DNA from: a bacterium
Lineage (GTDB): Bacteria; JAHJDO01
Reading direction: 5' to 3'
NCBI GenBank assembly: GCA_030652805.1
Contig: JAUSPT010000100.1
Location: 9,465-73,464 of the forward strand
DNA: 64,000 nucleotides
Positions 1-64,000 of the stretch are shown in pieces. A model generated the notes under the pieces. It saw only the letters and a list, made by a program, of their open reading frames with translations, was not told the DNA's origin and made no database searches. The position numbers and the translations under genes were made by a program. The stretch's first letter is position 1; each line of letters opens with the position of its first letter.

Positions 1-69
1 AAAATAAGGCCGCTAAAAGATACTCTGAAATTCATAAGGCTTATACTATCCAGCATATTTTTCAGGTAA
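1..69 (+). CDS. 3' end of an unidentified upstream gene (partial)
   Basis: A frame open from the first base reads through to a TAA at 67-69, one base before the next start codon at 71. Only 22 codons are visible, giving a basic, hydrophobic tail ending in SSIFFR. The tight junction with the next gene is the main reason to believe it is a real gene end in the same operon. No function can be given. Confidence 0.4.
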   Translation, partial: KIRPLKDTLKFIRLILSSIFFR

Positions 70-70
70 G

Positions 71-862
71 ATGAGAAAAAACAAGTTTATCCGACCATGG
101 GTTTTAATTCTCGCTGGGGCTATAGTTGTACTGTTTGCAGTCATACCAGCACTAAATACAGTAGCATCTAATCTGATGTGCTCTAAAATTAAAAACATAT
201 GTAAAGATAGCTTTAACTGCAATATAAAACTAGAGAAGCCGCGTGTAAATACAATAAAGAGTATGATCGTCTTTGATAATATATCTATTGATAAATATAT
301 TGGTGGCAGGAAATTTAACGTTAATGTTGATAAAGTGTTTATCAAAATAAATATGGCTTCAGCAATAAAGAACATTCTTTATCTTTCTAGCCAGCCAACA
401 AAATTTTTCGCAAGTATTGATTTCAGTTACAAGAAACATATTAAGGTGGATTTGAGGGGAAATGTTGATTTCAGAAGTTCAAAAGGAGATTTCTCTCTGG
501 AAACAAAATGTTCCAATATAGATATAGCATATATGGGACAGTACTATACTGGTACTCCTATCTATTTTAAAAAAGGCACCGCAGATATTTCATCAATTGG
601 AACATGTAGAAAAGGCAAGCTTAACTTTTCCCAACGTATATTAATCAAAAACCTATTCTTAAGTACAAAAAAAGACAAGGATTTAGATAGGCAGGTTTTT
701 ATTGGACTTGATTATGGAGATATCATTAATTATGTAAATGAGAAAAAGGGGAATATTGACCTGAGCTTCATTATAAAGGGAACATTAAAAGAGCCTGAGA
801 TAGACTTAAGCCCAATAATAGAGAATATACTTAGTGATATAGTGGCTTTAAAGATATCATGA
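71..862 (+). CDS. AsmA/DUF748-like membrane-anchored protein
   Basis: This 263-residue protein has a short basic N-terminus and one hydrophobic anchor (about residues 10-32), followed by a soluble, beta-rich, lysine-rich region. The end of the protein (residues about 225-255) has the pattern 'GNIDLSFIIKGTLKEPEIDL', which resembles the conserved C-terminal part of AsmA/DUF748 proteins that sit in the inner membrane and face the periplasm. Family assignment rests on that pattern alone, so the function (envelope lipid or outer-membrane maintenance) is an inference. Its stop codon overlaps the next start by four bases (ATGA), so it is translationally coupled to pcm. Confidence 0.55.
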   Translation: MRKNKFIRPWVLILAGAIVVLFAVIPALNTVASNLMCSKIKNICKDSFNCNIKLEKPRVNTIKSMIVFDNISIDKYIGGRKFNVNVDKVFIKINMASAIKNILYLSSQPTKFFASIDFSYKKHIKVDLRGNVDFRSSKGDFSLETKCSNIDIAYMGQYYTGTPIYFKKGTADISSIGTCRKGKLNFSQRILIKNLFLSTKKDKDLDRQVFIGLDYGDIINYVNEKKGNIDLSFIIKGTLKEPEIDLSPIIENILSDIVALKIS

Positions 863-1518
863 AAGATTATACGGACGAACGTCTTAATATGGTAGACATT
901 CAGCTGGCACATAGGGGAATCAAAGATAAGCGTGTTCTTGATGCTATGAGCAGAGTGCCGAGGCACCTCTTTGTTCCTTCTGATAACATCTCATCTGCAT
1001 ATACTGATCAGCCGCTTTCTATAGGAGAATCTCAAACTATATCCCAGCCGTATATGGTTGCTTTGATGAGCGAATGTTTAAAACTTAATGGCAAAGAGAA
1101 AATTTTAGAACTGGGCACAGGCTCAGGATATCAGACAGCAATCCTTGCAGAATTAGGTTCTTCTGTTTACACAATAGAGAGAATTAGCCCATTATCCATA
1201 AGAGCGCAAAGAACACTTAAACATTTAGGGTATGAAAACATAAAATTTAAGGTGGGAGATGGAACTCTTGGTTGGCATGAGAATGCTCCCTATGATGGAA
1301 TAATGGTAACAGCTGGAGCTCCTAAAGTTTCGCAAGTTCTTATAGATCAATTATCAGAGGGTGGTAGAATAGTTATTCCTGTAGGTAATTCCTTTTCTCA
1401 AGAACTTGTTGTTACCTCAAAAATCAATAAAAAAATAAAAACCCAAAATATCTGTGGATGTATGTTTGTCCCCTTGATAGGTAAGTATGGATGGAATAGT
1501 GAGCAGAAATATTATTAG
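859..1518 (+). CDS. pcm: Protein-L-isoaspartate O-methyltransferase
   Basis: PCMT repairs isoaspartyl residues in damaged proteins by SAM-dependent carboxyl methylation. The 219-residue length is normal for the family. Visible hallmarks are the RVPRHLFVP segment near residue 32, the GESQTISQPYMVALM substrate loop near residues 55-70, and SAM motif I, LELGTGSGYQTAIL, near residues 83-96. The start overlaps the preceding stop by four bases, and the downstream DedA-type gene begins within the last 32 bases of this one, so the three genes appear to be one operon. Confidence 0.95.
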   Translation: MKDYTDERLNMVDIQLAHRGIKDKRVLDAMSRVPRHLFVPSDNISSAYTDQPLSIGESQTISQPYMVALMSECLKLNGKEKILELGTGSGYQTAILAELGSSVYTIERISPLSIRAQRTLKHLGYENIKFKVGDGTLGWHENAPYDGIMVTAGAPKVSQVLIDQLSEGGRIVIPVGNSFSQELVVTSKINKKIKTQNICGCMFVPLIGKYGWNSEQKYY

Positions 1519-2110
1519 AAGATTATATAACTGGGTATTGAGCTGGGCTCATTCAAGGTATTCAATCGCGGCATTATTTACATTAGCTTTTACAGAATCC
1601 TCTTGTTTTCCTGTGCCTCCGGATGTTCTATTAATAGCTCTTTGTGTATCAAAGCCTAAAAGGGCCTTACTGTATAGTCTCATAACAACAATCGGTTCTG
1701 TATTAGGCGGAATATGCGGATATTTTATAGGTATGAAGATATGGGAGTATACAAGCAATTTCTTTTTTAAATATATTCCTGGATTTACCCCTGAATCTTT
1801 TAGCTATGTAAAAGATTTATATAACGATAATGCCTTTTTGGCGGTATTTGTCTCAGGTTTCACACCTATTCCGTATAAGGTTTTTACAATTGCTGCAGGC
1901 GTTTGCAAAATTAGTTTTGTTGTTTTTCTTGTATCATCAGTGTTAGGAAGAGGGTTAAGATTTTTTATTGTAGGCGGATTGATAAAGATTTTTGGAGAAT
2001 CTGTTAAAAATTTCATAAATAAATATTTTAATCTGTTAACAATTTTGTTTACTATTCTTTTAATAGCCGGATTTTTGATACTTAAATTTGTAATCAAAAA
2101 TAACCAGTAA
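1487..2110 (+). CDS. DedA/YqaA-family membrane protein (VTT domain)
   Basis: A 207-residue integral membrane protein with about five hydrophobic segments. The N-terminal block [22 protein letters not shown] and the central [16 protein letters not shown] are the two re-entrant-loop motifs of the SNARE-associated/VTT (DedA) superfamily, here closest to the short YqaA-like branch. Family members act in the inner membrane and several are lipid scramblases or undecaprenyl-phosphate flippases; the specific substrate here is unknown. The start overlaps pcm by 32 bases. Later methionines are not convincing because the first conserved segment begins near residue 30. Confidence 0.8.
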
Positions 2111-2114
2111 ATAG

Positions 2115-2188
2115 CGGGGCGTAGCGCAGCTTGGTAGCGCGCCACGTTCGGGACGTGGAGGCCGGTGGTTCGAATCCACTCGCCCCGA
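2115..2188 (+). tRNA. tRNA-Pro (CGG)
   Basis: The sequence folds as a full cloverleaf: acceptor CGGGGCG with CGCCCCG, D-arm GCGC/GCGC, anticodon stem CCACG/CGTGG with loop TTCGGGA (anticodon CGG), and T-arm GGTGG/CCACT around TTCGAAT. The C1-G72 pair is typical of bacterial tRNA-Pro. The CCA tail is not encoded. Confidence 0.96.
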
Positions 2189-2221
2189 CTACAAGGTTAT
2201 CTGAGCATTGCGATTTTTTAT

Positions 2222-2251
2222 TTGCATTTTGCAGAAGATTTGAATTATAAT
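2222..2251 (+). promoter_or_regulatory. Sigma70-like promoter of the MC1-like gene
   Basis: TTGCAT (2222-2227) and TATAAT (2246-2251) are separated by 18 bases. They lie about 30 bases upstream of an AAGGAGGTGAT ribosome site for the MC1-like gene. The -10 is a perfect consensus match and the ribosome site is near-ideal, which suggests high expression. Confidence 0.65.
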
Positions 2252-2283
2252 ATAGAAAATGGCAAAAACAAGGAGGTGATACA

Positions 2284-2589
2284 ATGGCAAAGAAAGCAGA
2301 AGCAAAGCTCTATTCGTTGAGAATAGGCAAAAAGGAAGCGAATGCATTCAAAGGAAAAGGAGCAAGACAGGCTGCTCTAAAGGCTGCTTCCAGAGGATTG
2401 AAAGATAGCGATGGTCTGATCAAACTCAGAGAACATGGGCAGAAGAAAGATGGCAAATGGAGACTGCATATATTTAAAGGTTCAGTACAGAAGGTTGCTA
2501 AACCTGCTAATGCCCCTGATTGGATGCCGGATAAAATTAATAAGCCTACTGTAAAGAAACTTCGTGTTGAGAAATTAGACAAAATATAA
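2284..2589 (+). CDS. MC1-type non-histone chromosomal protein homologue
   Basis: This 101-residue basic protein matches the architecture of MC1, the monomeric DNA-bending chromosomal protein of methanogenic and halophilic archaea. I recognise the central RQAALKAASRG block (residues about 28-38), the following LIKLREHGQKK...LHIFKG strand region, and the C-terminal APDWMPDKINKP...KKLRVEKLDKI block, whose order and spacing are as in archaeal MC1. It differs by a lysine-rich N-terminal extension of about 10 residues. It has its own promoter, a strong AAGGAGGTGAT ribosome site eight bases before the ATG, and a strong terminator, so it is a monocistronic and probably abundant nucleoid protein. The homology is a recognition call and was not searched. 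Confidence 0.85.
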   Translation: MAKKAEAKLYSLRIGKKEANAFKGKGARQAALKAASRGLKDSDGLIKLREHGQKKDGKWRLHIFKGSVQKVAKPANAPDWMPDKINKPTVKKLRVEKLDKI

Positions 2590-2615
2590 TAGGTTGTTTC
2601 TTGCAAAGCAGTAAG

Positions 2616-2649
2616 AAGCCTGCTGTCACTTGGACAGCAGGCTTTTCTG
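2616..2649 (+). terminator. Strong intrinsic terminator after the MC1-like gene
   Basis: A perfect 12-bp stem (2616-2627 with 2633-2644) with a five-base ACTTG loop is followed by a T-rich run. It lies 27 bases after the MC1-like stop codon. Confidence 0.85.
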
Positions 2650-2667
2650 TTAAGGATAAGATGTAAG

Positions 2668-3390
2668 GTGGAGTTCTCTATAAAACAGTTACAAAAACCA
2701 GTTAAATTTATTGTTAATCTTATTTTCCCAATTTATTGCCCAATATGCAAAAAACAGCTTTCATATCAGACTGATACCTATCTTTGTGACGCATGCAAGA
2801 AAAACATAATACCTATTACTGGAAAGGTTTGCAATAAATGTGGTAGGCCTTTTATAAATGGTATTTGTGGAATATGCAGAGAGAAGCAGTTTTGTTTCTC
2901 AAAAGCACGCGCTAGTGGAATATACGATGGCTCAGTAAGGGAGTGTATACATTTTTTTAAATATAAGAAAAAGACGTATCTTTTAAACACGTTGTTTGAG
3001 GTGTTTTTATTGCCAAATAGTCCTGATTTCCTTAGCTGCGATTTAATTGTTCCTGTACCCCTCCATTGGATACGAAAATATTCCAGAGGATTTAATCAGG
3101 CTGAACTAATAGGGAAAAAAATTAGTAAGAGGTTCAATATACCATTGTCAAAAACTAGTTTAAAGAGAACGAAAGCAACTCCTTCACAAACAGGTCTTTC
3201 TCTGAAAGAACGTACTAAGAATATTAAAGGAGCGTTTTCAGTAAGGAATGAACAAAAGCTAGATGGAAAAAGAATTTTACTTGTTGATGATGTTATGACA
3301 ACAGGTGCAACTGTTAATGAATGCTCCAGAGTCTTATTGCAAGCCGGAGCAAGGGAAATTCTTGTATATACCTTAGCAAGAGGGATGTAG
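2668..3390 (+). CDS. comF: ComF-family phosphoribosyltransferase-like protein
   Basis: ComF proteins combine an N-terminal double zinc ribbon with a type I phosphoribosyltransferase fold and are needed for DNA uptake in competent bacteria; in most other bacteria the role is unknown. Here the zinc cysteines are CPIC, CDAC, CNKCG and CGIC (residues about 24-72). The core holds VPVPLHWIRKYSRGFNQAELI and the PRPP loop LLVDDVMTTGAT near residue 210. The start is a GTG 18 bases after the preceding terminator's T-run. Length (240) is normal. Confidence 0.9.
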   Translation: MEFSIKQLQKPVKFIVNLIFPIYCPICKKQLSYQTDTYLCDACKKNIIPITGKVCNKCGRPFINGICGICREKQFCFSKARASGIYDGSVRECIHFFKYKKKTYLLNTLFEVFLLPNSPDFLSCDLIVPVPLHWIRKYSRGFNQAELIGKKISKRFNIPLSKTSLKRTKATPSQTGLSLKERTKNIKGAFSVRNEQKLDGKRILLVDDVMTTGATVNECSRVLLQAGAREILVYTLARGM

Positions 3391-3408
3391 AGAGTTAAGA
3401 GTTAAATC

Positions 3409-3436
3409 TTGACTTTATACAATGTTTTTTTATAAT
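3409..3436 (+). promoter_or_regulatory. Promoter of the tRNA-Gln/tRNA-Glu pair
   Basis: TTGACT (3409-3414) and a perfect TATAAT (3431-3436) are 16 bases apart and end 13 bases before tRNA-Gln. The placement fits a dedicated tRNA transcription unit. Confidence 0.75.
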
Positions 3437-3449
3437 TGTCTCAGTATTT

Positions 3450-3520
3450 TGCCCCGTCGTCTAATGGTAGGACGGATGATTCTGGATCATCTAGTCGAGG
3501 TTCGAGTCCTTGCGGGGCAA
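3450..3520 (+). tRNA. tRNA-Gln (CTG)
   Basis: Cloverleaf with acceptor TGCCCCG/CGGGGCA, D-arm GTCT/GGAC, anticodon stem GATGA/TCATC with loop TTCTGGA (anticodon CTG), and T-arm CGAGG/CCTTG around TTCGAGT. The weak T1-A72 pair is typical of bacterial tRNA-Gln. No CCA is encoded. Confidence 0.95.
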
Positions 3521-3524
3521 CTCC

Positions 3525-3600
3525 GGCCCCATCGTCTAGTGGACCAGGACACGTGGTTCTCAGCCATGGAACAGGGGTTCAATTCCCCTTGGGGCTACCA
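3525..3600 (+). tRNA. tRNA-Glu (CTC)
   Basis: Acceptor GGCCCCA/TGGGGCT, anticodon loop TTCTCAG (anticodon CTC) and T-arm AGGGG/CCCCT around TTCAATT fold cleanly. Unlike the other tRNAs in this window, the 3' CCA is encoded (3598-3600). It starts five bases after tRNA-Gln and must be co-transcribed with it. Confidence 0.95.
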
Positions 3601-3626
3601 AGGTTACAAAGCGGAAGCGTTGGCTA

Positions 3627-4586
3627 CTACTTCTCTAAAAACATGCCCATTTTTCTATATTTTTCGTATCTTTGATTACTAATTTCTTCAGGAGAAAGTT
3701 TAGCTAGTTCACTTAAACAGGTTTTTAATGTATTCTTAATATTCTCGGTTACTTCGGCTGGATTTCTATGCACTCCGCCAATTGGTTCAGGTATTATTGC
3801 GTCAATAACTTTAAACTTTTTCAAATCCGATGCTGTTATGCAAAGCGCTTCTGCAGCTTCAGGAGCTTTAGTTCTGTCTTTCCAGAGGATTGCGCCGCAT
3901 GCTTCAGGAGTACACACAAAGTAGACAGCATTCTCCAGCATAAAAACTTTATTTCCTAATCCAATTGCTAGTGCTCCTCCACTGCCGCCTTCTCCAGTAA
4001 TTATAACGATCGTAGGTACTTGAAGATGGGCCATTTCTTTTAAGTTGTGCGCAATTGCCTCTGCCTGTCCTCTTTCTTCTGCTCCAATGCCCGGATAGGC
4101 GCCTGGAGTGTCAATAAAAGAAATGATTGGAATGGAAAATTTTTCAGCTGTTTTCATTAATCTTAACATTTTTCTATAACCCTCAGGATGAGGCATCCCG
4201 AAGTTTCTGTTAAGGTTTTCTTTTGTATTTCTGCCTTTCTGGTGACCAATCACCATAACCGTTTTATCTTGAAAGCTAGCCAATCCTCCTATTATTGCCT
4301 GGTCATCAGCAAATGCTCTATCGCCATGAAGCTCAATAAAATTTTTCATAAGGGCATTAATATAGTCCAGAGTATACGGCCTGTCAGGGTGACGGGCAAT
4401 CTGCATTCTCTGCCATGCTGTAAGATTCTGGTATATTCTTTTTTTAGTTTCAAGTGTCTTTTTCTCAAGTACTTTTATCTCATCAGAAAAATCTATATTT
4501 TCTGTAGAAGCAAAGGCTTTCAACTCTTCTATCCTTTTCTCCAGCTCTATGATAGGCTTCTCAAATTCAAGACCATTTGTCGTCAC
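3627..4586 (-). CDS. accA: Acetyl-CoA carboxylase carboxyltransferase subunit alpha
   Basis: AccA with AccD transfers the carboxyl group from biotin to acetyl-CoA, giving malonyl-CoA for fatty acid synthesis. The 319-residue length is standard. Diagnostic segments are the N-terminal helical region with [44 protein letters not shown], the oxyanion-hole region [21 protein letters not shown] and [13 protein letters not shown]. The start codon overlaps the preceding stop (ATGA), placing it last in a five-gene leftward operon. AccB, AccC and AccD are not in the window. Confidence 0.97.
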
Positions 4587-5746
4587 TTTTTGTCTCCCTG
4601 TGTCTTAATTATAGTTACAGGTGTTTCAACGGGCACAAGGTCAAACAACTCTTCTACGTCCTTATTATACATTCTTATGCATCCTTCTGTAGATTGTTTT
4701 CCGATGCTGTCAGGCTCTATTGTTCCATGTATCCCATAGCCTTTTTCTGTTATTCCCATCCAGCGGTTGCCAAGTACATTTTTAGGGCTATCTGCTGAAA
4801 CAATGGCTCCTGCGGTATACCAAGTAGGATTTTTTAATTTATTTACTATTTTAAAATTCCCCAGAGGTGTGCCGTCATGAGCTCCAGTAGCTACTGTATA
4901 GGTTTTTAAAATTTTCCCATTATTTTTTAGGATAAGCTTATTAGACTTTGTGTATACCTCAATAGAAAAGCCGGATCCGGGAGTTATTTTTAATCTCTTC
5001 TCAGGTCTTATTACAGTATCTTTCAACTTATTGCTTTTCATAATCAAATCAACAGTAGTATTAAATTGTTTAGCAATTGAGCTGATGCTATCTCCAGCTT
5101 CTACTTTGTAAATCACACTGTCTTTTGTAGGGATAGGGGAGAAGATAAGTCTTACGTTTATGTCTTCAATCTCTCTGCGCGCTGTATTTTTTAATTCGTC
5201 GTCATCTGATTTCAGCATAATCTTCTCGAACAGAGAGAGAGCATTTAGGAGTTTTCCTTGCAGTTTATAAACGCGAGCTTTGGCATACAGAGCATTAAAA
5301 AAGATGTTACTATTAGGATATTCGTTTAATATCCTGTCATATAGGGTCTCTGCTTTTTTAAGATCATCTTTTGTCTGTGCCAATTCACCCAGTTCAAGTA
5401 ATGTTTCGTCGATATATTCTGAATTTTTGAATTGGTCTGTAATTCTGTCGAGAAGAGTCTCAGCATTTTTTAAATTCCCCATTTCTTTGTTGCATATAGC
5501 AAGTCTATAAACAAGTTCTGCCTGTTTTTCTTTGGATGCAAATTTATGCTTTTGACTTTTATTTAACAGATCAGCATAGATAGTCTTTGCTTTTTCAAAA
5601 TCACCTTTATTATAAAACATGTCTGCTTTTTTATACTGATTAGAAATGTCTTTTTGAAGGAACAAAGAATATGCCTGCCATCCAACGTAAATAGCAATTA
5701 TTAGTATCATAGTAACTAATATAAATTTCGTATTCTTTTTTTTCAT
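4583..5746 (-). CDS. L,D-transpeptidase with TPR and LysM domains
   Basis: The 387-residue protein has an N-terminal membrane anchor or uncleaved signal (residues about 7-27), several TPR-like helical repeats (about 35-195), a LysM peptidoglycan-binding domain ([16 protein letters not shown], about 208-256) and a C-terminal YkuD catalytic domain. The YkuD active-site block is intact: GIHGT and STEGCIRM, with the catalytic cysteine near residue 352. Such enzymes form 3-3 cross-links or attach proteins to peptidoglycan in the periplasm. It is followed by accA with a four-base overlap and preceded 14 bases away by a protein kinase gene, so the kinase may act in the same wall or growth circuit (inference). 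Confidence 0.92.
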
Positions 5747-5760
5747 ATCTGTCTCCCTTT

Positions 5761-6573
5761 CTAGAATTTACTTCTACTAAAGTCCAAGATCATTTCCGAC
5801 ACCGTTCTATGCCTTTTATTTGGATTCGTTTCTATTGCCTTCATCACGCAATTTTCAATATTTTTTGGTATGCTGGAATCGTAATAAGAGACTAATCTTG
5901 GTCGTATATGTATATCGATGTGAGCTCTCATAATTGTGTTTTTATCATTAGCTTGATAGGGAACTTTGCCGGTTAACATTTCATATATGGTGATTCCATA
6001 AGAATATATGTCTGTTCTCTTGTCTGTGTGTCTTTTTCTTATCTGTTCGGGAGACATGTACGTAGGTGTGCCGTCAATAAAGCGGTTACGTGTGAAGATA
6101 CTTAACCTGTTGTAACGCGCCAGACCAAAATCTATAATTTTTACTTCATTATTTTTCGAAACCAGAATATTTTCAGGCTTTATGTCACGATGGATTATGT
6201 TATTTTCATGGAGATAATCTAGCCCCTTTCCTATCTGTAAAATGAGATCATATCTCTGAAGTTTTTCAATTTTTTTATAGAGCAGGAGCCTTTTTAGATC
6301 TTCCCCATTAATATATTCCATCACCATATAAGGCATTCCATCTTCTTTCCCAAAATCCATTACTCGAATTATATTTGGGTGATTTAGCTTTTTTAGCATC
6401 TTAGTTTCTTGGATGAATCCTTTTATTGCTCTGCGGCTTGTGCCGGATTTCCTGAGCATCTTAATTGCTACCATATCATTTGTTATAGGATCACTTGCTT
6501 TGTATATGTGAGCAACTCCACCTGACTTAATAATATTCTGAATTATATATTTACCAAATTTTTCTTGTGTCAT
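5761..6573 (-). CDS. Hanks-type serine/threonine protein kinase
   Basis: A bare 270-residue eukaryotic-like kinase domain with no transmembrane or sensor region. All key elements are present: glycine loop GGVAHIYKA (residues 18-26), VAIK lysine near 38, catalytic loop HRDIKPENIL near 127, IDFGLAR near 148, and the activation-segment GTPTYMSPEQIRKR. It should be an active cytoplasmic kinase. It lies between a secreted hypothetical protein and an L,D-transpeptidase in one operon, so envelope proteins are candidate targets, but no substrate is evident from sequence. Confidence 0.93.
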   Translation of the reverse strand: MTQEKFGKYIIQNIIKSGGVAHIYKASDPITNDMVAIKMLRKSGTSRRAIKGFIQETKMLKKLNHPNIIRVMDFGKEDGMPYMVMEYINGEDLKRLLLYKKIEKLQRYDLILQIGKGLDYLHENNIIHRDIKPENILVSKNNEVKIIDFGLARYNRLSIFTRNRFIDGTPTYMSPEQIRKRHTDKRTDIYSYGITIYEMLTGKVPYQANDKNTIMRAHIDIHIRPRLVSYYDSSIPKNIENCVMKAIETNPNKRHRTVSEMILDFSRSKF

Positions 6574-6587
6574 TTTTCCAACGACCT

Positions 6588-7607
6588 TTACTTAATGGGT
6601 ATTTTTAAGCTATCCCAGTATTTTATCAGATTACTTAATTCAATATCTATATTAAAATTATCTTTAAGATTATAACTTAAATTAATGTTCTTTTGCATAC
6701 AAATTCTGCTCAGTAGCTCCGATATAAATTTTATATCGTTTTGCAGTATAATTTTACCATGAGGAGTGATGTCAGAAGATATTAGATTAAAGGAGAGCTT
6801 TATTCTGTCCTGATCAACAACATCAAACTTTATTTTGAGGTTTTTTATTTTATTTAGATCAGGAGATGTTGCCAAAGAAAATCCAAGGCTGCTGGAGTAT
6901 TTATTCAATAGACGAAGCAATAGATTGTTTTTGTTTTCCAATGTAATATACCCATCAGTTTTATCGTTTAATGTTGCTTGAGTATTTAGATTGTTAAAGT
7001 TTCTTTTTGCATATTCAACAATATTTAGTGCAGAACCAACGACTACATTATCTTCAATAAAAGTATATGCTGACAACTCTCCTCTTTTCTTTCTGTTTTC
7101 ATTGTAAACAATACCTGTCTTGCTTTTTACTCCATCCGCTCCCTTAATATGTTTGTTTAAAAGACCAGATAAAATTGTCTTTCGCAACATTTTGCTGCTT
7201 TTTTTGTCTCCAATCCTAAGAGATACTGCTAGATCTCCTATTTTCATAGAGATATCAGAGGCTTCACTTACTATATGCCCTGTAATAAAATATGTGGTTT
7301 CTCCTGTGTCGGATATATATATATTGCCCCAGATTTTATCAAAAACAGGAAGAGATATATTCGAAATTTTCAGATCTCTGTTCTGAACAATTCTGCTTTG
7401 CACAAAGGATTGTATTATTAAATCAGCAGCTGATTTCAATCCTTTATCATCATAATCAATTCGCAAGAAAAATCTCAGACAATTATCCGGTTCTGTTAAT
7501 AGATAGCTTTCGTTACCTTCCTGGGCATCAGATATGCCAGAATAATATCCCATTAAGATGGCAATGATGAGAATTGGCTTTATGATATATTGAGAAAAAA
7601 GGTTCAC
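6588..7607 (-). CDS. Secreted hypothetical protein
   Basis: I do not recognise a family. The 339-residue product has a hydrophobic N-terminal segment (about residues 10-27) followed by a small-residue stretch ending near SDAQ, consistent with a cleaved signal peptide. The rest alternates beta-prone and charged segments without cysteines of note or a catalytic motif. The gene abuts the lipoprotein gene upstream (one-base overlap) and the kinase downstream (14 bases), so it belongs to the accA operon. Confidence 0.7.
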   Translation of the reverse strand: MNLFSQYIIKPILIIAILMGYYSGISDAQEGNESYLLTEPDNCLRFFLRIDYDDKGLKSAADLIIQSFVQSRIVQNRDLKISNISLPVFDKIWGNIYISDTGETTYFITGHIVSEASDISMKIGDLAVSLRIGDKKSSKMLRKTILSGLLNKHIKGADGVKSKTGIVYNENRKKRGELSAYTFIEDNVVVGSALNIVEYAKRNFNNLNTQATLNDKTDGYITLENKNNLLLRLLNKYSSSLGFSLATSPDLNKIKNLKIKFDVVDQDRIKLSFNLISSDITPHGKIILQNDIKFISELLSRICMQKNINLSYNLKDNFNIDIELSNLIKYWDSLKIPIK

Positions 7608-8464
7608 TATTTATCCGGCTCCATCAAGTATTTATCGTAGTTTTTGTTTCTTTTGTGCGCCTTAACTCGACCTGCAACATGTCCTCCCAGTATTGCTCCT
7701 AAATACACAGGATAAAATGGAAGCACAAAAAGATTTGATGCTTCTCGTCCAACATAGGATCCAAAAGCAGGGAAGAGCACTTTATAAGACTCTAGCTCAT
7801 TGTCTTTCTCTTTTTTGTAGTATGTATATCTTATAGCATCTTTGGTTGCTCTGTATTCAAATATTTCTGTCCAGATGGGCACCATATACAGGAGGTTGTA
7901 GGTCCCTTTTAGCTTTCGCCGTGAAAAATCCTTTGCATGACCACATTCATGATAGGCAATGGATGATAGATTAGAATATATATTTACTGTGTCTGTATAC
8001 GGATTGTAAGAATCTCCTCCAAATAAAATACCAGGGTATATCATATAATTAATCCATGCTATTATGCCGAAAGTCCATCTGTATCCTGCGCCTACTCTAT
8101 AGTTTTTTCTTAATCGTCTAAACTCTCTCATTGGATTATATTGATTAATTCGAATCTTAACGTCCCATAAATTATTAGTTTTTAGGTATTCTTCAATATC
8201 ATCAATTACTCTCTGAGAAATCCAGTGCTTATCAATATTCCAGTTCCATAGAATCAACTTTGAAGGCAAAGAGAAGACATAGTGGCCTAATGCATTTATA
8301 ATTTTTATTTCTTTCCCTATTTCTATCCGAGGGTATCTTGAGTCAGAAACAGGCTCATTTCTTTTACCTACATATGGCTTTCCTTTGATATAATGGCCTG
8401 GTGGCGTTGCGCAACTTGAGCAAAAGAATATTGAAATAAATACTATAATCAGACATCTTTTCAT
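7607..8464 (-). CDS. Putative lipoprotein with HEXXH zinc-protease-like motif
   Basis: The 285-residue product begins with a lipoprotein signal whose lipobox ends FFCSSC, giving Cys18 as the lipidated residue. In the middle, SSIAYHECGHAKDF contains an HExxH zinc-binding motif (about residues 170-174), and WTEIFEYRATKDAIRY about 30 residues later supplies a candidate third ligand, as in gluzincins. A C-terminal glycine-rich hydrophobic stretch may insert in a membrane. It is the first gene of the leftward operon. Function is unknown; a membrane-bound metalloprotease is an inference. Confidence 0.65.
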   Translation of the reverse strand: MKRCLIIVFISIFFCSSCATPPGHYIKGKPYVGKRNEPVSDSRYPRIEIGKEIKIINALGHYVFSLPSKLILWNWNIDKHWISQRVIDDIEEYLKTNNLWDVKIRINQYNPMREFRRLRKNYRVGAGYRWTFGIIAWINYMIYPGILFGGDSYNPYTDTVNIYSNLSSIAYHECGHAKDFSRRKLKGTYNLLYMVPIWTEIFEYRATKDAIRYTYYKKEKDNELESYKVLFPAFGSYVGREASNLFVLPFYPVYLGAILGGHVAGRVKAHKRNKNYDKYLMEPDK

Positions 8465-8496
8465 TTTGCTTTTTTTGCCAATTCCAAATCACTTAG

Positions 8497-8525
8497 AATA
8501 TATCACAACAGGCTTCAATCGTCAA
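8497..8525 (-). promoter_or_regulatory. Promoter of the lipoprotein-kinase-ldt-accA operon
   Basis: Read on the minus strand, TTGACG (8525-8520) and TATATT (8502-8497) are 17 bases apart, about 35 bases upstream of the lipoprotein start. Confidence 0.6.
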
Positions 8526-8604
8526 TTCAGGCAAGGATTTTTTTAATTGAATAAATAACTAACCAAGGATAAACTAACAAATAAAAATAAGTTGAAGTAA
8601 ATAT

Positions 8605-9045
8605 ATGAATCCATTAGTAATTAAAAAACACCCTAATAAAATTCTCAGAGAAAAATGCACGCAGGTAGAAAAGATTACGAATAGAGAGAAAAAACTTTTT
8701 GACAAGATGTTTCTTACAATGAAATATTTCTGTGGCATAGGATTAGCTGCGCCTCAAATTGGTATATCTAAAAGATTAATTGTTGCCTGTGTCGAGGAAA
8801 GAACTATAAAATTAGCTAACCCTGAGATTATTGATATAAGAGGCTCGGATAATATGGTGGAGGGTTGTTTAAGCATTCCTGATATTACAGTTGATATAAA
8901 AAGACCTTTTGAGGTTGTTGTAAAAGGATTAAATGAGAAGGGAAAAAATATAGAAATAAAGGCTAAAGGACTTTTAGCAAGAGTCTTGCAGCATGAAATA
9001 GACCATTTAAAAGGCAGATTAATTATTGATTACAGAGTTGAATAG
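8605..9045 (+). CDS. def: Peptide deformylase
   Basis: Removes the N-formyl group from nascent proteins. All three metal-site motifs are present in order: GIGLAAPQIG (motif 1, near residues 46-55), EGCLSIP (motif 2, metal Cys) and LQHEIDHLKG (motif 3, metal histidines and catalytic Glu). At 146 residues it is slightly shorter than many homologues but complete. The next gene starts immediately after the stop codon. Confidence 0.97.
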   Translation: MNPLVIKKHPNKILREKCTQVEKITNREKKLFDKMFLTMKYFCGIGLAAPQIGISKRLIVACVEERTIKLANPEIIDIRGSDNMVEGCLSIPDITVDIKRPFEVVVKGLNEKGKNIEIKAKGLLARVLQHEIDHLKGRLIIDYRVE

Positions 9046-9729
9046 ATGCATATAGCAGAAAACTATCAAATAATTAGAGAAGAAATTCCAGACAACGTAA
9101 CTATAGTTTTAGCAGGTAAGACAAGGACCAGAGAAGAGATTGAAGAGGTTATAGATGCTGGAGCGACAGACATTGGGGAAAATTATGTGCAGGAAGCTGA
9201 AAAAATGTATGATTCTTTGGGTGAAAAAGCAAAAAAGATTAGATGGCACATGATAGGATATTTACAAAAAAACAAGATCAACAAAGCGCTTAGAATTTTT
9301 GATGTTATACAAACAGTTGATTCTTTAGAAAAGGCAGTAGCTATTGATAAAAGAGCACAAGGGATAGGGAAAACAGTTTCCGTATATTTAGAAATAAACA
9401 TTGGCAGCGAAGTGACAAAAGCGGGTGTAAAACCGGAGTATGAAGTTATTAAAAATTTAGTTAGAGAAATTGCAAAACTTGAACATTTGAGTTTAGAAGG
9501 CCTGATGACAATGTGCCCTCGATTGGGGGATCCCGAAGATTCGAGACCTTATTTCAGAAAAATAAAAGATGTTTTTGAAAGGGTAAAAATGATTAGTCTA
9601 CCAAGAGTTAAAATGGAGACATTATCTATGGGAATGTCAAATTCTTACAAGATAGCCATAGAAGAAGGAAGTAATATGATTAGATTAGGAACGGTTGTCT
9701 TTGGGGAGAGAAATAATGCCCACTTATGA
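9046..9729 (+). CDS. YggS/PROSC-family pyridoxal-phosphate homeostasis protein
   Basis: A single-domain PLP-binding TIM-barrel protein involved in B6 and amino-acid homeostasis. Recognisable blocks are VLAGKTRTREEI with the PLP lysine (near residue 25), GENYVQEAEKM, WHMIGYLQKNK, VYLEINIGSE.TKAG, GLMTMCP, and SMGMSNSYKIAIEEGSNMIRLGTVVFG. The first motif reads AGKTRT where most members have VSKTK, a mild deviation. It directly follows def and overlaps the FmdB gene. Confidence 0.93.
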   Translation: MHIAENYQIIREEIPDNVTIVLAGKTRTREEIEEVIDAGATDIGENYVQEAEKMYDSLGEKAKKIRWHMIGYLQKNKINKALRIFDVIQTVDSLEKAVAIDKRAQGIGKTVSVYLEINIGSEVTKAGVKPEYEVIKNLVREIAKLEHLSLEGLMTMCPRLGDPEDSRPYFRKIKDVFERVKMISLPRVKMETLSMGMSNSYKIAIEEGSNMIRLGTVVFGERNNAHL

Positions 9730-9943
9730 GTATGAGTGTTTAAAGTGTGGTTATGAATTTGAGAAATTTCAAAACATGAGTGACGAACCAGTTAAGAAAT
9801 GTTCGAAATGTAAAGGGAATGTTAGAAGACTAATAGGTGCTGGAGCAGGAATTATATCCAAAGGATCATCACAGGATATACCATGTTGCGGAATGAATGC
9901 TGCCTGTGCCAACGCCAAGTATTGCGAAGGATGCAAAACCTGA
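9716..9943 (+). CDS. FmdB-family zinc-ribbon protein
   Basis: The protein begins MPTYEYECLKCGYEFE with CxxC pairs at the start and at CSKCKG, the classic FmdB regulatory zinc ribbon of small proteins (about 75 residues here). The ATG at 9716 is chosen because the conserved motif begins there; it overlaps the YggS gene by 14 bases. The C-terminus carries a second cysteine-rich cluster (CCGMNAACANAKYCEGC) as in longer FmdB proteins. Role in the cell is not established for the family. Confidence 0.88.
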   Translation: MPTYEYECLKCGYEFEKFQNMSDEPVKKCSKCKGNVRRLIGAGAGIISKGSSQDIPCCGMNAACANAKYCEGCKT

Positions 9944-9944
9944 T

Positions 9945-10574
9945 ATGTTAAGACAAATTTCTAAGGAATTAAAAAGGCATGTTCCGTTTACTATGTTTGG
10001 AGCCGTTACAGGCATTATCATCATGGTTATAATGGTTTTTTCCCATGCTTCCAAGGAGGCTTCTAATGCAATTTTTTACACTTTGCATCCCACCCATGTT
10101 GTCTTGAGCGCGTTTGCAACAATATCTATGTATAAACTGCATGGAAAAGGCAAGCTCTGGGTGGCAATTCTTATTGGTTATACAGGCTCCATTGGAATAG
10201 CTACATTAAGTGATGCTGTAATCCCTTACCTTGGAGGAGGTTTGCTTAATGTTCCAATGGAATTTCATGCGCCATTTATAGAGACTGCAAAGATGCCATT
10301 TATTGGAATTGCAAAATGGAAGATTGTGAACTCTGCAGCAGTACTTGGAATTGTAATCGGTTATTTAAAACCTAAAACTAAATTTCCGCATTTTGGACAT
10401 GTTTTATTAAGTACATGGGCATCCTTATTTGGTTTCACAGCGTTCGGCATAGCAAATTGGATTCCTTTACTTCCTTTTGTTTTTCTGTTTTTATTCCTCG
10501 CAGTTTGGCTACCCTGTTGTGTAAGTGATATTATATTTCCTCTTTTATTTGTAAAAGAAAATCAAGAAGATTAG
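9945..10574 (+). CDS. Polytopic membrane protein of unknown function
   Basis: The 209-residue product starts at the ATG two bases after the FmdB stop and has about six hydrophobic helices. Notable polar features inside the membrane region are the paired histidines of HPTHVVLSAFATISMYKLHGK, the EFHAPF motif and a terminal WLPCCVSD pair of cysteines, which could bind a metal. I do not recognise the family. Linkage to an FmdB zinc ribbon is shown by the two-base gap only. Confidence 0.75.
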   Translation: MLRQISKELKRHVPFTMFGAVTGIIIMVIMVFSHASKEASNAIFYTLHPTHVVLSAFATISMYKLHGKGKLWVAILIGYTGSIGIATLSDAVIPYLGGGLLNVPMEFHAPFIETAKMPFIGIAKWKIVNSAAVLGIVIGYLKPKTKFPHFGHVLLSTWASLFGFTAFGIANWIPLLPFVFLFLFLAVWLPCCVSDIIFPLLFVKENQED

Positions 10575-10621
10575 AAAACGGGATGAAAAGCTTAATTGAG
10601 ATGGCAGGAGGTAAATAAAAA

Positions 10622-10735
10622 GTGAATTGCGCTAATACAAAGGGAATATTCCGTATCATTCAGTCTATTCCTTCAAAAAAAGGCTGGTTGGAGCGTGATA
10701 AAAAGGAGGTGATAGACGATGTTAGATCAAAATAA
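10622..10735 (+). pseudogene. Remnant of a BRO/antirepressor-type gene
   Basis: The 37-codon frame contains NTKGIFRIIQSIPSKK, which matches the stretch following the DNA-binding part of BRO/DinD-like phage antirepressors. The family context (a preceding DNA-binding domain and the following PFKQWLAKVGYER-type segment) is missing, and the frame runs into the start of the RhuM gene. It is therefore read as a decayed prophage or mobile-element gene at the island's left edge. Confidence 0.55.
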
Positions 10736-11771
10736 ATCACAGCTTATTATTTACCAGACCGAAACAGGTGAAACTAAGATTGACGTGAGGTTCCAAGATG
10801 AAACGGTATGGCTGTCTCAACAGTTAATGGCAGAACTATTTCGGACAACCAAGCAAAACGTAAGTCTTCATATTAGAAATATTTATGAAGAAGAGGAATT
10901 GTCGCCTCAAGCAACTGTCAAGGAATTCTTGACAGTTCAAAAAGAAGGCGAACGAAAAGTTAGACGTAAAGTAGAATTTTATAATCTCGATATGATTATA
11001 TCTGTTGGGTATCGCATTAAGTCTAGGGTAGCAACTCATTTCAGACAATGGGCAACACGTCATTTAAGGGAATATATAGTTAAAGGGTTTGTTTTAGATG
11101 ATGAGCGGCTTAAGAATCCGAATCAGCCGTTTGATTATTATGATGAGTTAATTAGACGTATTCAGGATATACGAACATCCGAACGGCGTTTTTATCAAAA
11201 AATCACAGATATTTATGCCACAAGCGTTGACTATGACCCAACAAATGAAATGAGTATTGATTTTTTTAAGACCGTTCAAAATAAGATGCATTGGGCGATT
11301 ACAGGGAAAACCGCTGCAGAAATTATTCATAAAAGAGCAGACAGTAAGAAAGCAAATATGGGATTAACAAGTTGGCGGGGAGTAAAAATTCGCAAAGATG
11401 ATGTAGAAATTGCGAAAAACTATTTAGACGAAAAAGAATTGATGGCTTTAAATAATTTAGTTGAACAATATTTGATTTTTGCAGAGGGACAGGCAATGAG
11501 ACGTATTCCAATGTATATGAGAGGTTGGATTACTAAGTTGGATTCCTTTCTGCAACTCAACGAAAGAGAAATATTGATGCACGCAGGGAAAATATCGCAT
11601 CAGATTGCCATGGAAGCCGCAGAGAAGGAATACGAAAAATATTCTAAAAAAAGACAGATTGCTTATGACAAAAGAGAAAATTCTTTTGATGTATTAGTTA
11701 ACGAAACGAAGAAAATAGAAAGTAAAAAAGGGACACATACAATGTTAACATCAAAAATGGTCAGGGGATAG
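10719..11771 (+). CDS. RhuM-family protein
   Basis: This 350-residue protein matches the RhuM family named after a Salmonella pathogenicity-island gene and widespread on mobile elements. Conserved blocks are IIYQTETGETKIDVRF, ETVWLSQQLMAELFRTTKQNVSLHI near residues 28-50, FYNLDMIISVGYRIKS and FRQWATRHLREYIVKGFVLDDERLKNP. The first half has a BRO-N/KilA-like DNA-binding look; the second half is helical. An AAGGAGGTGAT ribosome site precedes the ATG. The biochemical function is not known; island location suggests a defence, toxin or mobile-element role. Confidence 0.9.
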   Translation: MLDQNKSQLIIYQTETGETKIDVRFQDETVWLSQQLMAELFRTTKQNVSLHIRNIYEEEELSPQATVKEFLTVQKEGERKVRRKVEFYNLDMIISVGYRIKSRVATHFRQWATRHLREYIVKGFVLDDERLKNPNQPFDYYDELIRRIQDIRTSERRFYQKITDIYATSVDYDPTNEMSIDFFKTVQNKMHWAITGKTAAEIIHKRADSKKANMGLTSWRGVKIRKDDVEIAKNYLDEKELMALNNLVEQYLIFAEGQAMRRIPMYMRGWITKLDSFLQLNEREILMHAGKISHQIAMEAAEKEYEKYSKKRQIAYDKRENSFDVLVNETKKIESKKGTHTMLTSKMVRG

Positions 11772-11793
11772 ACGCACCTGTTTGGTAATTGTT

Positions 11794-11818
11794 TGTAGGG
11801 GCACAATATCTTGTGCCC
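11794..11818 (+). repeat. GGGC...GCCCCTACA hairpin repeat, copy L1
   Basis: This 25-base hairpin beginning TGTAGGGGCACAAT is the exact reverse complement of the copy at 18378-18402. It ends in a T-run and may also terminate RhuM transcription. Confidence 0.85.
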
Positions 11819-11827
11819 TTTTTTTAT

Positions 11828-11866
11828 GTCATTGCGAAGAGCGAAGCGATGTGGCAATCTCTTCGT
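11828..11866. repeat. Dispersed 'TCATTGCGAAG' REP-like sequence
   Basis: The stretch begins TCATTGCGAAGAGCGAAGCG and includes GTGGCAATCTC, a pattern seen as dispersed intergenic repeats in many genomes. Fragments reading TTCGCAATGACAGAATGGG and CGTAATGACAGAATGGG occur near 18680 and 18557 at the other edge of the island, in opposite orientation. Confidence 0.55.
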
Positions 11867-11885
11867 AATTCTCCGATTTTCATAT

Positions 11886-11911
11886 TGTAGGGGCGGGGCT
11901 TGCCCCCGCCC
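11886..11911 (+). repeat. GGGC...GCCCCTACA hairpin repeat, copy L2
   Basis: TGTAGGGGCGGGGC pairs with GCCCCCGCCC and is followed by TTTTTT. Same TGTAGGGGC head as L1, different stem sequence, so the family is defined by its loop-distal TGTAGGGGC end. Confidence 0.75.
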
Positions 11912-11973
11912 TTTTTTCTTTATGATTTTGGGATGGTGGAGTATAATTGGAGTTTGAAAGAAGAAGAAAGACT

Positions 11974-13782
11974 ATGCCAAGAATAAAAGATATACCAAAA
12001 ATTGATCGGCCAAGGGAAAAGTTTCTCAAAAAAGGGCCAGAGGCTCTTTCTAAAAGTGATCTTTTGGCAATCCTTTTAGGTAGTGGGATAAAGGGCAAAA
12101 ATGTTAAACAGCTTTCAGAAAATATAATAAAAAAATTCGGTAAAAACTTTTTAAATATAACTGTTGATGATTTATTAAAAATTTCAGGAATTGGTCAGGC
12201 CAAAGCTTTGCAAATCGCTTCTGCTGTTGCTTTAGTAAAAAGATATTATGACGAAAAAGAGCCAAAAAGAAATCTCGTTTTATCGGTCAATGACGCAATT
12301 GCTTTAACCTCTGACTTAAAAGAAAAGAAAAAAGAATATTTGATTTGTCTTTACTTGAATGCAAGAAATGCTTTGCTGAAGAAGGATATTATATCAATCG
12401 GTACTCTTGATAAAAGCCTAATTCATCCAAGAGAAATTTTTGGTCCTGCCGTAGAATTGCGATCAGCAGGTATTATATTGGTTCACAACCATCCCTCAGG
12501 CGATCCGTCACCAAGCAAACAGGATATTGATATTTTTAACAAGATTATTGAAGCTGGCAAGATAATGGGAGTCAATATTATTGATATTATCATTATTGGC
12601 GACGATAAAATCTACAGTTTTTTCAAAGATTTACAGCAGGGTAAAAGCACTGATTATGTTTCAGACGGCATACAGTATTCGCTTTTTGATTTACTAGAAG
12701 CAGAAACATCTGCCTACACTCCCGCAACTACTAAAGTTAATAAAATTTATTTTTCACTAAAAAAAAGAAATATTGTAGGGAAATTTCAAATACAAAATCG
12801 ACGTTTTCTTGGGAACAAATATAAACTTCTTGGTTTCATTGAGGATATTGTTAATGAAAAATGCAATGGATTTAATTCCTTTTGCGATATATTTGCTGGT
12901 ACTGGCGTTGTAGGCGAGCGGTTTAATGAAAAAGATATAAAAGTTATCAGCAATGATTTATTATTTAGCAATTACTTCCCTCTAAAAACTTTTCTTGGCT
13001 CTACACAAATAAACTTGGATACTCTCAAAGAAAAAATTGATTTATTGAATGACTTAAAAGTCAATCAAGACAATTATTTTTCTATTCACTACGGTGATAC
13101 TTATTTTACCTTGGAGAATGCAAGAAAAATAGGTGTCATTAGAGAAAAGATTGAAGAACTTGCAAGCAATAAAGATGAAAAAGCCGCACTTATAACTGCC
13201 TTGCTATACGCTACCGATAAAGTTGCAAATACAGTTGGACACTATGACGCATATAGAAAAAAATTAGATACAATACAGCCAATACAGCTTTTAGTGCCTG
13301 ACATTGCTTTAGATAGTAACAGCAATAATGAAGTTCTACGAGAAGATGCGAATTTACTTATTCGAAAAATATCTTGTGATGTTTTATATATGGATCCGCC
13401 TTACAATTCGCGCCAGTATTGTGATGCTTATCATTTGCTAGAGAATCTTGCAACTTGGAAAAAACCGCAGGTGTATGGAAAGGCAAAAAAAATGGATAGG
13501 TCTCGTATAAAAAGCGATTACTGTTTGAAAGCCGCCATGAGAGCATTTAATGATTTAATTAAAAATGCAAACTGTAAACATATTTTAATTTCGTATAATA
13601 ATACTGGTGAATCAAAAGACGGAAGATCAAACGCGCGTATAAAGGATGAAGAGATTATAAATATACTCAAAAATAAAGGGGATGTTGAAATTTTCGAAAG
13701 AGATTATAAAGCTTTTACAACAGGCAAAAGTAATGGTAATGGAAACACTGAACGTGTCTTTTACTGTAAAGCAACAAAATAA
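11974..13782 (+). CDS. RadC (JAB/MPN) - D12-class N6-adenine DNA methyltransferase fusion
   Basis: One uninterrupted frame joins two complete proteins. Residues 1 to about 225 are a full RadC: N-terminal ARP/DLLAILLGSG region, helix-hairpin-helix ISGIGQAKAL, and a JAMM site with an upstream Glu (HPREIFGPA) and HNHPSGDPSPSKQD. From about 258 the protein is a D12-class adenine methylase: NRRFLGNKYKLL (motif X), FCDIFAGTGVVGERF (SAM motif I, near 302) and YMDPPYNSRQY (catalytic DPPY, near 473). The ATG at 11974 follows a purine-rich AAGAAGAAAG stretch. It precedes an AlwI-family endonuclease by two bases, so it should protect one strand of that enzyme's asymmetric site; the role of RadC is unexplained. 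Confidence 0.9.
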   Translation: MPRIKDIPKIDRPREKFLKKGPEALSKSDLLAILLGSGIKGKNVKQLSENIIKKFGKNFLNITVDDLLKISGIGQAKALQIASAVALVKRYYDEKEPKRNLVLSVNDAIALTSDLKEKKKEYLICLYLNARNALLKKDIISIGTLDKSLIHPREIFGPAVELRSAGIILVHNHPSGDPSPSKQDIDIFNKIIEAGKIMGVNIIDIIIIGDDKIYSFFKDLQQGKSTDYVSDGIQYSLFDLLEAETSAYTPATTKVNKIYFSLKKRNIVGKFQIQNRRFLGNKYKLLGFIEDIVNEKCNGFNSFCDIFAGTGVVGERFNEKDIKVISNDLLFSNYFPLKTFLGSTQINLDTLKEKIDLLNDLKVNQDNYFSIHYGDTYFTLENARKIGVIREKIEELASNKDEKAALITALLYATDKVANTVGHYDAYRKKLDTIQPIQLLVPDIALDSNSNNEVLREDANLLIRKISCDVLYMDPPYNSRQYCDAYHLLENLATWKKPQVYGKAKKMDRSRIKSDYCLKAAMRAFNDLIKNANCKHILISYNNTGESKDGRSNARIKDEEIINILKNKGDVEIFERDYKAFTTGKSNGNGNTERVFYCKATK

Positions 13783-13784
13783 CT

Positions 13785-15602
13785 ATGAAAAAACCTTGGT
13801 CAATAACAACAACACTTCGGAATCCTGAAAGATTAAGAAATTTCTTAACTGTTTTACAGCAGCTAGAAAATCTTGAATGGAATTTGGAAAATCAAAAGAA
13901 ATACCAAATTCTCTTAATCAAAAACAGAATTTATGGATATGGAAGCGTGCAATTTTATAATGGATTATTCCAAGAACAAATTGATTTGATAGATGATCAA
14001 ACAAAAGAAATCCCTTTTGGAAAAGCAGAAGAAATTTTTAATACAAAAAACTATGAAGACTCAGCCATGAGAGGAAGGCAGTCAATAAATCCTCTCAAAA
14101 AAATTGGGCTAGTTTCCATAAAAGATAAAAAAATATTCATAACAAGTTTGGGGAAGTCATTTTTAAAAGATGATTTCGATTTTGGAGAAATATTTTTTAG
14201 AAGTTTTATAAAATGGCAAATCCCGAATCCTGACAGCAGTGATTATAAACTTGAAGATGGATATGATATAAAACCATTTATAGGAGTTTTGCATCTTATT
14301 CAAAAAGTTAATGAAAAGTCTTTAAAGTTAGGGAAAAAAGCAAAAGGTATTAGTAAAGGGGAATTTTCTTTATTTGCCCCAACTCTCGTAACTTTTTCAA
14401 ATATAGATTGTTATGCTAAAAAAATTATTAAATTAAGAAAGAAAATGGAAGAAAAAACCAAACAAGAACAAAAAACGATTTTTAATAATTATAAGAAAGT
14501 TTTTGCACAAGAATTTTTGGAATCATCAAATGTGGAAGAAACAAACAAACTCTTACAAAATCTAAAAGATTATGGAGATAATGCAATAAGGTATTTTCGT
14601 TTAACTCGCTACATTTATATTCGTGGTGGCGGATTTTATATTGATTTAGAACCAAGAAGATCAATTGAAATTGAAAATTTACTCAGCTTTGATAATGGAC
14701 AATCAAAAACCTTTAAAAATAAAGAAGAATATTTAGACTATATTGCTGACATTTCACAACCAAAACTGTCTTGGGAAACAAAAGAAAAATTTATTGAAAT
14801 TATTTCTAAACTTCTAGAAGACATAAAATCTTACGAAGAACAATTAAACATAACCTCAAGAGAAATTTTAGATTTTAAAGATTTGGAAGAAGATTGTCTA
14901 AAAAACTATATTACAGAACTAAGACAATATAGAAGAGAATTACAAGACAAAGAAAATCACTTAAAATCACAAGATATTGAACAAATTGATGAATATATAA
15001 AGAATCTCGAAAATATTTTTGATTTTGAAGATAGACCAATTTTACTGGAAAAATTATCTGCCCTTGGATTAAACGCTTTAAACGATGCTTTAAAAATCAA
15101 ACCAAATTACCCTGTTGGGGATGACAATGAGCCGACTTTTACAGCGCCAGCCAATACGCCAGATATTGAATGTTTTTATGAGAATTTTAACGCAATTTGT
15201 GAGGTAACAATGCTTACGAGCAAGGATCAGTGGTATAATGAGGGGCAACCAGTAATGAGGCATTTGAGAGATTTTGAAAGCAAACATCAAGACAAAAAAT
15301 CTTATTGTTTATTTATAGCTCCAAGACTTCATCGGGATACAATCAATACGTTTTGGACAGCTATAAAATATGAATACGAAGGAAGTCCACAAAAAATAAT
15401 TCCGTTATCAATAAATAATTTTGTATTACTCTTAAAAATCTTAGTTCAAATAAAATTAGAGAATAAGTTTTTAAGACACAATGAACTTGCACGTTTGTAT
15501 GATGAAATACTGGATTCCTCAAAATTTTTTAATAACTCTAATAAGTGGTTAAGAAATATTCCCAACGCCATTTCTTCATGGCAAAAAGGCCTTAGTTTTT
15601 AA
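13785..15602 (+). CDS. AlwI-family type IIS restriction endonuclease
   Basis: The 605-residue protein opens KPWSITTTLRNPERLRNFL, the signature start of the AlwI/PleI/MlyI-like endonucleases that cut outside an asymmetric site. The N-terminal half contains winged-helix-like segments (MRGRQSINPLKKIGLVSI) suited to site recognition. The C-terminal part around residues 455-490 (DIECFYENFNAICEVTM) looks like the nuclease core with acidic residues around ICEV. The recognition sequence cannot be read from the protein. It lies between two methyltransferase genes with 2-base spacings, forming a type IIS R-M operon. Confidence 0.9.
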   Translation: MKKPWSITTTLRNPERLRNFLTVLQQLENLEWNLENQKKYQILLIKNRIYGYGSVQFYNGLFQEQIDLIDDQTKEIPFGKAEEIFNTKNYEDSAMRGRQSINPLKKIGLVSIKDKKIFITSLGKSFLKDDFDFGEIFFRSFIKWQIPNPDSSDYKLEDGYDIKPFIGVLHLIQKVNEKSLKLGKKAKGISKGEFSLFAPTLVTFSNIDCYAKKIIKLRKKMEEKTKQEQKTIFNNYKKVFAQEFLESSNVEETNKLLQNLKDYGDNAIRYFRLTRYIYIRGGGFYIDLEPRRSIEIENLLSFDNGQSKTFKNKEEYLDYIADISQPKLSWETKEKFIEIISKLLEDIKSYEEQLNITSREILDFKDLEEDCLKNYITELRQYRRELQDKENHLKSQDIEQIDEYIKNLENIFDFEDRPILLEKLSALGLNALNDALKIKPNYPVGDDNEPTFTAPANTPDIECFYENFNAICEVTMLTSKDQWYNEGQPVMRHLRDFESKHQDKKSYCLFIAPRLHRDTINTFWTAIKYEYEGSPQKIIPLSINNFVLLLKILVQIKLENKFLRHNELARLYDEILDSSKFFNNSNKWLRNIPNAISSWQKGLSF

Positions 15603-15604
15603 CT

Positions 15605-16393
15605 ATGAGTATGAAAAAAAATATTATTTACAACGATGATTGCATAAAAATACTTAATACAAAAATTGATAAAAAATCAATTGATCTTATTTTTGCTGAC
15701 CCTCCTTATAATCTTTCTGGCAATGGGTTGAAGTGGGAAGGAAATAAAACGGGTGGGGACTGGTATATGGTAAATGAAGAATGGGACAAAATGACCGCTC
15801 CTGAATATATGCAATTTACAAGAAAGTGGATTGGAGCTTGCCATAAAATTTTAAAAGATACTGGTTCAATTTATATTGCTTGTAGTTATCACAATATTGC
15901 TGAAGTAATGATTATTTTAAAACAGCTGGATTTTAAGATAAATAATATCATTACTTGGTACAAAACAAATGCTATGCCAAATATGACAAGGCGAATCTTT
16001 ACTCATTCTACAGAATTTATTGTTTGGGCGGTAAAAGGTAAAAAGTGGATTTTTAATTACGAGGAGCTTAAAAAGATTAATCCGGAAAAACAAAAAGATG
16101 GGTCGTTAAAACAAATGCGAGATGTGTGGTCTTTGCCTTTGGTGCAAGGTAAAGAAAGATTGAGAGGGAAAGATGGTCGAGCTTTGCATCCAACACAAAA
16201 ACCAGAGGAGGTGCTTAAACGAATTATTGTTGCCTCTTCTAATAAAGGCGATTTAGTTTTAGATCCATTTTTAGGAAGCGGCACAACTGCGATAATAGCA
16301 AAAAAAATGGGAAGAAATTGGATTGGAATTGAGAGAAGCAAAAAGTATATAGAGATGGCAAAGAAGCGGATTGATGTGAAATTAAAGAAATAA
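15605..16393 (+). CDS. Beta-class DNA methyltransferase (N6-A or N4-C) of the R-M system
   Basis: The catalytic motif DPPYNL is near residue 31 and the SAM motif LDPFLGSGTT near 218, the order of beta-class enzymes such as the DpnA/MboII type. LHPTQKPEEVLKRII precedes the SAM motif, as usual. At 262 residues it has a short target-recognition segment in the middle. It starts two bases after the AlwI-like endonuclease stop; a start six bases downstream (second Met) is equally possible. An asymmetric site needs both strands methylated, so this enzyme and the RadC-linked methylase probably take one strand each. Confidence 0.93.
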   Translation: MSMKKNIIYNDDCIKILNTKIDKKSIDLIFADPPYNLSGNGLKWEGNKTGGDWYMVNEEWDKMTAPEYMQFTRKWIGACHKILKDTGSIYIACSYHNIAEVMIILKQLDFKINNIITWYKTNAMPNMTRRIFTHSTEFIVWAVKGKKWIFNYEELKKINPEKQKDGSLKQMRDVWSLPLVQGKERLRGKDGRALHPTQKPEEVLKRIIVASSNKGDLVLDPFLGSGTTAIIAKKMGRNWIGIERSKKYIEMAKKRIDVKLKK

Positions 16394-16409
16394 AACATAG
16401 GGGCTAATT

Positions 16410-16478
16410 ATGAACAAAATAAAACTTGATCTTACATATTGCTATGGAATAAAAATCGTTGAAAGTGGAATAAATTAA
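16410..16478 (+). pseudogene. Short ORF resembling the start of a second AAA ATPase
   Basis: The 22-codon frame reads MNKIKLDLTYCYGIK and ends one base before the ATPase start. The opening resembles the first beta strand of AAA/OLD-type ATPases (a '...NCYGIK' start). It could be a leader peptide controlling the next gene by translational coupling, or a decayed paralogue start. Evidence is only this short similarity. Confidence 0.35.
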
Positions 16479-16479
16479 C

Positions 16480-18186
16480 ATGAGAATCAAACAATTAATA
16501 CTTAAAGATTTCGGCCCTTTCAATCGCTACAAGATATCATTTGTAGAAGAAGATGAAATCTGCATGCTGCTGACAGGAAAGAACAATGAAGGAAAATCTA
16601 GCATAATAAATGGATTAAAACTCCTTAATGATGCAACAAAGGTCATAAACAAGAAAAAACAGGAAATAAAGATTGACGGAGACTACTATTACAAACTTCT
16701 TCAACAAGACACAGAAAATTTTCTTGTTGGTAGAATGATTCATAACTATAAAGAAAATAGGGCGGAGATTATTGGAATCTTTCAAGGTGGTTTGGAAATT
16801 ACCGTATACTTAGACCCTATCGAAAATATGATATTTGCAAATTTTGAAGGTTGCATCCCTGTTGATGTACATAACATTTTCGGTTTCATACCTCCCCTTG
16901 GACCACTGAATGAGAACGAAGACATAATTACAAAATTATCCTATCTCAAAGCAAGTATTGATACTTCTCTTGCACCTCGACATCTTAGAAACCACTTTTA
17001 TCAAATTCTCACTAAAGACGAATTGGCTCTTGTTAGGCAACTTATAAAGAGGTCTTGGGTAGGCATTGAACTACTTGACTATGAGCTTAACTATCAACAA
17101 GGGAAAATATATTGCTATTACAAAGAGGGTGGTATTGGTCGTGAGATTTCTTGGGCAGGTCAAGGGCTTCAAGTTTGGTTCCAAATTATTACTCATGTTG
17201 TCAGACTCAGGGAATCTTCAATCCTAATACTTGATGAGCCAGAAATTAATCTCCATCCAGAAAAGCAAAACGATATTATAAGAATATTAAAAGATTATTA
17301 TCATGGAAGTATTATAATCGCAACTCATTCCATTGAATTAATGAACAATGTTAGTGTTAGCCATATCATTAATGTCCAAAAAAAACACAACAAGCCAAAA
17401 ATTAAATCAACAAAGGATAGGGTTTACTTAAACTTGGTACGGTCTCAAATTGGAAGCAATTTTAATCTAATTGCTTCACAATTCGAAGAGTTTGATATTA
17501 TTGTTTTCACCGAAGATACATTTGATTTTGACATACTTCAACAGATAGCATTGGATTATAAAATAAGGAAAAAAGCTTTCAATATTCCAATTTATGGTTT
17601 TAGCGAATTTAATAAATGTATCTCCTATAAGCACGCATACAAGACACTAATTGGAAAGGACATAGACTATACCCTTGTCCTGGATAGGGACTACTATCCG
17701 GAGGAATATCTAAAAAAAGTTACAGAAATCCTTAAAACCTCAAGCATTAAGGTCGTTTTTACGCCAGGAAAAGAAATTGAGAACTTATTTCTATCACCGG
17801 ATATTCTAACTGCGTTAATTCCAGAAACATCTCATAAAAAATTTTCAAAGATTTGGGATGAAATGTTTGAATCACTTCGTCTGGATTGCTATGGAAGTTA
17901 TCTCACACTTCATGGCCAATTCTTAGATCCTAAATTAGACACAAAAACTATTGCAACACGTTACACTCCTGTTTTTGAAAAATGCTGGAGTGATACTAAG
18001 AATAGGCACAAGATTGTTTCAGGAAAAGAAGCGTTGAAGGTGTTAAGAAAATTTTACAGAGATGAGACTAAAAGTAATCTAAGCCAAAATTTACTTATTG
18101 AAAAACTTATTCAAATAGAAAATGAAAACATCAAGCAATTCATTGAAGAAGTTTACCAATTAAGGAAAACCAGGGGACGTTCATAA
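16480..18186 (+). CDS. OLD-like AAA ATPase with TOPRIM domain
   Basis: The 568-residue protein has an ABC/SMC-type ATPase: Walker A LTGKNNEGKSS near residue 36, a divergent signature SWAGQGLQVW near 225, Walker B ILILDEPEINLHP near 247 and switch histidine ATHSIELM near 281. It is followed by a TOPRIM-like module with FTEDTFDFD near 342 and LDRDYYPEE near 400, keeping the acidic residues expected of an active nuclease. This is the OLD-family plan; such proteins act in anti-phage defence alone or with a partner. Position directly after an R-M operon and inside the hairpin-bracketed island supports a defence role. No Gabija-type helicase or PARIS-type partner is adjacent. Confidence 0.85.
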   Translation: MRIKQLILKDFGPFNRYKISFVEEDEICMLLTGKNNEGKSSIINGLKLLNDATKVINKKKQEIKIDGDYYYKLLQQDTENFLVGRMIHNYKENRAEIIGIFQGGLEITVYLDPIENMIFANFEGCIPVDVHNIFGFIPPLGPLNENEDIITKLSYLKASIDTSLAPRHLRNHFYQILTKDELALVRQLIKRSWVGIELLDYELNYQQGKIYCYYKEGGIGREISWAGQGLQVWFQIITHVVRLRESSILILDEPEINLHPEKQNDIIRILKDYYHGSIIIATHSIELMNNVSVSHIINVQKKHNKPKIKSTKDRVYLNLVRSQIGSNFNLIASQFEEFDIIVFTEDTFDFDILQQIALDYKIRKKAFNIPIYGFSEFNKCISYKHAYKTLIGKDIDYTLVLDRDYYPEEYLKKVTEILKTSSIKVVFTPGKEIENLFLSPDILTALIPETSHKKFSKIWDEMFESLRLDCYGSYLTLHGQFLDPKLDTKTIATRYTPVFEKCWSDTKNRHKIVSGKEALKVLRKFYRDETKSNLSQNLLIEKLIQIENENIKQFIEEVYQLRKTRGRS

Positions 18187-18191
18187 AAAAC

Positions 18192-18281
18192 ATGAAAAAC
18201 AACCCCAATGCCGACACCAGCGCATTGGAGGCAGAAATTGCCCATCCGGGCCTAACCGAGGAAGAGATTGGGGGGTATTAA
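18192..18281 (+). pseudogene. C-terminal remnant of a type IIG / PglX-like methylase
   Basis: This 29-residue frame reads NPNADTSALEAEI followed by GLTEEEI, the common C-terminal tail of Eco57I/PglX-type restriction-methylases in which about ten residues (DRLVYxLY-like) normally lie between the two blocks. Here the middle is replaced by AHP, so the tail has an internal deletion. It implies that another R-M gene once stood here. A further short frame (18282-18341, MSKIMAEKRKPGDKVTVTK) follows with an overlapping start and has no recognisable identity. Confidence 0.6.
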
Positions 18282-18377
18282 ATGAGCAAAATAATGGCAG
18301 AAAAAAGGAAACCAGGCGACAAGGTAACCGTGACGAAGTAAAAGGACACAGCACCCTTCCTCCAAAATTCATATTAA

Positions 18378-18402
18378 GGGCACAAGATATTGTGCCCCTA
18401 CA
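18378..18402 (-). repeat. GGGC...GCCCCTACA hairpin repeat, copy R1
   Basis: Exact reverse complement of the 25-base copy at 11794-11818, on the far side of the restriction/OLD genes. Confidence 0.85.
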
Positions 18403-18442
18403 AAACCCCCAATCAACCCAAAGAACGACACAACAAAGCAAA

Positions 18443-18467
18443 GGGACAGGCATGCCAGTCCCCTACA
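18443..18467 (-). repeat. GGGC...GCCCCTACA hairpin repeat, copy R2
   Basis: GGGACAGGCATGCCAGTCCC hairpin followed by CTACA; same head sequence as R1, different stem. Confidence 0.75.
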
Positions 18468-18500
18468 TAAAAATCACAAAAGAAACCAATCTCTTGGAAT

Positions 18501-18527
18501 GGGCGAATACACGGATTCGCCCCTACA
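18501..18527 (-). repeat. GGGC...GCCCCTACA hairpin repeat, copy R3
   Basis: GGGCGAATAC pairs with GATTCGCCC and is followed by CTACA, in the same orientation as R1 and R2. Confidence 0.75.
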
Positions 18528-18583
18528 ATCTGGAAACAGGGATAATTTTATTTTTCGTAATGACAGAATGGGGATATTCAAAC

Positions 18584-18609
18584 GGGCAGACGCAAGGGCT
18601 GCCCCTACA
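18584..18609 (-). repeat. GGGC...GCCCCTACA hairpin repeat, copy R4
   Basis: GGGCAGACGC pairs with GGGCTGCCC and is followed by CTACA. Together with R1-R3 the 607-base gap at 18187-18792 is essentially a graveyard of these hairpins, a GCCTGC-type imperfect hairpin near 18615-18632 and the gene remnants; no intact gene is seen. Confidence 0.75.
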
Positions 18610-18727
18610 ATAACCGCCAGCTAAAGCAGGCGGTTGAGGGGGAGGGGACAAACGAGATTGTTTCGGGATTTCATCCTTCGCAATGACAGAATGGGCAAAT
18701 AGTTTTGAACGAATGCAGATAAATTGT

Positions 18728-18756
18728 TTGTCTAAATATTCTGAGTATTCTATAAT
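18728..18756 (+). promoter_or_regulatory. Promoter of the trxB operon
   Basis: TTGTCT (18728-18733) and a perfect TATAAT (18751-18756) are 17 bases apart, 36 bases upstream of trxB. Confidence 0.7.
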
Positions 18757-18792
18757 GTAAAAAAGTTTCTAAGGCATACGGAAAGAATAACT

Positions 18793-19770
18793 ATGATAAA
18801 ATCAAAGAAAGAGACTCCTGTATCTATATATGATGTAATTATTATAGGAGCTGGGCCGTCCGGTCTGACAGCAGCGATATATACTTCAAGAGCAAGGTTA
18901 AAAACTCTATTGCTTGAGGGTCTTTCTGTGTCCAGTCAAGCTCTTGTGACTGATAAGATAGAAAATTATCCTGGATTTCCCGAAGGAATCAATGGATTTG
19001 ATCTGATAGATAAGTTCAAAAAACAGGCAAAACTCTTTGGCGCAGAATTCGCGGCAGAAGATGTGAATAATATCCACGTCTCTAAACAGCAGAATATTAA
19101 TAATATCTGGCAGGTTGAGGTAAAGGACAAAACATATCATTCACTATCAGTGATTATCGCTTCTGGTGCCCGGTTCAGAACATTGGGGATAGAGGGAGAG
19201 AAAAGGTTGCTTGGAAAGGGAGTGTCCTATTGCGCTGTGTGTGATGGAGCATTCTTCAAAGACAAGGATGTTGTTGTGGTCGGAGGAGGTGATGCGTCAG
19301 CAGAAGAAGCATTATTCTTAACCAGATTTGCCAAAAAAATTACCATGGTACACAGAAGAGATAGATTAAGAGCGGCAAAAATTCTGCAAGAAAGGATATT
19401 TTCAAATAAGAAGATAAGCATAGTCTGGAATTCAGTCATAAATGAGATTCTAGGCGAGACTAAGGTTCGGGGAGTTAGAATAACAGATCTCAAAGCAAAG
19501 AAAGAGACAGATATTTCTTGCGATGGTGTGTTTATCTTTGTTGGACTTGTACCAAATACAAATTTTGTCAAAGACATAATTAAGCTGGATGAAAATGGGT
19601 ATGTTATTGTTGATAGCAAGATGAGAGCATCACGCGATGGAATATTTGCGTGTGGCGATTGCCGGCAAACCATCTTGCGGCAAGTAGTAACTGCCTGTGG
19701 AGATGGCGCATTTGCCGCATTTTCAGCCCAGCAGTACGTGGAGGACTTAAAAGGTACTGCATACAAATGA
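18793..19770 (+). CDS. trxB: Thioredoxin reductase
   Basis: The FAD/NADPH enzyme that reduces thioredoxin. The FAD-binding IIIGAGPSGLTAAIYTSRA is near residue 15, the redox-active CAVCDG near 146, the NADPH motif VGGGDASAEEA near 158 and the second FAD contact GIFACGDCR near the C-terminus. The length (325) is slightly over typical because of a short N-terminal extension (KSKKETPVS). It overlaps the RACo-like gene by ATGA and is two genes from trxA, forming a redox operon. Confidence 0.97.
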   Translation: MIKSKKETPVSIYDVIIIGAGPSGLTAAIYTSRARLKTLLLEGLSVSSQALVTDKIENYPGFPEGINGFDLIDKFKKQAKLFGAEFAAEDVNNIHVSKQQNINNIWQVEVKDKTYHSLSVIIASGARFRTLGIEGEKRLLGKGVSYCAVCDGAFFKDKDVVVVGGGDASAEEALFLTRFAKKITMVHRRDRLRAAKILQERIFSNKKISIVWNSVINEILGETKVRGVRITDLKAKKETDISCDGVFIFVGLVPNTNFVKDIIKLDENGYVIVDSKMRASRDGIFACGDCRQTILRQVVTACGDGAFAAFSAQQYVEDLKGTAYK

Positions 19771-21656
19771 GTTCAATAAAAGCTACTTTCAAACCAGGAA
19801 ATCGTTCGGTTTATGTGCTGTCCAATACTTCAATACTGGAAGCTGCGGGCAGAACGGGTATTGTTATTACTTCTCCATGTGGAGGGCAGGGAACATGTGG
19901 AAAATGCAGGGTTCATATTATTGAAGGTAATGTTCCTCCAACCTCTACAGAAGAAAAAATATTATCTAAAGAAGATATATCAAGCGGCGTGAGGCTTGCA
20001 TGTCAGAGTAAAATAACGTCAAACTGTATTATAGATATTCCTCAGACTTCCATGGAATCCGCTCAGCAGATTCTTACAAAAGGCATACAGAGCAAGAAGG
20101 AAATTAAGCCAAGTGTTTGGAAAAAATATGTAGAGTTACAAAAGCCAACGCTTGCCAGTCCACAAGCCAATCTCAATCTAATAAGGGAAGCCGTTAATAC
20201 AGATTTTCATGCAGATATATATGTTATTCGCAACCTTTCAGTAATCTTGAATGAGTCAGATTATAAGGTTACTTGTGTCTTTTCTGATGGAGAATTAATA
20301 AGCGTTGAAAAAGGGGATACAACAGGAACGGATTATGGAGTGGCATTTGATATTGGTACAACAACGCTTGTAGGCACACTTCTTGACCTCAATACAGGAG
20401 AGGAACTTGCGCTTGTCTCAAGAACAAATCCACAGATAATTTATGGAGATGATGTTATCTCCCGGATAAACTTTACAATAACAGATAAGGACGGCTTGGA
20501 TAAGCTTTTTTACAAAATAAGCAGAGAAATGAATGATATGATCTCTCAATTATCAAATGAGTCAGGAATAAATATTCACAACATATACAAGGTTGCAATT
20601 GCAGGTAATTCTACAATGCAGCACATCTGTCTAAGGGTTACACCAAAAAGTCTTGCTAAAATTCCGTTTAATCTAGTGATTAGAGAACCTGTAGAAGTTA
20701 AAGCAAAGAAAATAGGCATTGATATAAATCCGGACGCCCTTGTATATGTTTTGCCCAGCATTGCAGGTTTTGTTGGAGGAGACACAGTTGCGTGCATACT
20801 GGCAACACAATTACACACAAAAAAAGCCCTTAAATTAATTATAGATATAGGTACAAATGGAGAAATAGTACTTGGCAATAATAAGAAAATAATTGCTGCT
20901 TCTACAGCTGCAGGTCCGGCATTTGAAGGAGCGCGCATATCTCAGGGGATGAGAGCAACTATTGGAGCGATAGAAAAGGTAATTATCAATGAGGACGTTG
21001 AATACAATGTTATTGGAAATGTAGTACCATTTGGAATATGCGGTACCGGTCTAATTGACGGAGTGGCAGAATTATTAAAGGCAGGAGTAATTGATGAGAC
21101 TGGCAGGATAGTTTCTCAAATCGAATACAAAGGGAATGAGAATATCCGAAGACGAATCATAGAGACTGAAAAAGGGAATGACTTCCTGCTTGTTGACGGA
21201 CATGCTGCCAGAAGCAAGCGCCCTATTTTTATCTCGCAAAAAGATGTGCGCGAACTTCAGCTTGCAAAAGCGGCTATTGCAGCAGGAATAAAAATACTGC
21301 AGAAGGAATTGAATGTTACAGATAAAGATATCTCTGAAATATATCTTGCGGGAGCGTTTGGCAATTTTATTCGCCGCACAAATGCAAAGAGAATAGGTTT
21401 AATCCCAAACATTCCTTCAGAGAAGATTGCTTTTGTAGGAAATGCGTCATCTTCCGGAGCAAAACTTGTTCTATTATCCTATGATATGGAAAAGGAAGCG
21501 GAACATATTTCTACACAAACTAATTATATAGAGTTGTCTGCCAGAAGCGATTTTAATGAAAACTTTATGAATGAAATAGTGTTTCCCCTTCTCTGTCAAG
21601 AGAAGGGGATAGGGGATGAGTTAAAAGAAAGGAGAACAAAGTGGAAATCAAAGTAG
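19767..21656 (+). CDS. RACo-like [2Fe-2S]/ASKHA corrinoid-activating protein
   Basis: Starts at the ATG overlapping the trxB stop (629 residues). The N-terminus is a plant-type [2Fe-2S] domain with [10 protein letters not shown] at residues about 37-46 and a fourth Cys in VRLACQSK. A linker and the ASKHA-fold ATPase follow (DUF4445): [16 protein letters not shown] near 193, [31 protein letters not shown], and [14 protein letters not shown]. Such proteins reductively reactivate cob(II)alamin on corrinoid methyltransfer proteins, using ATP. A corrinoid protein is encoded at 26263-26895, a likely client. The last 25 or so residues are encoded by a dispersed repeat and look unlike the family. Confidence 0.92.
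21583..21623 (-). repeat. Dispersed 'TCATCCCCT' hairpin repeat inside a gene end
   Basis: This 41-base segment starting TTCCCCTTCTCT and ending GGGGATGAGTTA is almost the exact reverse complement of 29771-29810. The 15-base end CAACTCATCCCCTAG recurs at 27121-27135. Here it encodes part of the C-terminal tail of the RACo-like protein. Confidence 0.75.
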
Positions 21657-21958
21657 ATGACACAAATTTTAAGCAGGAAGTATTAGAATCAGATATTCCT
21701 GTCCTTGTGGATTTTTGGGCAGAGTGGTGCGGCCCCTGCCGTATGATTGCTCCGGCAGTTAAAGAGATAGCTGAAGAATATGATGGTAAGTTAAAAGTCT
21801 GTAAATTAAATGTTGATGAAGCGCCAGGAATATCTTCAGAATACGGCATTATGAGCATACCTACTTTAGCTATTTTTAAAGATGGTGCTGTAGTAGACAA
21901 GGTTGTAGGTGTAGCTTCCAAGACAGAACTTGTTTCTAAAATTACGCCTTATGTTTAA
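21641..21958 (+). CDS. trxA: Thioredoxin
   Basis: A standard 105-residue thioredoxin: [18 protein letters not shown] with the WCGPC active site near residue 28, cis-Pro motif SIPTLAIF, and typical C-terminal helix. The GTG start at 21641 is preceded by AAAGGAGAA and overlaps the preceding gene by 16 bases. It is the natural partner of TrxB two genes upstream. Confidence 0.97.
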
Positions 21959-22874
21959 TACTTCTATTTTTGGACCTGTCCCCTCAAGAAGATTGGGATT
22001 TTCACTGGGAGTAGATCTGGTCCCTTTCAAGGTATGCAGTCTTAATTGTATCTATTGCCAGCTTGGGAAAACAACATGCAAGACAGTTGCAAGAAAAGAA
22101 TATGTATCCTGTGATAAGATCTTAACTGAATTAGAAAAAGTATTAATAAATTCAAAAACCATTGATTATATTACCTTATCTGGCAGTGGGGAGCCTACAC
22201 TCAACTCAAAGACGGGCGAAATTATAAGAAAAATAAAAGAGATGACAACTATCCCTGTAGCAGTTATTACTAATGCTACACTGCTTAGTGATGATGCATT
22301 AAAAAAAGACCTGCTGCCTGCGGATTTGGTGGTGCCTTCTCTTGATGGAGCGACACAAGATGTATTTGAGAAAGTAAATAGGCCCTGTACATCTTTGAAA
22401 ATAGAAAAGATAATCAGAGGAATGATTGATTTTAGTAAAGCGTATGAAGGTAAAATATGGCTTGAAATAATGCTTGTTAAAGGCATAAATGAAAATGAGG
22501 ATGAATTAAATGCTTTAAAGGCTGCAGTAGGTCAAATTAAGCCTGATAAAATTCAGCTAAATACTCCTGTTCGTCCTCCGTCCGAAGAATATGTAAGGGT
22601 ATTAAGCAGCAAAAAGCTTTTTGAAATAAAAGAATTTTTTGGGAATAAGTGTGAGATTATCGCCAAGTTTACGAAAAAGAGACATAAGGCATATCTCAAG
22701 GATGTAGAGGATGAAATTCTTACTCTGATCAATCGTCGTCCTGTAACGTCTAAGGATATATCGTCTTCCTTGGGTTTGCACATTAATGAGGTTATAAAAT
22801 ATGTAGAAGATTTGGAAAAGCAAAAGAAAATAAGCTCAAAAATCTATCAGGGAAAGAGATATTTTCAAAAATGA
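21951..22874 (+). CDS. COG0731-type radical SAM protein with C-terminal winged helix
   Basis: The opening [33 protein letters not shown] carries the CxxxCxxC cluster near residue 28 and is characteristic of the wyosine-synthase-like (COG0731) radical SAM family. [11 protein letters not shown] matches the SAM GGEP-equivalent. The C-terminal 60 residues ([36 protein letters not shown]) form a likely winged helix, a fusion seen in some members. ATG 21951 is chosen; a TTG at 21930 would extend it by seven residues. Substrate is unknown. It overlaps trxA by eight bases and the next gene by four. Confidence 0.88.
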
Positions 22875-23587
22875 ATCTGATAATAAAGGGATTTATTCAA
22901 ACCTCGCTTCTTGACTGGGATGCTAAAATCGTCTCCACACTTTACACGCCGCACTGCAATTTTCGATGTCCTTACTGTCAAAACACTGGGCTTATTATCA
23001 ATCCCGAAAAGTTAGAAACCATTTCTTTTAGAGTAATTAAGGAGTATTTGCGCAAAAATAATAGATGGATTGATGGAATATGTTTAACAGGCGGCGAGCC
23101 ATGTATGTATGAAGATTTGCCGAAATTTATTCAAAAAATACGAGAGCTTGATATAATGGTGAAGCTTGACACTAATGGGGGATTTCCCGATATGCTTGCA
23201 GAGGTAATTGAGAGAAAATTAGTGAATTACATAGCTATGGATATAAAGGCGGCTCTGGATTTCACGTCATATTCCAAATCTACTGGTATCAAGAATCCCT
23301 TGATTTTGGAGAAAGTTAAGAATAGTATTAGATTAATAATGAAATCTGATATTGATTATGAGTTCAGGACTACTGTAGTGCCGACTTTACATGAAGAAGA
23401 AGATATATTGAGAATAGCTAAATTTATCAAAGAGGCAAGAAAATATGCTCTGCAAAATTTTTCAGCCCAAGGAGAGATATTAGACCCAAAATTTAAGAAA
23501 ATTAAACCTTATCCAATAGAAAAACTGAATAAGATCCAGAAACTGGTTTCTCCTTATGTAGAGAAGTGTGTGGTGAGAGGAAGTTAA
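22871..23587 (+). CDS. Anaerobic ribonucleotide reductase-activating-type radical SAM protein
   Basis: 238 residues with the cluster motif YTPHCNFRCPYCQNTGLI near 28, the SAM motif LTGGEPCMY near 78 and a DTNG motif. It belongs to the NrdG/PflA-like glycyl-radical activase group, most like the longer NrdG2 type. The opening LIIKGFIQTSLLDWDAKIVSTLYTP is typical of that branch. No glycyl-radical enzyme gene is in the window, so the partner cannot be named. The start overlaps the previous stop by four bases. Confidence 0.85.
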   Translation: MNLIIKGFIQTSLLDWDAKIVSTLYTPHCNFRCPYCQNTGLIINPEKLETISFRVIKEYLRKNNRWIDGICLTGGEPCMYEDLPKFIQKIRELDIMVKLDTNGGFPDMLAEVIERKLVNYIAMDIKAALDFTSYSKSTGIKNPLILEKVKNSIRLIMKSDIDYEFRTTVVPTLHEEEDILRIAKFIKEARKYALQNFSAQGEILDPKFKKIKPYPIEKLNKIQKLVSPYVEKCVVRGS

Positions 23588-23591
23588 AAAT

Positions 23592-24074
23592 ATGAATAAA
23601 ATAGCGATATATCCAGGTACTTTTGATCCCATAACTCACGGACATATTGACCTTATCAAAAGAGGTATTAAAACATTTGATAAATTAGTTGTTGCAGTTG
23701 CGCATAATCCTGACAAAAATCCCCTTTTTACGGTTTCTGAAAGAGTGGACATGTTAAAGGAAATCACAAAGGATATGAAGAATGTGAAAGTTGACGATTT
23801 TGGAGGGCTTCTTATTGATTATGTACGCATTAAAGGGGCAAATGTTGTTTTAAGAGGCATTCGTGCCTTTTCTGATTTTGAGTATGAATTTCAGATGGCA
23901 TTGATTAATCGAAAACTATCTCCGGAAACAGAGACAATATTTATGATGCCAAATGAGTCCTTTTCCTATGTCAGTTCCAAGATAATAAAGCAAATTGCAT
24001 CCATGAACGGAGATATCTCCAAATTTGTTCCAGAAGTTGTAGAAGAATATCTGAAGAAGAAATTAAATTCCTAA
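23592..24074 (+). CDS. coaD: Pantetheine-phosphate adenylyltransferase
   Basis: Catalyses the penultimate step of CoA synthesis. The 160-residue protein opens with YPGTFDPITHGHIDLI (nucleotidyltransferase HxGH site), contains NVVLRGIRAFSDFEYEFQMALINR and ends with the SYVSSKIIKQIA motif. Its last 12 bases overlap the convergent BrkB/YihY gene. Confidence 0.97.
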   Translation: MNKIAIYPGTFDPITHGHIDLIKRGIKTFDKLVVAVAHNPDKNPLFTVSERVDMLKEITKDMKNVKVDDFGGLLIDYVRIKGANVVLRGIRAFSDFEYEFQMALINRKLSPETETIFMMPNESFSYVSSKIIKQIASMNGDISKFVPEVVEEYLKKKLNS

Positions 24075-25394
24075 CCCATTGCTGGGCAGGCGGTTTATAA
24101 TATCTTTCAGGGTTAACTTATCAAGGATCTCTGTTTCAGCTTTCCTTGCATCAGAAAGAATATCTTTTAGATATTTTGTGGTGTTATCCTCTGTAATTTT
24201 AGGTATGTTTTCTCCATATCCTCTAAATACATCCAAAACTTTTCCGGCAGTAATTGCTTCTATAGAGAATGAGGGTTGATATGAAGACTCTCTGCCGCTA
24301 ACCTCGTTAATCAACCCGCCTTCCGCAAGCTGGAAAAGGATCTGATTTACAAGTCTTATTGATACATCAAGCTTTTTGGAGAGTTGAGCAGCTGTTAGTG
24401 GCTGTTTCGCTTTATAAAAGTTACTGGCTATACTTATCATAATTCTTAGTCCAAGAAGTTCTTTGCATTTTGGACTTATAGATAATGATTTTCCTTCTCT
24501 TGTGTATGTTCTCACATTTTGATGCGCAAAGGATATTTCTGCACCAAATAGGACTATTAGCCAGCTAATGTAAAGCCAGATAAGAAAAACCGGAATAGAA
24601 GCAAATGTCCCATAGATTGCACTATACCTTGAAACACCTATCTGAAAGTGAATGTGTCCCCATTGAGCAAACTGCCACAAAGTTCCTCCAATAATCCCTG
24701 CTGTTAAGGCAGACGAGAATTTCACTTTTGTATTAGGCATAAACATGTAGATAAAAGTGAACACAAGCCACATAGATAAATATGGAGTCATTCTTAACAG
24801 TTGATGCATGAGAACTCCGATGAATTCCATACCAAGTATTTTGTTGACCAGACTACTATTTGATAGAAAGGCATTTACGCCTGTTGTACAAAGCGCGAGA
24901 ATCGGACAGATTAAAATTACGCTCAGATAGTCAGTAAATTTTCTGAATATATTTCTGGATTTTTTAATTCCCCAGATATCGTTAAAGGATCTCTCAATGG
25001 TCCCCAACACAATAATTAATGTCCATATTAAAAAGACGAGTCCTACTATACCCAGAGTTTTTAGACTAGTTTTACTGGCAAGATCAATAATTTTCGTTAC
25101 AATCTCTTGTGTTACTGCAGCCTTCTCAAGCACTATGCTTTTCACTGCATCAAATGCGCCAAAGGCTTTTGATATAGAAAAGATGAAGGCTAAAAAAGGG
25201 ATTATAGTCAGAAGCGTTACATAAGTTAGTCCAAAAGCCCTGAGCTGACATTTATCTGTAATAAATCCTCTTGCAACCATATATCCCATTTTTAGAATAT
25301 TATATGCCCATTTTTTAAGATAGGACAGGCCTGAGAGCTCCCTCTCCCACAGATCCTTTAAAATAAAGTTTGTTATTCTTTTTATTATGCTCAT
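24063..25394 (-). CDS. YihY/BrkB-family membrane protein with C-terminal winged helix
   Basis: An N-terminal six-helix membrane domain of the YihY/BrkB ('ribonuclease BN', a historical misnomer) family is visible: RAFGLTYVTLLTIIPFLAFIFS, GTIERSFNDIWGI and ATFASIPVFLIWLYISWLIVLFGAEISFAHQN. After residue about 320 there is a winged-helix-like segment (LTAAQLSKKLDVSIRLVNQILFQLAEGGLI) and a low-complexity end. The fusion of membrane domain to a DNA-binding-like domain is a known variant; ligand unknown. It diverges from the AraC gene at 25495 through a strikingly symmetric promoter. Confidence 0.88.
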   Translation of the reverse strand: MSIIKRITNFILKDLWERELSGLSYLKKWAYNILKMGYMVARGFITDKCQLRAFGLTYVTLLTIIPFLAFIFSISKAFGAFDAVKSIVLEKAAVTQEIVTKIIDLASKTSLKTLGIVGLVFLIWTLIIVLGTIERSFNDIWGIKKSRNIFRKFTDYLSVILICPILALCTTGVNAFLSNSSLVNKILGMEFIGVLMHQLLRMTPYLSMWLVFTFIYMFMPNTKVKFSSALTAGIIGGTLWQFAQWGHIHFQIGVSRYSAIYGTFASIPVFLIWLYISWLIVLFGAEISFAHQNVRTYTREGKSLSISPKCKELLGLRIMISIASNFYKAKQPLTAAQLSKKLDVSIRLVNQILFQLAEGGLINEVSGRESSYQPSFSIEAITAGKVLDVFRGYGENIPKITEDNTTKYLKDILSDARKAETEILDKLTLKDIINRLPSNGLGI

Positions 25395-25423
25395 AGCTCT
25401 ACCATCTACTTATTAATATATGT

Positions 25424-25458
25424 TATTATAACAAGTTATGCAATAATTTGTTATAATA
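25424..25458. promoter_or_regulatory. Symmetric divergent promoter with paired extended -10 elements
   Basis: Perfect inverted repeat: TATTATAACAA (25424-25434) and TTGTTATAATA (25448-25458), 13 bases apart. Each arm contains TGTTATAAT, an extended -10, one pointing left to the YihY gene and one right to the AraC gene. The symmetry could also be an operator binding a dimeric regulator. Confidence 0.65.
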
Positions 25459-25494
25459 TAGTGGCTTTTTTAAAATTGAATGGGAGAAGCAAAG

Positions 25495-26160
25495 ATGAAT
25501 CCTCTTTATCCTATGAAGAAGGAAAAGGAATTAGTCGCAAGGATTAAACTTGGTGATAACACTGGAGCAAAAACCATTCTTAATAAACTAGTTGGAGAGA
25601 TACTTTTTGCAAATTCAGGGAAAGGAGATGTGCGTAAAGCACGGATTCTGGAGCTTATTGTTGTAATTTCAAGAGCCGCAGTTGAAGCTGGAGCTAATAT
25701 GGAGAAGTTATTGGGGCTTAATTATACGTATATAGGTGAATTATCTGAAATAAATGAAGAAGAAGCATTGTATAAATGGATGATAAAGGTGTTCTCTTCT
25801 TTTATGGAGGAAGTGTCCAGATCAAGCAATAAAAAGAATATGGCGATTGTAGAGCGCGCAATGAAATGCATGAGAACTAATTACAATAAGAATCTGACAT
25901 TAAGCAAGATAGCAAAGGCAGCGTGTGTTAATACGTATTATCTGAGCCATCTTTTCAAGAAAGAGCTAGGTATGACTGTTGTTGACTATCTTACTAAGGT
26001 TAGGATTGAAGAGGCAAAGAGCCTTTTGCAGAATGATAAAATGAGTATTATTGAAATTGCCTTAGAAGTTGGATATGAAGACCAGAGTTATTTTAGTAAG
26101 GTATTTAAGAAGAATGAGCATACAACCCCAATGGTCTATCGTAAGAGAAATCTGATATAA
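25495..26160 (+). CDS. AraC-family regulator, PocR-like, lacking the sensor domain
   Basis: The start ATG at 25495 is preceded by GGGAGAAGCAAAG and is preferred over 25480. The first 100 residues match the helical linker of PocR-type AraC regulators (KEKELVARIKLGDNTGAKTILNKLVGEI and RILELIVVISRAAVEAGA). The C-terminal 100 residues contain both HTH motifs of AraC proteins (LSKIAKAACVNTYYLSHLFKKELGMTVVDYL, MSIIEIALEVGYEDQSYFSKVFKK). The N-terminal PocR ligand domain found in many relatives is absent. It is immediately upstream of the corrinoid protein gene, a frequent arrangement, so that gene is its probable target. Confidence 0.9.
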   Translation: MNPLYPMKKEKELVARIKLGDNTGAKTILNKLVGEILFANSGKGDVRKARILELIVVISRAAVEAGANMEKLLGLNYTYIGELSEINEEEALYKWMIKVFSSFMEEVSRSSNKKNMAIVERAMKCMRTNYNKNLTLSKIAKAACVNTYYLSHLFKKELGMTVVDYLTKVRIEEAKSLLQNDKMSIIEIALEVGYEDQSYFSKVFKKNEHTTPMVYRKRNLI

Positions 26161-26163
26161 AAA

Positions 26164-26192
26164 ACAATATATTCCCAAAAAAGACAATATAT
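26164..26192 (+). promoter_or_regulatory. Direct repeat, candidate AraC operator before the corrinoid gene
   Basis: ACAATATAT occurs at 26164-26172 and again at 26184-26192, exactly 20 bases apart, the spacing of tandem AraC half-sites on one DNA face. The second is also within the palindrome GACAATATATGTC (26183-26195). A TATAAT at 26218-26223 lacks a good -35, as expected of an activator-dependent promoter. Confidence 0.5.
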
Positions 26193-26262
26193 GTCGAGAC
26201 TTAATTAGTGTTATGTGTATAATTTTAAAATACAATAAAAACTTTTGAAAGGAGAACTGGTT

Positions 26263-26895
26263 ATGGCGGATTTACAGGCAATAGCAGACAGCTTAATTAA
26301 AGGACAGGCGCAAGCGGTTTCAGATTTGGTTAAAAAGGCTGTGGATGAAGGTGTTGGTCCTGAAGAAATTCTAACTAAAGGTCTCATTGCAGGTATGAAT
26401 ATAATAGGAGCAAGATTTAAGAAGAACGAGGTCTATGTTCCTGAGGTTCTTATAGCTGCCAGAGCAATGCATGCAGGGATGAGTATTTTGGAACCACTGC
26501 TTGCAGAAGCTGGAGTAAAGCCTCTTGGTAGGATAGCAGTAGGAACTGTTAAAGGCGACCTTCACGATATTGGCAAGAATCTGGTAGCTATGATGCTTAA
26601 AGGAGCAGGGTTCAATGTGGAAGACCTTGGTGTTGATTGCGATGCTCAAAAATTTATTGATTCTGCAAAGGGTGGAGCACAGATAATAGCTATGTCAGCG
26701 CTACTAACAACAACAATGCCTTCAATGAAGACTGTGATAGATACTCTGAAATCCGCAGGAGTTAATGTTAAAACAATGATTGGAGGAGCGCCTATTACAC
26801 AGGGATATGCTGATGAGATTAAGGCAGACGGCTACGCTCCGGACGCTGCCTCAGCAGTTGATACAGCAAAAGAGCTTATAGCAGCGATTAGCTAG
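26263..26895 (+). CDS. B12-binding corrinoid protein (methyltransferase corrinoid subunit type)
   Basis: A 210-residue cobalamin-binding protein of the MtaC/MtbC/MttC type. Residues 1-85 are the helical cap region (PEEILTKGLIAGMNIIGARFKKNEVYVPEVLIAARAMHAGM). The Rossmann-type domain carries the lower-ligand motif GTVKGDLHDIGKN (DxHxxG, near 100), SALLTTTMP and VMIGGAPIT. The ATG at 26263 follows AAAGGAGAA by eight bases. No MtaB/MttB-like methyltransferase is adjacent. The RACo-like activator at 19767 is the likely reactivator. Confidence 0.93.
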   Translation: MADLQAIADSLIKGQAQAVSDLVKKAVDEGVGPEEILTKGLIAGMNIIGARFKKNEVYVPEVLIAARAMHAGMSILEPLLAEAGVKPLGRIAVGTVKGDLHDIGKNLVAMMLKGAGFNVEDLGVDCDAQKFIDSAKGGAQIIAMSALLTTTMPSMKTVIDTLKSAGVNVKTMIGGAPITQGYADEIKADGYAPDAASAVDTAKELIAAIS

Positions 26896-27112
26896 AAGGT
26901 ATTTCAACAACCTTTTCTCTTGATTTTGTACCTCTGATTATTCTGATATTGTTTTTCTTTATCTTGAAATATTCTGCCAGAACTTTAATCAGAGCTTTAT
27001 TTGCCTTGCCGTCTACAGCCGGAGCGCTTATGTGCACCTTAAGCTTTCCCTGCTGTTCAGAAACATTATTTTTTTTAGCATTTGGAATTACTCTTATATT
27101 TATCAGTTTCAT
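26888..27112 (-). CDS. DUF167 / YggU-family protein
   Basis: The 74-residue protein shows the family core: IRVIPNAKKN, LKVHISAPAVDGKANKALIKVLAEYFKI, and the C-terminal IIRGTKSREKVVEI. Small conserved protein of unknown function. Convergent with, and overlapping by eight bases, the corrinoid gene. Confidence 0.88.
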   Translation of the reverse strand: MKLINIRVIPNAKKNNVSEQQGKLKVHISAPAVDGKANKALIKVLAEYFKIKKNNIRIIRGTKSREKVVEIPSS

Positions 27113-27120
27113 TTTGTCTC

Positions 27121-27135
27121 CAACTCATCCCCTAG
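27121..27135 (+). repeat. Partial copy of the 'TCATCCCCT' repeat
   Basis: CAACTCATCCCCTAG matches one end of the full copies at 21583-21623 and 29771-29810, just upstream of the DUF167 gene on the minus strand. Confidence 0.4.
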
Positions 27136-27154
27136 TTAATTTAATAAAAACTAC

Positions 27155-27182
27155 TTGCAGTATAGCAAAATTGGGTTATCAT
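27155..27182 (+). promoter_or_regulatory. typA promoter, apparently leaderless
   Basis: TTGCAG (27155-27160) and TATCAT (27177-27182) are 16 bases apart. Only seven bases separate the -10 from the ATG at 27190, so transcription should start at or next to that codon. The stretch 27161-27201 is 36/41 identical to 30414-30454 before priA. Confidence 0.55.
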
Positions 27183-27189
27183 GCAACAA

Positions 27190-29025
27190 ATGAATAAGAA
27201 AATGGAAATTCGAAATATTGCTATTATCGCCCATGTTGATCATGGAAAAACAACTTTGGTGGATTTTTTACTGAAGGCAGGAGGGGCATTCAGCTCTCAT
27301 GAAACAGTTGATGAGCGCGTGATGGACAGTAATGATCAGGAAAAGGAGCGTGGGATTACGATTTATGCCAAAAATGCAGCAATCCATTATAAGGGGACGA
27401 AGATTAACATTGTAGACACACCAGGTCATGCTGATTTTGGTTCAGAGGTAGAACGTGTTTTGCAAACAGTGGATGCGACCGTTCTTTTGGTGGATGCCTG
27501 TGAGGGCCCTATGCCACAGACTAAGTTTGTTCTTTCTAAGTCATTAGATCTTGGTTTGCCTGTTCTTGTTGTGATCAATAAAATCGATAGGCCCGCTGCA
27601 AGGCCGGACAAGGTGGTTGATTTAACCTTTGATTTATTTGGCAGACTTGGGGCGTCTGATGAACAAATGGATTTTCCTTATATGTATACAATTGCCCGTA
27701 AGGGAATTGCTATTCGAAATTTAAAGGACGAACATAAAGATATTACTCCTCTTCTGGATTTTATTCTGGAGAATGTTCCGGCTGCGAAAGCAGATACCGA
27801 AAAAGATTTTAGAATGCAGCCAGCCACCTTGGCTTACGATAACTTTTTAGGCAGAATAGCGGTTGGCCGTGTTTATGAGGGTAAGGTTACCTCAGGTCAA
27901 ATGGTGACTGTACTGAATTCTGACGGCGAAAGTCGTTCAGCACGATTAACAAAGATTTTTACATTTCAGGGGCTGAAGAAAGTTGAGGTTTCAGAGGTAG
28001 AAGCGGGGGACATTGTTGCAATAGCAGGTATTTCTGATATTTATGTAGGGGAAACTATTACAGATAACCCCGATGTTGAGCCGCTTCCTGCTATTCGGGT
28101 TGATCCGCCTGCGCTTGCAATGGATTTCATGGTTAATACTTCTCCTTTTGCAGGGCGAGAGGGGAAGATATTAACAAGCCGCAATATTCGGGAGCGTCTT
28201 TTAAAAGAGCTGGAGACCAATGTTGGATTGTCTGTTGAAATGACTAATAATACGGATACGTTCAAGGTTTATGGTCGTGGAGAAATGCACCTTTCGGTTT
28301 TAATTGAAAGTATGCGTCGGGAAGGTTTTGAGCTTCAGGTTTCTCAACCGCAGGTGGTGTTACAGGAAATTGATGGCGTTTCTTCTGAGCCGATTGAGTC
28401 GGTAATAGTGAATGTACCAAAAAATATGGCTGGAAAAATCATTGAGATATTGTCCTCTCGAAAAGGGATAATGAAAAACATGTCGAATGAAACTGGCAAC
28501 ACGATTATGGAATTTGAAATTCCGACACGAGGACTGCTCGGCTTCCGTTCAACCTTTGTTACTTTAACCAGAGGAGAGGGGACTTTATATCACGCTTTTA
28601 GTCATTTTGCTCCTCATTGCGGAAAGATTGAAAAGCGTAAAGTTGGATCAATGGTTTCGGGAGCGACCGGGACAGCAACTGCTTATGCATTATGGAACCT
28701 TCAGGAGCGAGGCCCTATCTTTATTCATCCGGTAACGGAGGTGTACGAAGGTATGATTATTGGAGAGCATAATCAGGGGACTGATTTAGCGGTCAATCCT
28801 GTTAAGGGTAAGAGCCTTACAAATGTTCGCGCTTCTGGTGCTGATGATGCAATTAACCTGACTCCACCGGTGGAGGTTGAGCTTGAAAAGGCGCTTGAAT
28901 ACATTCAGGATGATGAATATGTGGAGGTAACTCCTAAGAACATTCGCCTGCGTAAGAAGTATTTAACAGAGAACGACAGACGCCGCCACAAAAGAGCATC
29001 TGCATCTCGAAAGAAAGTTAAGTAA
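27190..29025 (+). CDS. typA: Translational GTPase TypA/BipA
   Basis: A ribosome-binding GTPase involved in stress and ribosome assembly. The N-terminus carries IAIIAHVDHGKTTLVDFLL (P-loop), the switch I RGITI, DTPGHADFGSEV (G3) and NKIDR (G4). The long BipA-specific C-terminus (domain V and ESLLGTNP-type region: GLLGFRSTFVTLTRGEG, NVRASGADD) is complete. ATG 27190 is preferred to 27181 because the latter overlaps the -10. Upstream sequence is shared with priA. Confidence 0.97.
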   Translation: MNKKMEIRNIAIIAHVDHGKTTLVDFLLKAGGAFSSHETVDERVMDSNDQEKERGITIYAKNAAIHYKGTKINIVDTPGHADFGSEVERVLQTVDATVLLVDACEGPMPQTKFVLSKSLDLGLPVLVVINKIDRPAARPDKVVDLTFDLFGRLGASDEQMDFPYMYTIARKGIAIRNLKDEHKDITPLLDFILENVPAAKADTEKDFRMQPATLAYDNFLGRIAVGRVYEGKVTSGQMVTVLNSDGESRSARLTKIFTFQGLKKVEVSEVEAGDIVAIAGISDIYVGETITDNPDVEPLPAIRVDPPALAMDFMVNTSPFAGREGKILTSRNIRERLLKELETNVGLSVEMTNNTDTFKVYGRGEMHLSVLIESMRREGFELQVSQPQVVLQEIDGVSSEPIESVIVNVPKNMAGKIIEILSSRKGIMKNMSNETGNTIMEFEIPTRGLLGFRSTFVTLTRGEGTLYHAFSHFAPHCGKIEKRKVGSMVSGATGTATAYALWNLQERGPIFIHPVTEVYEGMIIGEHNQGTDLAVNPVKGKSLTNVRASGADDAINLTPPVEVELEKALEYIQDDEYVEVTPKNIRLRKKYLTENDRRRHKRASASRKKVK

Positions 29026-29030
29026 GAATC

Positions 29031-29462
29031 TCAGGTTCCTAATCTAGTAGTATCAATCGTATATAATGTCAAGAACGTTTCTATTGCCTTTACAGTTTCT
29101 TCTTTGAGTTTTGGAGGGCTGGAAGCTATCCATACAGTAAAGTTATAAAGTTCTTGAGTATCAACCCTCAGCCACTTTCCTTCTTTGTCGAGAAAAACCA
29201 GTAATGTCGTTATTGCAATTCTTTTGTTTCCATTCTGGAATGGATGATTTTTAATCATGAGATAAAAAAGAATACTTGCTTTTGATATAAGCGTTGGATA
29301 AAAGGACTTCTTTGAGAAACTTTGAAATGGAGTAGCCAGGCAACTTTCTAAAGCATTAGGAAAGCGTGTGGAAAAATCAGGTATTGGTTCATTAAACGAC
29401 ATCATTTCTTTTGCCACTCTAAAAGCAATATATTCTACTTCTTTTACAGTAATTGTCTGCAT
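29031..29462 (-). CDS. Doc-type Fic/DOC toxin
   Basis: The 143-residue protein contains the death-on-curing active site HPFQNGNKRIAITTLLVFL (near residues 72-90) with the catalytic His and the NKR triplet of Doc (an alternative to the GNGR of AMPylating Fic). Doc proteins phosphorylate EF-Tu. It overlaps the upstream small gene by one base, a toxin-antitoxin arrangement. Confidence 0.9.
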   Translation of the reverse strand: MQTITVKEVEYIAFRVAKEMMSFNEPIPDFSTRFPNALESCLATPFQSFSKKSFYPTLISKASILFYLMIKNHPFQNGNKRIAITTLLVFLDKEGKWLRVDTQELYNFTVWIASSPPKLKEETVKAIETFLTLYTIDTTRLGT

Positions 29463-29719
29463 TATTCTCTACCAAGAAGTTTGAGAACTTCACCGTATTC
29501 TTTCACCGTCTTTTTTACGGCTTTATCAATCTCCGCTTTGGCTTCCGGGCCTAAGGCAGTTCCCAATATATTATCAACATATTTCCTTGATATAGCGTAA
29601 TTCCTTCCAATTTTAACAGCTTTTATCTGGCCTTTTTTGACTTTTGTATAAACCGCAATACGTGTTATGCCTAAAATTTTAGCTAACTCGGGAATAGTAA
29701 TATATTCACTTTGTTTCAT
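29462..29719 (-). CDS. Helix-turn-helix antitoxin of the Doc-type toxin
   Basis: The 85-residue product has an excisionase/MerR-like HTH at its N-terminus (ITIPELAKILGITRIAVYTKVKKGQIKAVKIGRNYAISRKYVDNI) and a charged C-terminal tail (VKKTVKEYGEVLKLLGRE). The latter resembles the C-terminal neutralising helix seen in HTH-type antitoxins of Doc toxins, replacing the usual Phd. It precedes the toxin with overlapping stop and start, and AAGGACGG serves as ribosome site. Expected to repress its own operon. Confidence 0.83.
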   Translation of the reverse strand: MKQSEYITIPELAKILGITRIAVYTKVKKGQIKAVKIGRNYAISRKYVDNILGTALGPEAKAEIDKAVKKTVKEYGEVLKLLGRE

Positions 29720-29739
29720 AGCAACCGTCCTTTTTTATT

Positions 29740-29810
29740 CCTCTCTTTTTAAGAGAGGGTTAGGGTGAGTTAACTCATCCCCTGGCCCTTCTCTTGCAAG
29801 AGAAGGGGAA
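29740..29810. repeat. Paired 'TCATCCCCT'/'AGAGAGGG' hairpin repeats
   Basis: Two related hairpins lie back to back: CCTCTCTTTTTAAGAGAGGG (29740-29759, ending GGTGAGTTA) and TAACTCATCCCCTGGCCCTT...AAGGGGAA (29771-29810). The second is the near-perfect inverse of the copy in the RACo-like gene end. They sit directly upstream of the toxin-antitoxin promoter region. Confidence 0.65.
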
Positions 29811-29836
29811 ATATTAAACACTTGGATTTGATTAAC

Positions 29837-29869
29837 CTATGTTAACCATGTGCAGGCAGGTTAACATAG
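29837..29869. repeat. 11-bp inverted repeat CTATGTTAACC / GGTTAACATAG
   Basis: Perfect 11-base arms (29837-29847 and 29859-29869) with an 11-base spacer, between the HEPN-like orphan's stop and the antitoxin start. It has no T-run, so an operator or recombination site is as likely as a terminator. Confidence 0.55.
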
Positions 29870-29932
29870 AGGTTGTGAGAAGTCAATAGGGAAGCACATA
29901 TACTGTGTTAGGGGTCGTGTTTTAGTAGTTAA

Positions 29933-30382
29933 TTATTTTTTCAATTCATCTATTAGACGTTTCGCTAGTTTTCTGCTTAATTTAGTCGTTTCCTTTAATA
30001 AATCCTCATCTATTACATCAAGTGAAATATCTTTCCCAGTGTCTTTTATTGTAGATGGTCTTATTGTCCTATCGTCTGAATCCATATCCATAATCATAAT
30101 AAAACCATGATGAGCAAGAATTCGGCGATATTTTTCGTTAAATTTGTTTAAATCGCCTTCTAAGGAAGGATGTATTAGAAATTTATTTTCTTGTATTTTT
30201 TGCCCCAATGTTTGTCCTTGGCATGATTTTTTAAAAACCTTTTGTCTCTTTTTTGAACAATCAATGAGAACTCCAAGCAAGTAATCGACTTGGTTGATCC
30301 ATGCATGAGCTCTACCGTATTCCAATAATAATAGAGGATTGTCTTCTAGCGGTATTTTTATTTTACAAGTCATTTCACGCAC
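29933..30382 (-). CDS. Hypothetical, possibly HEPN-like protein
   Basis: I do not recognise the family. The 149-residue product is predominantly helical and charged, with RRILAHH near residue 87, an RxxxxH pattern reminiscent of HEPN ribonuclease or minimal nucleotidyltransferase-associated domains. There is no partner nucleotidyltransferase here. The gene is isolated, AT-rich, flanked by repeats and by a toxin-antitoxin pair, so it could be part of the same mobile defence pocket. Confidence is in the reading frame, not the family. Confidence 0.6.
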   Translation of the reverse strand: MREMTCKIKIPLEDNPLLLLEYGRAHAWINQVDYLLGVLIDCSKKRQKVFKKSCQGQTLGQKIQENKFLIHPSLEGDLNKFNEKYRRILAHHGFIMIMDMDSDDRTIRPSTIKDTGKDISLDVIDEDLLKETTKLSRKLAKRLIDELKK

Positions 30383-30429
30383 ACTAAAGAAAACACATAT
30401 AAGCTATTTATAGTGTAGCAAAATTAGGT

Positions 30430-30435
30430 TATTAT
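30430..30435 (+). promoter_or_regulatory. priA -10 element, apparently leaderless
   Basis: TATTAT ends seven bases before the priA ATG. The surrounding 41 bases align with 36 identities to those before typA; the -35 is weak (TTATAG at 30408-30413). Confidence 0.45.
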
Positions 30436-30442
30436 ACAATAA

Positions 30443-32683
30443 ATGAATAAGAAATTTGCAAATGTTGTATTTCCAATAGCGGTTGATAAGGAATTTCAGT
30501 ATGAAATACCTGAGAGCATTGGATATAGGATTGAGGTTGGCATGCGGGTGTCTGTGCCGTTCGGCAGACGTAAGAGCATTGGGTATGTTGTAGGTATTAC
30601 GGATAAGCCCGTTTATAAGAATCTAAAAGCTATAAGCAGATTGCTGGATAATTTTGCAGTGTTTGATGAAAACATGCTTGAGTTCACAAAGTGGATAAGC
30701 AGGTATTATTTTTGCAGCTGGGGAATGGTGCTTGAGACAGCTTTGCCGCCAGGTATGAAAAAAGAAGTCATCTCACGTAAAAAGCAGAGAATTGTATCTG
30801 TAGCAAAACCTCAAAAGACAATCTGTTCTGACATTGATTCCAAAAAGATAAAATCTGCTAAACAGATAAAAGTCCTGAAGATATTATTATCTGCTAAAGG
30901 GCTTTGTATGGAATGTAAGGCGTTATGTAATATCGCAGGCGTAACAGAAGCTGTTGTGAAATCATTGAAGAAGAATGAATATGTTAGTGTAAGTCATAAG
31001 ATTTTTTACAGAGACCCGTTTGCTAGAGAGACTGTTATGAACACTCAACATCTTTCTCTGACCAGTGAGCAGGGCAGAGTTTTTAACAAGGTGATAAGTT
31101 CTATTAAAAAAGGAGGGTTCAATACCTTTTTGCTGCATGGTATTACAGGCAGTGGAAAAACAGAGATTTATCTTCAGGCAATTGATTTTTGCATAAAAAA
31201 CAAAAAACAGGCAATTGTACTTGTTCCTGAAATATCTTTGGCTTCCCAGATTATTCAAATATTCAAATCGCGCTTTGGAGACAGAGTTGCCATATTGCAT
31301 AGCCGATTATCCAAAGGGGAGAGATATGATGAATGGGAGAAAATCAAAAGGGGAAAAGTAGATATTGTTGTTGGTGCAAGGTCAGCAATATTTGCACCGT
31401 TTGCCAATCCCGGACTGATAATAGTGGATGAATCACATGAACCTGCATATAAACAAGGAGAGGCGCCCAGATATAATGGCAGGGATGTGGCTATAACGCG
31501 CGGAAAGCTCGCTAATATAACGGTTTTGCTTGGAACAGCCACTCCTTCCCTTGAGACATATTATAATATAGAAGTAGGGAAGTATGAACTTATTGAGTTG
31601 AAAGAGCGAATAGATAAAAGAAAGCTGCCTGATGTCAGGATTGTTGATATGCAGGATCGCAATGTGAAGATTCCTGAGTCTCAGGTTTTCTCAAAGCCAC
31701 TGCTACTGGCTATCAAGGATAAACTTTCAAAGAAAGAGCAAATAATATTGTTTTTAAACAGGCGGGGTTTTTCAACATACATTATGTGCTATAAATGCGG
31801 CTATGTTGCAAGATGTCCGGAATGTAACGTGTCGCTGGTTTATCATTCACAACAGGATAAAGTGAGATGCCATTATTGCAATTTTGAGGATAAACCTCCA
31901 AATATATGTCCTGAGTGCCAGGCCTTCTATGTGAAATACAGTGGTTATGGAACAGAGAAGGTAGAGGAAGAAATATCAAACTTATTTCCTCATGCGAAAT
32001 ATCAGAGAATGGATACGGATACTACAACCCGAAAGAATTCTCATCAGGGAATATTAAGGGGATTCAAGCATCATGAATTTGATATACTTATAGGAACGCA
32101 GATGATAGCAAAAGGACTGGATTTCCCAAAAGTTACATTGGTAGGTGTTATTTCTGCCGATACAAGTCTTTTTTTCCCGGACTTCCGCTCAGGAGAAAGA
32201 ACATTCCAGCTTTTAACGCAGATTGCAGGTCGTTCAGGCAGAGGGCCCGTCCCAGGCGAGGTTATTATTCAAACTTATAATCCAAATCATTTTAGTATTA
32301 TTGCTTCAAGCACCTATAATTATAATGATTTCTACAAAAAGGAAATGCTTTTCAGAAAAGGTCTTAACTACCCGCCTTTCAGACACATAGTTCTAATAAC
32401 CGTCAAAGGACATGACAGCGCAAAGGTTGTAAGAGTGTCTAATGGTTTGGTTTTCCTGCTGAAGAAAGAATTGAGCGGTCAGGATTGTAAGCTTCTTGGC
32501 CCTGCGCCAGCTCCTATGGCAAAAATAAAGAATCAGTATCGCTGGCATATTCTTATAAAGCATAAGATGCCGGGAAAAATAAACATGTTTATTGAAAGGT
32601 CTATGAAGGGACTAAAAAACAGCAAGTTGCAAATGGGCAAAACTAATATAATAGTGGATATTGATCCGATGAATACGCTATAA
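30443..32683 (+). CDS. priA: Primosomal replication restart helicase PriA
   Basis: A superfamily 2 helicase that reloads the replisome at stalled forks. The N-terminal 3' DNA-binding domain (PEQ-type opening with VSVPFGRRKSIGYVV) is followed by the helicase core: Walker A GITGSGKTEIYLQ near residue 232, DESHEPAYKQ near 328, LLGTATPSLETY, and the zinc cluster CYKCGYVARCPECN...CHYCN...CPEC near 448-492. The C-terminus contains IAGRSGRG and a domain for SSB contact. Length (746) is typical. The stop overlaps gcvT's start region. Confidence 0.97.
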   Translation: MNKKFANVVFPIAVDKEFQYEIPESIGYRIEVGMRVSVPFGRRKSIGYVVGITDKPVYKNLKAISRLLDNFAVFDENMLEFTKWISRYYFCSWGMVLETALPPGMKKEVISRKKQRIVSVAKPQKTICSDIDSKKIKSAKQIKVLKILLSAKGLCMECKALCNIAGVTEAVVKSLKKNEYVSVSHKIFYRDPFARETVMNTQHLSLTSEQGRVFNKVISSIKKGGFNTFLLHGITGSGKTEIYLQAIDFCIKNKKQAIVLVPEISLASQIIQIFKSRFGDRVAILHSRLSKGERYDEWEKIKRGKVDIVVGARSAIFAPFANPGLIIVDESHEPAYKQGEAPRYNGRDVAITRGKLANITVLLGTATPSLETYYNIEVGKYELIELKERIDKRKLPDVRIVDMQDRNVKIPESQVFSKPLLLAIKDKLSKKEQIILFLNRRGFSTYIMCYKCGYVARCPECNVSLVYHSQQDKVRCHYCNFEDKPPNICPECQAFYVKYSGYGTEKVEEEISNLFPHAKYQRMDTDTTTRKNSHQGILRGFKHHEFDILIGTQMIAKGLDFPKVTLVGVISADTSLFFPDFRSGERTFQLLTQIAGRSGRGPVPGEVIIQTYNPNHFSIIASSTYNYNDFYKKEMLFRKGLNYPPFRHIVLITVKGHDSAKVVRVSNGLVFLLKKELSGQDCKLLGPAPAPMAKIKNQYRWHILIKHKMPGKINMFIERSMKGLKNSKLQMGKTNIIVDIDPMNTL

Positions 32684-33756
32684 TGAAAACCCCGTTATAT
32701 GAGTGGCATGTTGCTAATAAAGCGAGAATGGTTGAATTTGGCGGATGGGAAATGCCTGTTTATTATACTACTGTTTCAGATGAACACAATTGTGTCAGAA
32801 AAAATGTCGGGCTTTTTGACCTGTGTCATATGGGGCAGATTAGTGTTTCAGGAGATAATGCATTAGAATTTCTGCAACAGATAGCAACTAACAATATTTC
32901 TAAAATTACAATCGGACAGGTTCAGTATTCTCTGGTTTGTAATGATTTAGGCGGGGTTGTCGATGATATTCTTGTCTATAGAAAGAGCGATAGCTATCTT
33001 GTTGTAGTAAACGCGTCTAACACCCGTAAGGATTTTGAATGGTTTAACGCGCATAAAATTAGAGATGTAGAGATTAGTAATGTATCAAAGAATATTTTAA
33101 TGTTAGCAGTACAGGGTCCAAGTGCTGAGACGTGTCTTCAGAAGATCGCAAGTATAGATTTAAAGGAAATAAAGTATTATTATTTCAAAATGGGGGAGAT
33201 AAACGGGACGAAGTCCCTGATATCACGAACAGGTTATACAGGGGAAGACGGGTTTGAAATATATGCAGAATGCGACACGAAGACATGGGAAGCTATACTT
33301 GATGCAGGAAGAGAATATGCAATTAAACCAATAGGGCTTGGAGCACGGGATACTTTGCGTTTAGAAGCAGCAATGCCTCTTTATGGACATGAATTAGATA
33401 TAGATACTAATCCATTGGAAGCCGGATTAGGACATTTTGTAGACAGCAATAAAAAAGAGTTCATAGGAAAAGATGCGATTGAAAGGGTAAAGAAAGAAGG
33501 AATAAGGAAAAAACTAGTTGCGTTTCGTATGCTCGAGAGAAGCATACCAAGGCATGGATACAAAATAGTTAAGAATGGTAAAATAGTTGGAAAGGTAACA
33601 AGCGGCACAATGTCTCCGACTTTGAAAGAATCAATAGGATTGGGATATATAGAGAAAGAGTACTCGGATTTAAACACAAAGATAGATATTGTTATAAGAG
33701 ATAAAGGTTATGAAGCAATTATTATAAAAAAGCCATTTTATAAAAGGAAGGAATAG
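32683..33756 (+). CDS. gcvT: Glycine cleavage system T protein (aminomethyltransferase)
   Basis: Takes the methylene group from H-protein-bound aminomethyl and passes it to tetrahydrofolate. The opening WHVANKARMVEFGGWEMPVYYT, the DLCHMGQISVSG and GARDTLRLEAAMPLYGHELD blocks and the C-terminal KKPFYKRK are diagnostic. The ATG at 32683 shares its A with the priA stop. First gene of gcvT-gcvH-gcvPA. Confidence 0.97.
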   Translation: MKTPLYEWHVANKARMVEFGGWEMPVYYTTVSDEHNCVRKNVGLFDLCHMGQISVSGDNALEFLQQIATNNISKITIGQVQYSLVCNDLGGVVDDILVYRKSDSYLVVVNASNTRKDFEWFNAHKIRDVEISNVSKNILMLAVQGPSAETCLQKIASIDLKEIKYYYFKMGEINGTKSLISRTGYTGEDGFEIYAECDTKTWEAILDAGREYAIKPIGLGARDTLRLEAAMPLYGHELDIDTNPLEAGLGHFVDSNKKEFIGKDAIERVKKEGIRKKLVAFRMLERSIPRHGYKIVKNGKIVGKVTSGTMSPTLKESIGLGYIEKEYSDLNTKIDIVIRDKGYEAIIIKKPFYKRKE

Positions 33757-33758
33757 TA

Positions 33759-34139
33759 ATGGGAATAGAGAAAAAGGGATTTAAATTCTTAGAAACACAT
33801 GAATGGATTAATGTCTCAGGAAATATCGGCAGAGTAGGTCTCTCGAAGCATGCAGTAAAAGAATTAAATGAGGTGATTTTTATTGAACTCCCTGAAGTTG
33901 GAGTACAAGTTAGCCAAGGCAAACCATTTGGAACAGTTGAATCCGTTAAAGCTGTTTTTGATTTGAATTCACCGGTAACAGGGAAGGTTATAAATGTAAA
34001 TCAATCAATAAAAGACAGTCCTGAAAAGGTTACCTCAGATCCCTATGAAGAAGGATGGATGATAGAAATAGAATTATCCGATATTTCTGAGCTCAATTCA
34101 TTAATGGATTATGAAGAATACAATGGTATATATACCTAA
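33759..34139 (+). CDS. gcvH: Glycine cleavage system H protein
   Basis: The lipoyl carrier of the complex. THEWINVSGNIGRVGLSKHAVKEL precedes the lipoylated lysine in GTVESVKAVFDLNSPVTG near residue 64, and the C-terminus SDPYEEGWMIEIE is standard. 126 residues is normal. It follows gcvT by two bases and an AAAAGGAAGGAATAGTA ribosome site. Confidence 0.97.
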   Translation: MGIEKKGFKFLETHEWINVSGNIGRVGLSKHAVKELNEVIFIELPEVGVQVSQGKPFGTVESVKAVFDLNSPVTGKVINVNQSIKDSPEKVTSDPYEEGWMIEIELSDISELNSLMDYEEYNGIYT

Positions 34140-35463
34140 TACTTCCAGAGATAAGAAAGAAATGTTTGAGGCTATAGGATGTAAATCTATAGATGATTTA
34201 TTTATGGAAATAGATCAGAGAGTTAAGTTAAAGGGCAAATTAAAGCTGCCGAAATCCATGTCTGAAATGGAAGTTGCAGCCCTTATAAAAGAGATAGGGA
34301 AGAAAAATGCTAATTTAGAAGATTACATATCGTTTCTTGGGGGGGGAGCGTATGAACATTTTATTCCGAGTGTCGTAAAGCATATTATAGGCAGGTCAGA
34401 GTTTTATACCGCTTATACTCCATATCAGGCTGAAGCAAGTCAGGGGACATTGCAGGCAATATATGAATATCAGTCTCTTATATGTGAACTTACTGGAATG
34501 GATGTTTCAAATGCATCCATGTATGATGGAGCATCAGCAGTGTCTGAAGCAGCTTTTATGGCATCAAGAATTACAGGACTAAAGAAGATTATTGTCTCAG
34601 AAACAGCTCATCCACATTATCTGCAGGTTTTGAAGACATATACTAGAGCAGCAGGGTTAGAGTTGTATGAGCTGCAGTCTAAAGAGGGGATAGTGGACAT
34701 AGATATGCTCAAAGGATTAATAGATGATAATACAGCGTGTGTAATAATTCAGAATCCAAACTTTTTTGGATGTCTTGAACATGTGGATACTATTGAGCAT
34801 ATTGTCCATTCTAAGAAATCGCTGTTTATTATGTGTATTGATCCTTTATCTCTCGGTATTTTAGCTCCACCCGGAGAATATGGAGCGGATATTGTTGTTG
34901 GGGAGGGGCAGTCTCTTGGTAATAACCTTGCTTTTGGAGGTCCTTATTTAGGGCTTTTTTCCTGCAGGAAGGATTTTCTTCGACAGCTGCCTGGAAGAAT
35001 TGTGGGGAGGACGAAGGATAAAAACGGGAAGACTGGATATGTTCTCACTCTGCAAACACGTGAACAGCATATAAGAAGAGCAAGAGCAACCTCGAATATC
35101 TGTTCTAACCAGGCTTTAAATGCTCTTGCTTGTACTGTATATCTTTCGTGTATGGGGAAACAGGGCATTACCGGTGTAGGCAATTTATGTTTGCAGAAAG
35201 CTCATTATGCTCAACTACAGATTGAGAAGATAGATGGATACGAGCTGAAATTCAAGCAGCCGTTCTTTAAGGAATTTCTTATACAATGTCCCGAAAATCC
35301 TGAAGAAATTAATAAGAGGTTATTAGAGCACAAGATCATTGGCGGTCTCTCAGTTGACAAATTTTATCCTGAATTAAAAGATTGCATGCTTGTGTGTATA
35401 ACTGAGATGAGAACAAAAGAACAGATTGACAGATTTGTTAATGTACTGGCTAAGATAAGTTAA
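34123..35463 (+). CDS. gcvPA: Glycine dehydrogenase (decarboxylating) subunit 1 (P1)
   Basis: The alpha-type half of a split P protein, a PLP-dependent decarboxylase. The start at MVYIPNTSRDKKEM (34123) matches the usual opening of GcvPA better than the 12-base upstream ATG. YTPYQAEASQGTLQAIYEYQSLI, SMYDGASAVSEAAFMA and GEGQSLGNNLAFGGPYLGLF are typical. The catalytic lysine lies on the partner subunit, GcvPB, which is not encoded downstream; the gene is followed by a convergent dehydrogenase. Contains an eight-G run at 34339-34346. Confidence 0.95.
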   Translation: MVYIPNTSRDKKEMFEAIGCKSIDDLFMEIDQRVKLKGKLKLPKSMSEMEVAALIKEIGKKNANLEDYISFLGGGAYEHFIPSVVKHIIGRSEFYTAYTPYQAEASQGTLQAIYEYQSLICELTGMDVSNASMYDGASAVSEAAFMASRITGLKKIIVSETAHPHYLQVLKTYTRAAGLELYELQSKEGIVDIDMLKGLIDDNTACVIIQNPNFFGCLEHVDTIEHIVHSKKSLFIMCIDPLSLGILAPPGEYGADIVVGEGQSLGNNLAFGGPYLGLFSCRKDFLRQLPGRIVGRTKDKNGKTGYVLTLQTREQHIRRARATSNICSNQALNALACTVYLSCMGKQGITGVGNLCLQKAHYAQLQIEKIDGYELKFKQPFFKEFLIQCPENPEEINKRLLEHKIIGGLSVDKFYPELKDCMLVCITEMRTKEQIDRFVNVLAKIS

Positions 35464-35466
35464 AGC

Positions 35467-36501
35467 TTAAAAAGAGATAAATGCCTTAATCACACCATCT
35501 TTGTAATTTGAAACAAGTTCAAAAGCTTCAGCAGCCTGTTCTGGTTTAAATCTATGCGTTATGAAAGGATCTAATTTTATTCTGTTTTGAGCAATATCTT
35601 CTACAACTTCAGGAAGTTCTCTGCGCTGGCGGCGGATATTTATAAGTGTTAATTCTTTTCTGCGCATTTTATCAGGGACAAATGATACGGTTTCTGTTTG
35701 GGGAATTCCTATCATTATTAATTTTCCGCCAGGTCTTAATATATCTATTGCCTGATCAAGTGTTTCCTGTTCTCCTGCACATTCAAACACAATATCAATG
35801 CCGTCTTGACAGATGCTTTTTATTTTCTCAATAATATTTTCTTTGTTTGGATTAAATCCATAGTTTATATTGAGCTTTCTTGCAACATCTAATCTTTCAT
35901 TAATTAGATCAGTTCCAAATATATTTTCCGGATTTTTTAATTTTGAAAAGATCAGCACAGATAGCCCTATTGGCCCCATGCCAAGTATTGCGATATTCTG
36001 ATGTGTTTTTTGTTTACTAATCTTTACAGCATATGAACCAATACATAATGGCTCTGTTAGGACTGCTTGTTCAAAGCTCATAGTATCAGGAACTTTACAT
36101 AGACTAGCCTCAGGCATTAAAATATATTCTGATAGACAGCCCTCTGCCTGTCCTGGGCATCCGAGAAATTTGAGGCTTCTGCAGGTGTTTTCTCTGCCTA
36201 TAAGACACTGGTCACACTTTCCACAGGTAATTGCCGGGTCTATAGCCACCTTATCTTCAATTTTTATCTTTTTAACTTCAGATCCTATATCTTCAACCAT
36301 GCCTGAGCATTCATGTCCTAATGTAAAGGGATATTTAACGACTTGTGAGCCAATTCTTCCAGTCTTATAATAGTGAACATCTGAGCCACAAATGCCTACG
36401 GATTTTATTTTAATCAATACATCGTCTGAGTTAACTATTTTTGATTTGGGAATATCCAGCACTTCAAGTTTTCTCAAATCTACAAGTTTGATCGCCTTCA
36501 T
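35467..36501 (-). CDS. Zinc-dependent polyol-type dehydrogenase (sorbitol/xylitol-like)
   Basis: A 344-residue medium-chain dehydrogenase. Catalytic zinc ligands are in GICGSDVHYY and LGHECSGMV; the structural zinc site CGKCDQCLIGRENTC is complete. The Rossmann motif LGMGPIGLSVLIF precedes FGTDLINERLDVA, an acidic switch that points to NAD. KYPFTLGHECSG and the C-terminal HRFKPEQAAEAFELV resemble sorbitol/xylitol dehydrogenases. It starts one base before the preceding isomerase-like gene ends. Probably oxidises a sugar alcohol or sugar released by the upstream hydrolases; substrate unknown. Confidence 0.9.
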   Translation of the reverse strand: MKAIKLVDLRKLEVLDIPKSKIVNSDDVLIKIKSVGICGSDVHYYKTGRIGSQVVKYPFTLGHECSGMVEDIGSEVKKIKIEDKVAIDPAITCGKCDQCLIGRENTCRSLKFLGCPGQAEGCLSEYILMPEASLCKVPDTMSFEQAVLTEPLCIGSYAVKISKQKTHQNIAILGMGPIGLSVLIFSKLKNPENIFGTDLINERLDVARKLNINYGFNPNKENIIEKIKSICQDGIDIVFECAGEQETLDQAIDILRPGGKLIMIGIPQTETVSFVPDKMRRKELTLINIRRQRRELPEVVEDIAQNRIKLDPFITHRFKPEQAAEAFELVSNYKDGVIKAFISF

Positions 36502-36502
36502 T

Positions 36503-37624
36503 CTAGGTTAGTATCCTTTTTACCACATCTATTGTTTTCCCTGCATCACCTGTTGCCTGAGCTTTCTTTAACTCATCTCGTCTGTCATAAATCATAAGAG
36601 CCTTTTTCATTACATTGGCAAACAGCTCTCTGGAAAGAGACATTGCTTTTACAGGGTCCATCCTATAAGTAAACTGATCTTCACCGAACCATCCCTGATA
36701 TCCTGTATCAATTGCTGCGTAACAGAAATCTGCAAGCCTCCAGTTATCTCCCGTTCCGGCAACTCTGTCCTCATCATTGGAATGCAATTTTGCGTTATTA
36801 ACATGAAAATTGACAACAGGTATGCCAAATTTCTTAGCTGTGTATAAATTATCTGCCGGCTCATTTCCATACATCTGCTCATGTCCGTAATCTATTGCAA
36901 CACCCATGTTTTTCCCTCCGCAGGCAGAGTTGACACAGTCTGCAACAAGCATTGCCTTTGGAGTTGTTGATATGATCATATTGCCTTCTCTTGGCTCGTG
37001 CAGCTTTGCTTCAATTCCGAATTTTAAGCCGAGCTTTTTAGCTTTTTTATTTATCTCAATACATCCTTGTACAAATCTGTCAAGAAGTACGCCATAGTTG
37101 GCCTGAAAGTTATAGTCCCAACCATCAGAACCAGGCCATAGGGCAACGCTTGCGCATCCAAGCTCCTTTGCTATCTCAATCCCCTGAAGCGCTATCTCAA
37201 GTGCGTCTTTTCTTACTGCAGGATTTGCATTTGTTATCCCGCCGAGCTTCCACTTTGGATCAGTCCACAGGTTTGTATTCATATTTGTTGGCGTAATTTT
37301 ATACTTCTTAAGCGCTTTTTTTACTTCATCTATGAGCTTTTTGTTCTTTCTGTAATTTTTGTCTATAAAAACAGCCTCATGAAATTCTATTCCAGCTATT
37401 CCTGCTTCTGCTACTCTTTGTATTTGTGAAACGATATCACTTTTGAAATTTTCCTTATTACTGTTATATCCAAGAGGTGCAAACCTGTCGCAGAAGTCCC
37501 CTGCGCACCAATGTCCCGCAGCAAACTTTATTTCGTATGTTTCAAAAAACGCATCAAGCTTTTTCCCTTCAAGATATCCTTGAAATTTTGGGAGTTGACT
37601 CAGGGTATTTTTGTCCGCTTTCAT
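36503..37624 (-). CDS. Xylose-isomerase-like TIM-barrel sugar isomerase
   Basis: 373 residues with a TIM-barrel of the xylose-isomerase/AP-endonuclease-2 superfamily. Metal-ligand type segments are IEFHEAVF near residue 76, GIEAKLHEPREGNMI near 205, GVAIDYGHEQM near 247, and NFHVNNAKLHSNDEDRVAGTGDNW near 275. The last resembles the D/H/E metal cluster of bacterial sugar isomerases of the RhaI/xylose isomerase kind. The opening KFAAGHWCAGDFCDRFAP is unusual. In the polyol cluster it is expected to isomerise a hydrolase-released sugar; substrate not determined. Confidence 0.85.
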   Translation of the reverse strand: MKADKNTLSQLPKFQGYLEGKKLDAFFETYEIKFAAGHWCAGDFCDRFAPLGYNSNKENFKSDIVSQIQRVAEAGIAGIEFHEAVFIDKNYRKNKKLIDEVKKALKKYKITPTNMNTNLWTDPKWKLGGITNANPAVRKDALEIALQGIEIAKELGCASVALWPGSDGWDYNFQANYGVLLDRFVQGCIEINKKAKKLGLKFGIEAKLHEPREGNMIISTTPKAMLVADCVNSACGGKNMGVAIDYGHEQMYGNEPADNLYTAKKFGIPVVNFHVNNAKLHSNDEDRVAGTGDNWRLADFCYAAIDTGYQGWFGEDQFTYRMDPVKAMSLSRELFANVMKKALMIYDRRDELKKAQATGDAGKTIDVVKRILT

Positions 37625-37628
37625 TCTT

Positions 37629-40550
37629 TCAATCTCCTGTTTTGTTATATTCGAGAATTTCTACTTTACCAAATATTCCATAAGATACAAACTTATATTT
37701 ATCTGTCCATTTTTCTTCCTTGCAAAAATGTCCGGGACCTACTGATTTTAATTTACCTTTGTAGTGGAGCGGACCCAGCATATTTCTCAGGCTTCCAACA
37801 AGCTCAAGACTGATTTTGTTAGTGCCTCTCTTTAGAAGTTTTGTAATATCCAGTTCATATGGCTCCCAGCACAAAAGACCGGCTTGCCTGTTGTTTATCT
37901 TTATATTTATTATCGCTGCCTTATGCTTATTAATCTTGAGTATATATTTCCTGTTTTTCTTCTTATCGACGGACATATCCTGTTTATACGTTATTGAACC
38001 CGGATAAAATGGAAAACCCTGTCCTACCCAATTACCTGTTTTAAGTTTGTCTTTTGCCTTCTCAAGTACAAGATTATCCTTGTTGACAGTGAAGTCTCCG
38101 AGTATATAACAGTTTTCCAGCTCAACATCCTGCTGGTATTTCTTTGTCACAAGCAGAACTTCATTTTTCCCATTTTTCAGATATTTGGCTATATGAATTA
38201 ATTTGAAACTTATATCAATGTACCACTCAGGGTTTTTATACATAACTTTTTTGTTATTAATAAAAATATCAAAGTTTTGCGGCTCTTCAATCAACAAATT
38301 AATATTATTAGCAGAATCCAGATTTGATAAGAATTCAAATTTCAGAGAGACTTTTGCATTGTCTAAGTCTTTCATATTCTTGTATGCTTTCCAGAATTGA
38401 ACGCCACTGTTACTCTTTATCTCAGGCAATCCGAAGTGTTCTCTGATCTGTTCCTGAGCTTTCCATACAGGGAGGAGCATTCTGCTCTCTTCTTTATCCT
38501 GTATTCTGTATTTACAGAAATCAAGTGTCAGAGCATTCATATGAGACAAATCAATATCCCATTTGTCCTCTGAAACTGCTGCTTTTTGTGTCTCCATTTT
38601 CTTTCTTTTCACAGCTTTTGGTTTCTTCTCTGGATTTAATGACAGAAGCAATGAACCTGTCGGATATATATGCTGTTGTGTTTCAGCATATCCTGCTGTG
38701 TTTGTAGTTTCAATTTCACATACATCTCCAGCTTCAGAATCCCATTTTTCAAAAACACCTTTCCCCTTCATCTTTATCGTAAGATCAAGCCCCATTTTTC
38801 TGTTCGTATTAACTAAAAACAGAAACTTGTTTCCATCTATTTCTCTGAGCTGATAGATAATATCTTTTGTATCATCTTTCTTCTCACCTGAAATTTGGAC
38901 TTCTTTTTTCAAGACTTTATTGAGTGTTTTTTCTATTTTATGCTTATCGTTCTCTATAACAATTGCGTCTTTATCTAAAAACTTGTTTATCTCATTATTC
39001 AGGCTTCCGTCTATTCTATTGGGCAGTTTACCTATGGTTAGAATTTTTCCACCTTGTGCAGTAAAATCCCTTAGTAGCTTAAATGTATTGCTATTCCAGG
39101 TGATAGAGTAGGGGATAATTACTAATTTGTATCCAGCTTTTCCAATTACAAATTCCCCGTCTTTTATTTTACCGTACTTCTCGATTACCATCTCATCCCC
39201 ATAATCAAAATCCCTGTGAATCTCAAGAAGATTCTTGGAAAGCTTCAGGAATTCATCATCCAGTTTGCTCAGCGCTTCCGTTCCTTTTGGATGATATACA
39301 CTCCATGCGCTTCCTATTGGATGAAGAACCAGAATATCTCTTATAGCTTTTCCCTGAGACAGAATAAAACTCAGTCTGCCATAATAATCCTCTACTTTCT
39401 TATAATACTTCCACCATGGAGATTGATAATGGATTGAGGCAGGATAATCCCTCTTTCTGCAGCCTTTTAGAGAGTATAAAGATAGGTGCTGGCATCTGAA
39501 GTTTACACCAAGCGCATACTGCCAGTCTCCAACCCATTTCTGCCCCTCAAAACTGAAATCCCAGCCTGTGCATCCATAAAGTTCTGACAGGACTCTTTTA
39601 CGCCCAAGTTGATTTGCGACAGAAGAACACTGTTTTACTGTAAAAATTTCCGATATTCTTTCACAGAGAATATCTATCCCCGGCTGATGCATATACATAT
39701 AATGAGGCATTGCTGCTCCAATAACGCGAATTTGGGATTCCAAAGTTTGTTCTGCAAGGTAATGTCCTGTTTGCTGAAGATTGTGTTTTTCGCACCAGCT
39801 ATAAATATTCTCGGAAAAGTTCTTGAGGAATAGTTCTGTTACGCATTTCCAGTAATTATATCTATGTTTTTTAAAATTGCCCGTTTCATATATTAAAGAG
39901 GGAAGTTTATCAATAATACTGTAATTGCATCTTGAGTTAAAATGTTCCGGAAGTTTATCTGTCCACGGCAATACAGCCTTTACTTCTTTGGGTTTGACTT
40001 TAGTGAAACTGGCCCAGTGATGATAATTGGGCTCATCAGTAAAAATACCAGGTATTGTTTTACCGAAATCTCCGCCAGCTTCTTTCAAATAAGCTTCATG
40101 TGTGCTTTTTATAAAAGCATCAACTGCTTCTTTACTCATTGTGTCAAGATATGAAGCTCCGTTATACCACGGGCTGTCAGGAGCATACTCAAAGGTTATT
40201 GTTTTTTCTCTAAAGACAATTCCTTTATTTCTGTATTTCTTATTCTTTGATGTAACAATTCCCCCTGCTGCTCCGCTTGGCCAGCGGTCTTCATCATAGA
40301 GCCATGCGTTCATTCCTGTTTTTTTAGCCTCATCAACACATGCCTTTATCATCTTCATCCATTCCCGAGACAGGTATTCTGTAATAAGACCAACCCTGGA
40401 ATGCATGAAAAAACCACCCATGCCGGCTTTTTTCATCTCCCTTATCTGTCTTCTAAGTTCAGCTTGTTCCAGCTTATCATTCCAGCTCCAGAACGGTGCT
40501 CCTCGCCAATCTTCACCTGGATTTTTAAATGTTTTTTGTATCTGGTTCAT
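37629..40550 (-). CDS. Glycoside-hydrolase-like protein with TIM barrel and jelly-roll C-terminus
   Basis: A 973-residue protein without a signal peptide. It opens GAPFWSWNDKLEQAELRRQIREMKKAGMGGFFMHSR and WLYDEDRWPSGAAGG (residues about 15-96), the signature of a large hydrolase family related to GH106 alpha-L-rhamnosidases. FTDEPNYHHW near 171 supplies a candidate catalytic acid. The C-terminal 250 residues include GH2-type beta-sandwich strands (DIFINNKKV, INIKINNRQAGLLCWEPYELDITKLLKRGTNKISLELVG). It is two genes upstream of the polyol dehydrogenase and likely acts on imported glycans or glycosides. A 28-bp regulatory site lies upstream. Confidence 0.8.
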   Translation of the reverse strand: MNQIQKTFKNPGEDWRGAPFWSWNDKLEQAELRRQIREMKKAGMGGFFMHSRVGLITEYLSREWMKMIKACVDEAKKTGMNAWLYDEDRWPSGAAGGIVTSKNKKYRNKGIVFREKTITFEYAPDSPWYNGASYLDTMSKEAVDAFIKSTHEAYLKEAGGDFGKTIPGIFTDEPNYHHWASFTKVKPKEVKAVLPWTDKLPEHFNSRCNYSIIDKLPSLIYETGNFKKHRYNYWKCVTELFLKNFSENIYSWCEKHNLQQTGHYLAEQTLESQIRVIGAAMPHYMYMHQPGIDILCERISEIFTVKQCSSVANQLGRKRVLSELYGCTGWDFSFEGQKWVGDWQYALGVNFRCQHLSLYSLKGCRKRDYPASIHYQSPWWKYYKKVEDYYGRLSFILSQGKAIRDILVLHPIGSAWSVYHPKGTEALSKLDDEFLKLSKNLLEIHRDFDYGDEMVIEKYGKIKDGEFVIGKAGYKLVIIPYSITWNSNTFKLLRDFTAQGGKILTIGKLPNRIDGSLNNEINKFLDKDAIVIENDKHKIEKTLNKVLKKEVQISGEKKDDTKDIIYQLREIDGNKFLFLVNTNRKMGLDLTIKMKGKGVFEKWDSEAGDVCEIETTNTAGYAETQQHIYPTGSLLLSLNPEKKPKAVKRKKMETQKAAVSEDKWDIDLSHMNALTLDFCKYRIQDKEESRMLLPVWKAQEQIREHFGLPEIKSNSGVQFWKAYKNMKDLDNAKVSLKFEFLSNLDSANNINLLIEEPQNFDIFINNKKVMYKNPEWYIDISFKLIHIAKYLKNGKNEVLLVTKKYQQDVELENCYILGDFTVNKDNLVLEKAKDKLKTGNWVGQGFPFYPGSITYKQDMSVDKKKNRKYILKINKHKAAIINIKINNRQAGLLCWEPYELDITKLLKRGTNKISLELVGSLRNMLGPLHYKGKLKSVGPGHFCKEEKWTDKYKFVSYGIFGKVEILEYNKTGD

Positions 40551-40632
40551 GATTGCTCCTCTTCTTGGTTATTTGTTATTCTTTGTGCCTCTGCGCCTTT
40601 GTTACTTTGTGCCTTATTTGTTCTAATTATGA

Positions 40633-40688
40633 TTTATATTAGAAAGATAAGCTATAACAATTTTAAGAAAAGCTAGGAGGATTTTAGG
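40633..40688 (-). promoter_or_regulatory. Promoter and 28-bp direct-repeat site upstream of the 973-residue hydrolase
   Basis: On the minus strand, TTGTTA (40660-40655) and TATAAA (40638-40633) are 16 bases apart. Adjoining it upstream is copy 1 of the repeat, with ATTTTA at 40660-40665 and 40681-40686 (plus-strand coordinates), 21 bases apart. Confidence 0.6.
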
Positions 40689-40734
40689 GCTTGTCAGATA
40701 ATACTTGTTCTATTTGTTGAATTGGTTGTCCTAT

Positions 40735-42795
40735 TCATTTTACTTGAAGAACAATCACAAAATACCTTTTTATGCCTTCCATGGAGAAACTTATTTTGCC
40801 ATTATTAATTTGTCCTTCTCGTGACTCAATTATGTCGGGTAAATATAGTAATGCTTTTTGTACAGGAGCAGTAATATTAACATTTCTGTCACCTGTTTTA
40901 TATCTAATATGTCTTATCAACGGTTGATTATTCATTCTATTTACATAAACTTTATCTGGGATAATCTCGAAATCATTAGAAAGTCCGTGAACAATAATCT
41001 TATTATGCTTTCTGTATATGCGATATAACCAGCCCTCTGGAACTTCCACAGATATTGCATTATCAGGAATTTGTTCTTTTACCTTATTAATTACACCATT
41101 AACAATATTTTTATCCAGACATCTACCTGAAGTCCAGTAAAATGAGCCTTTGCCTCTTTTTATTTCTATCCACCTAGAGATTATTCTTTTACCTTTGTAT
41201 TCACCATGGCAGGATAAGGATATATCCCTTTTCGGACATTTACGAAGCTCAAAAAAAGCATCTATATCAACATCTCTTTCAGGTTCCTTGATATCTACAT
41301 TGATACCAAAAGACGAAAGAAAAGTTGTTTTCTCAGTATGTCCCCTTTCATCTCTTAAGCCTAATGGTCCTGAGCCTATAACTTTCCCGCCTTGCTCAAT
41401 ATATCCGATGATCTTTTCCCGAATATTGTCAGAAATGCAGTTAATATCACATAGTATCAAAACAGGATAATCCTTAACTGAAGGGATATCTTCCACTACA
41501 TCAAATTGCATATTTTTTTCAAAAAGAGTTATAGCAACGCTTCTGTAGGAAGTAACATAATCATCTTCAGTGTCCCCATAAAAAACCTGCGTTTCAAAAG
41601 AAAAATAAAGAGCAATGTTTGCCATGCTTTCTCCATTGAATAATTCAGGATATTTTTCTTCAAAAAGATATCCTTCTTTTACAATATCCGATTCATCAGG
41701 AAGCAATTTTAAGTTCTTTTCAGGAATACCTAATCTCCCCTTCAGAGTAGATATCCATGAACTTGTTCCAACTAGTTTGTTAAATGCCCAGATGAGAAAC
41801 GCAGCATCAGGAAAATGTGCATAGCCCAATCCAATATTGGGAAGATTCTTTTTAGATGAAATTGCCTGATGAAGCATAATATCTGGTATTCTTTCTAAAT
41901 AACCCTTATTAGACGAAACAAACTCTTTGCACATCTCCAGCATAAGATGATTTACTGATTTTGACAGAGTTTGAGAGCTTAATCCACTTGCATTCAGGCA
42001 CTTTCCTGCACTTTTAGAACAACAGGTCATCAATGGAAAGTCACTTCCTAATTCATCTCTTACTATGGCAAGGAAATCGGCTGAATCATTGTAGCGCATC
42101 TCAACCCAGTCTTTGAACGCATCAGACTCATAATTCCCCCAAAAAGTTTTATCAGCAGCATCAGGAAGTTCTTTTCTATAAAGCGTTTTGTATTTTTCCC
42201 GGCAATATGGACAACGACATCCTTCCCATCTAGGATAATAAATCACATCATCGCACATAAGCCCATCTATTTTTGTCTCAGCCATTAACTTTTTCAAATA
42301 TAGTTTATATGCCTCCCTGAATTTTTTATTATTCATGCAAAATATCTCTGCCTCATAATCAGGTAAATAGCAGGGTTTTCCTGTTCTTACACTTATCATC
42401 CGAAAATCATTTAACTTAGTTCCATTACATATAAGTGAGTTTGCCATTTCTTTTGAAGGATAAAAAGGCACATGATGCCTGTTTTTGTAGTAAATATTCC
42501 ATTTCTGCTCCTTGTTTTTTGGCCTATGTACAAGGTTTGCAGAGTGATGATCAAAAAGCTTTATTCCTTGTTCATGCAGTGTATTTGCAATGAAGTTTAG
42601 AAGTTCATGAAGTCTGTCCCAGATATATATATAGTCCCATCTAAAATGAGCACCAAAAATGATAGCTGTATCGATCCCGGCTGCTTTGAATCGCTCAGCT
42701 TTTTTTATAATCTTTTCTTCAATCCCTTTATCAGGATATATCAAATCTTCCCATAAGATCCACCAGCTAGCCATTCTGTAAGTATTTTTATTCAT
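40735..42795 (-). CDS. Cytoplasmic GH42-like TIM-barrel glycosidase with trimerisation-like domain
   Basis: The 686-residue product has no signal peptide. The N-terminal half is a TIM barrel (FKAAGIDTAIIFGAHFRWDYIY; KIDGLMCDDVIYYPRWEGCRCPYCREKY near residues 173-203, with a zinc-like CRCPYC). The C-terminal half has a class I glutamine-amidotransferase-like fold (YPVLILCDINCISDNIREKIIGYIEQGGKVIGSGPLG), as in the trimerisation domain of GH42 beta-galactosidases. It therefore resembles the 'beta-galactosidase trimerization' group of hypothetical hydrolases. Substrate unknown. Confidence 0.72.
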   Translation of the reverse strand: MNKNTYRMASWWILWEDLIYPDKGIEEKIIKKAERFKAAGIDTAIIFGAHFRWDYIYIWDRLHELLNFIANTLHEQGIKLFDHHSANLVHRPKNKEQKWNIYYKNRHHVPFYPSKEMANSLICNGTKLNDFRMISVRTGKPCYLPDYEAEIFCMNNKKFREAYKLYLKKLMAETKIDGLMCDDVIYYPRWEGCRCPYCREKYKTLYRKELPDAADKTFWGNYESDAFKDWVEMRYNDSADFLAIVRDELGSDFPLMTCCSKSAGKCLNASGLSSQTLSKSVNHLMLEMCKEFVSSNKGYLERIPDIMLHQAISSKKNLPNIGLGYAHFPDAAFLIWAFNKLVGTSSWISTLKGRLGIPEKNLKLLPDESDIVKEGYLFEEKYPELFNGESMANIALYFSFETQVFYGDTEDDYVTSYRSVAITLFEKNMQFDVVEDIPSVKDYPVLILCDINCISDNIREKIIGYIEQGGKVIGSGPLGLRDERGHTEKTTFLSSFGINVDIKEPERDVDIDAFFELRKCPKRDISLSCHGEYKGKRIISRWIEIKRGKGSFYWTSGRCLDKNIVNGVINKVKEQIPDNAISVEVPEGWLYRIYRKHNKIIVHGLSNDFEIIPDKVYVNRMNNQPLIRHIRYKTGDRNVNITAPVQKALLYLPDIIESREGQINNGKISFSMEGIKRYFVIVLQVK

Positions 42796-42819
42796 AATAT
42801 CAAATCGAATAACGAATTC

Positions 42820-45800
42820 TTAGTTCGTAAGTTTCTTATAATCCATAAAGTTTAAAAACTTAGCGCTATCTCCCACAAAAAAGACCTTTGTTCTTTCTTT
42901 TGGTATTTCAAATGAAAAGGTGTCAACGTTTTTAAATAAAACCTCTCCTTCAAAAATATCTACCACATCGCTTTTTTTATTTAAGCTTATAGTCTTTTGT
43001 CCCCCTTGAGCAGAATGGAACATCAAAAATTCTTCATTGGCATCAATGAAATCCAAAGAATCGCTGTAAATATGCACTCCCGCCCCTTTCGCTATACTCA
43101 ATAACAAATCTGGCGATATCTTATTTGAACCACAAAAGATAGAATTGCTTTTATTGACATTTTTAACAGCAAATGATGGTCTTTTATTCTCTCTGTAAAC
43201 ACCCAATACTTCTGCTTCATTATCACAAACATAAAAGAGTGGCGCAAAGCTGTATTTCGCACCATATGAAGTATTATTAAAGTTTCCGCTTGTAAACTCA
43301 TTTGTAAAGTTAACTATATCTGTTAATGGAGAGCTTTTATCTTTTATCATTCCAAACTCTATGCCAGTCAGATTTTTCATATTATTAAGATCCGCTTTCA
43401 TGTCATGAATAAAACCAGGCGCATAACACCACATCATAGTAACATCTTTTGATTGAATTTTTCTTATAGCATTTAATGTTTTATTATCATACTGAAAACA
43501 GTTTAAGAATATGTATAATTTATAATCATAGTCTTTTTTCAAAAGATCACTGAAAAGGATATAATCAACCGGCGCGCCAACTTGTGCAATTCTGCTTCTT
43601 TGATAATAAATAAGGTCTCCTGTTAAAGTATTCACTTTCCTTTCCGGATAGGTAATACTCCCGTTCCAACAAACATATTTTATTATCTCTCCCGATGGTA
43701 TTTGTTCTTTATCAAAAGATAGATACTTTACTGAATCTTCATCAACTACTACTGCAATCTCTACATTACGCTTGCTCTTATTAAGATTTATATATTCTCC
43801 CGCTTTCTTGCTTATCTTCAGGTCTTTTATTGTGCATGGATCACTAAAATCAAGTCCACTGATAAGAGGTATAATGCATATGGGACTCTGTCGGCAAAGA
43901 GATCTGCCAAAATTCCTTTTTAAAACAGCTGTTGTTTGAGAAGGATTTATTGTTGGACAATGGCCCGCAGGGCCGGACATATGTGTTCTGGTATCATCAT
44001 CAACGAATACTAATTTACCTGCGTTTTGAATTGATTTAAACGCCCACATCCACTCTCCTGAGTCACCAATTGCTCTTACACCATAAGTAGGGGGAGCAGA
44101 TATAAAATCAATATCTTTTGAATCTAACACTTTTCTAAAAGCATTGTGTCCGCTCATATGATAAGCCCAATTCATATTTGCATATTCAAGGGTATACCCT
44201 CCATAGATTCCAACAATTTTTTTTCTATTAACCGAATTCTTAATGACTCCTGCGAAATACACAATTGTATCTGAAACACTTTCTGAATAATATTGGTCAT
44301 AATCTATTGCCAGAGAGGCTTGCTTCGGATCCCGGAATAAACCTATCTCCGATTTTAGCCGGTCCTCTTTGGTCGGTATATTTATCCCACTAAATTTCTG
44401 TTTTTCTGTCGAATATTTTGATTTCAAAAATTCACAAAATCCATTTATAGAAGCATTGCTATAATCCATAAGTTTGTCAGTTCTATGGCATTCATGACAT
44501 CCCCACCCTTGCCATTCGGCAGAGACCCCTCCTGTAAACCAATAACCAATTATCTTATCTCTATATGGTGAAGTTTCAAGATGCCCAACAAATTTTTCTA
44601 TTGCTTTAGAAGCATCTTTCTTCCATTTTTCTGAGGAAAATGATGCTGTAGCTCTGTAGTAGGGCCAGAAACTTTTGTCATCAAATAATGAAATTTCTGA
44701 CAGATTATTAGTTTGCCACCATGTCGGAGGCGCAACCCAAAACAAAGGCATAATTAAAACTTCCGGATTGTCTTCAATCATCTCATTAATATATTTATCT
44801 ACTTCAATAAAATTATATCTATTGGGCCCAAGCCACCACTCTTTTGCATCCATCATTCCACCAATCCAAAGTGTTTGTATATTAACTTTAGCCTCTTTCA
44901 TGGCTGGGGCACTATTTTTATGAATCATATTTCCTATCAACGGATAGATAACTTTCCCGTTTACATATAACTGCGGAAAGCCATTATCAGATTTGACCTC
45001 ACTTACCAGATTTTCTGTATCTGATCTATTATTTTTATAAACAAAATTTCTTTGAATATTGTCCGGCATAGAAATTTCTCTGCCGTAAATTCCAAAAATA
45101 AGTTCAATATTCATATCAGGATAGTATTTATAAAAAGGTTTTGTGCTCACACTGATATCAAAAGTATTATCGTCTTGTTTTTGACAAATATTTTTTGTTA
45201 AATCAAATTCAAATTTTTCAAAGATTACATCGTCATGTTTAAATCTTAAATAAAGAACTTCATCTTGACCTACAGGTTTTTGTGATTTAAGCTTGATTTT
45301 TAAAACCTGTGCTTCTGCACCGCTAATTACTTCTTTATATTCGCATGATAGGCATTCTGTCGGCACCTGATATCTTTTGTCAAAATAAGGTGAAATTTTT
45401 GTCCATGGAGCAGCGGGTGGAGGAGACATTTTCTTTGGTTTGACCCAACTACCGTCATCAAAACTTATTTTTGTCCACCCTTCCTCTAATCTATTAGTAC
45501 AAACAAAACTACTATCTGATACTACCTTCAGATAAGATAAGTCCGTTGAATTAATTGTTAAGTCGAAAAGTAAACCTCCCGGCCCGCCGGCATTTACACT
45601 TTCAACAGCAATGACATTCATGCCTTTCTTTAATCTTGATGATATATTAATAAGTGCCGGGTCAAGCCATGAGTTAGGAGTAAAATTTTCTGCGATTTTA
45701 TTACCATTAAGATAGAGCTTATAATAATCGTCAACAGTTATTTGAACCCATGCTGTTTCAAAATTATCCGGCACAGTAAAAACTCTTCTAAAATAATAGC

Positions 45801-47313
45801 TGCTATCATCGGTGTTTATAGGCTTATTCATTGCATCGGATGAATGGGCAATCATATATCCTGTCCAATAAGGAGCCTTGCCGCGTTTTATAATATTCTT
45901 TTTTATATCTGCTGAAACGGTACTTTTCTCGGCTGGTTCTATTATTGCTTTTTTATCTTTTGGAGATACTTTACCTGTGCAAATTAATAGTGAGTCTAGA
46001 GCTATTGATAGTGACTGGGAAAGAACCATTGAGATATTTCCTCCTGATGTTTTTCCTATAAGAAACCATTTAAATTCTCCTGTATTACTAAAGGGGGGAT
46101 TTTTTTTAACCGCTCCTAAAAAAGAAATCTTTTCAGCGGCGGTTTTTCCTGAGATATCATCCAATGCCCTTGCCCAGATAGAAAAATCACCTTCAGGCAA
46201 GACTATATTTCTTTTATATTTCTTCCCATCCAACGAAGTAAATGAATCTAATGAAATAAAATATCTTTTTACGGAATTAATATCAATTTTTGAAACAGAG
46301 TCCAATTTTAATTTTTCCATGGGTGGATACATCCTTATATATTCAATTTGTATTTTACCGGGATATTGGTCAACTATATCAAGCCTTAGGCTGTTTATTT
46401 TCCCTGAAAGCCAGTCTTTAAAGTTACCGTGAAAATCCTTTTCTCTATTTAAAAAAACTTCATGCCAGTTGTTGTCGCTTACTAGCGAAGGAATCTTCCA
46501 GTAAAATTTATCGCTAAAGCCATGTTTATTATTTGCGTAGAATATCTGGCCGGTAGTTTTATCAGGCAGTCCGGAAGCTTTATATTTTATTACTATACCC
46601 TGCGCCCTTAAAGGGTCTATGTTTACATCATTGTTGGCCAGATGAGAATCTGATTTTTGAATATTAAGGCAGAGCAGGCCATTATTTATTTCCCACTCCA
46701 GACCTTTCGGGTCATCCCATCCCTGGGCATCATTTGTTTTGAAGTTCCATGTGTATTTCTCAAGACTACTGCGCTGAAAAAATGGCTGATTACTAAGTTG
46801 CACCCAATCAATCTTTATTCCTCTATTTTCTCCATCGCCAGGGTCTATCCTAAGAACAGAAACCACACCACTTATCCCGCCCCACTTGACTGCGCCTGAC
46901 CCGGAAGACTCTCTCGCTGACCATCTCACTTTATTAAGATCTATATGATAAGTCTTCCATCCAGTTTCTATTTTTTGAGAATACCCTAAACACCAGTCTT
47001 TATTGGGTGAAGAGTAAAAAATTTGCAATGCGGTATCTTTTTCTGAGGAATATAATCGTATGGAAAGAAACGAAACTTCCTTAGCCGTTATTCCTTCATC
47101 AGGCAGTTTTAAATACAACCGCGGATCAATCTTTGTCTTTCCTTCAAATAAACCTTTCTCAACTATATGGTGCTGAAAATTCTCAACCTTACTTATTTCT
47201 GATGAACTGTTGAAATTCCATGTAAGTTGTTCCTGCGAGACAGCATGACACAACACCCCTATCCTGCCGAACAAACAAATACTTAACATAAACAAAATCA
47301 ACTTTCTAACCAT
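42820..47313 (-). CDS. Secreted 1497-residue multidomain glycoside-hydrolase-like protein
   Basis: A signal peptide occupies residues about 1-24 (CLFGRIGVLCHA). Two similar beta-sandwich modules follow, each starting WNF (residues about 30-175 and 188-335), resembling carbohydrate-binding modules. A third sandwich near 480-600 (VDDYYKLYLNGNKIAENFTP, LKKGMNVIAVESVNAGGPGG) is galactose-binding-like. From about 780 a TIM barrel begins LYVNGKVIYPLIGNM; YWFTGGVSAEWQGWG near 930 is the best acid/base candidate. The end carries an amidotransferase-like domain as in GH42. Secreted or surface polysaccharide hydrolysis is likely. Confidence 0.78.
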   Translation of the reverse strand: MVRKLILFMLSICLFGRIGVLCHAVSQEQLTWNFNSSSEISKVENFQHHIVEKGLFEGKTKIDPRLYLKLPDEGITAKEVSFLSIRLYSSEKDTALQIFYSSPNKDWCLGYSQKIETGWKTYHIDLNKVRWSARESSGSGAVKWGGISGVVSVLRIDPGDGENRGIKIDWVQLSNQPFFQRSSLEKYTWNFKTNDAQGWDDPKGLEWEINNGLLCLNIQKSDSHLANNDVNIDPLRAQGIVIKYKASGLPDKTTGQIFYANNKHGFSDKFYWKIPSLVSDNNWHEVFLNREKDFHGNFKDWLSGKINSLRLDIVDQYPGKIQIEYIRMYPPMEKLKLDSVSKIDINSVKRYFISLDSFTSLDGKKYKRNIVLPEGDFSIWARALDDISGKTAAEKISFLGAVKKNPPFSNTGEFKWFLIGKTSGGNISMVLSQSLSIALDSLLICTGKVSPKDKKAIIEPAEKSTVSADIKKNIIKRGKAPYWTGYMIAHSSDAMNKPINTDDSSYYFRRVFTVPDNFETAWVQITVDDYYKLYLNGNKIAENFTPNSWLDPALINISSRLKKGMNVIAVESVNAGGPGGLLFDLTINSTDLSYLKVVSDSSFVCTNRLEEGWTKISFDDGSWVKPKKMSPPPAAPWTKISPYFDKRYQVPTECLSCEYKEVISGAEAQVLKIKLKSQKPVGQDEVLYLRFKHDDVIFEKFEFDLTKNICQKQDDNTFDISVSTKPFYKYYPDMNIELIFGIYGREISMPDNIQRNFVYKNNRSDTENLVSEVKSDNGFPQLYVNGKVIYPLIGNMIHKNSAPAMKEAKVNIQTLWIGGMMDAKEWWLGPNRYNFIEVDKYINEMIEDNPEVLIMPLFWVAPPTWWQTNNLSEISLFDDKSFWPYYRATASFSSEKWKKDASKAIEKFVGHLETSPYRDKIIGYWFTGGVSAEWQGWGCHECHRTDKLMDYSNASINGFCEFLKSKYSTEKQKFSGINIPTKEDRLKSEIGLFRDPKQASLAIDYDQYYSESVSDTIVYFAGVIKNSVNRKKIVGIYGGYTLEYANMNWAYHMSGHNAFRKVLDSKDIDFISAPPTYGVRAIGDSGEWMWAFKSIQNAGKLVFVDDDTRTHMSGPAGHCPTINPSQTTAVLKRNFGRSLCRQSPICIIPLISGLDFSDPCTIKDLKISKKAGEYINLNKSKRNVEIAVVVDEDSVKYLSFDKEQIPSGEIIKYVCWNGSITYPERKVNTLTGDLIYYQRSRIAQVGAPVDYILFSDLLKKDYDYKLYIFLNCFQYDNKTLNAIRKIQSKDVTMMWCYAPGFIHDMKADLNNMKNLTGIEFGMIKDKSSPLTDIVNFTNEFTSGNFNNTSYGAKYSFAPLFYVCDNEAEVLGVYRENKRPSFAVKNVNKSNSIFCGSNKISPDLLLSIAKGAGVHIYSDSLDFIDANEEFLMFHSAQGGQKTISLNKKSDVVDIFEGEVLFKNVDTFSFEIPKERTKVFFVGDSAKFLNFMDYKKLTN

Positions 47314-47426
47314 AACAGCACCTCCTTATCTTGTTTAGACTTTCGCAACTGACACAACTTGTAGCGACAAGCTGTAGTCTGTTAATTACAACTTTTTTAA
47401 GGTATTACCCGACTCTCACGTCTTAA

Positions 47427-48143
47427 TTAATCAGCAGCAGGCTTCCAATATTTATCAAGACCCTTATAAGTTTCATATGCATTCTTAACATGGCTTACAT
47501 GCCAATCAGCCCACAAAATATTAACTCCCCCTTGATGTCGATCGTCGTCCATTTTATAAGCAGAACTAGATGAATTAGTAATTAGATAGTAGGTAATATT
47601 TAGGCTTGCATAGTAAGCATCTGCTAAAACGATCAATTCTGCAGGATACTTTATTTTAGAAGTTTTTGTTGGAGTATGAGCTACACCAAGAGTTGCCCCT
47701 ACACCTGTTTCATTATACCCATAACTTGCTCTTGAATACATTCCATCATTGGCAGTGGTGGTTCCAACAAAGCTCTCTGTATCTTTGCGTAGTTTCACAG
47801 CAGTTGGACAAACAAACAGCATATCATTAGCTACATAGCCATCTTTTCTTAGGGCATAAGGCCAATGGTAACTTGTAGTAGGGGGGAAATAACCATCATA
47901 ATCCTCTGTATACATAGAAAAGGCAAGCCCTAGTTGTCTTAGATTAGAGATACATTTTATTCGTCTTCCCATCTCTCTTGCCTGTGATAACGCAGGCAAG
48001 AGCAGCGAAGCCAGCAAAGCAATAATAGCTATTACGACCAAAAGCTCAATAAGCGTAAAACCTCTGAATAAGCGCAAAGGGCGAAGCGTAGAGGGCAAAG
48101 AAGATTTTTTTGACCCCCAAATTTTTCTTATCTTACTCATCAT
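47427..48143 (-). CDS. Prepilin-type N-methylation/H-X9-DG-like pseudopilin
   Basis: [25 protein letters not shown] is a textbook type IV prepilin/pseudopilin leader, here 32 residues into the product. The end contains [15 protein letters not shown], close to the H-X9-DG tail of DUF1559-type pseudopilins of PVC bacteria. The start ATG at 48143 (ATGATG) is preferred because GGAGGG lies eight bases upstream. The leader contains [14 protein letters not shown], encoded by a repeat-like AGCGCAAAGGGCGAAGCG tract. It heads the GH cluster and is probably secreted by a type II-like system. Confidence 0.88.
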
Positions 48144-48172
48144 AATTTGTTCCCTCCAATCTTTTAGAGACA

Positions 48173-48240
48173 ATTATAGCATATAACAAATAGTTTTAAC
48201 AAACTATAAGGATTTTAAGAAAAACTAGGAGGATTTTAGG
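48173..48240 (-). promoter_or_regulatory. Promoter and 28-bp direct-repeat site upstream of the pseudopilin gene
   Basis: On the minus strand, TTGTTA (48202-48197) and TATAAT (48178-48173) are 18 bases apart. Copy 2 of the repeat (ATTTTA at 48212-48217 and 48233-48238) begins ten bases further upstream and overlaps the stop of the nucleotidyltransferase gene. Confidence 0.6.
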
Positions 48241-48787
48241 AATTTTTATGGGTTTTTAATAAATTTTCAAATTCAGCAAATTTCATTTCCATCATTTCCT
48301 TTTTTGACCATCGTTCAATCTCGCCTAAATTTATTTTCTGATCTCTTGCAACAAGGATTGCCTGCTCCAATGACTGAGTATCATTCCAGTGGTAATAGGC
48401 TGCCAGTCTGTCCTTTATACATTCTGTTGGTGAAATAATCTTAAGTTTTAATACCCCTGACTTCAACTCCGATATTTCCTTTATAGGTTCATCTCCTATC
48501 GCTAGTGGTCCCGGAGGAAATTCAATAAAATAGTCAGTACCTTTATGATAGAAACTCTGTCCTTTTTCCAAAAATCCAATTTTTGCTAATATTTTCTCCA
48601 CATTTACCTTGTTTCTGAAATGTTGAATAATAAAATCCAGATCGTAAGACAGATATTTATTGTCAGAATATATTGAAACGCACGCACCGCCTGTTAAAAC
48701 TGCTTCTATTCCGTTTTTACAAAGGTAGTCTGAAATATAAAAAGCTAATTCTTTCAATGACATATCCTTAATCGGTTTATTTCTCAC
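48236..48787 (-). CDS. AbiEii/nucleotidyltransferase-like protein
   Basis: The 183-residue protein has VLTGGACVSIYSDNKYLSYDLDFII (residues about 30-55), the GG...DxD signature of the minimal nucleotidyltransferase fold, followed by helical segments with IISPTECIKDRLAAYYHWND typical of AbiEii-type or DUF6036 proteins. The N-terminal signature is intact, suggesting catalytic activity. It follows the winged-helix gene with a four-base overlap. Function as a type IV-like toxin partner is an inference from the pairing. Confidence 0.75.
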   Translation of the reverse strand: MRNKPIKDMSLKELAFYISDYLCKNGIEAVLTGGACVSIYSDNKYLSYDLDFIIQHFRNKVNVEKILAKIGFLEKGQSFYHKGTDYFIEFPPGPLAIGDEPIKEISELKSGVLKLKIISPTECIKDRLAAYYHWNDTQSLEQAILVARDQKINLGEIERWSKKEMMEMKFAEFENLLKTHKNS

Positions 48788-49152
48788 AAGGGTTTTCCTG
48801 TTCTTCTTGGTCTGAGTCGCGGAGTATAAAGTCGTCTTTTTTCATCTTCAGGAACAAAAATCAGAGACTTTTTTAATAATTCTTCCATCTCTTTTTTAAA
48901 TGGATATCTCGGGTTAATTCCAAAAAGTCTGACTTTTCCCCTTAGCTTACTGTACAAGATACCGCCTCTTTCAAGATTTAACAATTGATTCTGAACAGTA
49001 TTGAGATTAAAATTGAAAGTTCTTGCAATTTCTCTTGCATAAGATTCAACATGAGTGAATATAAAAAGCAATATTTTCTCCTTTTTTTCAGATCCTAATA
49101 ATGACTCTAACATTTCACGTCTCCTTCTTAAATTACCAACAATATCAGTCAT
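48784..49152 (-). CDS. Winged-helix transcriptional regulator / AbiEi-like partner
   Basis: A winged helix is visible: KEKILLFIFTHVESYAREIARTFNFNLNTVQNQLLNLERGGILYSK, followed by RLFGINPRYPFKKEMEELL. The upstream ATG at 49173 overlaps the -10 and cannot be in the transcript, so the start is placed at 49152. It is likely to bind the TGACCA/TGGTCA palindrome over its own promoter. Coupled to the nucleotidyltransferase gene, it forms a candidate toxin-antitoxin-type operon. Confidence 0.75.
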   Translation of the reverse strand: MTDIVGNLRRRREMLESLLGSEKKEKILLFIFTHVESYAREIARTFNFNLNTVQNQLLNLERGGILYSKLRGKVRLFGINPRYPFKKEMEELLKKSLIFVPEDEKRRLYTPRLRPRRTGKPL

Positions 49153-49153
49153 A

Positions 49154-49172
49154 TGACCATGTTTATTGGTCA
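49154..49172. promoter_or_regulatory. Palindromic operator at the wHTH/nucleotidyltransferase promoter
   Basis: TGACCA (49154-49159) and TGGTCA (49167-49172) form a perfect inverted repeat with a seven-base spacer, immediately downstream of and touching the minus-strand -10 (TATAAT, 49177-49172). Such a position suits autorepression. Confidence 0.6.
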
Positions 49173-49234
49173 TTATAGTAAATTGTATTCCTTGAAGTCA
49201 AATCAAATTTTAAGAAAAGCTAGGAGGATTTTAG
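49172..49234 (-). promoter_or_regulatory. wHTH operon promoter with adjoining 28-bp direct-repeat site
   Basis: Minus-strand TTGACT (49201-49196) and TATAAT (49177-49172) are 18 bases apart. Copy 3 of the repeat (ATTTTA at 49207-49212 and 49228-49233) starts five bases upstream of the -35 and runs into the AraC gene's stop codon. Confidence 0.65.
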
Positions 49235-50139
49235 AATTTTCTGTATTCGCTGGGGGAGGTTTTGATAAGCTCTTTGAACATCCTGGCAAAATAACTTGCA
49301 TCGTGAAAGCCTACTTCAAAACATACATCCGTGACGGATTTATCGGTATTTGAAAGTAAGTCACACGCTTTTTGTATGCGGTAATTTGTTACATATTCCA
49401 TTGGTGTCATGCCGCTTATGTCTTTAAATACTTTACAGAAATAGTTTGTCTGCAAATAACCAATGTCAGCCAGGTCCTTTAGTCGAATATCCTTATCGTA
49501 ATTGTCTTCAACATATCTTATAACCCTGAAACAAGTTTCTCTTTTTGTGGATATATCGTTATAGATATCTTTCTGTCTCTGATACTCTGAATAAAATCTG
49601 CAGACATTTACTACAAGTTCAAAAATATATCCCTTAACTAAAAGATTATATCCTTCTGATTCTTTTTCTATTTCATTTATAGCTTTATTCAATATAGTCT
49701 CTATAAACCTAGATTGTTCGCCGGTAAGATGAAGTTTATATTTGAAGTTCATTTCTTTTCTATAGAAAGGTTCTATATAAAAAAGGTCGTTAAAGCTGTC
49801 TATATCTTTAAGTTTACTTCCAATTTCGTTTTTAAATACAGATGAGTCTATCAGGATATTCGCTAATTCTAAATCATCCGCATTTTTATAACCATGCGCT
49901 TGTTCTGGAGTAACTACAAAAAAATCACCCATTGCCACAGAAAATTCTACATTTTGAGATTCTTTATTTTTGCCTTGCATCTGAATAACATTAATCCCTT
50001 TCCCTTTTAATATGTAAACTAACTCCACAAAGTCATGTGCATGTAATCTGAGATATGACTGTTTCTGTTTGAAAACATATATATCCAAACATTTTTTAAA
50101 ATGTTTTCTGGATAATTTCATGATAGGTTTTTCATTCAT
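49231..50139 (-). CDS. AraC-family regulator with cupin-type sensor domain
   Basis: The 302-residue protein has an N-terminal cupin-like beta barrel (LRLHAHDFVELVYILKGKGIN, MGDFFVVTPEQAHGY) and C-terminal double HTH (RLKDLADIGYLQTNYFCKVFKDISGMTPMEYVTNYR, KSVTDVCFEVGFHDASYFARMFKELIKTSPSEYRKF). This is the layout of sugar-responsive regulators such as RhaR/XylS-like proteins. Its gene is at the head of the leftward carbohydrate cluster, and three copies of a 21-bp-spaced direct repeat near cluster promoters are its likely targets. Confidence 0.93.
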   Translation of the reverse strand: MNEKPIMKLSRKHFKKCLDIYVFKQKQSYLRLHAHDFVELVYILKGKGINVIQMQGKNKESQNVEFSVAMGDFFVVTPEQAHGYKNADDLELANILIDSSVFKNEIGSKLKDIDSFNDLFYIEPFYRKEMNFKYKLHLTGEQSRFIETILNKAINEIEKESEGYNLLVKGYIFELVVNVCRFYSEYQRQKDIYNDISTKRETCFRVIRYVEDNYDKDIRLKDLADIGYLQTNYFCKVFKDISGMTPMEYVTNYRIQKACDLLSNTDKSVTDVCFEVGFHDASYFARMFKELIKTSPSEYRKF

Positions 50140-50201
50140 ACAATATAAATACTAACACATTTTTAACAAATTTAAAATTTTTTACCCAGTGCTTCCTATT
50201 A

Positions 50202-50230
50202 TTGACATTTATTTTGCTAGTTGCTAATCT
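50202..50230 (+). promoter_or_regulatory. Promoter of the DUF47-PiT operon
   Basis: TTGACA (50202-50207) and TAATCT (50225-50230) are 17 bases apart, the -10 being extended by an upstream TGC. An eight-G run (50257-50264) serves as the ribosome site before the DUF47 start. Confidence 0.7.
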
Positions 50231-50267
50231 CCATGTCTATCAAAACTATTCTATAAGGGGGGGGTAA

Positions 50268-50915
50268 ATGGCTTTATTCTTTTCAAAAACTAATAAGCTT
50301 TTAGAAATGATTGAAGAATATTTAGAAAAGGTTACAGAGTGTATGGAACAGGCAAGAAAAACGCTTTTTCTCTATATTGAGAAAGGTTCCTGTGAGGAAT
50401 TTGATGGGCTTGTGACTAAAACTCACATGGCTGAATCATGCAGTGATGATTTAAGAAGGGAAATTGAAATTTCGCTGTATGAAAAGGCGTTAATACCAGA
50501 ATCAAGAGGTGATATCCTTGGCTTGTTGGAGACTGTTGATAAGATCCCGAACAAGGCTGAATCTGTTGCATTTCAAATACAAATAGAGGCAATAAGAATT
50601 CCCGATGAGTTCAAATCGGAATTACGTAAAATAATCAATATAAATTTTGGTATTTTTGAGGACATTAAACGGGCAATTAGAGCTGTATTTAAGAATATTA
50701 AAGAGGTAAGGCGCATTACAAATGAGATAGATAAAAAAGAGAGCAGTTCTGATTCTATGGAAAGGGATTTAATTAGAAAATTGTTCGGCTCAGATATTGA
50801 CATTGGAGAGAAAATTCTCCTGAAAGAATTAATAATTGAGATCGGCAGTATATCAGACAGAGCTGAAGACACTGCAGATCGATTAAACATAATGGCAGTG
50901 AAAAGGCTAATTTAA
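50268..50915 (+). CDS. DUF47/PhoU-like phosphate transport regulator
   Basis: A helical 215-residue protein of the TIGR00153/DUF47 family: the three-helix PhoU-like repeat, KIPNKAESVAFQIQIE and ISDRAEDTADRLNIMAVKRLI (metal-binding ExxxD-type segment). Genes of this family pair with PiT transporters and are thought to regulate them. The next gene starts on its stop codon. Confidence 0.9.
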   Translation: MALFFSKTNKLLEMIEEYLEKVTECMEQARKTLFLYIEKGSCEEFDGLVTKTHMAESCSDDLRREIEISLYEKALIPESRGDILGLLETVDKIPNKAESVAFQIQIEAIRIPDEFKSELRKIININFGIFEDIKRAIRAVFKNIKEVRRITNEIDKKESSSDSMERDLIRKLFGSDIDIGEKILLKELIIEIGSISDRAEDTADRLNIMAVKRLI

Positions 50916-51862
50916 TGTTTCTCTTCAGCCTTAGTTATTTAAAATTACTTGGTGGTATTTATCTTGGCTGGTCACTGGGTGCCAATAACACTGCAAATGT
51001 TTTTGGCACTGCAGTTTCTTCGGGGATGGTTAAATTCCGGACAGCGACAGTTTTTTTTGCAGTGTTTGTAATACTTGGCGCAGTAATTGGAGGTGCGCCA
51101 GGGATTAAAACACTTGGAGGACTTACAAGTCAAAATATAAATACAGCTTTTGTTATTTCAGTGGCGTCAGCTGTTGCAGTAACCTTATTAACAATGTTAA
51201 AACTTCCTGCTTCTGTCTCTCAGGCAGTTGTGGGAGCAATACTCGGTATTGGAATTTTACAAAAACAGATCAATTTTGCTGGATTACAGAAGGTTGTAAT
51301 CTGCTGGATATGCACACCTGTTGGCGCTGCTGTTATATCAGTTTTTCTGTATTTAATTTTGAGCCGGATACTAAGAAGAATAACAATACACTTTCTCGAT
51401 TTTGACCGCATTGTGCGCATTTTACTAATAATATCAGGCGCGTATGGGGCTTATGCTCTTGGAGCGAACAATGTTGCAAATATAACAGGTGTTTATTATC
51501 AAGCTGGAATACTTACGCCATTTTTGGCTTCATTAATAGGAAGTATTAGTATAGCGCTTGGCGCAGTTACATATAGCAGAAATGTTATGATGACAGTAGG
51601 TAAAAGTGTGATACCTCTAAATTCTTTTTGCGCCCTGGTTGTAGTGCTTTCAGAAGCTATAACAGTTGATATATTTGCGCATATTGGAGTTCCTGTTTCC
51701 ACAGGTCAAGCTGTAATAGGCGGAGTCATTGGGGTAGGAATTATAAGGAATGTTAACGCGATCAACTTTAAAGCGCTTTATAAAATTTTCTCAGGATGGG
51801 TAGTCACTCCTGTTATCAGCTGCGTTCTTTCTTATATGCTGTACAAAATATTTTATATGTAA
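50915..51862 (+). CDS. PiT-family inorganic phosphate permease
   Basis: A 315-residue polytopic transporter. The duplicated PiT motif is seen as GWSLGANNTANVFGTAVSSGMV near residue 14 and GAYALGANNVANITGVYY near 175. About ten helices are predicted. The start overlaps the DUF47 stop by one base, matching the frequent DUF47-PiT operon; the end overlaps the convergent murG. Confidence 0.93.
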   Translation: MFLFSLSYLKLLGGIYLGWSLGANNTANVFGTAVSSGMVKFRTATVFFAVFVILGAVIGGAPGIKTLGGLTSQNINTAFVISVASAVAVTLLTMLKLPASVSQAVVGAILGIGILQKQINFAGLQKVVICWICTPVGAAVISVFLYLILSRILRRITIHFLDFDRIVRILLIISGAYGAYALGANNVANITGVYYQAGILTPFLASLIGSISIALGAVTYSRNVMMTVGKSVIPLNSFCALVVVLSEAITVDIFAHIGVPVSTGQAVIGGVIGVGIIRNVNAINFKALYKIFSGWVVTPVISCVLSYMLYKIFYM

Positions 51863-52950
51863 TTTCTTATTATCTCAAAGATTTTCTCTGTAGAATTGAT
51901 ATGAAGCCTGCCAAGTTTCCTGCTGCTCAAAGCCATTTGCTCCAGCTTGTATTCGTTTTTAATTAAATCTAGTATTCTTTCACTTAGTGTTACTACACAG
52001 AGGTTTTTTTCTTCTATGATTATTCCAGCTCCATTATCAGAGAGAAGTTTTCCGTTGTAAAATTGATGATTAGCTGCAGCATGAGGATAGGGGATTAAGA
52101 TAGCAGGAATACCAAATAAACTAATTTCAGTAATTGTCATAGCTCCTGCCCTTGATATTACAAGATCAGAGATTGTGTAAATATCTCCGATATGTTCTGT
52201 AAAGGGCATTACCTTTACGTCTAAATCAGCTTTTTTATATTTGTCCAGAACTAGTTTGTAATCTTTTTCTCCTGTAATGTGTATTATGTGCCAGTGTTTA
52301 AGATGTTCTTTTATATTGATGAATGTATCTTGAGAAACAATATTGATTTGATGTGCTCCCTGACTGCCTCCAAATACAAGGATTGTTTTCTTTTTTTTTG
52401 AAACCAAATTATGCCTTTTGTCAACGGCTTTTAAAATATCATTTCTTATAGGATTGCCAACTGCTACAATCCTTCTTTTGCAAGACAGATATTTTTTTGT
52501 CTCATCAAATGCCACATCAACCTCTGTAGCTATATTTGCCAATAATTTATTTGTAGAGCCTGGAACAATATTCTGTTCATGAATTAAGGTAGGGATCCTC
52601 ATCAGGTATGCAGCTATAACGGGGGAAATGCTCAGATAACTACCCATGCCGACAACTAGATCAGGCTTGAATTTTAATATAATAATAAAAGATTGGATTA
52701 AGCCCAGAAATGCTTCAGCAAAGCATGGAATAATACTGAATGGTTTGTTTCTATTCCATCCTATGCCAAAAATAGCAGCTGTTTGAAAACCAGTTTTTTT
52801 AATTTTATCTGAAGAACAGTGTCTTGAAATTAAGAATAATATCTCAGGATTTTTGACTCTTATCTTTATACAATCTGCAACTGCAAGTGCGGGATATAAA
52901 TGCCCTCCTGTCGTTCCTGCGGCAAATATGATCTTTATACGCTTCATCAT
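51853..52950 (-). CDS. murG: UDP-GlcNAc:lipid I N-acetylglucosaminyltransferase MurG
   Basis: Catalyses the last intracellular step in peptidoglycan precursor synthesis. FAAGTTGGHLYPALAVAD near residue 8, GMGSYLSISPVIAAYL, HEQNIVPGSTNKLLA and SRAGAMTITEISLFGIPAILIPYPHAAANHQF are diagnostic. The ATG at 52950 (MMKRIK) is seven bases after AAGGA and is preferred to 52956. It overlaps ftsW, and its stop overlaps the convergent PiT gene. Confidence 0.96.
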   Translation of the reverse strand: MMKRIKIIFAAGTTGGHLYPALAVADCIKIRVKNPEILFLISRHCSSDKIKKTGFQTAAIFGIGWNRNKPFSIIPCFAEAFLGLIQSFIIILKFKPDLVVGMGSYLSISPVIAAYLMRIPTLIHEQNIVPGSTNKLLANIATEVDVAFDETKKYLSCKRRIVAVGNPIRNDILKAVDKRHNLVSKKKKTILVFGGSQGAHQINIVSQDTFINIKEHLKHWHIIHITGEKDYKLVLDKYKKADLDVKVMPFTEHIGDIYTISDLVISRAGAMTITEISLFGIPAILIPYPHAAANHQFYNGKLLSDNGAGIIIEEKNLCVVTLSERILDLIKNEYKLEQMALSSRKLGRLHINSTEKIFEIIRNYI

Positions 52951-54029
52951 TCCCATTCCTTACTGACATTAAGTAATAAGCCGATAGCAGTCATGTTAAC
53001 AATTAGGGAAGAGCCGCCAAAACTAATAAAGGGAAGGGTTGTTCCCTTTGTCGGAAGAAGTCCTGTAACAACACCAATGTTTATTATAACCTGGTATGCA
53101 ATCATTACAGTAATCCCAATTGCTAGCAAGTGTCCGTATAAGTCAGGGGCGTGATATGCTATAATAATACCTCTCCATATTATGTATGTAAATGACAGAA
53201 TTATTAGCAAAGTTCCTATGAATCCAAGTTCTTCGCCAATTATTGAAAATATAAAGTCTGTATGTGCCTCCGGCAGGTAGAATAATTTCTGAATCCCTTT
53301 GCCAAGTCCTTTTCCCCACCAGCCTCCTGATCCTAATGCATAAAAGGATTGGATGATTTGATATCCTTTTCCCAGAGGATCATCCCATGGATTAAGAAAA
53401 ACCATTATCCTTTTCATACGATAAGGAAAGGTGCGAATTGCGATGTAGATAGCTGGTAAGGATGAGAGAAAGAAGATTGCCAGATGCTTCATATTAGCTC
53501 CTGATATGAACATCATTGTCAAAACAATTCCTGCAATAAGCACACATGATCCAAGATCGTTTTTTATTATTAGAGCTAATACTAAACCCAATACCAGCAT
53601 TTGAGGGAGAAAACCTTTTATGAATTCTTTAATATTATGCTGTTTTCTGGTTAAGAAATTAGAGACATATATAATCATAACAAGTTTCGCAAGCTCTGAA
53701 GGCTGCATACTTAACGGTCCGATTCTAATCCATCTTCTGGCTCCTCCTGCAGCTCTGCCAATGTAGGGAAAATACACAAGGATTAATAGAATAATTGTTA
53801 GAACTAAAAGAGGTTTTCCAAGTTTTTTAAGCATTTCGTAGCGGATATTCATACTTGTAAACATAAATATAAGCCCTATAAAAGCCATGATTAAATGGCG
53901 GGCAAGGAAATGAAAGGGATTATTGAATTTCAATATAGAAACCATAGCTGCTGTATTGAATACCATTATTATTCCAATACCAATCAGGATGAATATAACA
54001 GATAGCAATGCAATATTCTGTTTATGCAT
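52947..54029 (-). CDS. ftsW: Peptidoglycan glycosyltransferase / cell-division protein FtsW
   Basis: SEDS-family polymerase of septal peptidoglycan. Ten hydrophobic segments; RWIRIGPLSMQPSELAKLVMIIYVSNFL, the KGYQIIQSFYALGSGGWWGKGLGKG loop, FIFSIIGEELGFIGT and TKGTTLPFISFGGSSLIVNM are standard. 360 residues. Gene order murD-ftsW-murG is the usual dcw arrangement, here without the rest of the cluster. Confidence 0.96.
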   Translation of the reverse strand: MHKQNIALLSVIFILIGIGIIMVFNTAAMVSILKFNNPFHFLARHLIMAFIGLIFMFTSMNIRYEMLKKLGKPLLVLTIILLILVYFPYIGRAAGGARRWIRIGPLSMQPSELAKLVMIIYVSNFLTRKQHNIKEFIKGFLPQMLVLGLVLALIIKNDLGSCVLIAGIVLTMMFISGANMKHLAIFFLSSLPAIYIAIRTFPYRMKRIMVFLNPWDDPLGKGYQIIQSFYALGSGGWWGKGLGKGIQKLFYLPEAHTDFIFSIIGEELGFIGTLLIILSFTYIIWRGIIIAYHAPDLYGHLLAIGITVMIAYQVIINIGVVTGLLPTKGTTLPFISFGGSSLIVNMTAIGLLLNVSKEWE

Positions 54030-55386
54030 GCTCGATTCTTGATTTTAGCGTATTAACAGCATTTTTGAAGAGATTGCCTCGTTCTATGTAGTTTTGAAAC
54101 ATATCAAAACTGCTGCATGCAGGGGAAAGTAAGATTGTATCATTTTGGACAGCTAATGAAAAAGCTTCCTCTACTGCGTCATCCATTGAATAAACGTATG
54201 TTAGGGGAACCAGTTCTCCAATGTCCTTTTTTATTATATCTTTAGCTTCACCAATTAGAATAAGATGTTTGACTTTATTTCTGATAGCTTGTTCCAAATA
54301 GGTGTAGCTGCTCCCCTTATGTTTACCTCCCATAATAAGAATAATTGGAGAGAGGGTATTTTCAATTGCTGTTTTAGTAGCGTCGACATTTGTGGCCTTG
54401 GAGTCATTAATAAATGCAACATTATTTATCTTATTAACAAATTCTGTTTTATGAGGCAATCCAATGAACTTAGCTAAAGTGGTTTTCATTATTCTCGGAT
54501 CAATTTTGAATATAGATGCTACACATATAGCCGCAAGCATATTTTCCAGATTGTGTGTGCTTTTTATCCTTAATTCATTAAGTCTGCATATCTCCTTCTC
54601 CTCCGCATCAGGCCTCATTGAGATTTTTTCATCTTTAACAAAAGCGTTACATGTTTGAATTTTTCTACTAAAAAACAAAGTATGTGCCTTTATTGTATTC
54701 TCAAATTTTCTCACTATAGGATCATCATAGTTTAGAATAGTGAAGTTCCTGGCAGTTTGGTTCTTGAAAATCATTGATTTTGCATGTATGTAATTCGTCA
54801 TGTTTTTGTATCTGTCAAGATGGTCAGGTGTAATATTTAAAACTAAAGAAATAAAGGGACAAAATTTGTGAATAGTTTCCAGTTGGAAGCTGCTGATTTC
54901 AGCAACAATGATGTCGGATTTTGATAAGGATTCAACCTTTTCAGATAGGGCAGTTCCTATATTCCCAGCGACAATGGCATTGTAGCCTGCTTCTTTAAGC
55001 ATATTCTTTATAAGGATAGTTGTTGTTGTTTTTCCGTTTGTACCCGTTATGGCAATGATTTTCGCAAGAGAGAACCACGATGCAAACTCTATTTCACTCA
55101 CTATTTCAATATTCTCTTCCTTTGCCTTGCGAAGAATGGGAATATCCGGAGAAATACCAGGGCTTAGTATTATAAGATGCTTATTTTTGTAAACATTATC
55201 TGAATGCCTGCCTATTTCTACTTCAATGCCTATGCTAGTAAGAATATCTTTGTTTTTTTTAATATCCTCAGATGCAGAACTGTCACTCACAAAAACGGTC
55301 GCACCCATTTTTCTAGCCAGTTTTGCAGCAGCAATACCGCTTTTTCCAAGGCCGAGAACAGTAATGGATTTATTTTTTATGTTCAC
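54022..55386 (-). CDS. murD: UDP-N-acetylmuramoylalanine--D-glutamate ligase
   Basis: Adds D-glutamate to UDP-MurNAc-L-Ala. The Rossmann opening VLGLGKSGIAAAKLARKMGA, ATP loop AITGTNGKTTTTILI near residue 118, AEISSFQLETI, NITPDHLDRY, and the C-terminal INDSKATNVDATKTAIEN and LSPACSSFDMFQNYIERGNLF are all present. 454 residues. The start is a GTG (55386). It overlaps ftsW by eight bases. Confidence 0.96.
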   Translation of the reverse strand: MNIKNKSITVLGLGKSGIAAAKLARKMGATVFVSDSSASEDIKKNKDILTSIGIEVEIGRHSDNVYKNKHLIILSPGISPDIPILRKAKEENIEIVSEIEFASWFSLAKIIAITGTNGKTTTTILIKNMLKEAGYNAIVAGNIGTALSEKVESLSKSDIIVAEISSFQLETIHKFCPFISLVLNITPDHLDRYKNMTNYIHAKSMIFKNQTARNFTILNYDDPIVRKFENTIKAHTLFFSRKIQTCNAFVKDEKISMRPDAEEKEICRLNELRIKSTHNLENMLAAICVASIFKIDPRIMKTTLAKFIGLPHKTEFVNKINNVAFINDSKATNVDATKTAIENTLSPIILIMGGKHKGSSYTYLEQAIRNKVKHLILIGEAKDIIKKDIGELVPLTYVYSMDDAVEEAFSLAVQNDTILLSPACSSFDMFQNYIERGNLFKNAVNTLKSRIEHA

Positions 55387-55416
55387 AGCCTTTTTTTATC
55401 TCATTTTCAATTCGGA

Positions 55417-55611
55417 TTAGTTTCTTTGAAATATCATTAATTCTATATTCAGAAGCACGATAATTGCAGTAATAAAGGATATATTCAGAATCCTATCCTG
55501 CCTTGCTGAAGTCTTTGCGCCAATTGCGCCGATAATATTTTTAATTTTCTCTTTTTCTTTACGGAATTGTTCCAGCTCTTCCTGTAGTTCTTTAACTCCG
55601 GGTCTGGTCAT
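55417..55611 (-). CDS. Small coiled-coil membrane protein of unknown function
   Basis: A 64-residue product with a charged helix (KELQEELEQFRKEKEKIKNI, residues about 7-26) and one C-terminal hydrophobic segment (about 45-61). It fits the 53-base gap between DUF296 and murD in the dapF-murG operon and is compact and in frame. It is not FtsL or FtsB by sequence. Reality is likely from coding pattern and position, but no homologue is recognised. Confidence 0.55.
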   Translation of the reverse strand: MTRPGVKELQEELEQFRKEKEKIKNIIGAIGAKTSARQDRILNISFITAIIVLLNIELMIFQRN

Positions 55612-55632
55612 GTCAGTTTCCTTTGTTTTTCA

Positions 55633-56076
55633 TTATGGCTTTAGCAGTTCAAATCCTGTAACTGGATCTAAAACGCGCATGGCTGTTGTATCAAGCAATT
55701 CAAATAAGATAATTTCCAGTACATGCCATGTCTTTACACCTTTGCGAATGCATCCGGTTACTGTTTGGGATTTTCTTCCGCAGGCTATATGCATATGCAA
55801 AATAGGTTTGCCTTTTTCATCAGGGAAAACAGTCCCAGTTCCTGCTATCTCATTCACATTATCAAGAATATGCTCCATAGGGACGATCAGCTTTTTACGT
55901 CCGTGTTCGGGACCAACTACAAGCTTGCTGTTCTTATCGGCTCCTCCGAGGATGATTAAGGCTGCGGCTTTAATGGACTTTTCGCGAGAAAATTTTTCAA
56001 TCTCCTCATGGATAACATCTCCGTCCTCAAGACGAATAACAAATATTCTTCCTTGTTTGGCTTGTGAATATTTCAT
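55633..56076 (-). CDS. DUF296 / PPC-domain protein
   Basis: The 147-residue protein matches the plant/prokaryote-conserved (PPC, DUF296) domain: RIFVIRLEDGDVIHEEIEKFSREKSIKAAALIILGGAD near the start and HMHIACGRKSQTVTGCIRKGVKTWHVLEIILFEL later. Bacterial versions are single-domain trimeric proteins of unknown function. The opening lacks the AT-hook of plant proteins. Located 10 bases downstream of dapL. Confidence 0.87.
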   Translation of the reverse strand: MKYSQAKQGRIFVIRLEDGDVIHEEIEKFSREKSIKAAALIILGGADKNSKLVVGPEHGRKKLIVPMEHILDNVNEIAGTGTVFPDEKGKPILHMHIACGRKSQTVTGCIRKGVKTWHVLEIILFELLDTTAMRVLDPVTGFELLKP

Positions 56077-56086
56077 TAGATTTTTT

Positions 56087-57253
56087 TTACTTCAGCGCAT
56101 TCTTAATTCTTTGCATAGCTTCTCGAAGCCGCTTGTCAGATACTGTCAAGGAAATTCTTATGTAGCCTTCACCGTGCTTTCCATAAGAGGAGCCTGCAGC
56201 AACAACAACCGAAGCCTTCTCAAAAAGCATTGTGGCAAAATCAATTGAACTTTCTCCATGAAGTGTGGGTATCCATAAGTAAAACGTCCCATCAGGAGGG
56301 GTGTAAATCCAGCCTATTGAATTTAAAGTGTTAACAACAAATCTACGTCTTTTTTCGTAGATATCCAATATTTTATCTATGTTTTGTGTTTCACTTTCCA
56401 ATGCCTTTATTCCTGCGTATTGAATAGCATTAAAAACACCTGAATCCACATTTTCTTTAACCTTTGATATTGCTGCTATTATATCCGGATTTCCCATAGC
56501 CATACCTATACGCCAACCTGTCATATTGTATGGCTTTGATAGAGAGTTAAGCTCAATTCCGACATCCTTAGCGCCTTCAACAGAAAGAAAACTGAGTCTT
56601 TCCTGTTTATTAAACACAATCTCGCTGTATGGATTGTCATGGCATATTGCAATGTCATAGGCCTTTGCGAATTCTACTAATTCAGCAAAGAATTTTTTGC
56701 TGGCAACTGCTCCTGTAGGGTTATTTGGGTAGTTAAGATAAAAAGCCTTTGCCTTTCTTGCAACATCAGAGGATATATCTGAAAGAACCGGAAGAAAATT
56801 ATTTTGTTCCAGTATTGGGATGTTATAAGGTTTTGCTCCAGCCAGAAAGATATTGGCTCTATAGGCAGGATATCCTGGGTCTGTCATGAGCACAGTATCC
56901 TGTGGATCTACAATAGCCATAGCAAAATGATGCACACCTTCCTTTGAGCCTATTAAAGCTATAATTTCTGTGGCAGGGTCAAGCTTAACTTCGTATCTTT
57001 CTCCATACCATTCAGTTACAAACTCTCTGAATTTAAGCATCCCCTTTTCCTCATCTGTGGGATATTGGTGATTTTCCTGGTTATAGGCAGTTTTGCACAG
57101 TTCATCAATTATGGATTTGGGAGTTGCCTCAACAGGGTCCCCAATTGCAAGACTTATAACATCTATTCCATCAGCCTTTGCCTTTGCAATCTTATTGCGC
57201 AGTTCCATAAATAGATATGGAGAAATATTGTCTAATCTTTTAGCTGTTTTCAT
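56087..57253 (-). CDS. dapL: LL-diaminopimelate aminotransferase (DapL type)
   Basis: A 388-residue class I/II aminotransferase. ISLAIGDPVEATPKSI, ALIGSKEGVHHFAMAIVDPQD, NYPNNPTGAVASKKF and the PLP-lysine block NSLSKPYNMTGWRIGMAMGN are all present. The GSKEG and TGWR pattern and placement directly after dapF favour DapL, which converts tetrahydrodipicolinate to LL-DAP in one step, over other aminotransferases. The assignment is strong by context but substrate specificity is inferred. Confidence 0.88.
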   Translation of the reverse strand: MKTAKRLDNISPYLFMELRNKIAKAKADGIDVISLAIGDPVEATPKSIIDELCKTAYNQENHQYPTDEEKGMLKFREFVTEWYGERYEVKLDPATEIIALIGSKEGVHHFAMAIVDPQDTVLMTDPGYPAYRANIFLAGAKPYNIPILEQNNFLPVLSDISSDVARKAKAFYLNYPNNPTGAVASKKFFAELVEFAKAYDIAICHDNPYSEIVFNKQERLSFLSVEGAKDVGIELNSLSKPYNMTGWRIGMAMGNPDIIAAISKVKENVDSGVFNAIQYAGIKALESETQNIDKILDIYEKRRRFVVNTLNSIGWIYTPPDGTFYLWIPTLHGESSIDFATMLFEKASVVVAAGSSYGKHGEGYIRISLTVSDKRLREAMQRIKNALK

Positions 57254-58055
57254 AAACTAGTTCTCCCTTGTATATTATTTGAGCATCTCCTTCCAAAAAA
57301 ACATCTAAAAAAACACCTTTATTATAATACAGATTAACCTTTAAGCTGCCGCCTTTAACTTTAATGGAGATAGGCATTCTATTCACCTTGCCAAGTGCGT
57401 AGGAAATCGCTCCAGATGCAACTGCGCCTGTTCCGCAAGCATAGGTTTCTCCTTCAACGCCCCTTTCATAGGTTCTCATATTTAAAGAATCATCATTATT
57501 AATAGAGACAAAGTCAACATTTGTGCCCCTTGGAGAGAAATGCTTATGATAGCGTATAAGAGAACCTATGGTCATAACGTCAACATTCTCAATATTATCA
57601 AAGTACAAAATTGCATGAGGCACGCCGGTATCTATGTAATGAACAGTTTGTCTCTCCCCATTAACCTCAAGCTGTATATTAAGCTTCATATCACAGGGAT
57701 TACTCATTCTTAAACGGATATTGTTGTTAGCAGCTTCTGCCTCAATTATTCCCGCAATTGTTTCAAAGCGTGTTCTTTTGGGAACTATTTTCAGTTGCTG
57801 CGCAAATCTGACAACACATCGTGCGCCATTACCGCACATTTCAGCCTCAGTGCCGTCAGCGTTTATTATCCGCATTTTGAAATCAGCCTTTTCAGGATTT
57901 TCTAAAAGCAAAACCCCATCTGCACCGATTCCAAACCGTCTTGAGCAAACATGTTTTGAAAAAGCATGCACATCTTCAATAATTTTATCTCGATTATCAA
58001 TCACAATAAAATCATTGCCTGTTGCACACATTTTAGCAAATTTAATAATATTCAT
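57240..58055 (-). CDS. dapF: Diaminopimelate epimerase
   Basis: Converts LL-DAP to meso-DAP for peptidoglycan and lysine. Both catalytic cysteine motifs are present: EMCGNGARCVVRF near residue 73 and EGETYACGTGAVASGAISY near 213, as are KMCATGNDFIVID and GIGADGVLLLE. The ATG at 58055 is preferred to the GTG three bases upstream because AGGAG is spaced properly. It heads the operon and overlaps dapL by 14 bases. Confidence 0.97.
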   Translation of the reverse strand: MNIIKFAKMCATGNDFIVIDNRDKIIEDVHAFSKHVCSRRFGIGADGVLLLENPEKADFKMRIINADGTEAEMCGNGARCVVRFAQQLKIVPKRTRFETIAGIIEAEAANNNIRLRMSNPCDMKLNIQLEVNGERQTVHYIDTGVPHAILYFDNIENVDVMTIGSLIRYHKHFSPRGTNVDFVSINNDDSLNMRTYERGVEGETYACGTGAVASGAISYALGKVNRMPISIKVKGGSLKVNLYYNKGVFLDVFLEGDAQIIYKGELVYENS

Positions 58056-58090
58056 CACGCTCCTGTTTAATACTTTTGAATCTACCTTTC

Positions 58091-58119
58091 TTTATATCAA
58101 AAAATCTTATTAAACACAA
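58091..58119 (-). promoter_or_regulatory. Promoter of the dapF-murG operon
   Basis: On the minus strand, TTGTGT (58119-58114) and TATAAA (58096-58091) are 17 bases apart, 36 bases before dapF. Confidence 0.6.
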
Positions 58120-58135
58120 TTTCTTTCCACTTTTC

Positions 58136-58165
58136 TTGACAGTACTGTCAGCAGTGTGCTAGTTT
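58136..58165 (+). promoter_or_regulatory. Promoter of the pseudouridine synthase gene, near-leaderless
   Basis: TTGACA (58136-58141) and an extended TGCTAGTTT (-10 at 58160-58165) are 18 bases apart. The ATG is only nine bases after the -10, leaving almost no 5' leader. Confidence 0.55.
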
Positions 58166-58174
58166 ACTGCTATT

Positions 58175-58885
58175 ATGAAAATCAGGTTGCAGAAGGTTCT
58201 CGCAGATGCTGGTGTTGCATCAAGAAGGGCATGTGATAAACTGATTGATGAAGGGCTTGTAAAGGTAAATAATCAGATTGTTACAACTCCAGGTCTAAGG
58301 GTTAGTCCGGAAAAGGATAGAATTACTTATAAGGGAAAATCTCTTAAACCAGAGAAAAAATTCTATGTTATTGTAAATAAGCCTAAAGGGTATGTTTGTA
58401 CCAACTGTGATGAAAAAGGAAGGCGAAGGACAATAGATATTGTCAAAGATATACCTGCAAGGCTTTATACAGTTGGCAGGCTTGACTGGGATGTAGAGGG
58501 ATTGATAATCCTGACAAATGACGGAGATTTTGCATATAAGCTGACGCATCCGAAACATCATGTTCCAAAAACATATGTTGTAAAGATCAAAGGCGCTATA
58601 GAATCAAAACATGTTGCAAAGATTTTTTCAGGTATTTATGTAGATGGAAGAAGAACACAACCTGCAAAAGCAGAAATATTAAAAACTTCCAGGCAGATAT
58701 CACATGTAAGGCTCACATTATTTGAAGGCAAGAAAAGAGAAATAAAACGTATGTTCTTTCAGCTGGGATATAGAGTTTATCATATTAAGAGAATTTCTAT
58801 AAACGGACTTAAGCTTGGAAATCTACAGTCTGGAAGATATAGAAATTTAAGAGATTATGAGATAAAAAGACTTATGCGCCTGTAG
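58175..58885 (+). CDS. RluB/RsuA-family pseudouridine synthase
   Basis: The N-terminal S4 domain (RLQKVLADAGVASRRACDKLIDEGLVKVNNQIV) and the RluB/RsuA catalytic core (TVGRLDWDVEGLIILTNDGDFAYKLTHPKH, with the catalytic Asp in GRLDWD near residue 108; KKREIKRMFFQLGYRVYHIKRISI) identify it. It should modify a uridine in 23S or 16S rRNA; the exact site cannot be read. The last ten bases of the gene, including the stop, lie within the downstream tRNA-Arg gene. Confidence 0.92.
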   Translation: MKIRLQKVLADAGVASRRACDKLIDEGLVKVNNQIVTTPGLRVSPEKDRITYKGKSLKPEKKFYVIVNKPKGYVCTNCDEKGRRRTIDIVKDIPARLYTVGRLDWDVEGLIILTNDGDFAYKLTHPKHHVPKTYVVKIKGAIESKHVAKIFSGIYVDGRRTQPAKAEILKTSRQISHVRLTLFEGKKREIKRMFFQLGYRVYHIKRISINGLKLGNLQSGRYRNLRDYEIKRLMRL

Positions 58886-58949
58886 TTCAGCTGGATAGAA
58901 CGACAGATTCCGGATCTGTAGGTCGGGGGTTCGAATCCCTTCAGGCGTA
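58876..58949 (+). tRNA. tRNA-Arg (CCG)
   Basis: Cloverleaf with acceptor GCGCCTG/CAGGCGT (G1-T72 wobble), anticodon stem ACAGA/TCTGT with loop TTCCGGA (anticodon CCG), and T-arm GGGGG/CCCTT (two GU pairs) around TTCGAAT. No encoded CCA. Its 5' end lies inside the preceding CDS. Confidence 0.93.
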
Positions 58950-58982
58950 CTATATTAATAAAAATCAGAAAGGAGTATTGTT

Positions 58983-59888
58983 ATGAAAATTGAGAAAGCC
59001 GTTATTCCGGTTGCAGGATTGGGAACAAGACTTCTTCCCGCTACAAAATCGCAGCCTAAAGAGATGCTGCCTGTGGGCAGAAAACCTGTTGTGCAGTATG
59101 TTGTGGAAGAGATAATTAATGCTGATATTCCTCAAATACTTTTTGTTACAGGCAGAAAGAAAACAGCTATTGAAGACCATTTTGACCCGGATCCTGAACT
59201 TATAAAAAAACTTAAGGAATCAGGCAAATTCAGTCTTTTGAAGGATCTTGAATATGAGAAGGATGTGTCTGATTTTTACTACATTCGCCAGAGTGTACAG
59301 GCAGGGCTCGCAGACGCAATAAGATTGGGCAGAAATTTTGTTGGTCAGGAGCCTTTTATTGTTGCGCTGGGTGATTCTATAATAAGAAGTTCTGATAATA
59401 GTAATTTACTAAAAAGAATGATTGATGTTCACCTTAAAACAAATTCTGCGTGCACGATTGCTGTTGAAGAAGTTCCAGATAATGAGGTGTATAAGTATGG
59501 GATTATTGAGTCTAAGGACAAGAAAACCAGTCATACAGGCGAGGTTAAAGATTTGATTGAAAAGCCGGAAATCAGCAGGGCAAAAAGCAATCTTGCAATA
59601 GCAGCAAGATATGTGTTCAATCCTGTTGTGTTTGACTTTATTGATAAGACAATGCCTGACGATGGGGGAGAGCTTCAAATTACTGACTCAATCAGGCTAA
59701 TAATTAAGAATGGACACAAGGTTAGCTATGTAAAACTTGATGAGGGAGAAAAAAGATACGATATAGGTAATTTTGAGAGCTACTTCAAGGCATTTATAGA
59801 TTTTGCATTATTAGATGATAAATATGGATATCTTCTTAGACAGCATTTAATTAAAAAAATGCATACGGGTGAGCTTCAACATGATTAA
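58983..59888 (+). CDS. galU: UTP-glucose-1-phosphate uridylyltransferase
   Basis: The 301-residue protein begins KAVIPVAGLGTRLLPATKSQPKEMLPVGRKPVVQYVVEE (nucleotide-binding), contains DHFDPDPELIKKL, FIVALGDSII (UTP site), EKPEISRAKSNLAIAARYVF and GEKRYDIGNFESYFKAF. It makes UDP-glucose for surface polysaccharides. GAAAGGAGTATTGTT precedes the start. Overlaps the GHMP kinase gene by eight bases, hinting at a joint pathway. Confidence 0.93.
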   Translation: MKIEKAVIPVAGLGTRLLPATKSQPKEMLPVGRKPVVQYVVEEIINADIPQILFVTGRKKTAIEDHFDPDPELIKKLKESGKFSLLKDLEYEKDVSDFYYIRQSVQAGLADAIRLGRNFVGQEPFIVALGDSIIRSSDNSNLLKRMIDVHLKTNSACTIAVEEVPDNEVYKYGIIESKDKKTSHTGEVKDLIEKPEISRAKSNLAIAARYVFNPVVFDFIDKTMPDDGGELQITDSIRLIIKNGHKVSYVKLDEGEKRYDIGNFESYFKAFIDFALLDDKYGYLLRQHLIKKMHTGELQHD

Positions 59889-60873
59889 AGCTTCTGCTCC
59901 TGGTAGAGCAGGTATTATAGGAAATCCCACAGACGGTTATGGCGGTAGTGTTATATCATGCTCTATTGCAGAGCAGGCATATGTTACTATTGAGAAATGC
60001 GACAAACTAGTTCTTGAAATAGGGAATGAAAAGTTCGTAACAGACGGCAAAGTGGAATTTAATATTAAAAGTGAGCATTTCCTGATACCAGAAGCTATAC
60101 TTAATTACTTAAATATTTGGGAAATCAAGATGCATCTGAAAGCATGGAGCGATGTTCCTTTTCAGGCTGGTCTTGCCGGCTCTACTGCAATGCTTGTTGC
60201 ATCATTGAATGCTATTCTGAAATTCCTGAATACAAGCACTGATTGCGAAGATAAATATCATATGGCTGAAATGGCAAGAACTATTGAATTGAATTATATG
60301 AAAATTCAATGCGGATATCAGGATCAATATATGGCAACATTCGGAGGTCTTAATTATATTGATTTTCGGGATAAAGAGCATTATAGACAATTAAAGCATG
60401 AGGTTTATGCTACAGTGGAGCCGCTTCATTTTTATGTTAAAGAGCTCCCATTTGTGCTTGCGCATACCGGAGTTAGAAGAGTATCGGGTTCTGTTCTTAA
60501 GCCAATACGCGACAGATGGATGGACGGTGATATGAAGGTTATATCAGCATATGAAAAGATTGCACATATTTGCAGGCAAGGGAAAAAGGCACTACTTAAT
60601 AAAGACTGGGTCAAGTTAGGTAATCTTATGAATCAGAATCATAGAATACAGCAGGATATTGGAGCATCAGGCAAAGAGAACGACCGTTTAATTGAGATAG
60701 CTCTGAAAAATGGTGCTTTAGGAGCAAAGCTTGCCGGCGCTGGAGGAGGAGGAACAATAATTGCATTACATCCAAAACCTGATAAAATGGTCAAAGAACT
60801 TAAACGTGCTGGGGCAGATAGAATTCTTTTTTTGGACCCCAGTAAAAAAGCGGGAGTAGTAGATACAGAATAA
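59881..60873 (+). CDS. GHMP kinase, glucuronokinase-like
   Basis: The start at 59881 (MIKASAPGRAGIIGNPTDGYGG) is favoured over the GTG at 59869. The GHMP motif 2 is VPFQAGLAGSTAMLVASLNA near residue 100 and motif 3 is AGAGGGGTIIA near 285. The segment IRDRWMDGDMKVISAYEKIAHICRQGKKALLNKDW closely resembles plant glucuronokinases. With galU immediately upstream, a route from glucuronate to UDP-glucuronate is suggested, though a different anomeric sugar kinase is possible. Confidence 0.82.
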   Translation: MIKASAPGRAGIIGNPTDGYGGSVISCSIAEQAYVTIEKCDKLVLEIGNEKFVTDGKVEFNIKSEHFLIPEAILNYLNIWEIKMHLKAWSDVPFQAGLAGSTAMLVASLNAILKFLNTSTDCEDKYHMAEMARTIELNYMKIQCGYQDQYMATFGGLNYIDFRDKEHYRQLKHEVYATVEPLHFYVKELPFVLAHTGVRRVSGSVLKPIRDRWMDGDMKVISAYEKIAHICRQGKKALLNKDWVKLGNLMNQNHRIQQDIGASGKENDRLIEIALKNGALGAKLAGAGGGGTIIALHPKPDKMVKELKRAGADRILFLDPSKKAGVVDTE

Positions 60874-60890
60874 GGGAGGAGGTGATAAGA

Positions 60891-60995
60891 ATGGCGCATG
60901 AAAAAAACAAAGGACAAAAGAAGGATAAGAAAGAGGCTAAGCTCTCATTAAAGGAAAAGAGAAAGCAGAAGAAGCAGAAGAAGAATGAAAGTTGA
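60891..60995 (+). CDS. 34-residue lysine-rich protein
   Basis: A tiny ORF, MAHEKNKGQKKDKKE...KRKQKKQKKNES, preceded by a strong GGAGGAGGTGAT site. It is about half lysine and very hydrophilic. It overlaps larB by 11 bases, so it would drive coupled translation. It resembles small basic proteins in related uncultured bacteria, but I cannot assign a function; RNA binding is possible. Confidence 0.7.
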   Translation: MAHEKNKGQKKDKKEAKLSLKEKRKQKKQKKNES

Positions 60996-61680
60996 TAAGA
61001 AATCCACAGAAAAAATTTGCGGCTTTCAATATCATGAACTTGGTTTTGCGAAAGTAGATACACATAGAAGTCTTCGCATGGGAACTGATGAGGTTATTTT
61101 CTGTATTGGGAAAACTCTCTCTCAGATAGTAAAGATTGCGCAAGTTATTTTGGAAAGCAATAATAGGCTCATTGCTACAAAGGCGAATCGCGAAGTTTTT
61201 AAGGCAATAAAGTCGAGATGGAGTAAGGCAGTATTTCATGAGAAAGCCTCTATAATTACAGTTAATAAATTCCCTAAGAAGAAGACAAATAAGAATATTC
61301 TTATACTTACAGCTGGTACCGCTGATATCCCTGTTGCAGAGGAGGCCTCAGTTACTGCGGAATTTCTTGGAAATAATGTAAAAAAGATCTATGACGTTGG
61401 TGTTGCAGGAATACACAGGCTGTTTAAGAATCTAGGGGAAATTCAGTCTGCAAACGTTATTATTGTAGTTGCCGGAATGGAGGGAGCTCTTGCCAGCGTT
61501 GTGGGAGGCATTACTCCAAAACCTGTTATTGGGGTGCCGACAAGTGTTGGATATGGTGCTAGTTTTTCTGGCATTACACCTCTTCTTACAATGCTCAATA
61601 GCTGTGCTGAAGGTGTTGTAGTTGTAAATATAGATAACGGGTTTGGTGCTGGTTATTTTGCAAGTCTTATAAATAAATAA
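60985..61680 (+). CDS. larB: LarB-type pyridinium-3,5-biscarboxylate mononucleotide synthase
   Basis: LarB carboxylates nicotinate adenine dinucleotide and begins synthesis of the nickel-pincer cofactor (NPN) of lactate racemase-type enzymes. The N-terminal D(T)HRSLRMGTDEVIFCIGKT pattern and the PurE-like C-terminal domain (ILILTAGTADIPVAEEASVTAEFLG; GMEGALASVVGGITPKPVIGVPTSVGYGASFSG) identify it. 231 residues is normal. LarC and LarE are not in the window. It is in an operon with the small lysine-rich gene and GHMP kinase. Confidence 0.93.
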   Translation: MKVDKKSTEKICGFQYHELGFAKVDTHRSLRMGTDEVIFCIGKTLSQIVKIAQVILESNNRLIATKANREVFKAIKSRWSKAVFHEKASIITVNKFPKKKTNKNILILTAGTADIPVAEEASVTAEFLGNNVKKIYDVGVAGIHRLFKNLGEIQSANVIIVVAGMEGALASVVGGITPKPVIGVPTSVGYGASFSGITPLLTMLNSCAEGVVVVNIDNGFGAGYFASLINK

Positions 61681-62635
61681 TACTATCCTTTGCCAGCATT
61701 GCTGAGCCTATTATACCTGCTTCCTCACCAAGCTGGGTGTGAACGATCTGGATTTTTTCTGCAAGGAAGGGAAAAACTCGTTCTTTAATCATATCTCTAA
61801 GTGGGTCAAAGAGATATTTGCCAGCATTAGCTATCCCGCCACCAATTACTATTATCTCAGGGTCCAGAAAATTTATAATGCCAGTAAGTGCAGTTGCCAG
61901 ATATTGGGCAGTTTCTTTCCATATTTCAATTGCGAGCATATCTCCCACTGCTGCAGCTTCATAAACAATCTTGGGTGTTACTTTCTTCATATCTCCCTCA
62001 ACTAGTTTTGGAATTATGCTTTCTTTTCTCTGCATGAGTTTTTCAATGGTTCTTTTTATGATTCTATCTCTGCCAATATAACTTTCAAGGCATGCAATGC
62101 CGCCACACATACATCCTGGGCCATCCACATTTACTGGTATATGTCCGATTTCTCCTGCACTGAGTGAGCTGCCGCGATAAATTCCACCATTTATTATTAT
62201 TCCTCCACCAACACCTGTTCCCAGAGTCAGGCATATGACATTTTTTGCCCCTCTTGCTGCTCCACATTTTAACTCGCCATAGGCCATGGCATTAACATCA
62301 TTATCAATAAATGTTGGAATATCTAAAGCAACCTCAACATATTCCTTCATATGCACATTCTCAAATCCTTCAATATTTGTTACTCCACGGACTATTCCTT
62401 TTTCGCTATCTACAAGGCCTGGTGTTCCTATTCCAATGCCCATAATTTCTGAGTTTGTTTTATTTGCTTTTTTTATAACGTCCTCAATACATTTGACTAT
62501 CTGTTTCAGAACAACATCTTTGTTTTCTCCCGTAGAGATACTCAATTTGTCAATGATTTTTCCATTTGCATTTAATATAGCTGTATTGAGATTTGTTCCT
62601 CCAAGGTCTACGCCAATTAAAAAAGGTTTGTTCAT
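61667..62635 (-). CDS. ROK-family glucokinase-type sugar kinase
   Basis: A 322-residue ROK kinase. The ATP-binding GVDLGGTNLNTAIL near the start, the DNDVNAMAYGE catalytic region, GTGVGGGIIING, the zinc motif GPGCMCGGIACLES near residue 173, and IGGGIANAGKYL are present. It lacks an N-terminal HTH, so it is an enzyme rather than a repressor. It overlaps the convergent larB end by 14 bases and is co-directional with the MFS gene, whose stop overlaps its start by four bases. Confidence 0.92.
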   Translation of the reverse strand: MNKPFLIGVDLGGTNLNTAILNANGKIIDKLSISTGENKDVVLKQIVKCIEDVIKKANKTNSEIMGIGIGTPGLVDSEKGIVRGVTNIEGFENVHMKEYVEVALDIPTFIDNDVNAMAYGELKCGAARGAKNVICLTLGTGVGGGIIINGGIYRGSSLSAGEIGHIPVNVDGPGCMCGGIACLESYIGRDRIIKRTIEKLMQRKESIIPKLVEGDMKKVTPKIVYEAAAVGDMLAIEIWKETAQYLATALTGIINFLDPEIIVIGGGIANAGKYLFDPLRDMIKERVFPFLAEKIQIVHTQLGEEAGIIGSAMLAKDSIIYL

Positions 62636-63798
62636 ATTTTCTTATATCTAAAGTGAACGGCAAACTGGATAATAATACAAATAATCATAAAAATTACACA
62701 CATGGAATATGCTCCGGATGCAGAGAATATTTTTGCTATAATTCCGCCCAGAAATGTTCCCAGCAAGCTTCCACTGGCTAATATCGCTTCATGAAAACCT
62801 GTTTTTTCGCTTTTTTCGCTTCGCGCTTGTGAACTGTAAAATAAACTTGAAGAATATAAAAAGCCAACAGTTACTCCTATTAGAGAGAAAGCTAATGTCC
62901 ACAAGATAATATTGTTACGGGAGAAAATAAGTATTATAAATCCAGATACCAGCATAAGTTCATAGAAAAACAAATGTGAGAATGAGTACTGCCACCTATG
63001 ATTTAATCCGAGAATAAAAAATATTGCAACCTGAAATATGCCCAAAACTGCTCTGAGAGAACCTATGACTAGTGGAGACATGCCAGCGTCCGTAGCAAAC
63101 TTTGGAAAAAGCCAGGCTATAATTCCCATAGAAAAGAACACAGCAAATACACCTATCCATGCTAATATCAGGAAAGATTTTACGTTACTATTTTCTACTA
63201 TTACACTAGACTGCGATGAATTATTCTGTTTATTTTGAGTAGTACATCCTATTGGATCAGTTGATTTATTATGGATATGTCTGCTTACAAGATATATTCC
63301 TATGAAACTTATTATCAGGTTAAGAATAAATAACATTTTAATATTTATACAGGAAATGATGAGCCCGCCAATAAAACAGCCTATAACTCCGGCAGAACCC
63401 CATCCGACATTGAATCCTTGAAGGTTGCGAGTAGTTTGAGCAGGACCCAATCTAATAGTTATATGGGCTTGATATGTAGGCCAGAACATTGATAAAACCA
63501 TACCCATTAAGCCACATAATATAATGATAGCGGGAATATTGTTGAATAACAAAAATCCAAGTATTAGAAAAGGATATGCAATGGATACAGACAGAATAGC
63601 TGTTCTTTTATTGATACGATTTGACAGCAAACTCTGAATAATACATAATGGTGCATAGCAGATTGAAAATACACTTCCAGCCAGACCCAGAACAAACGGA
63701 TTGCTGGCACCTAAATCAATCATATGAAGCGGGATTGCAATAAATAGACTTGCGCCGATAAAAGCATATATAAAAGGAATTGTAAATATATTTACCAT
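62632..63798 (-). CDS. MFS transporter
   Basis: Twelve hydrophobic segments in two halves. The loop between helices 2 and 3 has SNRINKRTAILSVS, an MFS motif A-like pattern; the central loop near residues 175-200 is hydrophilic (NKSTDPIGCTTQNKQNNSS). ATG 63798 follows AGAGAAAG and is preferred to the upstream 63837. With the ROK kinase downstream a sugar substrate is likely, but the family does not decide it. Confidence 0.87.
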   Translation of the reverse strand: MVNIFTIPFIYAFIGASLFIAIPLHMIDLGASNPFVLGLAGSVFSICYAPLCIIQSLLSNRINKRTAILSVSIAYPFLILGFLLFNNIPAIIILCGLMGMVLSMFWPTYQAHITIRLGPAQTTRNLQGFNVGWGSAGVIGCFIGGLIISCINIKMLFILNLIISFIGIYLVSRHIHNKSTDPIGCTTQNKQNNSSQSSVIVENSNVKSFLILAWIGVFAVFFSMGIIAWLFPKFATDAGMSPLVIGSLRAVLGIFQVAIFFILGLNHRWQYSFSHLFFYELMLVSGFIILIFSRNNIILWTLAFSLIGVTVGFLYSSSLFYSSQARSEKSEKTGFHEAILASGSLLGTFLGGIIAKIFSASGAYSMCVIFMIICIIIQFAVHFRYKKI

Positions 63799-63858
63799 TT
63801 TAGCTTTCTCTTGATTAGTATGCCAACTACAGCACACAGTGTCAAGAGAATGTCAACC

Positions 63859-63899
63859 ACATTTAGAAATGTCCGCTTTTAAAACATTTAGAAATGTCC
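63859..63899 (+). repeat. 16-bp direct repeat ACATTTAGAAATGTCC
   Basis: Identical copies at 63859-63874 and 63884-63899, 25 bases apart, each with an internal ACATTT/AAATGT dyad. Located upstream of the MFS gene on the minus strand. It resembles IS-end repeats or a tandem regulator site; no transposase is in view. The remaining bases to 64000 show nothing else supportable. Confidence 0.5.
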
Positions 63900-64000
63900 T
63901 ATTTTGTTAAGATTAGTAGTAGTAAATTTTTCTTTTTGATCAAACTTTTTCTTTTTGTTAATTATGTGCCTATTGTGGATAACTCCTTGTCTTGTATTTT

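Follow-up and report, generated by a model that had tools for sequence, protein, structure and literature searches.

A RadC domain fused to an adenine methylase of a type IIS-like restriction operon and a linker motif resembling a sliding-clamp binding motif

Introduction

What does a RadC domain do at the front of a modification methylase? The question arises from one gene in the 64,000-nucleotide stretch of DNA that was analysed (the window), in which RadC is joined to an adenine methylase (MTase) within a restriction-modification (R-M) operon. What RadC does has been an open question for decades, and a RadC-methylase fusion with a clamp-like peptide offers a direct and testable context for it, the replication fork. 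The timing of modification versus restriction is a basic problem of restriction systems. We found no description of RadC-methylase fusions or of clamp motifs in R-M methylases in the open-access literature; the architecture may already be listed in domain databases.

Results and Discussion

A complete RadC and a D12 methylase in one open frame

As shown in Table 1, the fusion gene encodes a RadC, a linker and a D12-class methylase in a single protein. According to the ORF listing and its translation, the frame starts at the ATG and is uninterrupted to its end; the program-called ORF opens at a TTG 27 bp upstream, at 11947. The JAMM glutamate is E154 (12433-12435), within an HPREIF ... HNHPSGDPSPSKQD context. 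E154, H171, H173 and D184 are all present and are invariant across a 14-row alignment. RadC family models were matched above their cut-offs by NF000642 (213 bits, cut-off 180) and TIGR00608 (207 bits, cut-off 133.85), and the HhH at residues 61-83 scores below the Pfam cut-off. The other half is a D12 N6-adenine methylase by its PF02086 fold, its DPPYNSRQY motif and a Foldseek match to E. coli Dam. Its homologous part extends to residue 602, and PADLOC MTase_II matches residues 270-599 with 383 bits. The AlphaFold2 model (34 rows, mean pLDDT 78) has two folded parts with a disordered stretch between them around the linker motif; pLDDT is below 50 at residues 221-224, 230-250 and 257-263 and about 32 around the motif.

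Table 1. Coordinates of the fusion gene, its parts and the rest of the R-M operon in the window.
Feature	Position	Strand	Evidence
RadC-D12 fusion gene, 602 aa	11974..13782	+	open frame and Pfam matches
UPF0758_N / HhH-bearing RadC N-terminal part, residues 4-78	11983..12207	+	PF20582, 81 bits
RadC JAB domain, residues 107-218	12292..12627	+	PF04002, 123.5 bits; Foldseek, RadC 2qlc, TMt 0.87
JAMM motif HNHPSGDPSPSKQD, residues 171-184	12484..12525	+	invariant residues in 14-row alignment
Linker, largely disordered, residues 219-270	12628..12783	+	AlphaFold2 pLDDT
QYSLF, clamp-binding-like motif, residues 234-238	12673..12687	+	Q, L and F invariant in A2 alignment
D12-class adenine methylase domain, residues 278-522	12805..13539	+	PF02086, 109.4 bits
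AlwI-family restriction endonuclease, 605 aa	13785..15602	+	PF09491, 279 bits
Second methylase, N6_N4 class, CcrM-like, 262 aa	15605..16393	+	PF01555, 218 bits

An earlier note on this DNA had described a complete RadC with an intact JAMM site in one frame with a D12 methylase, and the open 602-aa ORF with its Pfam matches bears this out. A frame error between the halves and an assembly artefact at the junction, either of which would by the note have refuted the fusion, are both ruled out, since the ORF is open throughout and over 25 further loci have the RadC-D12 junction.

The restriction-modification operon and its neighbours

The fusion lies directly upstream of an AlwI-family nuclease and a second methylase, as had been claimed: PF02086, PF09491 and PF01555 are found in three adjacent genes, methylase and nuclease side by side as in type II R-M systems, with a gap of 2 bp at each of the two gene junctions. 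The nuclease is homologous to the nickase N.BspD6I and matches PADLOC REase_II with 431 bits. CcrM is the closest solved structure to the second methylase (6pbd, 7e-63). The operon is a predicted mobile type IIS-like R-M system of known kind. In an analysis of word avoidance GAATC seemed depleted in the window, but control loci showed a similar depletion, so this says nothing of the recognition site. GAGTC is only a guess, based on the likeness of the second methylase to CcrM and the homology of the nuclease to N.BspD6I.

A RhuM-family gene (PF13310, 378 bits) lies immediately upstream of the R-M block at 10719-11771. An AAA ATPase (AAA_21/AAA_15) at 16480-18186, 86 bp downstream of the operon, matches AriA, PtuA, GajA and OLD-type ATPases in PADLOC and is possibly a further defence gene. 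Palindromic GTAGGGGC...GCCC hairpin repeats at 11795-11911 and 18378-18608 flank the R-M/AAA block and point inward, with an identical 24-bp copy at 11795 (+) and 18401 (-). They are possibly cassette borders, or merely dispersed repeats.

Spread of the RadC-D12 family

GTDB species genomes were scanned with a D12 alignment and the best 80 loci were taken. RadC and D12 share one frame in about 27 of these 80, RadC being partial in three or four, and mostly the AlwI nuclease and second methylase follow in conserved order. This recurrence rules out a fusion confined to the source genome. By record titles, the RadC-D12 loci belong to Patescibacteria groups, Omnitrophota, Atribacteria, Nitrospirae, Clostridia, Ignavibacteriales and Gammaproteobacteria, and among archaea to Thermoplasmatota and Woesearchaeota; single assignments may be wrong because the loci come mostly from metagenome bins. 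Three loci assigned to three phyla (L040, L041 and L045) share about 89% DNA identity over the operon, which implies recent transfer or mis-binning. The fusion was found in 5 of 383 genomes sampled in the class of the Patescibacteria genome G251, in 4 of 385 diverse bacterial genomes (source genome counted) and in 1 of 237 in a sample of an archaeal phylum, that one being the centre genome. None of the loci examined in the D12 and RadC scans was an MTase-fused RadC on a viral contig, and a single-sequence scan of viral contigs gave no match. One Atribacteria genome (G064) holds two distinct RadC-D12 R-M systems, L057 and L155.

The linker motif resembles a clamp-binding motif

The RadC-methylase linker is variable and about 50 aa long, and Y228, Q234, L237 and F238 are its sole invariant positions in the 14-row alignment. 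Q-x-x-L-F is present in 33 of 34 MTase fusions and also in two found later (L286 and L288); the exception, L060, has PASLF instead and a dead JAMM site. Q, L and F are fixed, whereas a wide range of residues is found at the two positions in the middle. In D12 linkers the motif was observed in 29 of 30 versus 0.58 expected by shuffling, and the control motifs F..LQ, Q..FL, L..QF, Q.L.F, N..LF, E..LF and K..LF were observed in none; as the fusion sequences are related, these counts are not independent events.

Relatives of the methylase that have no RadC mostly do not carry the motif, which occurs in 7 of their 34 N-termini (0.41 expected). In five of the RadC-less relatives (L047, L051, L055, L067 and L143) it lies 37-43 residues from the methylase core, and in the fusions inspected 40 residues from it. 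Three Bacillaceae relatives of helix-turn-helix type carry QLSLPI, QLSLPV and QFTLPI, similar to the Hda-type clamp motif. Four Firmicutes loci (L017, L121, L089 and L100) have QLELF, QLSLF, QLSLPI or QLSLPV between a helix-turn-helix and D12. RadCs of the viral contigs L246, L264 and L266 have Q-x-x-L-F near a terminus (QLSLF, QEGLF and QLNLF), perhaps as clamp tags on phage RadCs.

The beta-clamp motif is Q-aliphatic-x-[L/M][F/L], in which Q is important and LF is the best ending (PMC11139829). QYSLF is located in a disordered linker, and across the family its Q, L and F are fixed, but position 2 is often not aliphatic. The linker motif resembles a beta-sliding-clamp binding motif. We give about an even chance to the explanation that through it the methylase and RadC dock on the replication clamp, which would couple self-marking to replication. 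Docking is made less certain by position 2 and by the many RadC-less relatives without the motif. In favour of the clamp reading, the host encodes DnaN; against it, the host's DnaE carries QTLFF instead of Q-x-x-L-F in the region where the motif would be expected.

Alternatively, RadC could be an N-terminal DNA-binding or regulatory domain for operon expression or site search, the motif having another partner or aiding assembly. Firmicutes homologues of the same D12 domain have a helix-turn-helix-like N-terminus at the position of RadC, and RadC itself includes an HhH-type DNA-binding part, both in line with such a role; the intact zinc site and the recurrence of the motif with and without RadC are left unexplained by it, and we regard it as unlikely. 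It is improbable that the motif serves RadC alone, as a clamp-associated DNA-processing enzyme (e.g. a nuclease that attacks incoming or damaged DNA) which the methylase only keeps in the R-M operon. The conserved JAMM residues would suit such an enzyme, and RadC-clade JAB domains are proposed as nucleases (PMC3482391, PMC5512222), but the five RadC-less relatives listed above retain the motif at about an equal distance from the methylase.

RadC as a portable module of modification enzymes

A profile of RadC plus linker (A2) sets the two kinds of RadC apart: the fusions, with frames of 565-616 aa, score at least 360 bits and free RadCs at most 264 bits. The fusions include ones to unrelated methylases. 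RadC is fused to a C5 methylase followed by an HpaII nuclease in L151 and L279, and in L278 to a C5 methylase next to which is encoded, downstream, a protein whose C-terminal domain is of NgoFVII type (PADLOC REase_II, 344 bits). In L280 it sits on a C5 methylase of a different subfamily, and the next protein is only weakly nuclease-like. The RadCs of L148, L155 and L277 are 65-72% identical to that of the window, their D12 domains only 43-45%; these loci also carry a D12-type second methylase and a divergent AlwI. Downstream of the RadC-C5/HpaII genes of L151, a Patescibacteria locus, a PD-Lambda-5_A-like protein and another D12 methylase are encoded (L151:7509-9774), which together with those genes form a compact defence cluster.

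In a tree of 86 RadC domains, built with the linker excluded and by a quick method without bootstrap, the MTase-fused RadCs form one clade (SH-aLRT 99), which the divergent fusion L081 joins at SH-aLRT 93. The clade lies nested within free RadCs, of which many are from Patescibacteria, and the C5 fusions sit at two places inside the clade. On the D12 tree, the presence of RadC requires at least 10 changes. One RadC lineage has therefore been repeatedly joined to and lost from different methylases, and its occurrence on D12 and several C5 methylases makes RadC a module that can be carried at the N-terminus of various modification enzymes. The fused RadC was not recruited from the host's own free copies: the two others in the host show 29% identity to it and are far off in the tree.

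One of these free RadCs follows a complete type I operon, hsdM-hsdS-hsdR-radC, on another contig of the source genome (L034:1259-7917, contig C88), and in L167, from an Atribacteria genome, hsdR is likewise followed by a RadC that is nearly identical to it. The other adjoins R-M genes in its own species and not in the sister species. At most, this hints that free RadC tends to occur at R-M loci in general.

Constraint on the RadC half

Of 51 fused entries, duplicates included, 48 keep the JAMM residues intact. By the crude NG86 method, close pairs give dN/dS values of 0.02-0.11 in the RadC half and 0.05-0.09 in the methylase; RadC is no less constrained than its partner. Decay was seen in L060 (HNH changed to YND, N-terminal part gone), L072 (JAMM absent) and L042 (RadC N-terminal part replaced by integrase-like sequence). 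RadC is thus selected in most members and is not essential to the methylase.

The earlier note had suggested that RadC may couple repair, proteolysis or regulation to self/non-self marking. A link of RadC to self-marking is real, as purifying selection and the conserved architecture show; nothing found here points to a proteolytic role. RadC-clade JAB domains are argued to lack the ubiquitin-tail groove and to be likelier to process nucleic acids (PMC5512222, PMC3482391). If RadC were a JAMM metallopeptidase and controlled restriction by cleaving the fusion or the nuclease, this would account for the intact zinc-site residues, but besides the missing groove no ubiquitin-like partner was noticed within the operon and the fusion is retained alongside nucleases of different families; this is the least supported of the functional alternatives and very improbable. 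A neutral fusion hitchhiking with a mobile R-M system would agree with the patchiness of RadC on the D12 tree and its decay in a few members, but is largely disfavoured by the constraint on RadC, with its low dN/dS and kept catalytic residues, and by the repeated pairing of one RadC clade with different methylases, so that its probability is close to negligible.

Proposed clamp docking and comparison with known systems

From these observations we infer clamp binding, coupling to replication and an activity of RadC. According to the clamp-docking explanation, RadC and a disordered linker form a portable module at the N-terminus of the first modification enzyme, and the Q-x-x-L-F of the linker is most likely what docks this enzyme onto the sliding clamp (DnaN, or PCNA in archaeal hosts). 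Docking would bring the methylase and RadC to freshly replicated DNA, and new sites would be marked before the partner nuclease acts. RadC, with its HhH and zinc-enzyme fold, probably binds or processes DNA structures at the fork. Marking at the fork may be useful to an R-M system that moves between hosts, but the need for recruitment there is not obvious because hemimethylated sites are usually protected. More tentatively, and with a chance somewhat short of even, RadC plus Q-x-x-L-F may be a general plug-in that tethers N6-adenine and C5-cytosine R-M methylases to the clamp for replication-coupled marking in bacteria and archaea, with RadC at the fork.

Like the RadC polyvalent proteins of conjugative elements (PMC5512222), the fusion joins RadC to other domains in a protein of genome conflict; the partners in the available part of that paper are HhH, ArdC-N and helicase domains, with none described to a modification methylase. 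Free-standing RadC (COG2003; 2qlc) shares UPF0758_N, JAB and the JAMM residues with the fused RadC. The latter differs in forming a separate clade on R-M methylases and in keeping the linker motif, which free-standing RadCs do not have, with few exceptions. Type IIS systems with AlwI-family nucleases (AlwI; N.BspD6I-type nickases) likewise have a D12 methylase, an AlwI-family nuclease and a second methylase together in an operon, and homology between their nuclease and that of the window covers most of the protein. Their first methylase has a helix-turn-helix or nothing where RadC and a clamp-like linker are found here.

Eukaryotic DNMT1 has a PCNA-binding motif. By analogy, the linker may work like it, as a peptide through which a DNA methylase docks on the clamp for post-replication marking, although the targeting part of DNMT1 has no homology to the linker and here the enzyme belongs to a restriction system and its docking is putative. 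If the analogy is true, post-replication recruitment, known for eukaryotic DNMT1 and PCNA, would extend to bacterial restriction systems.
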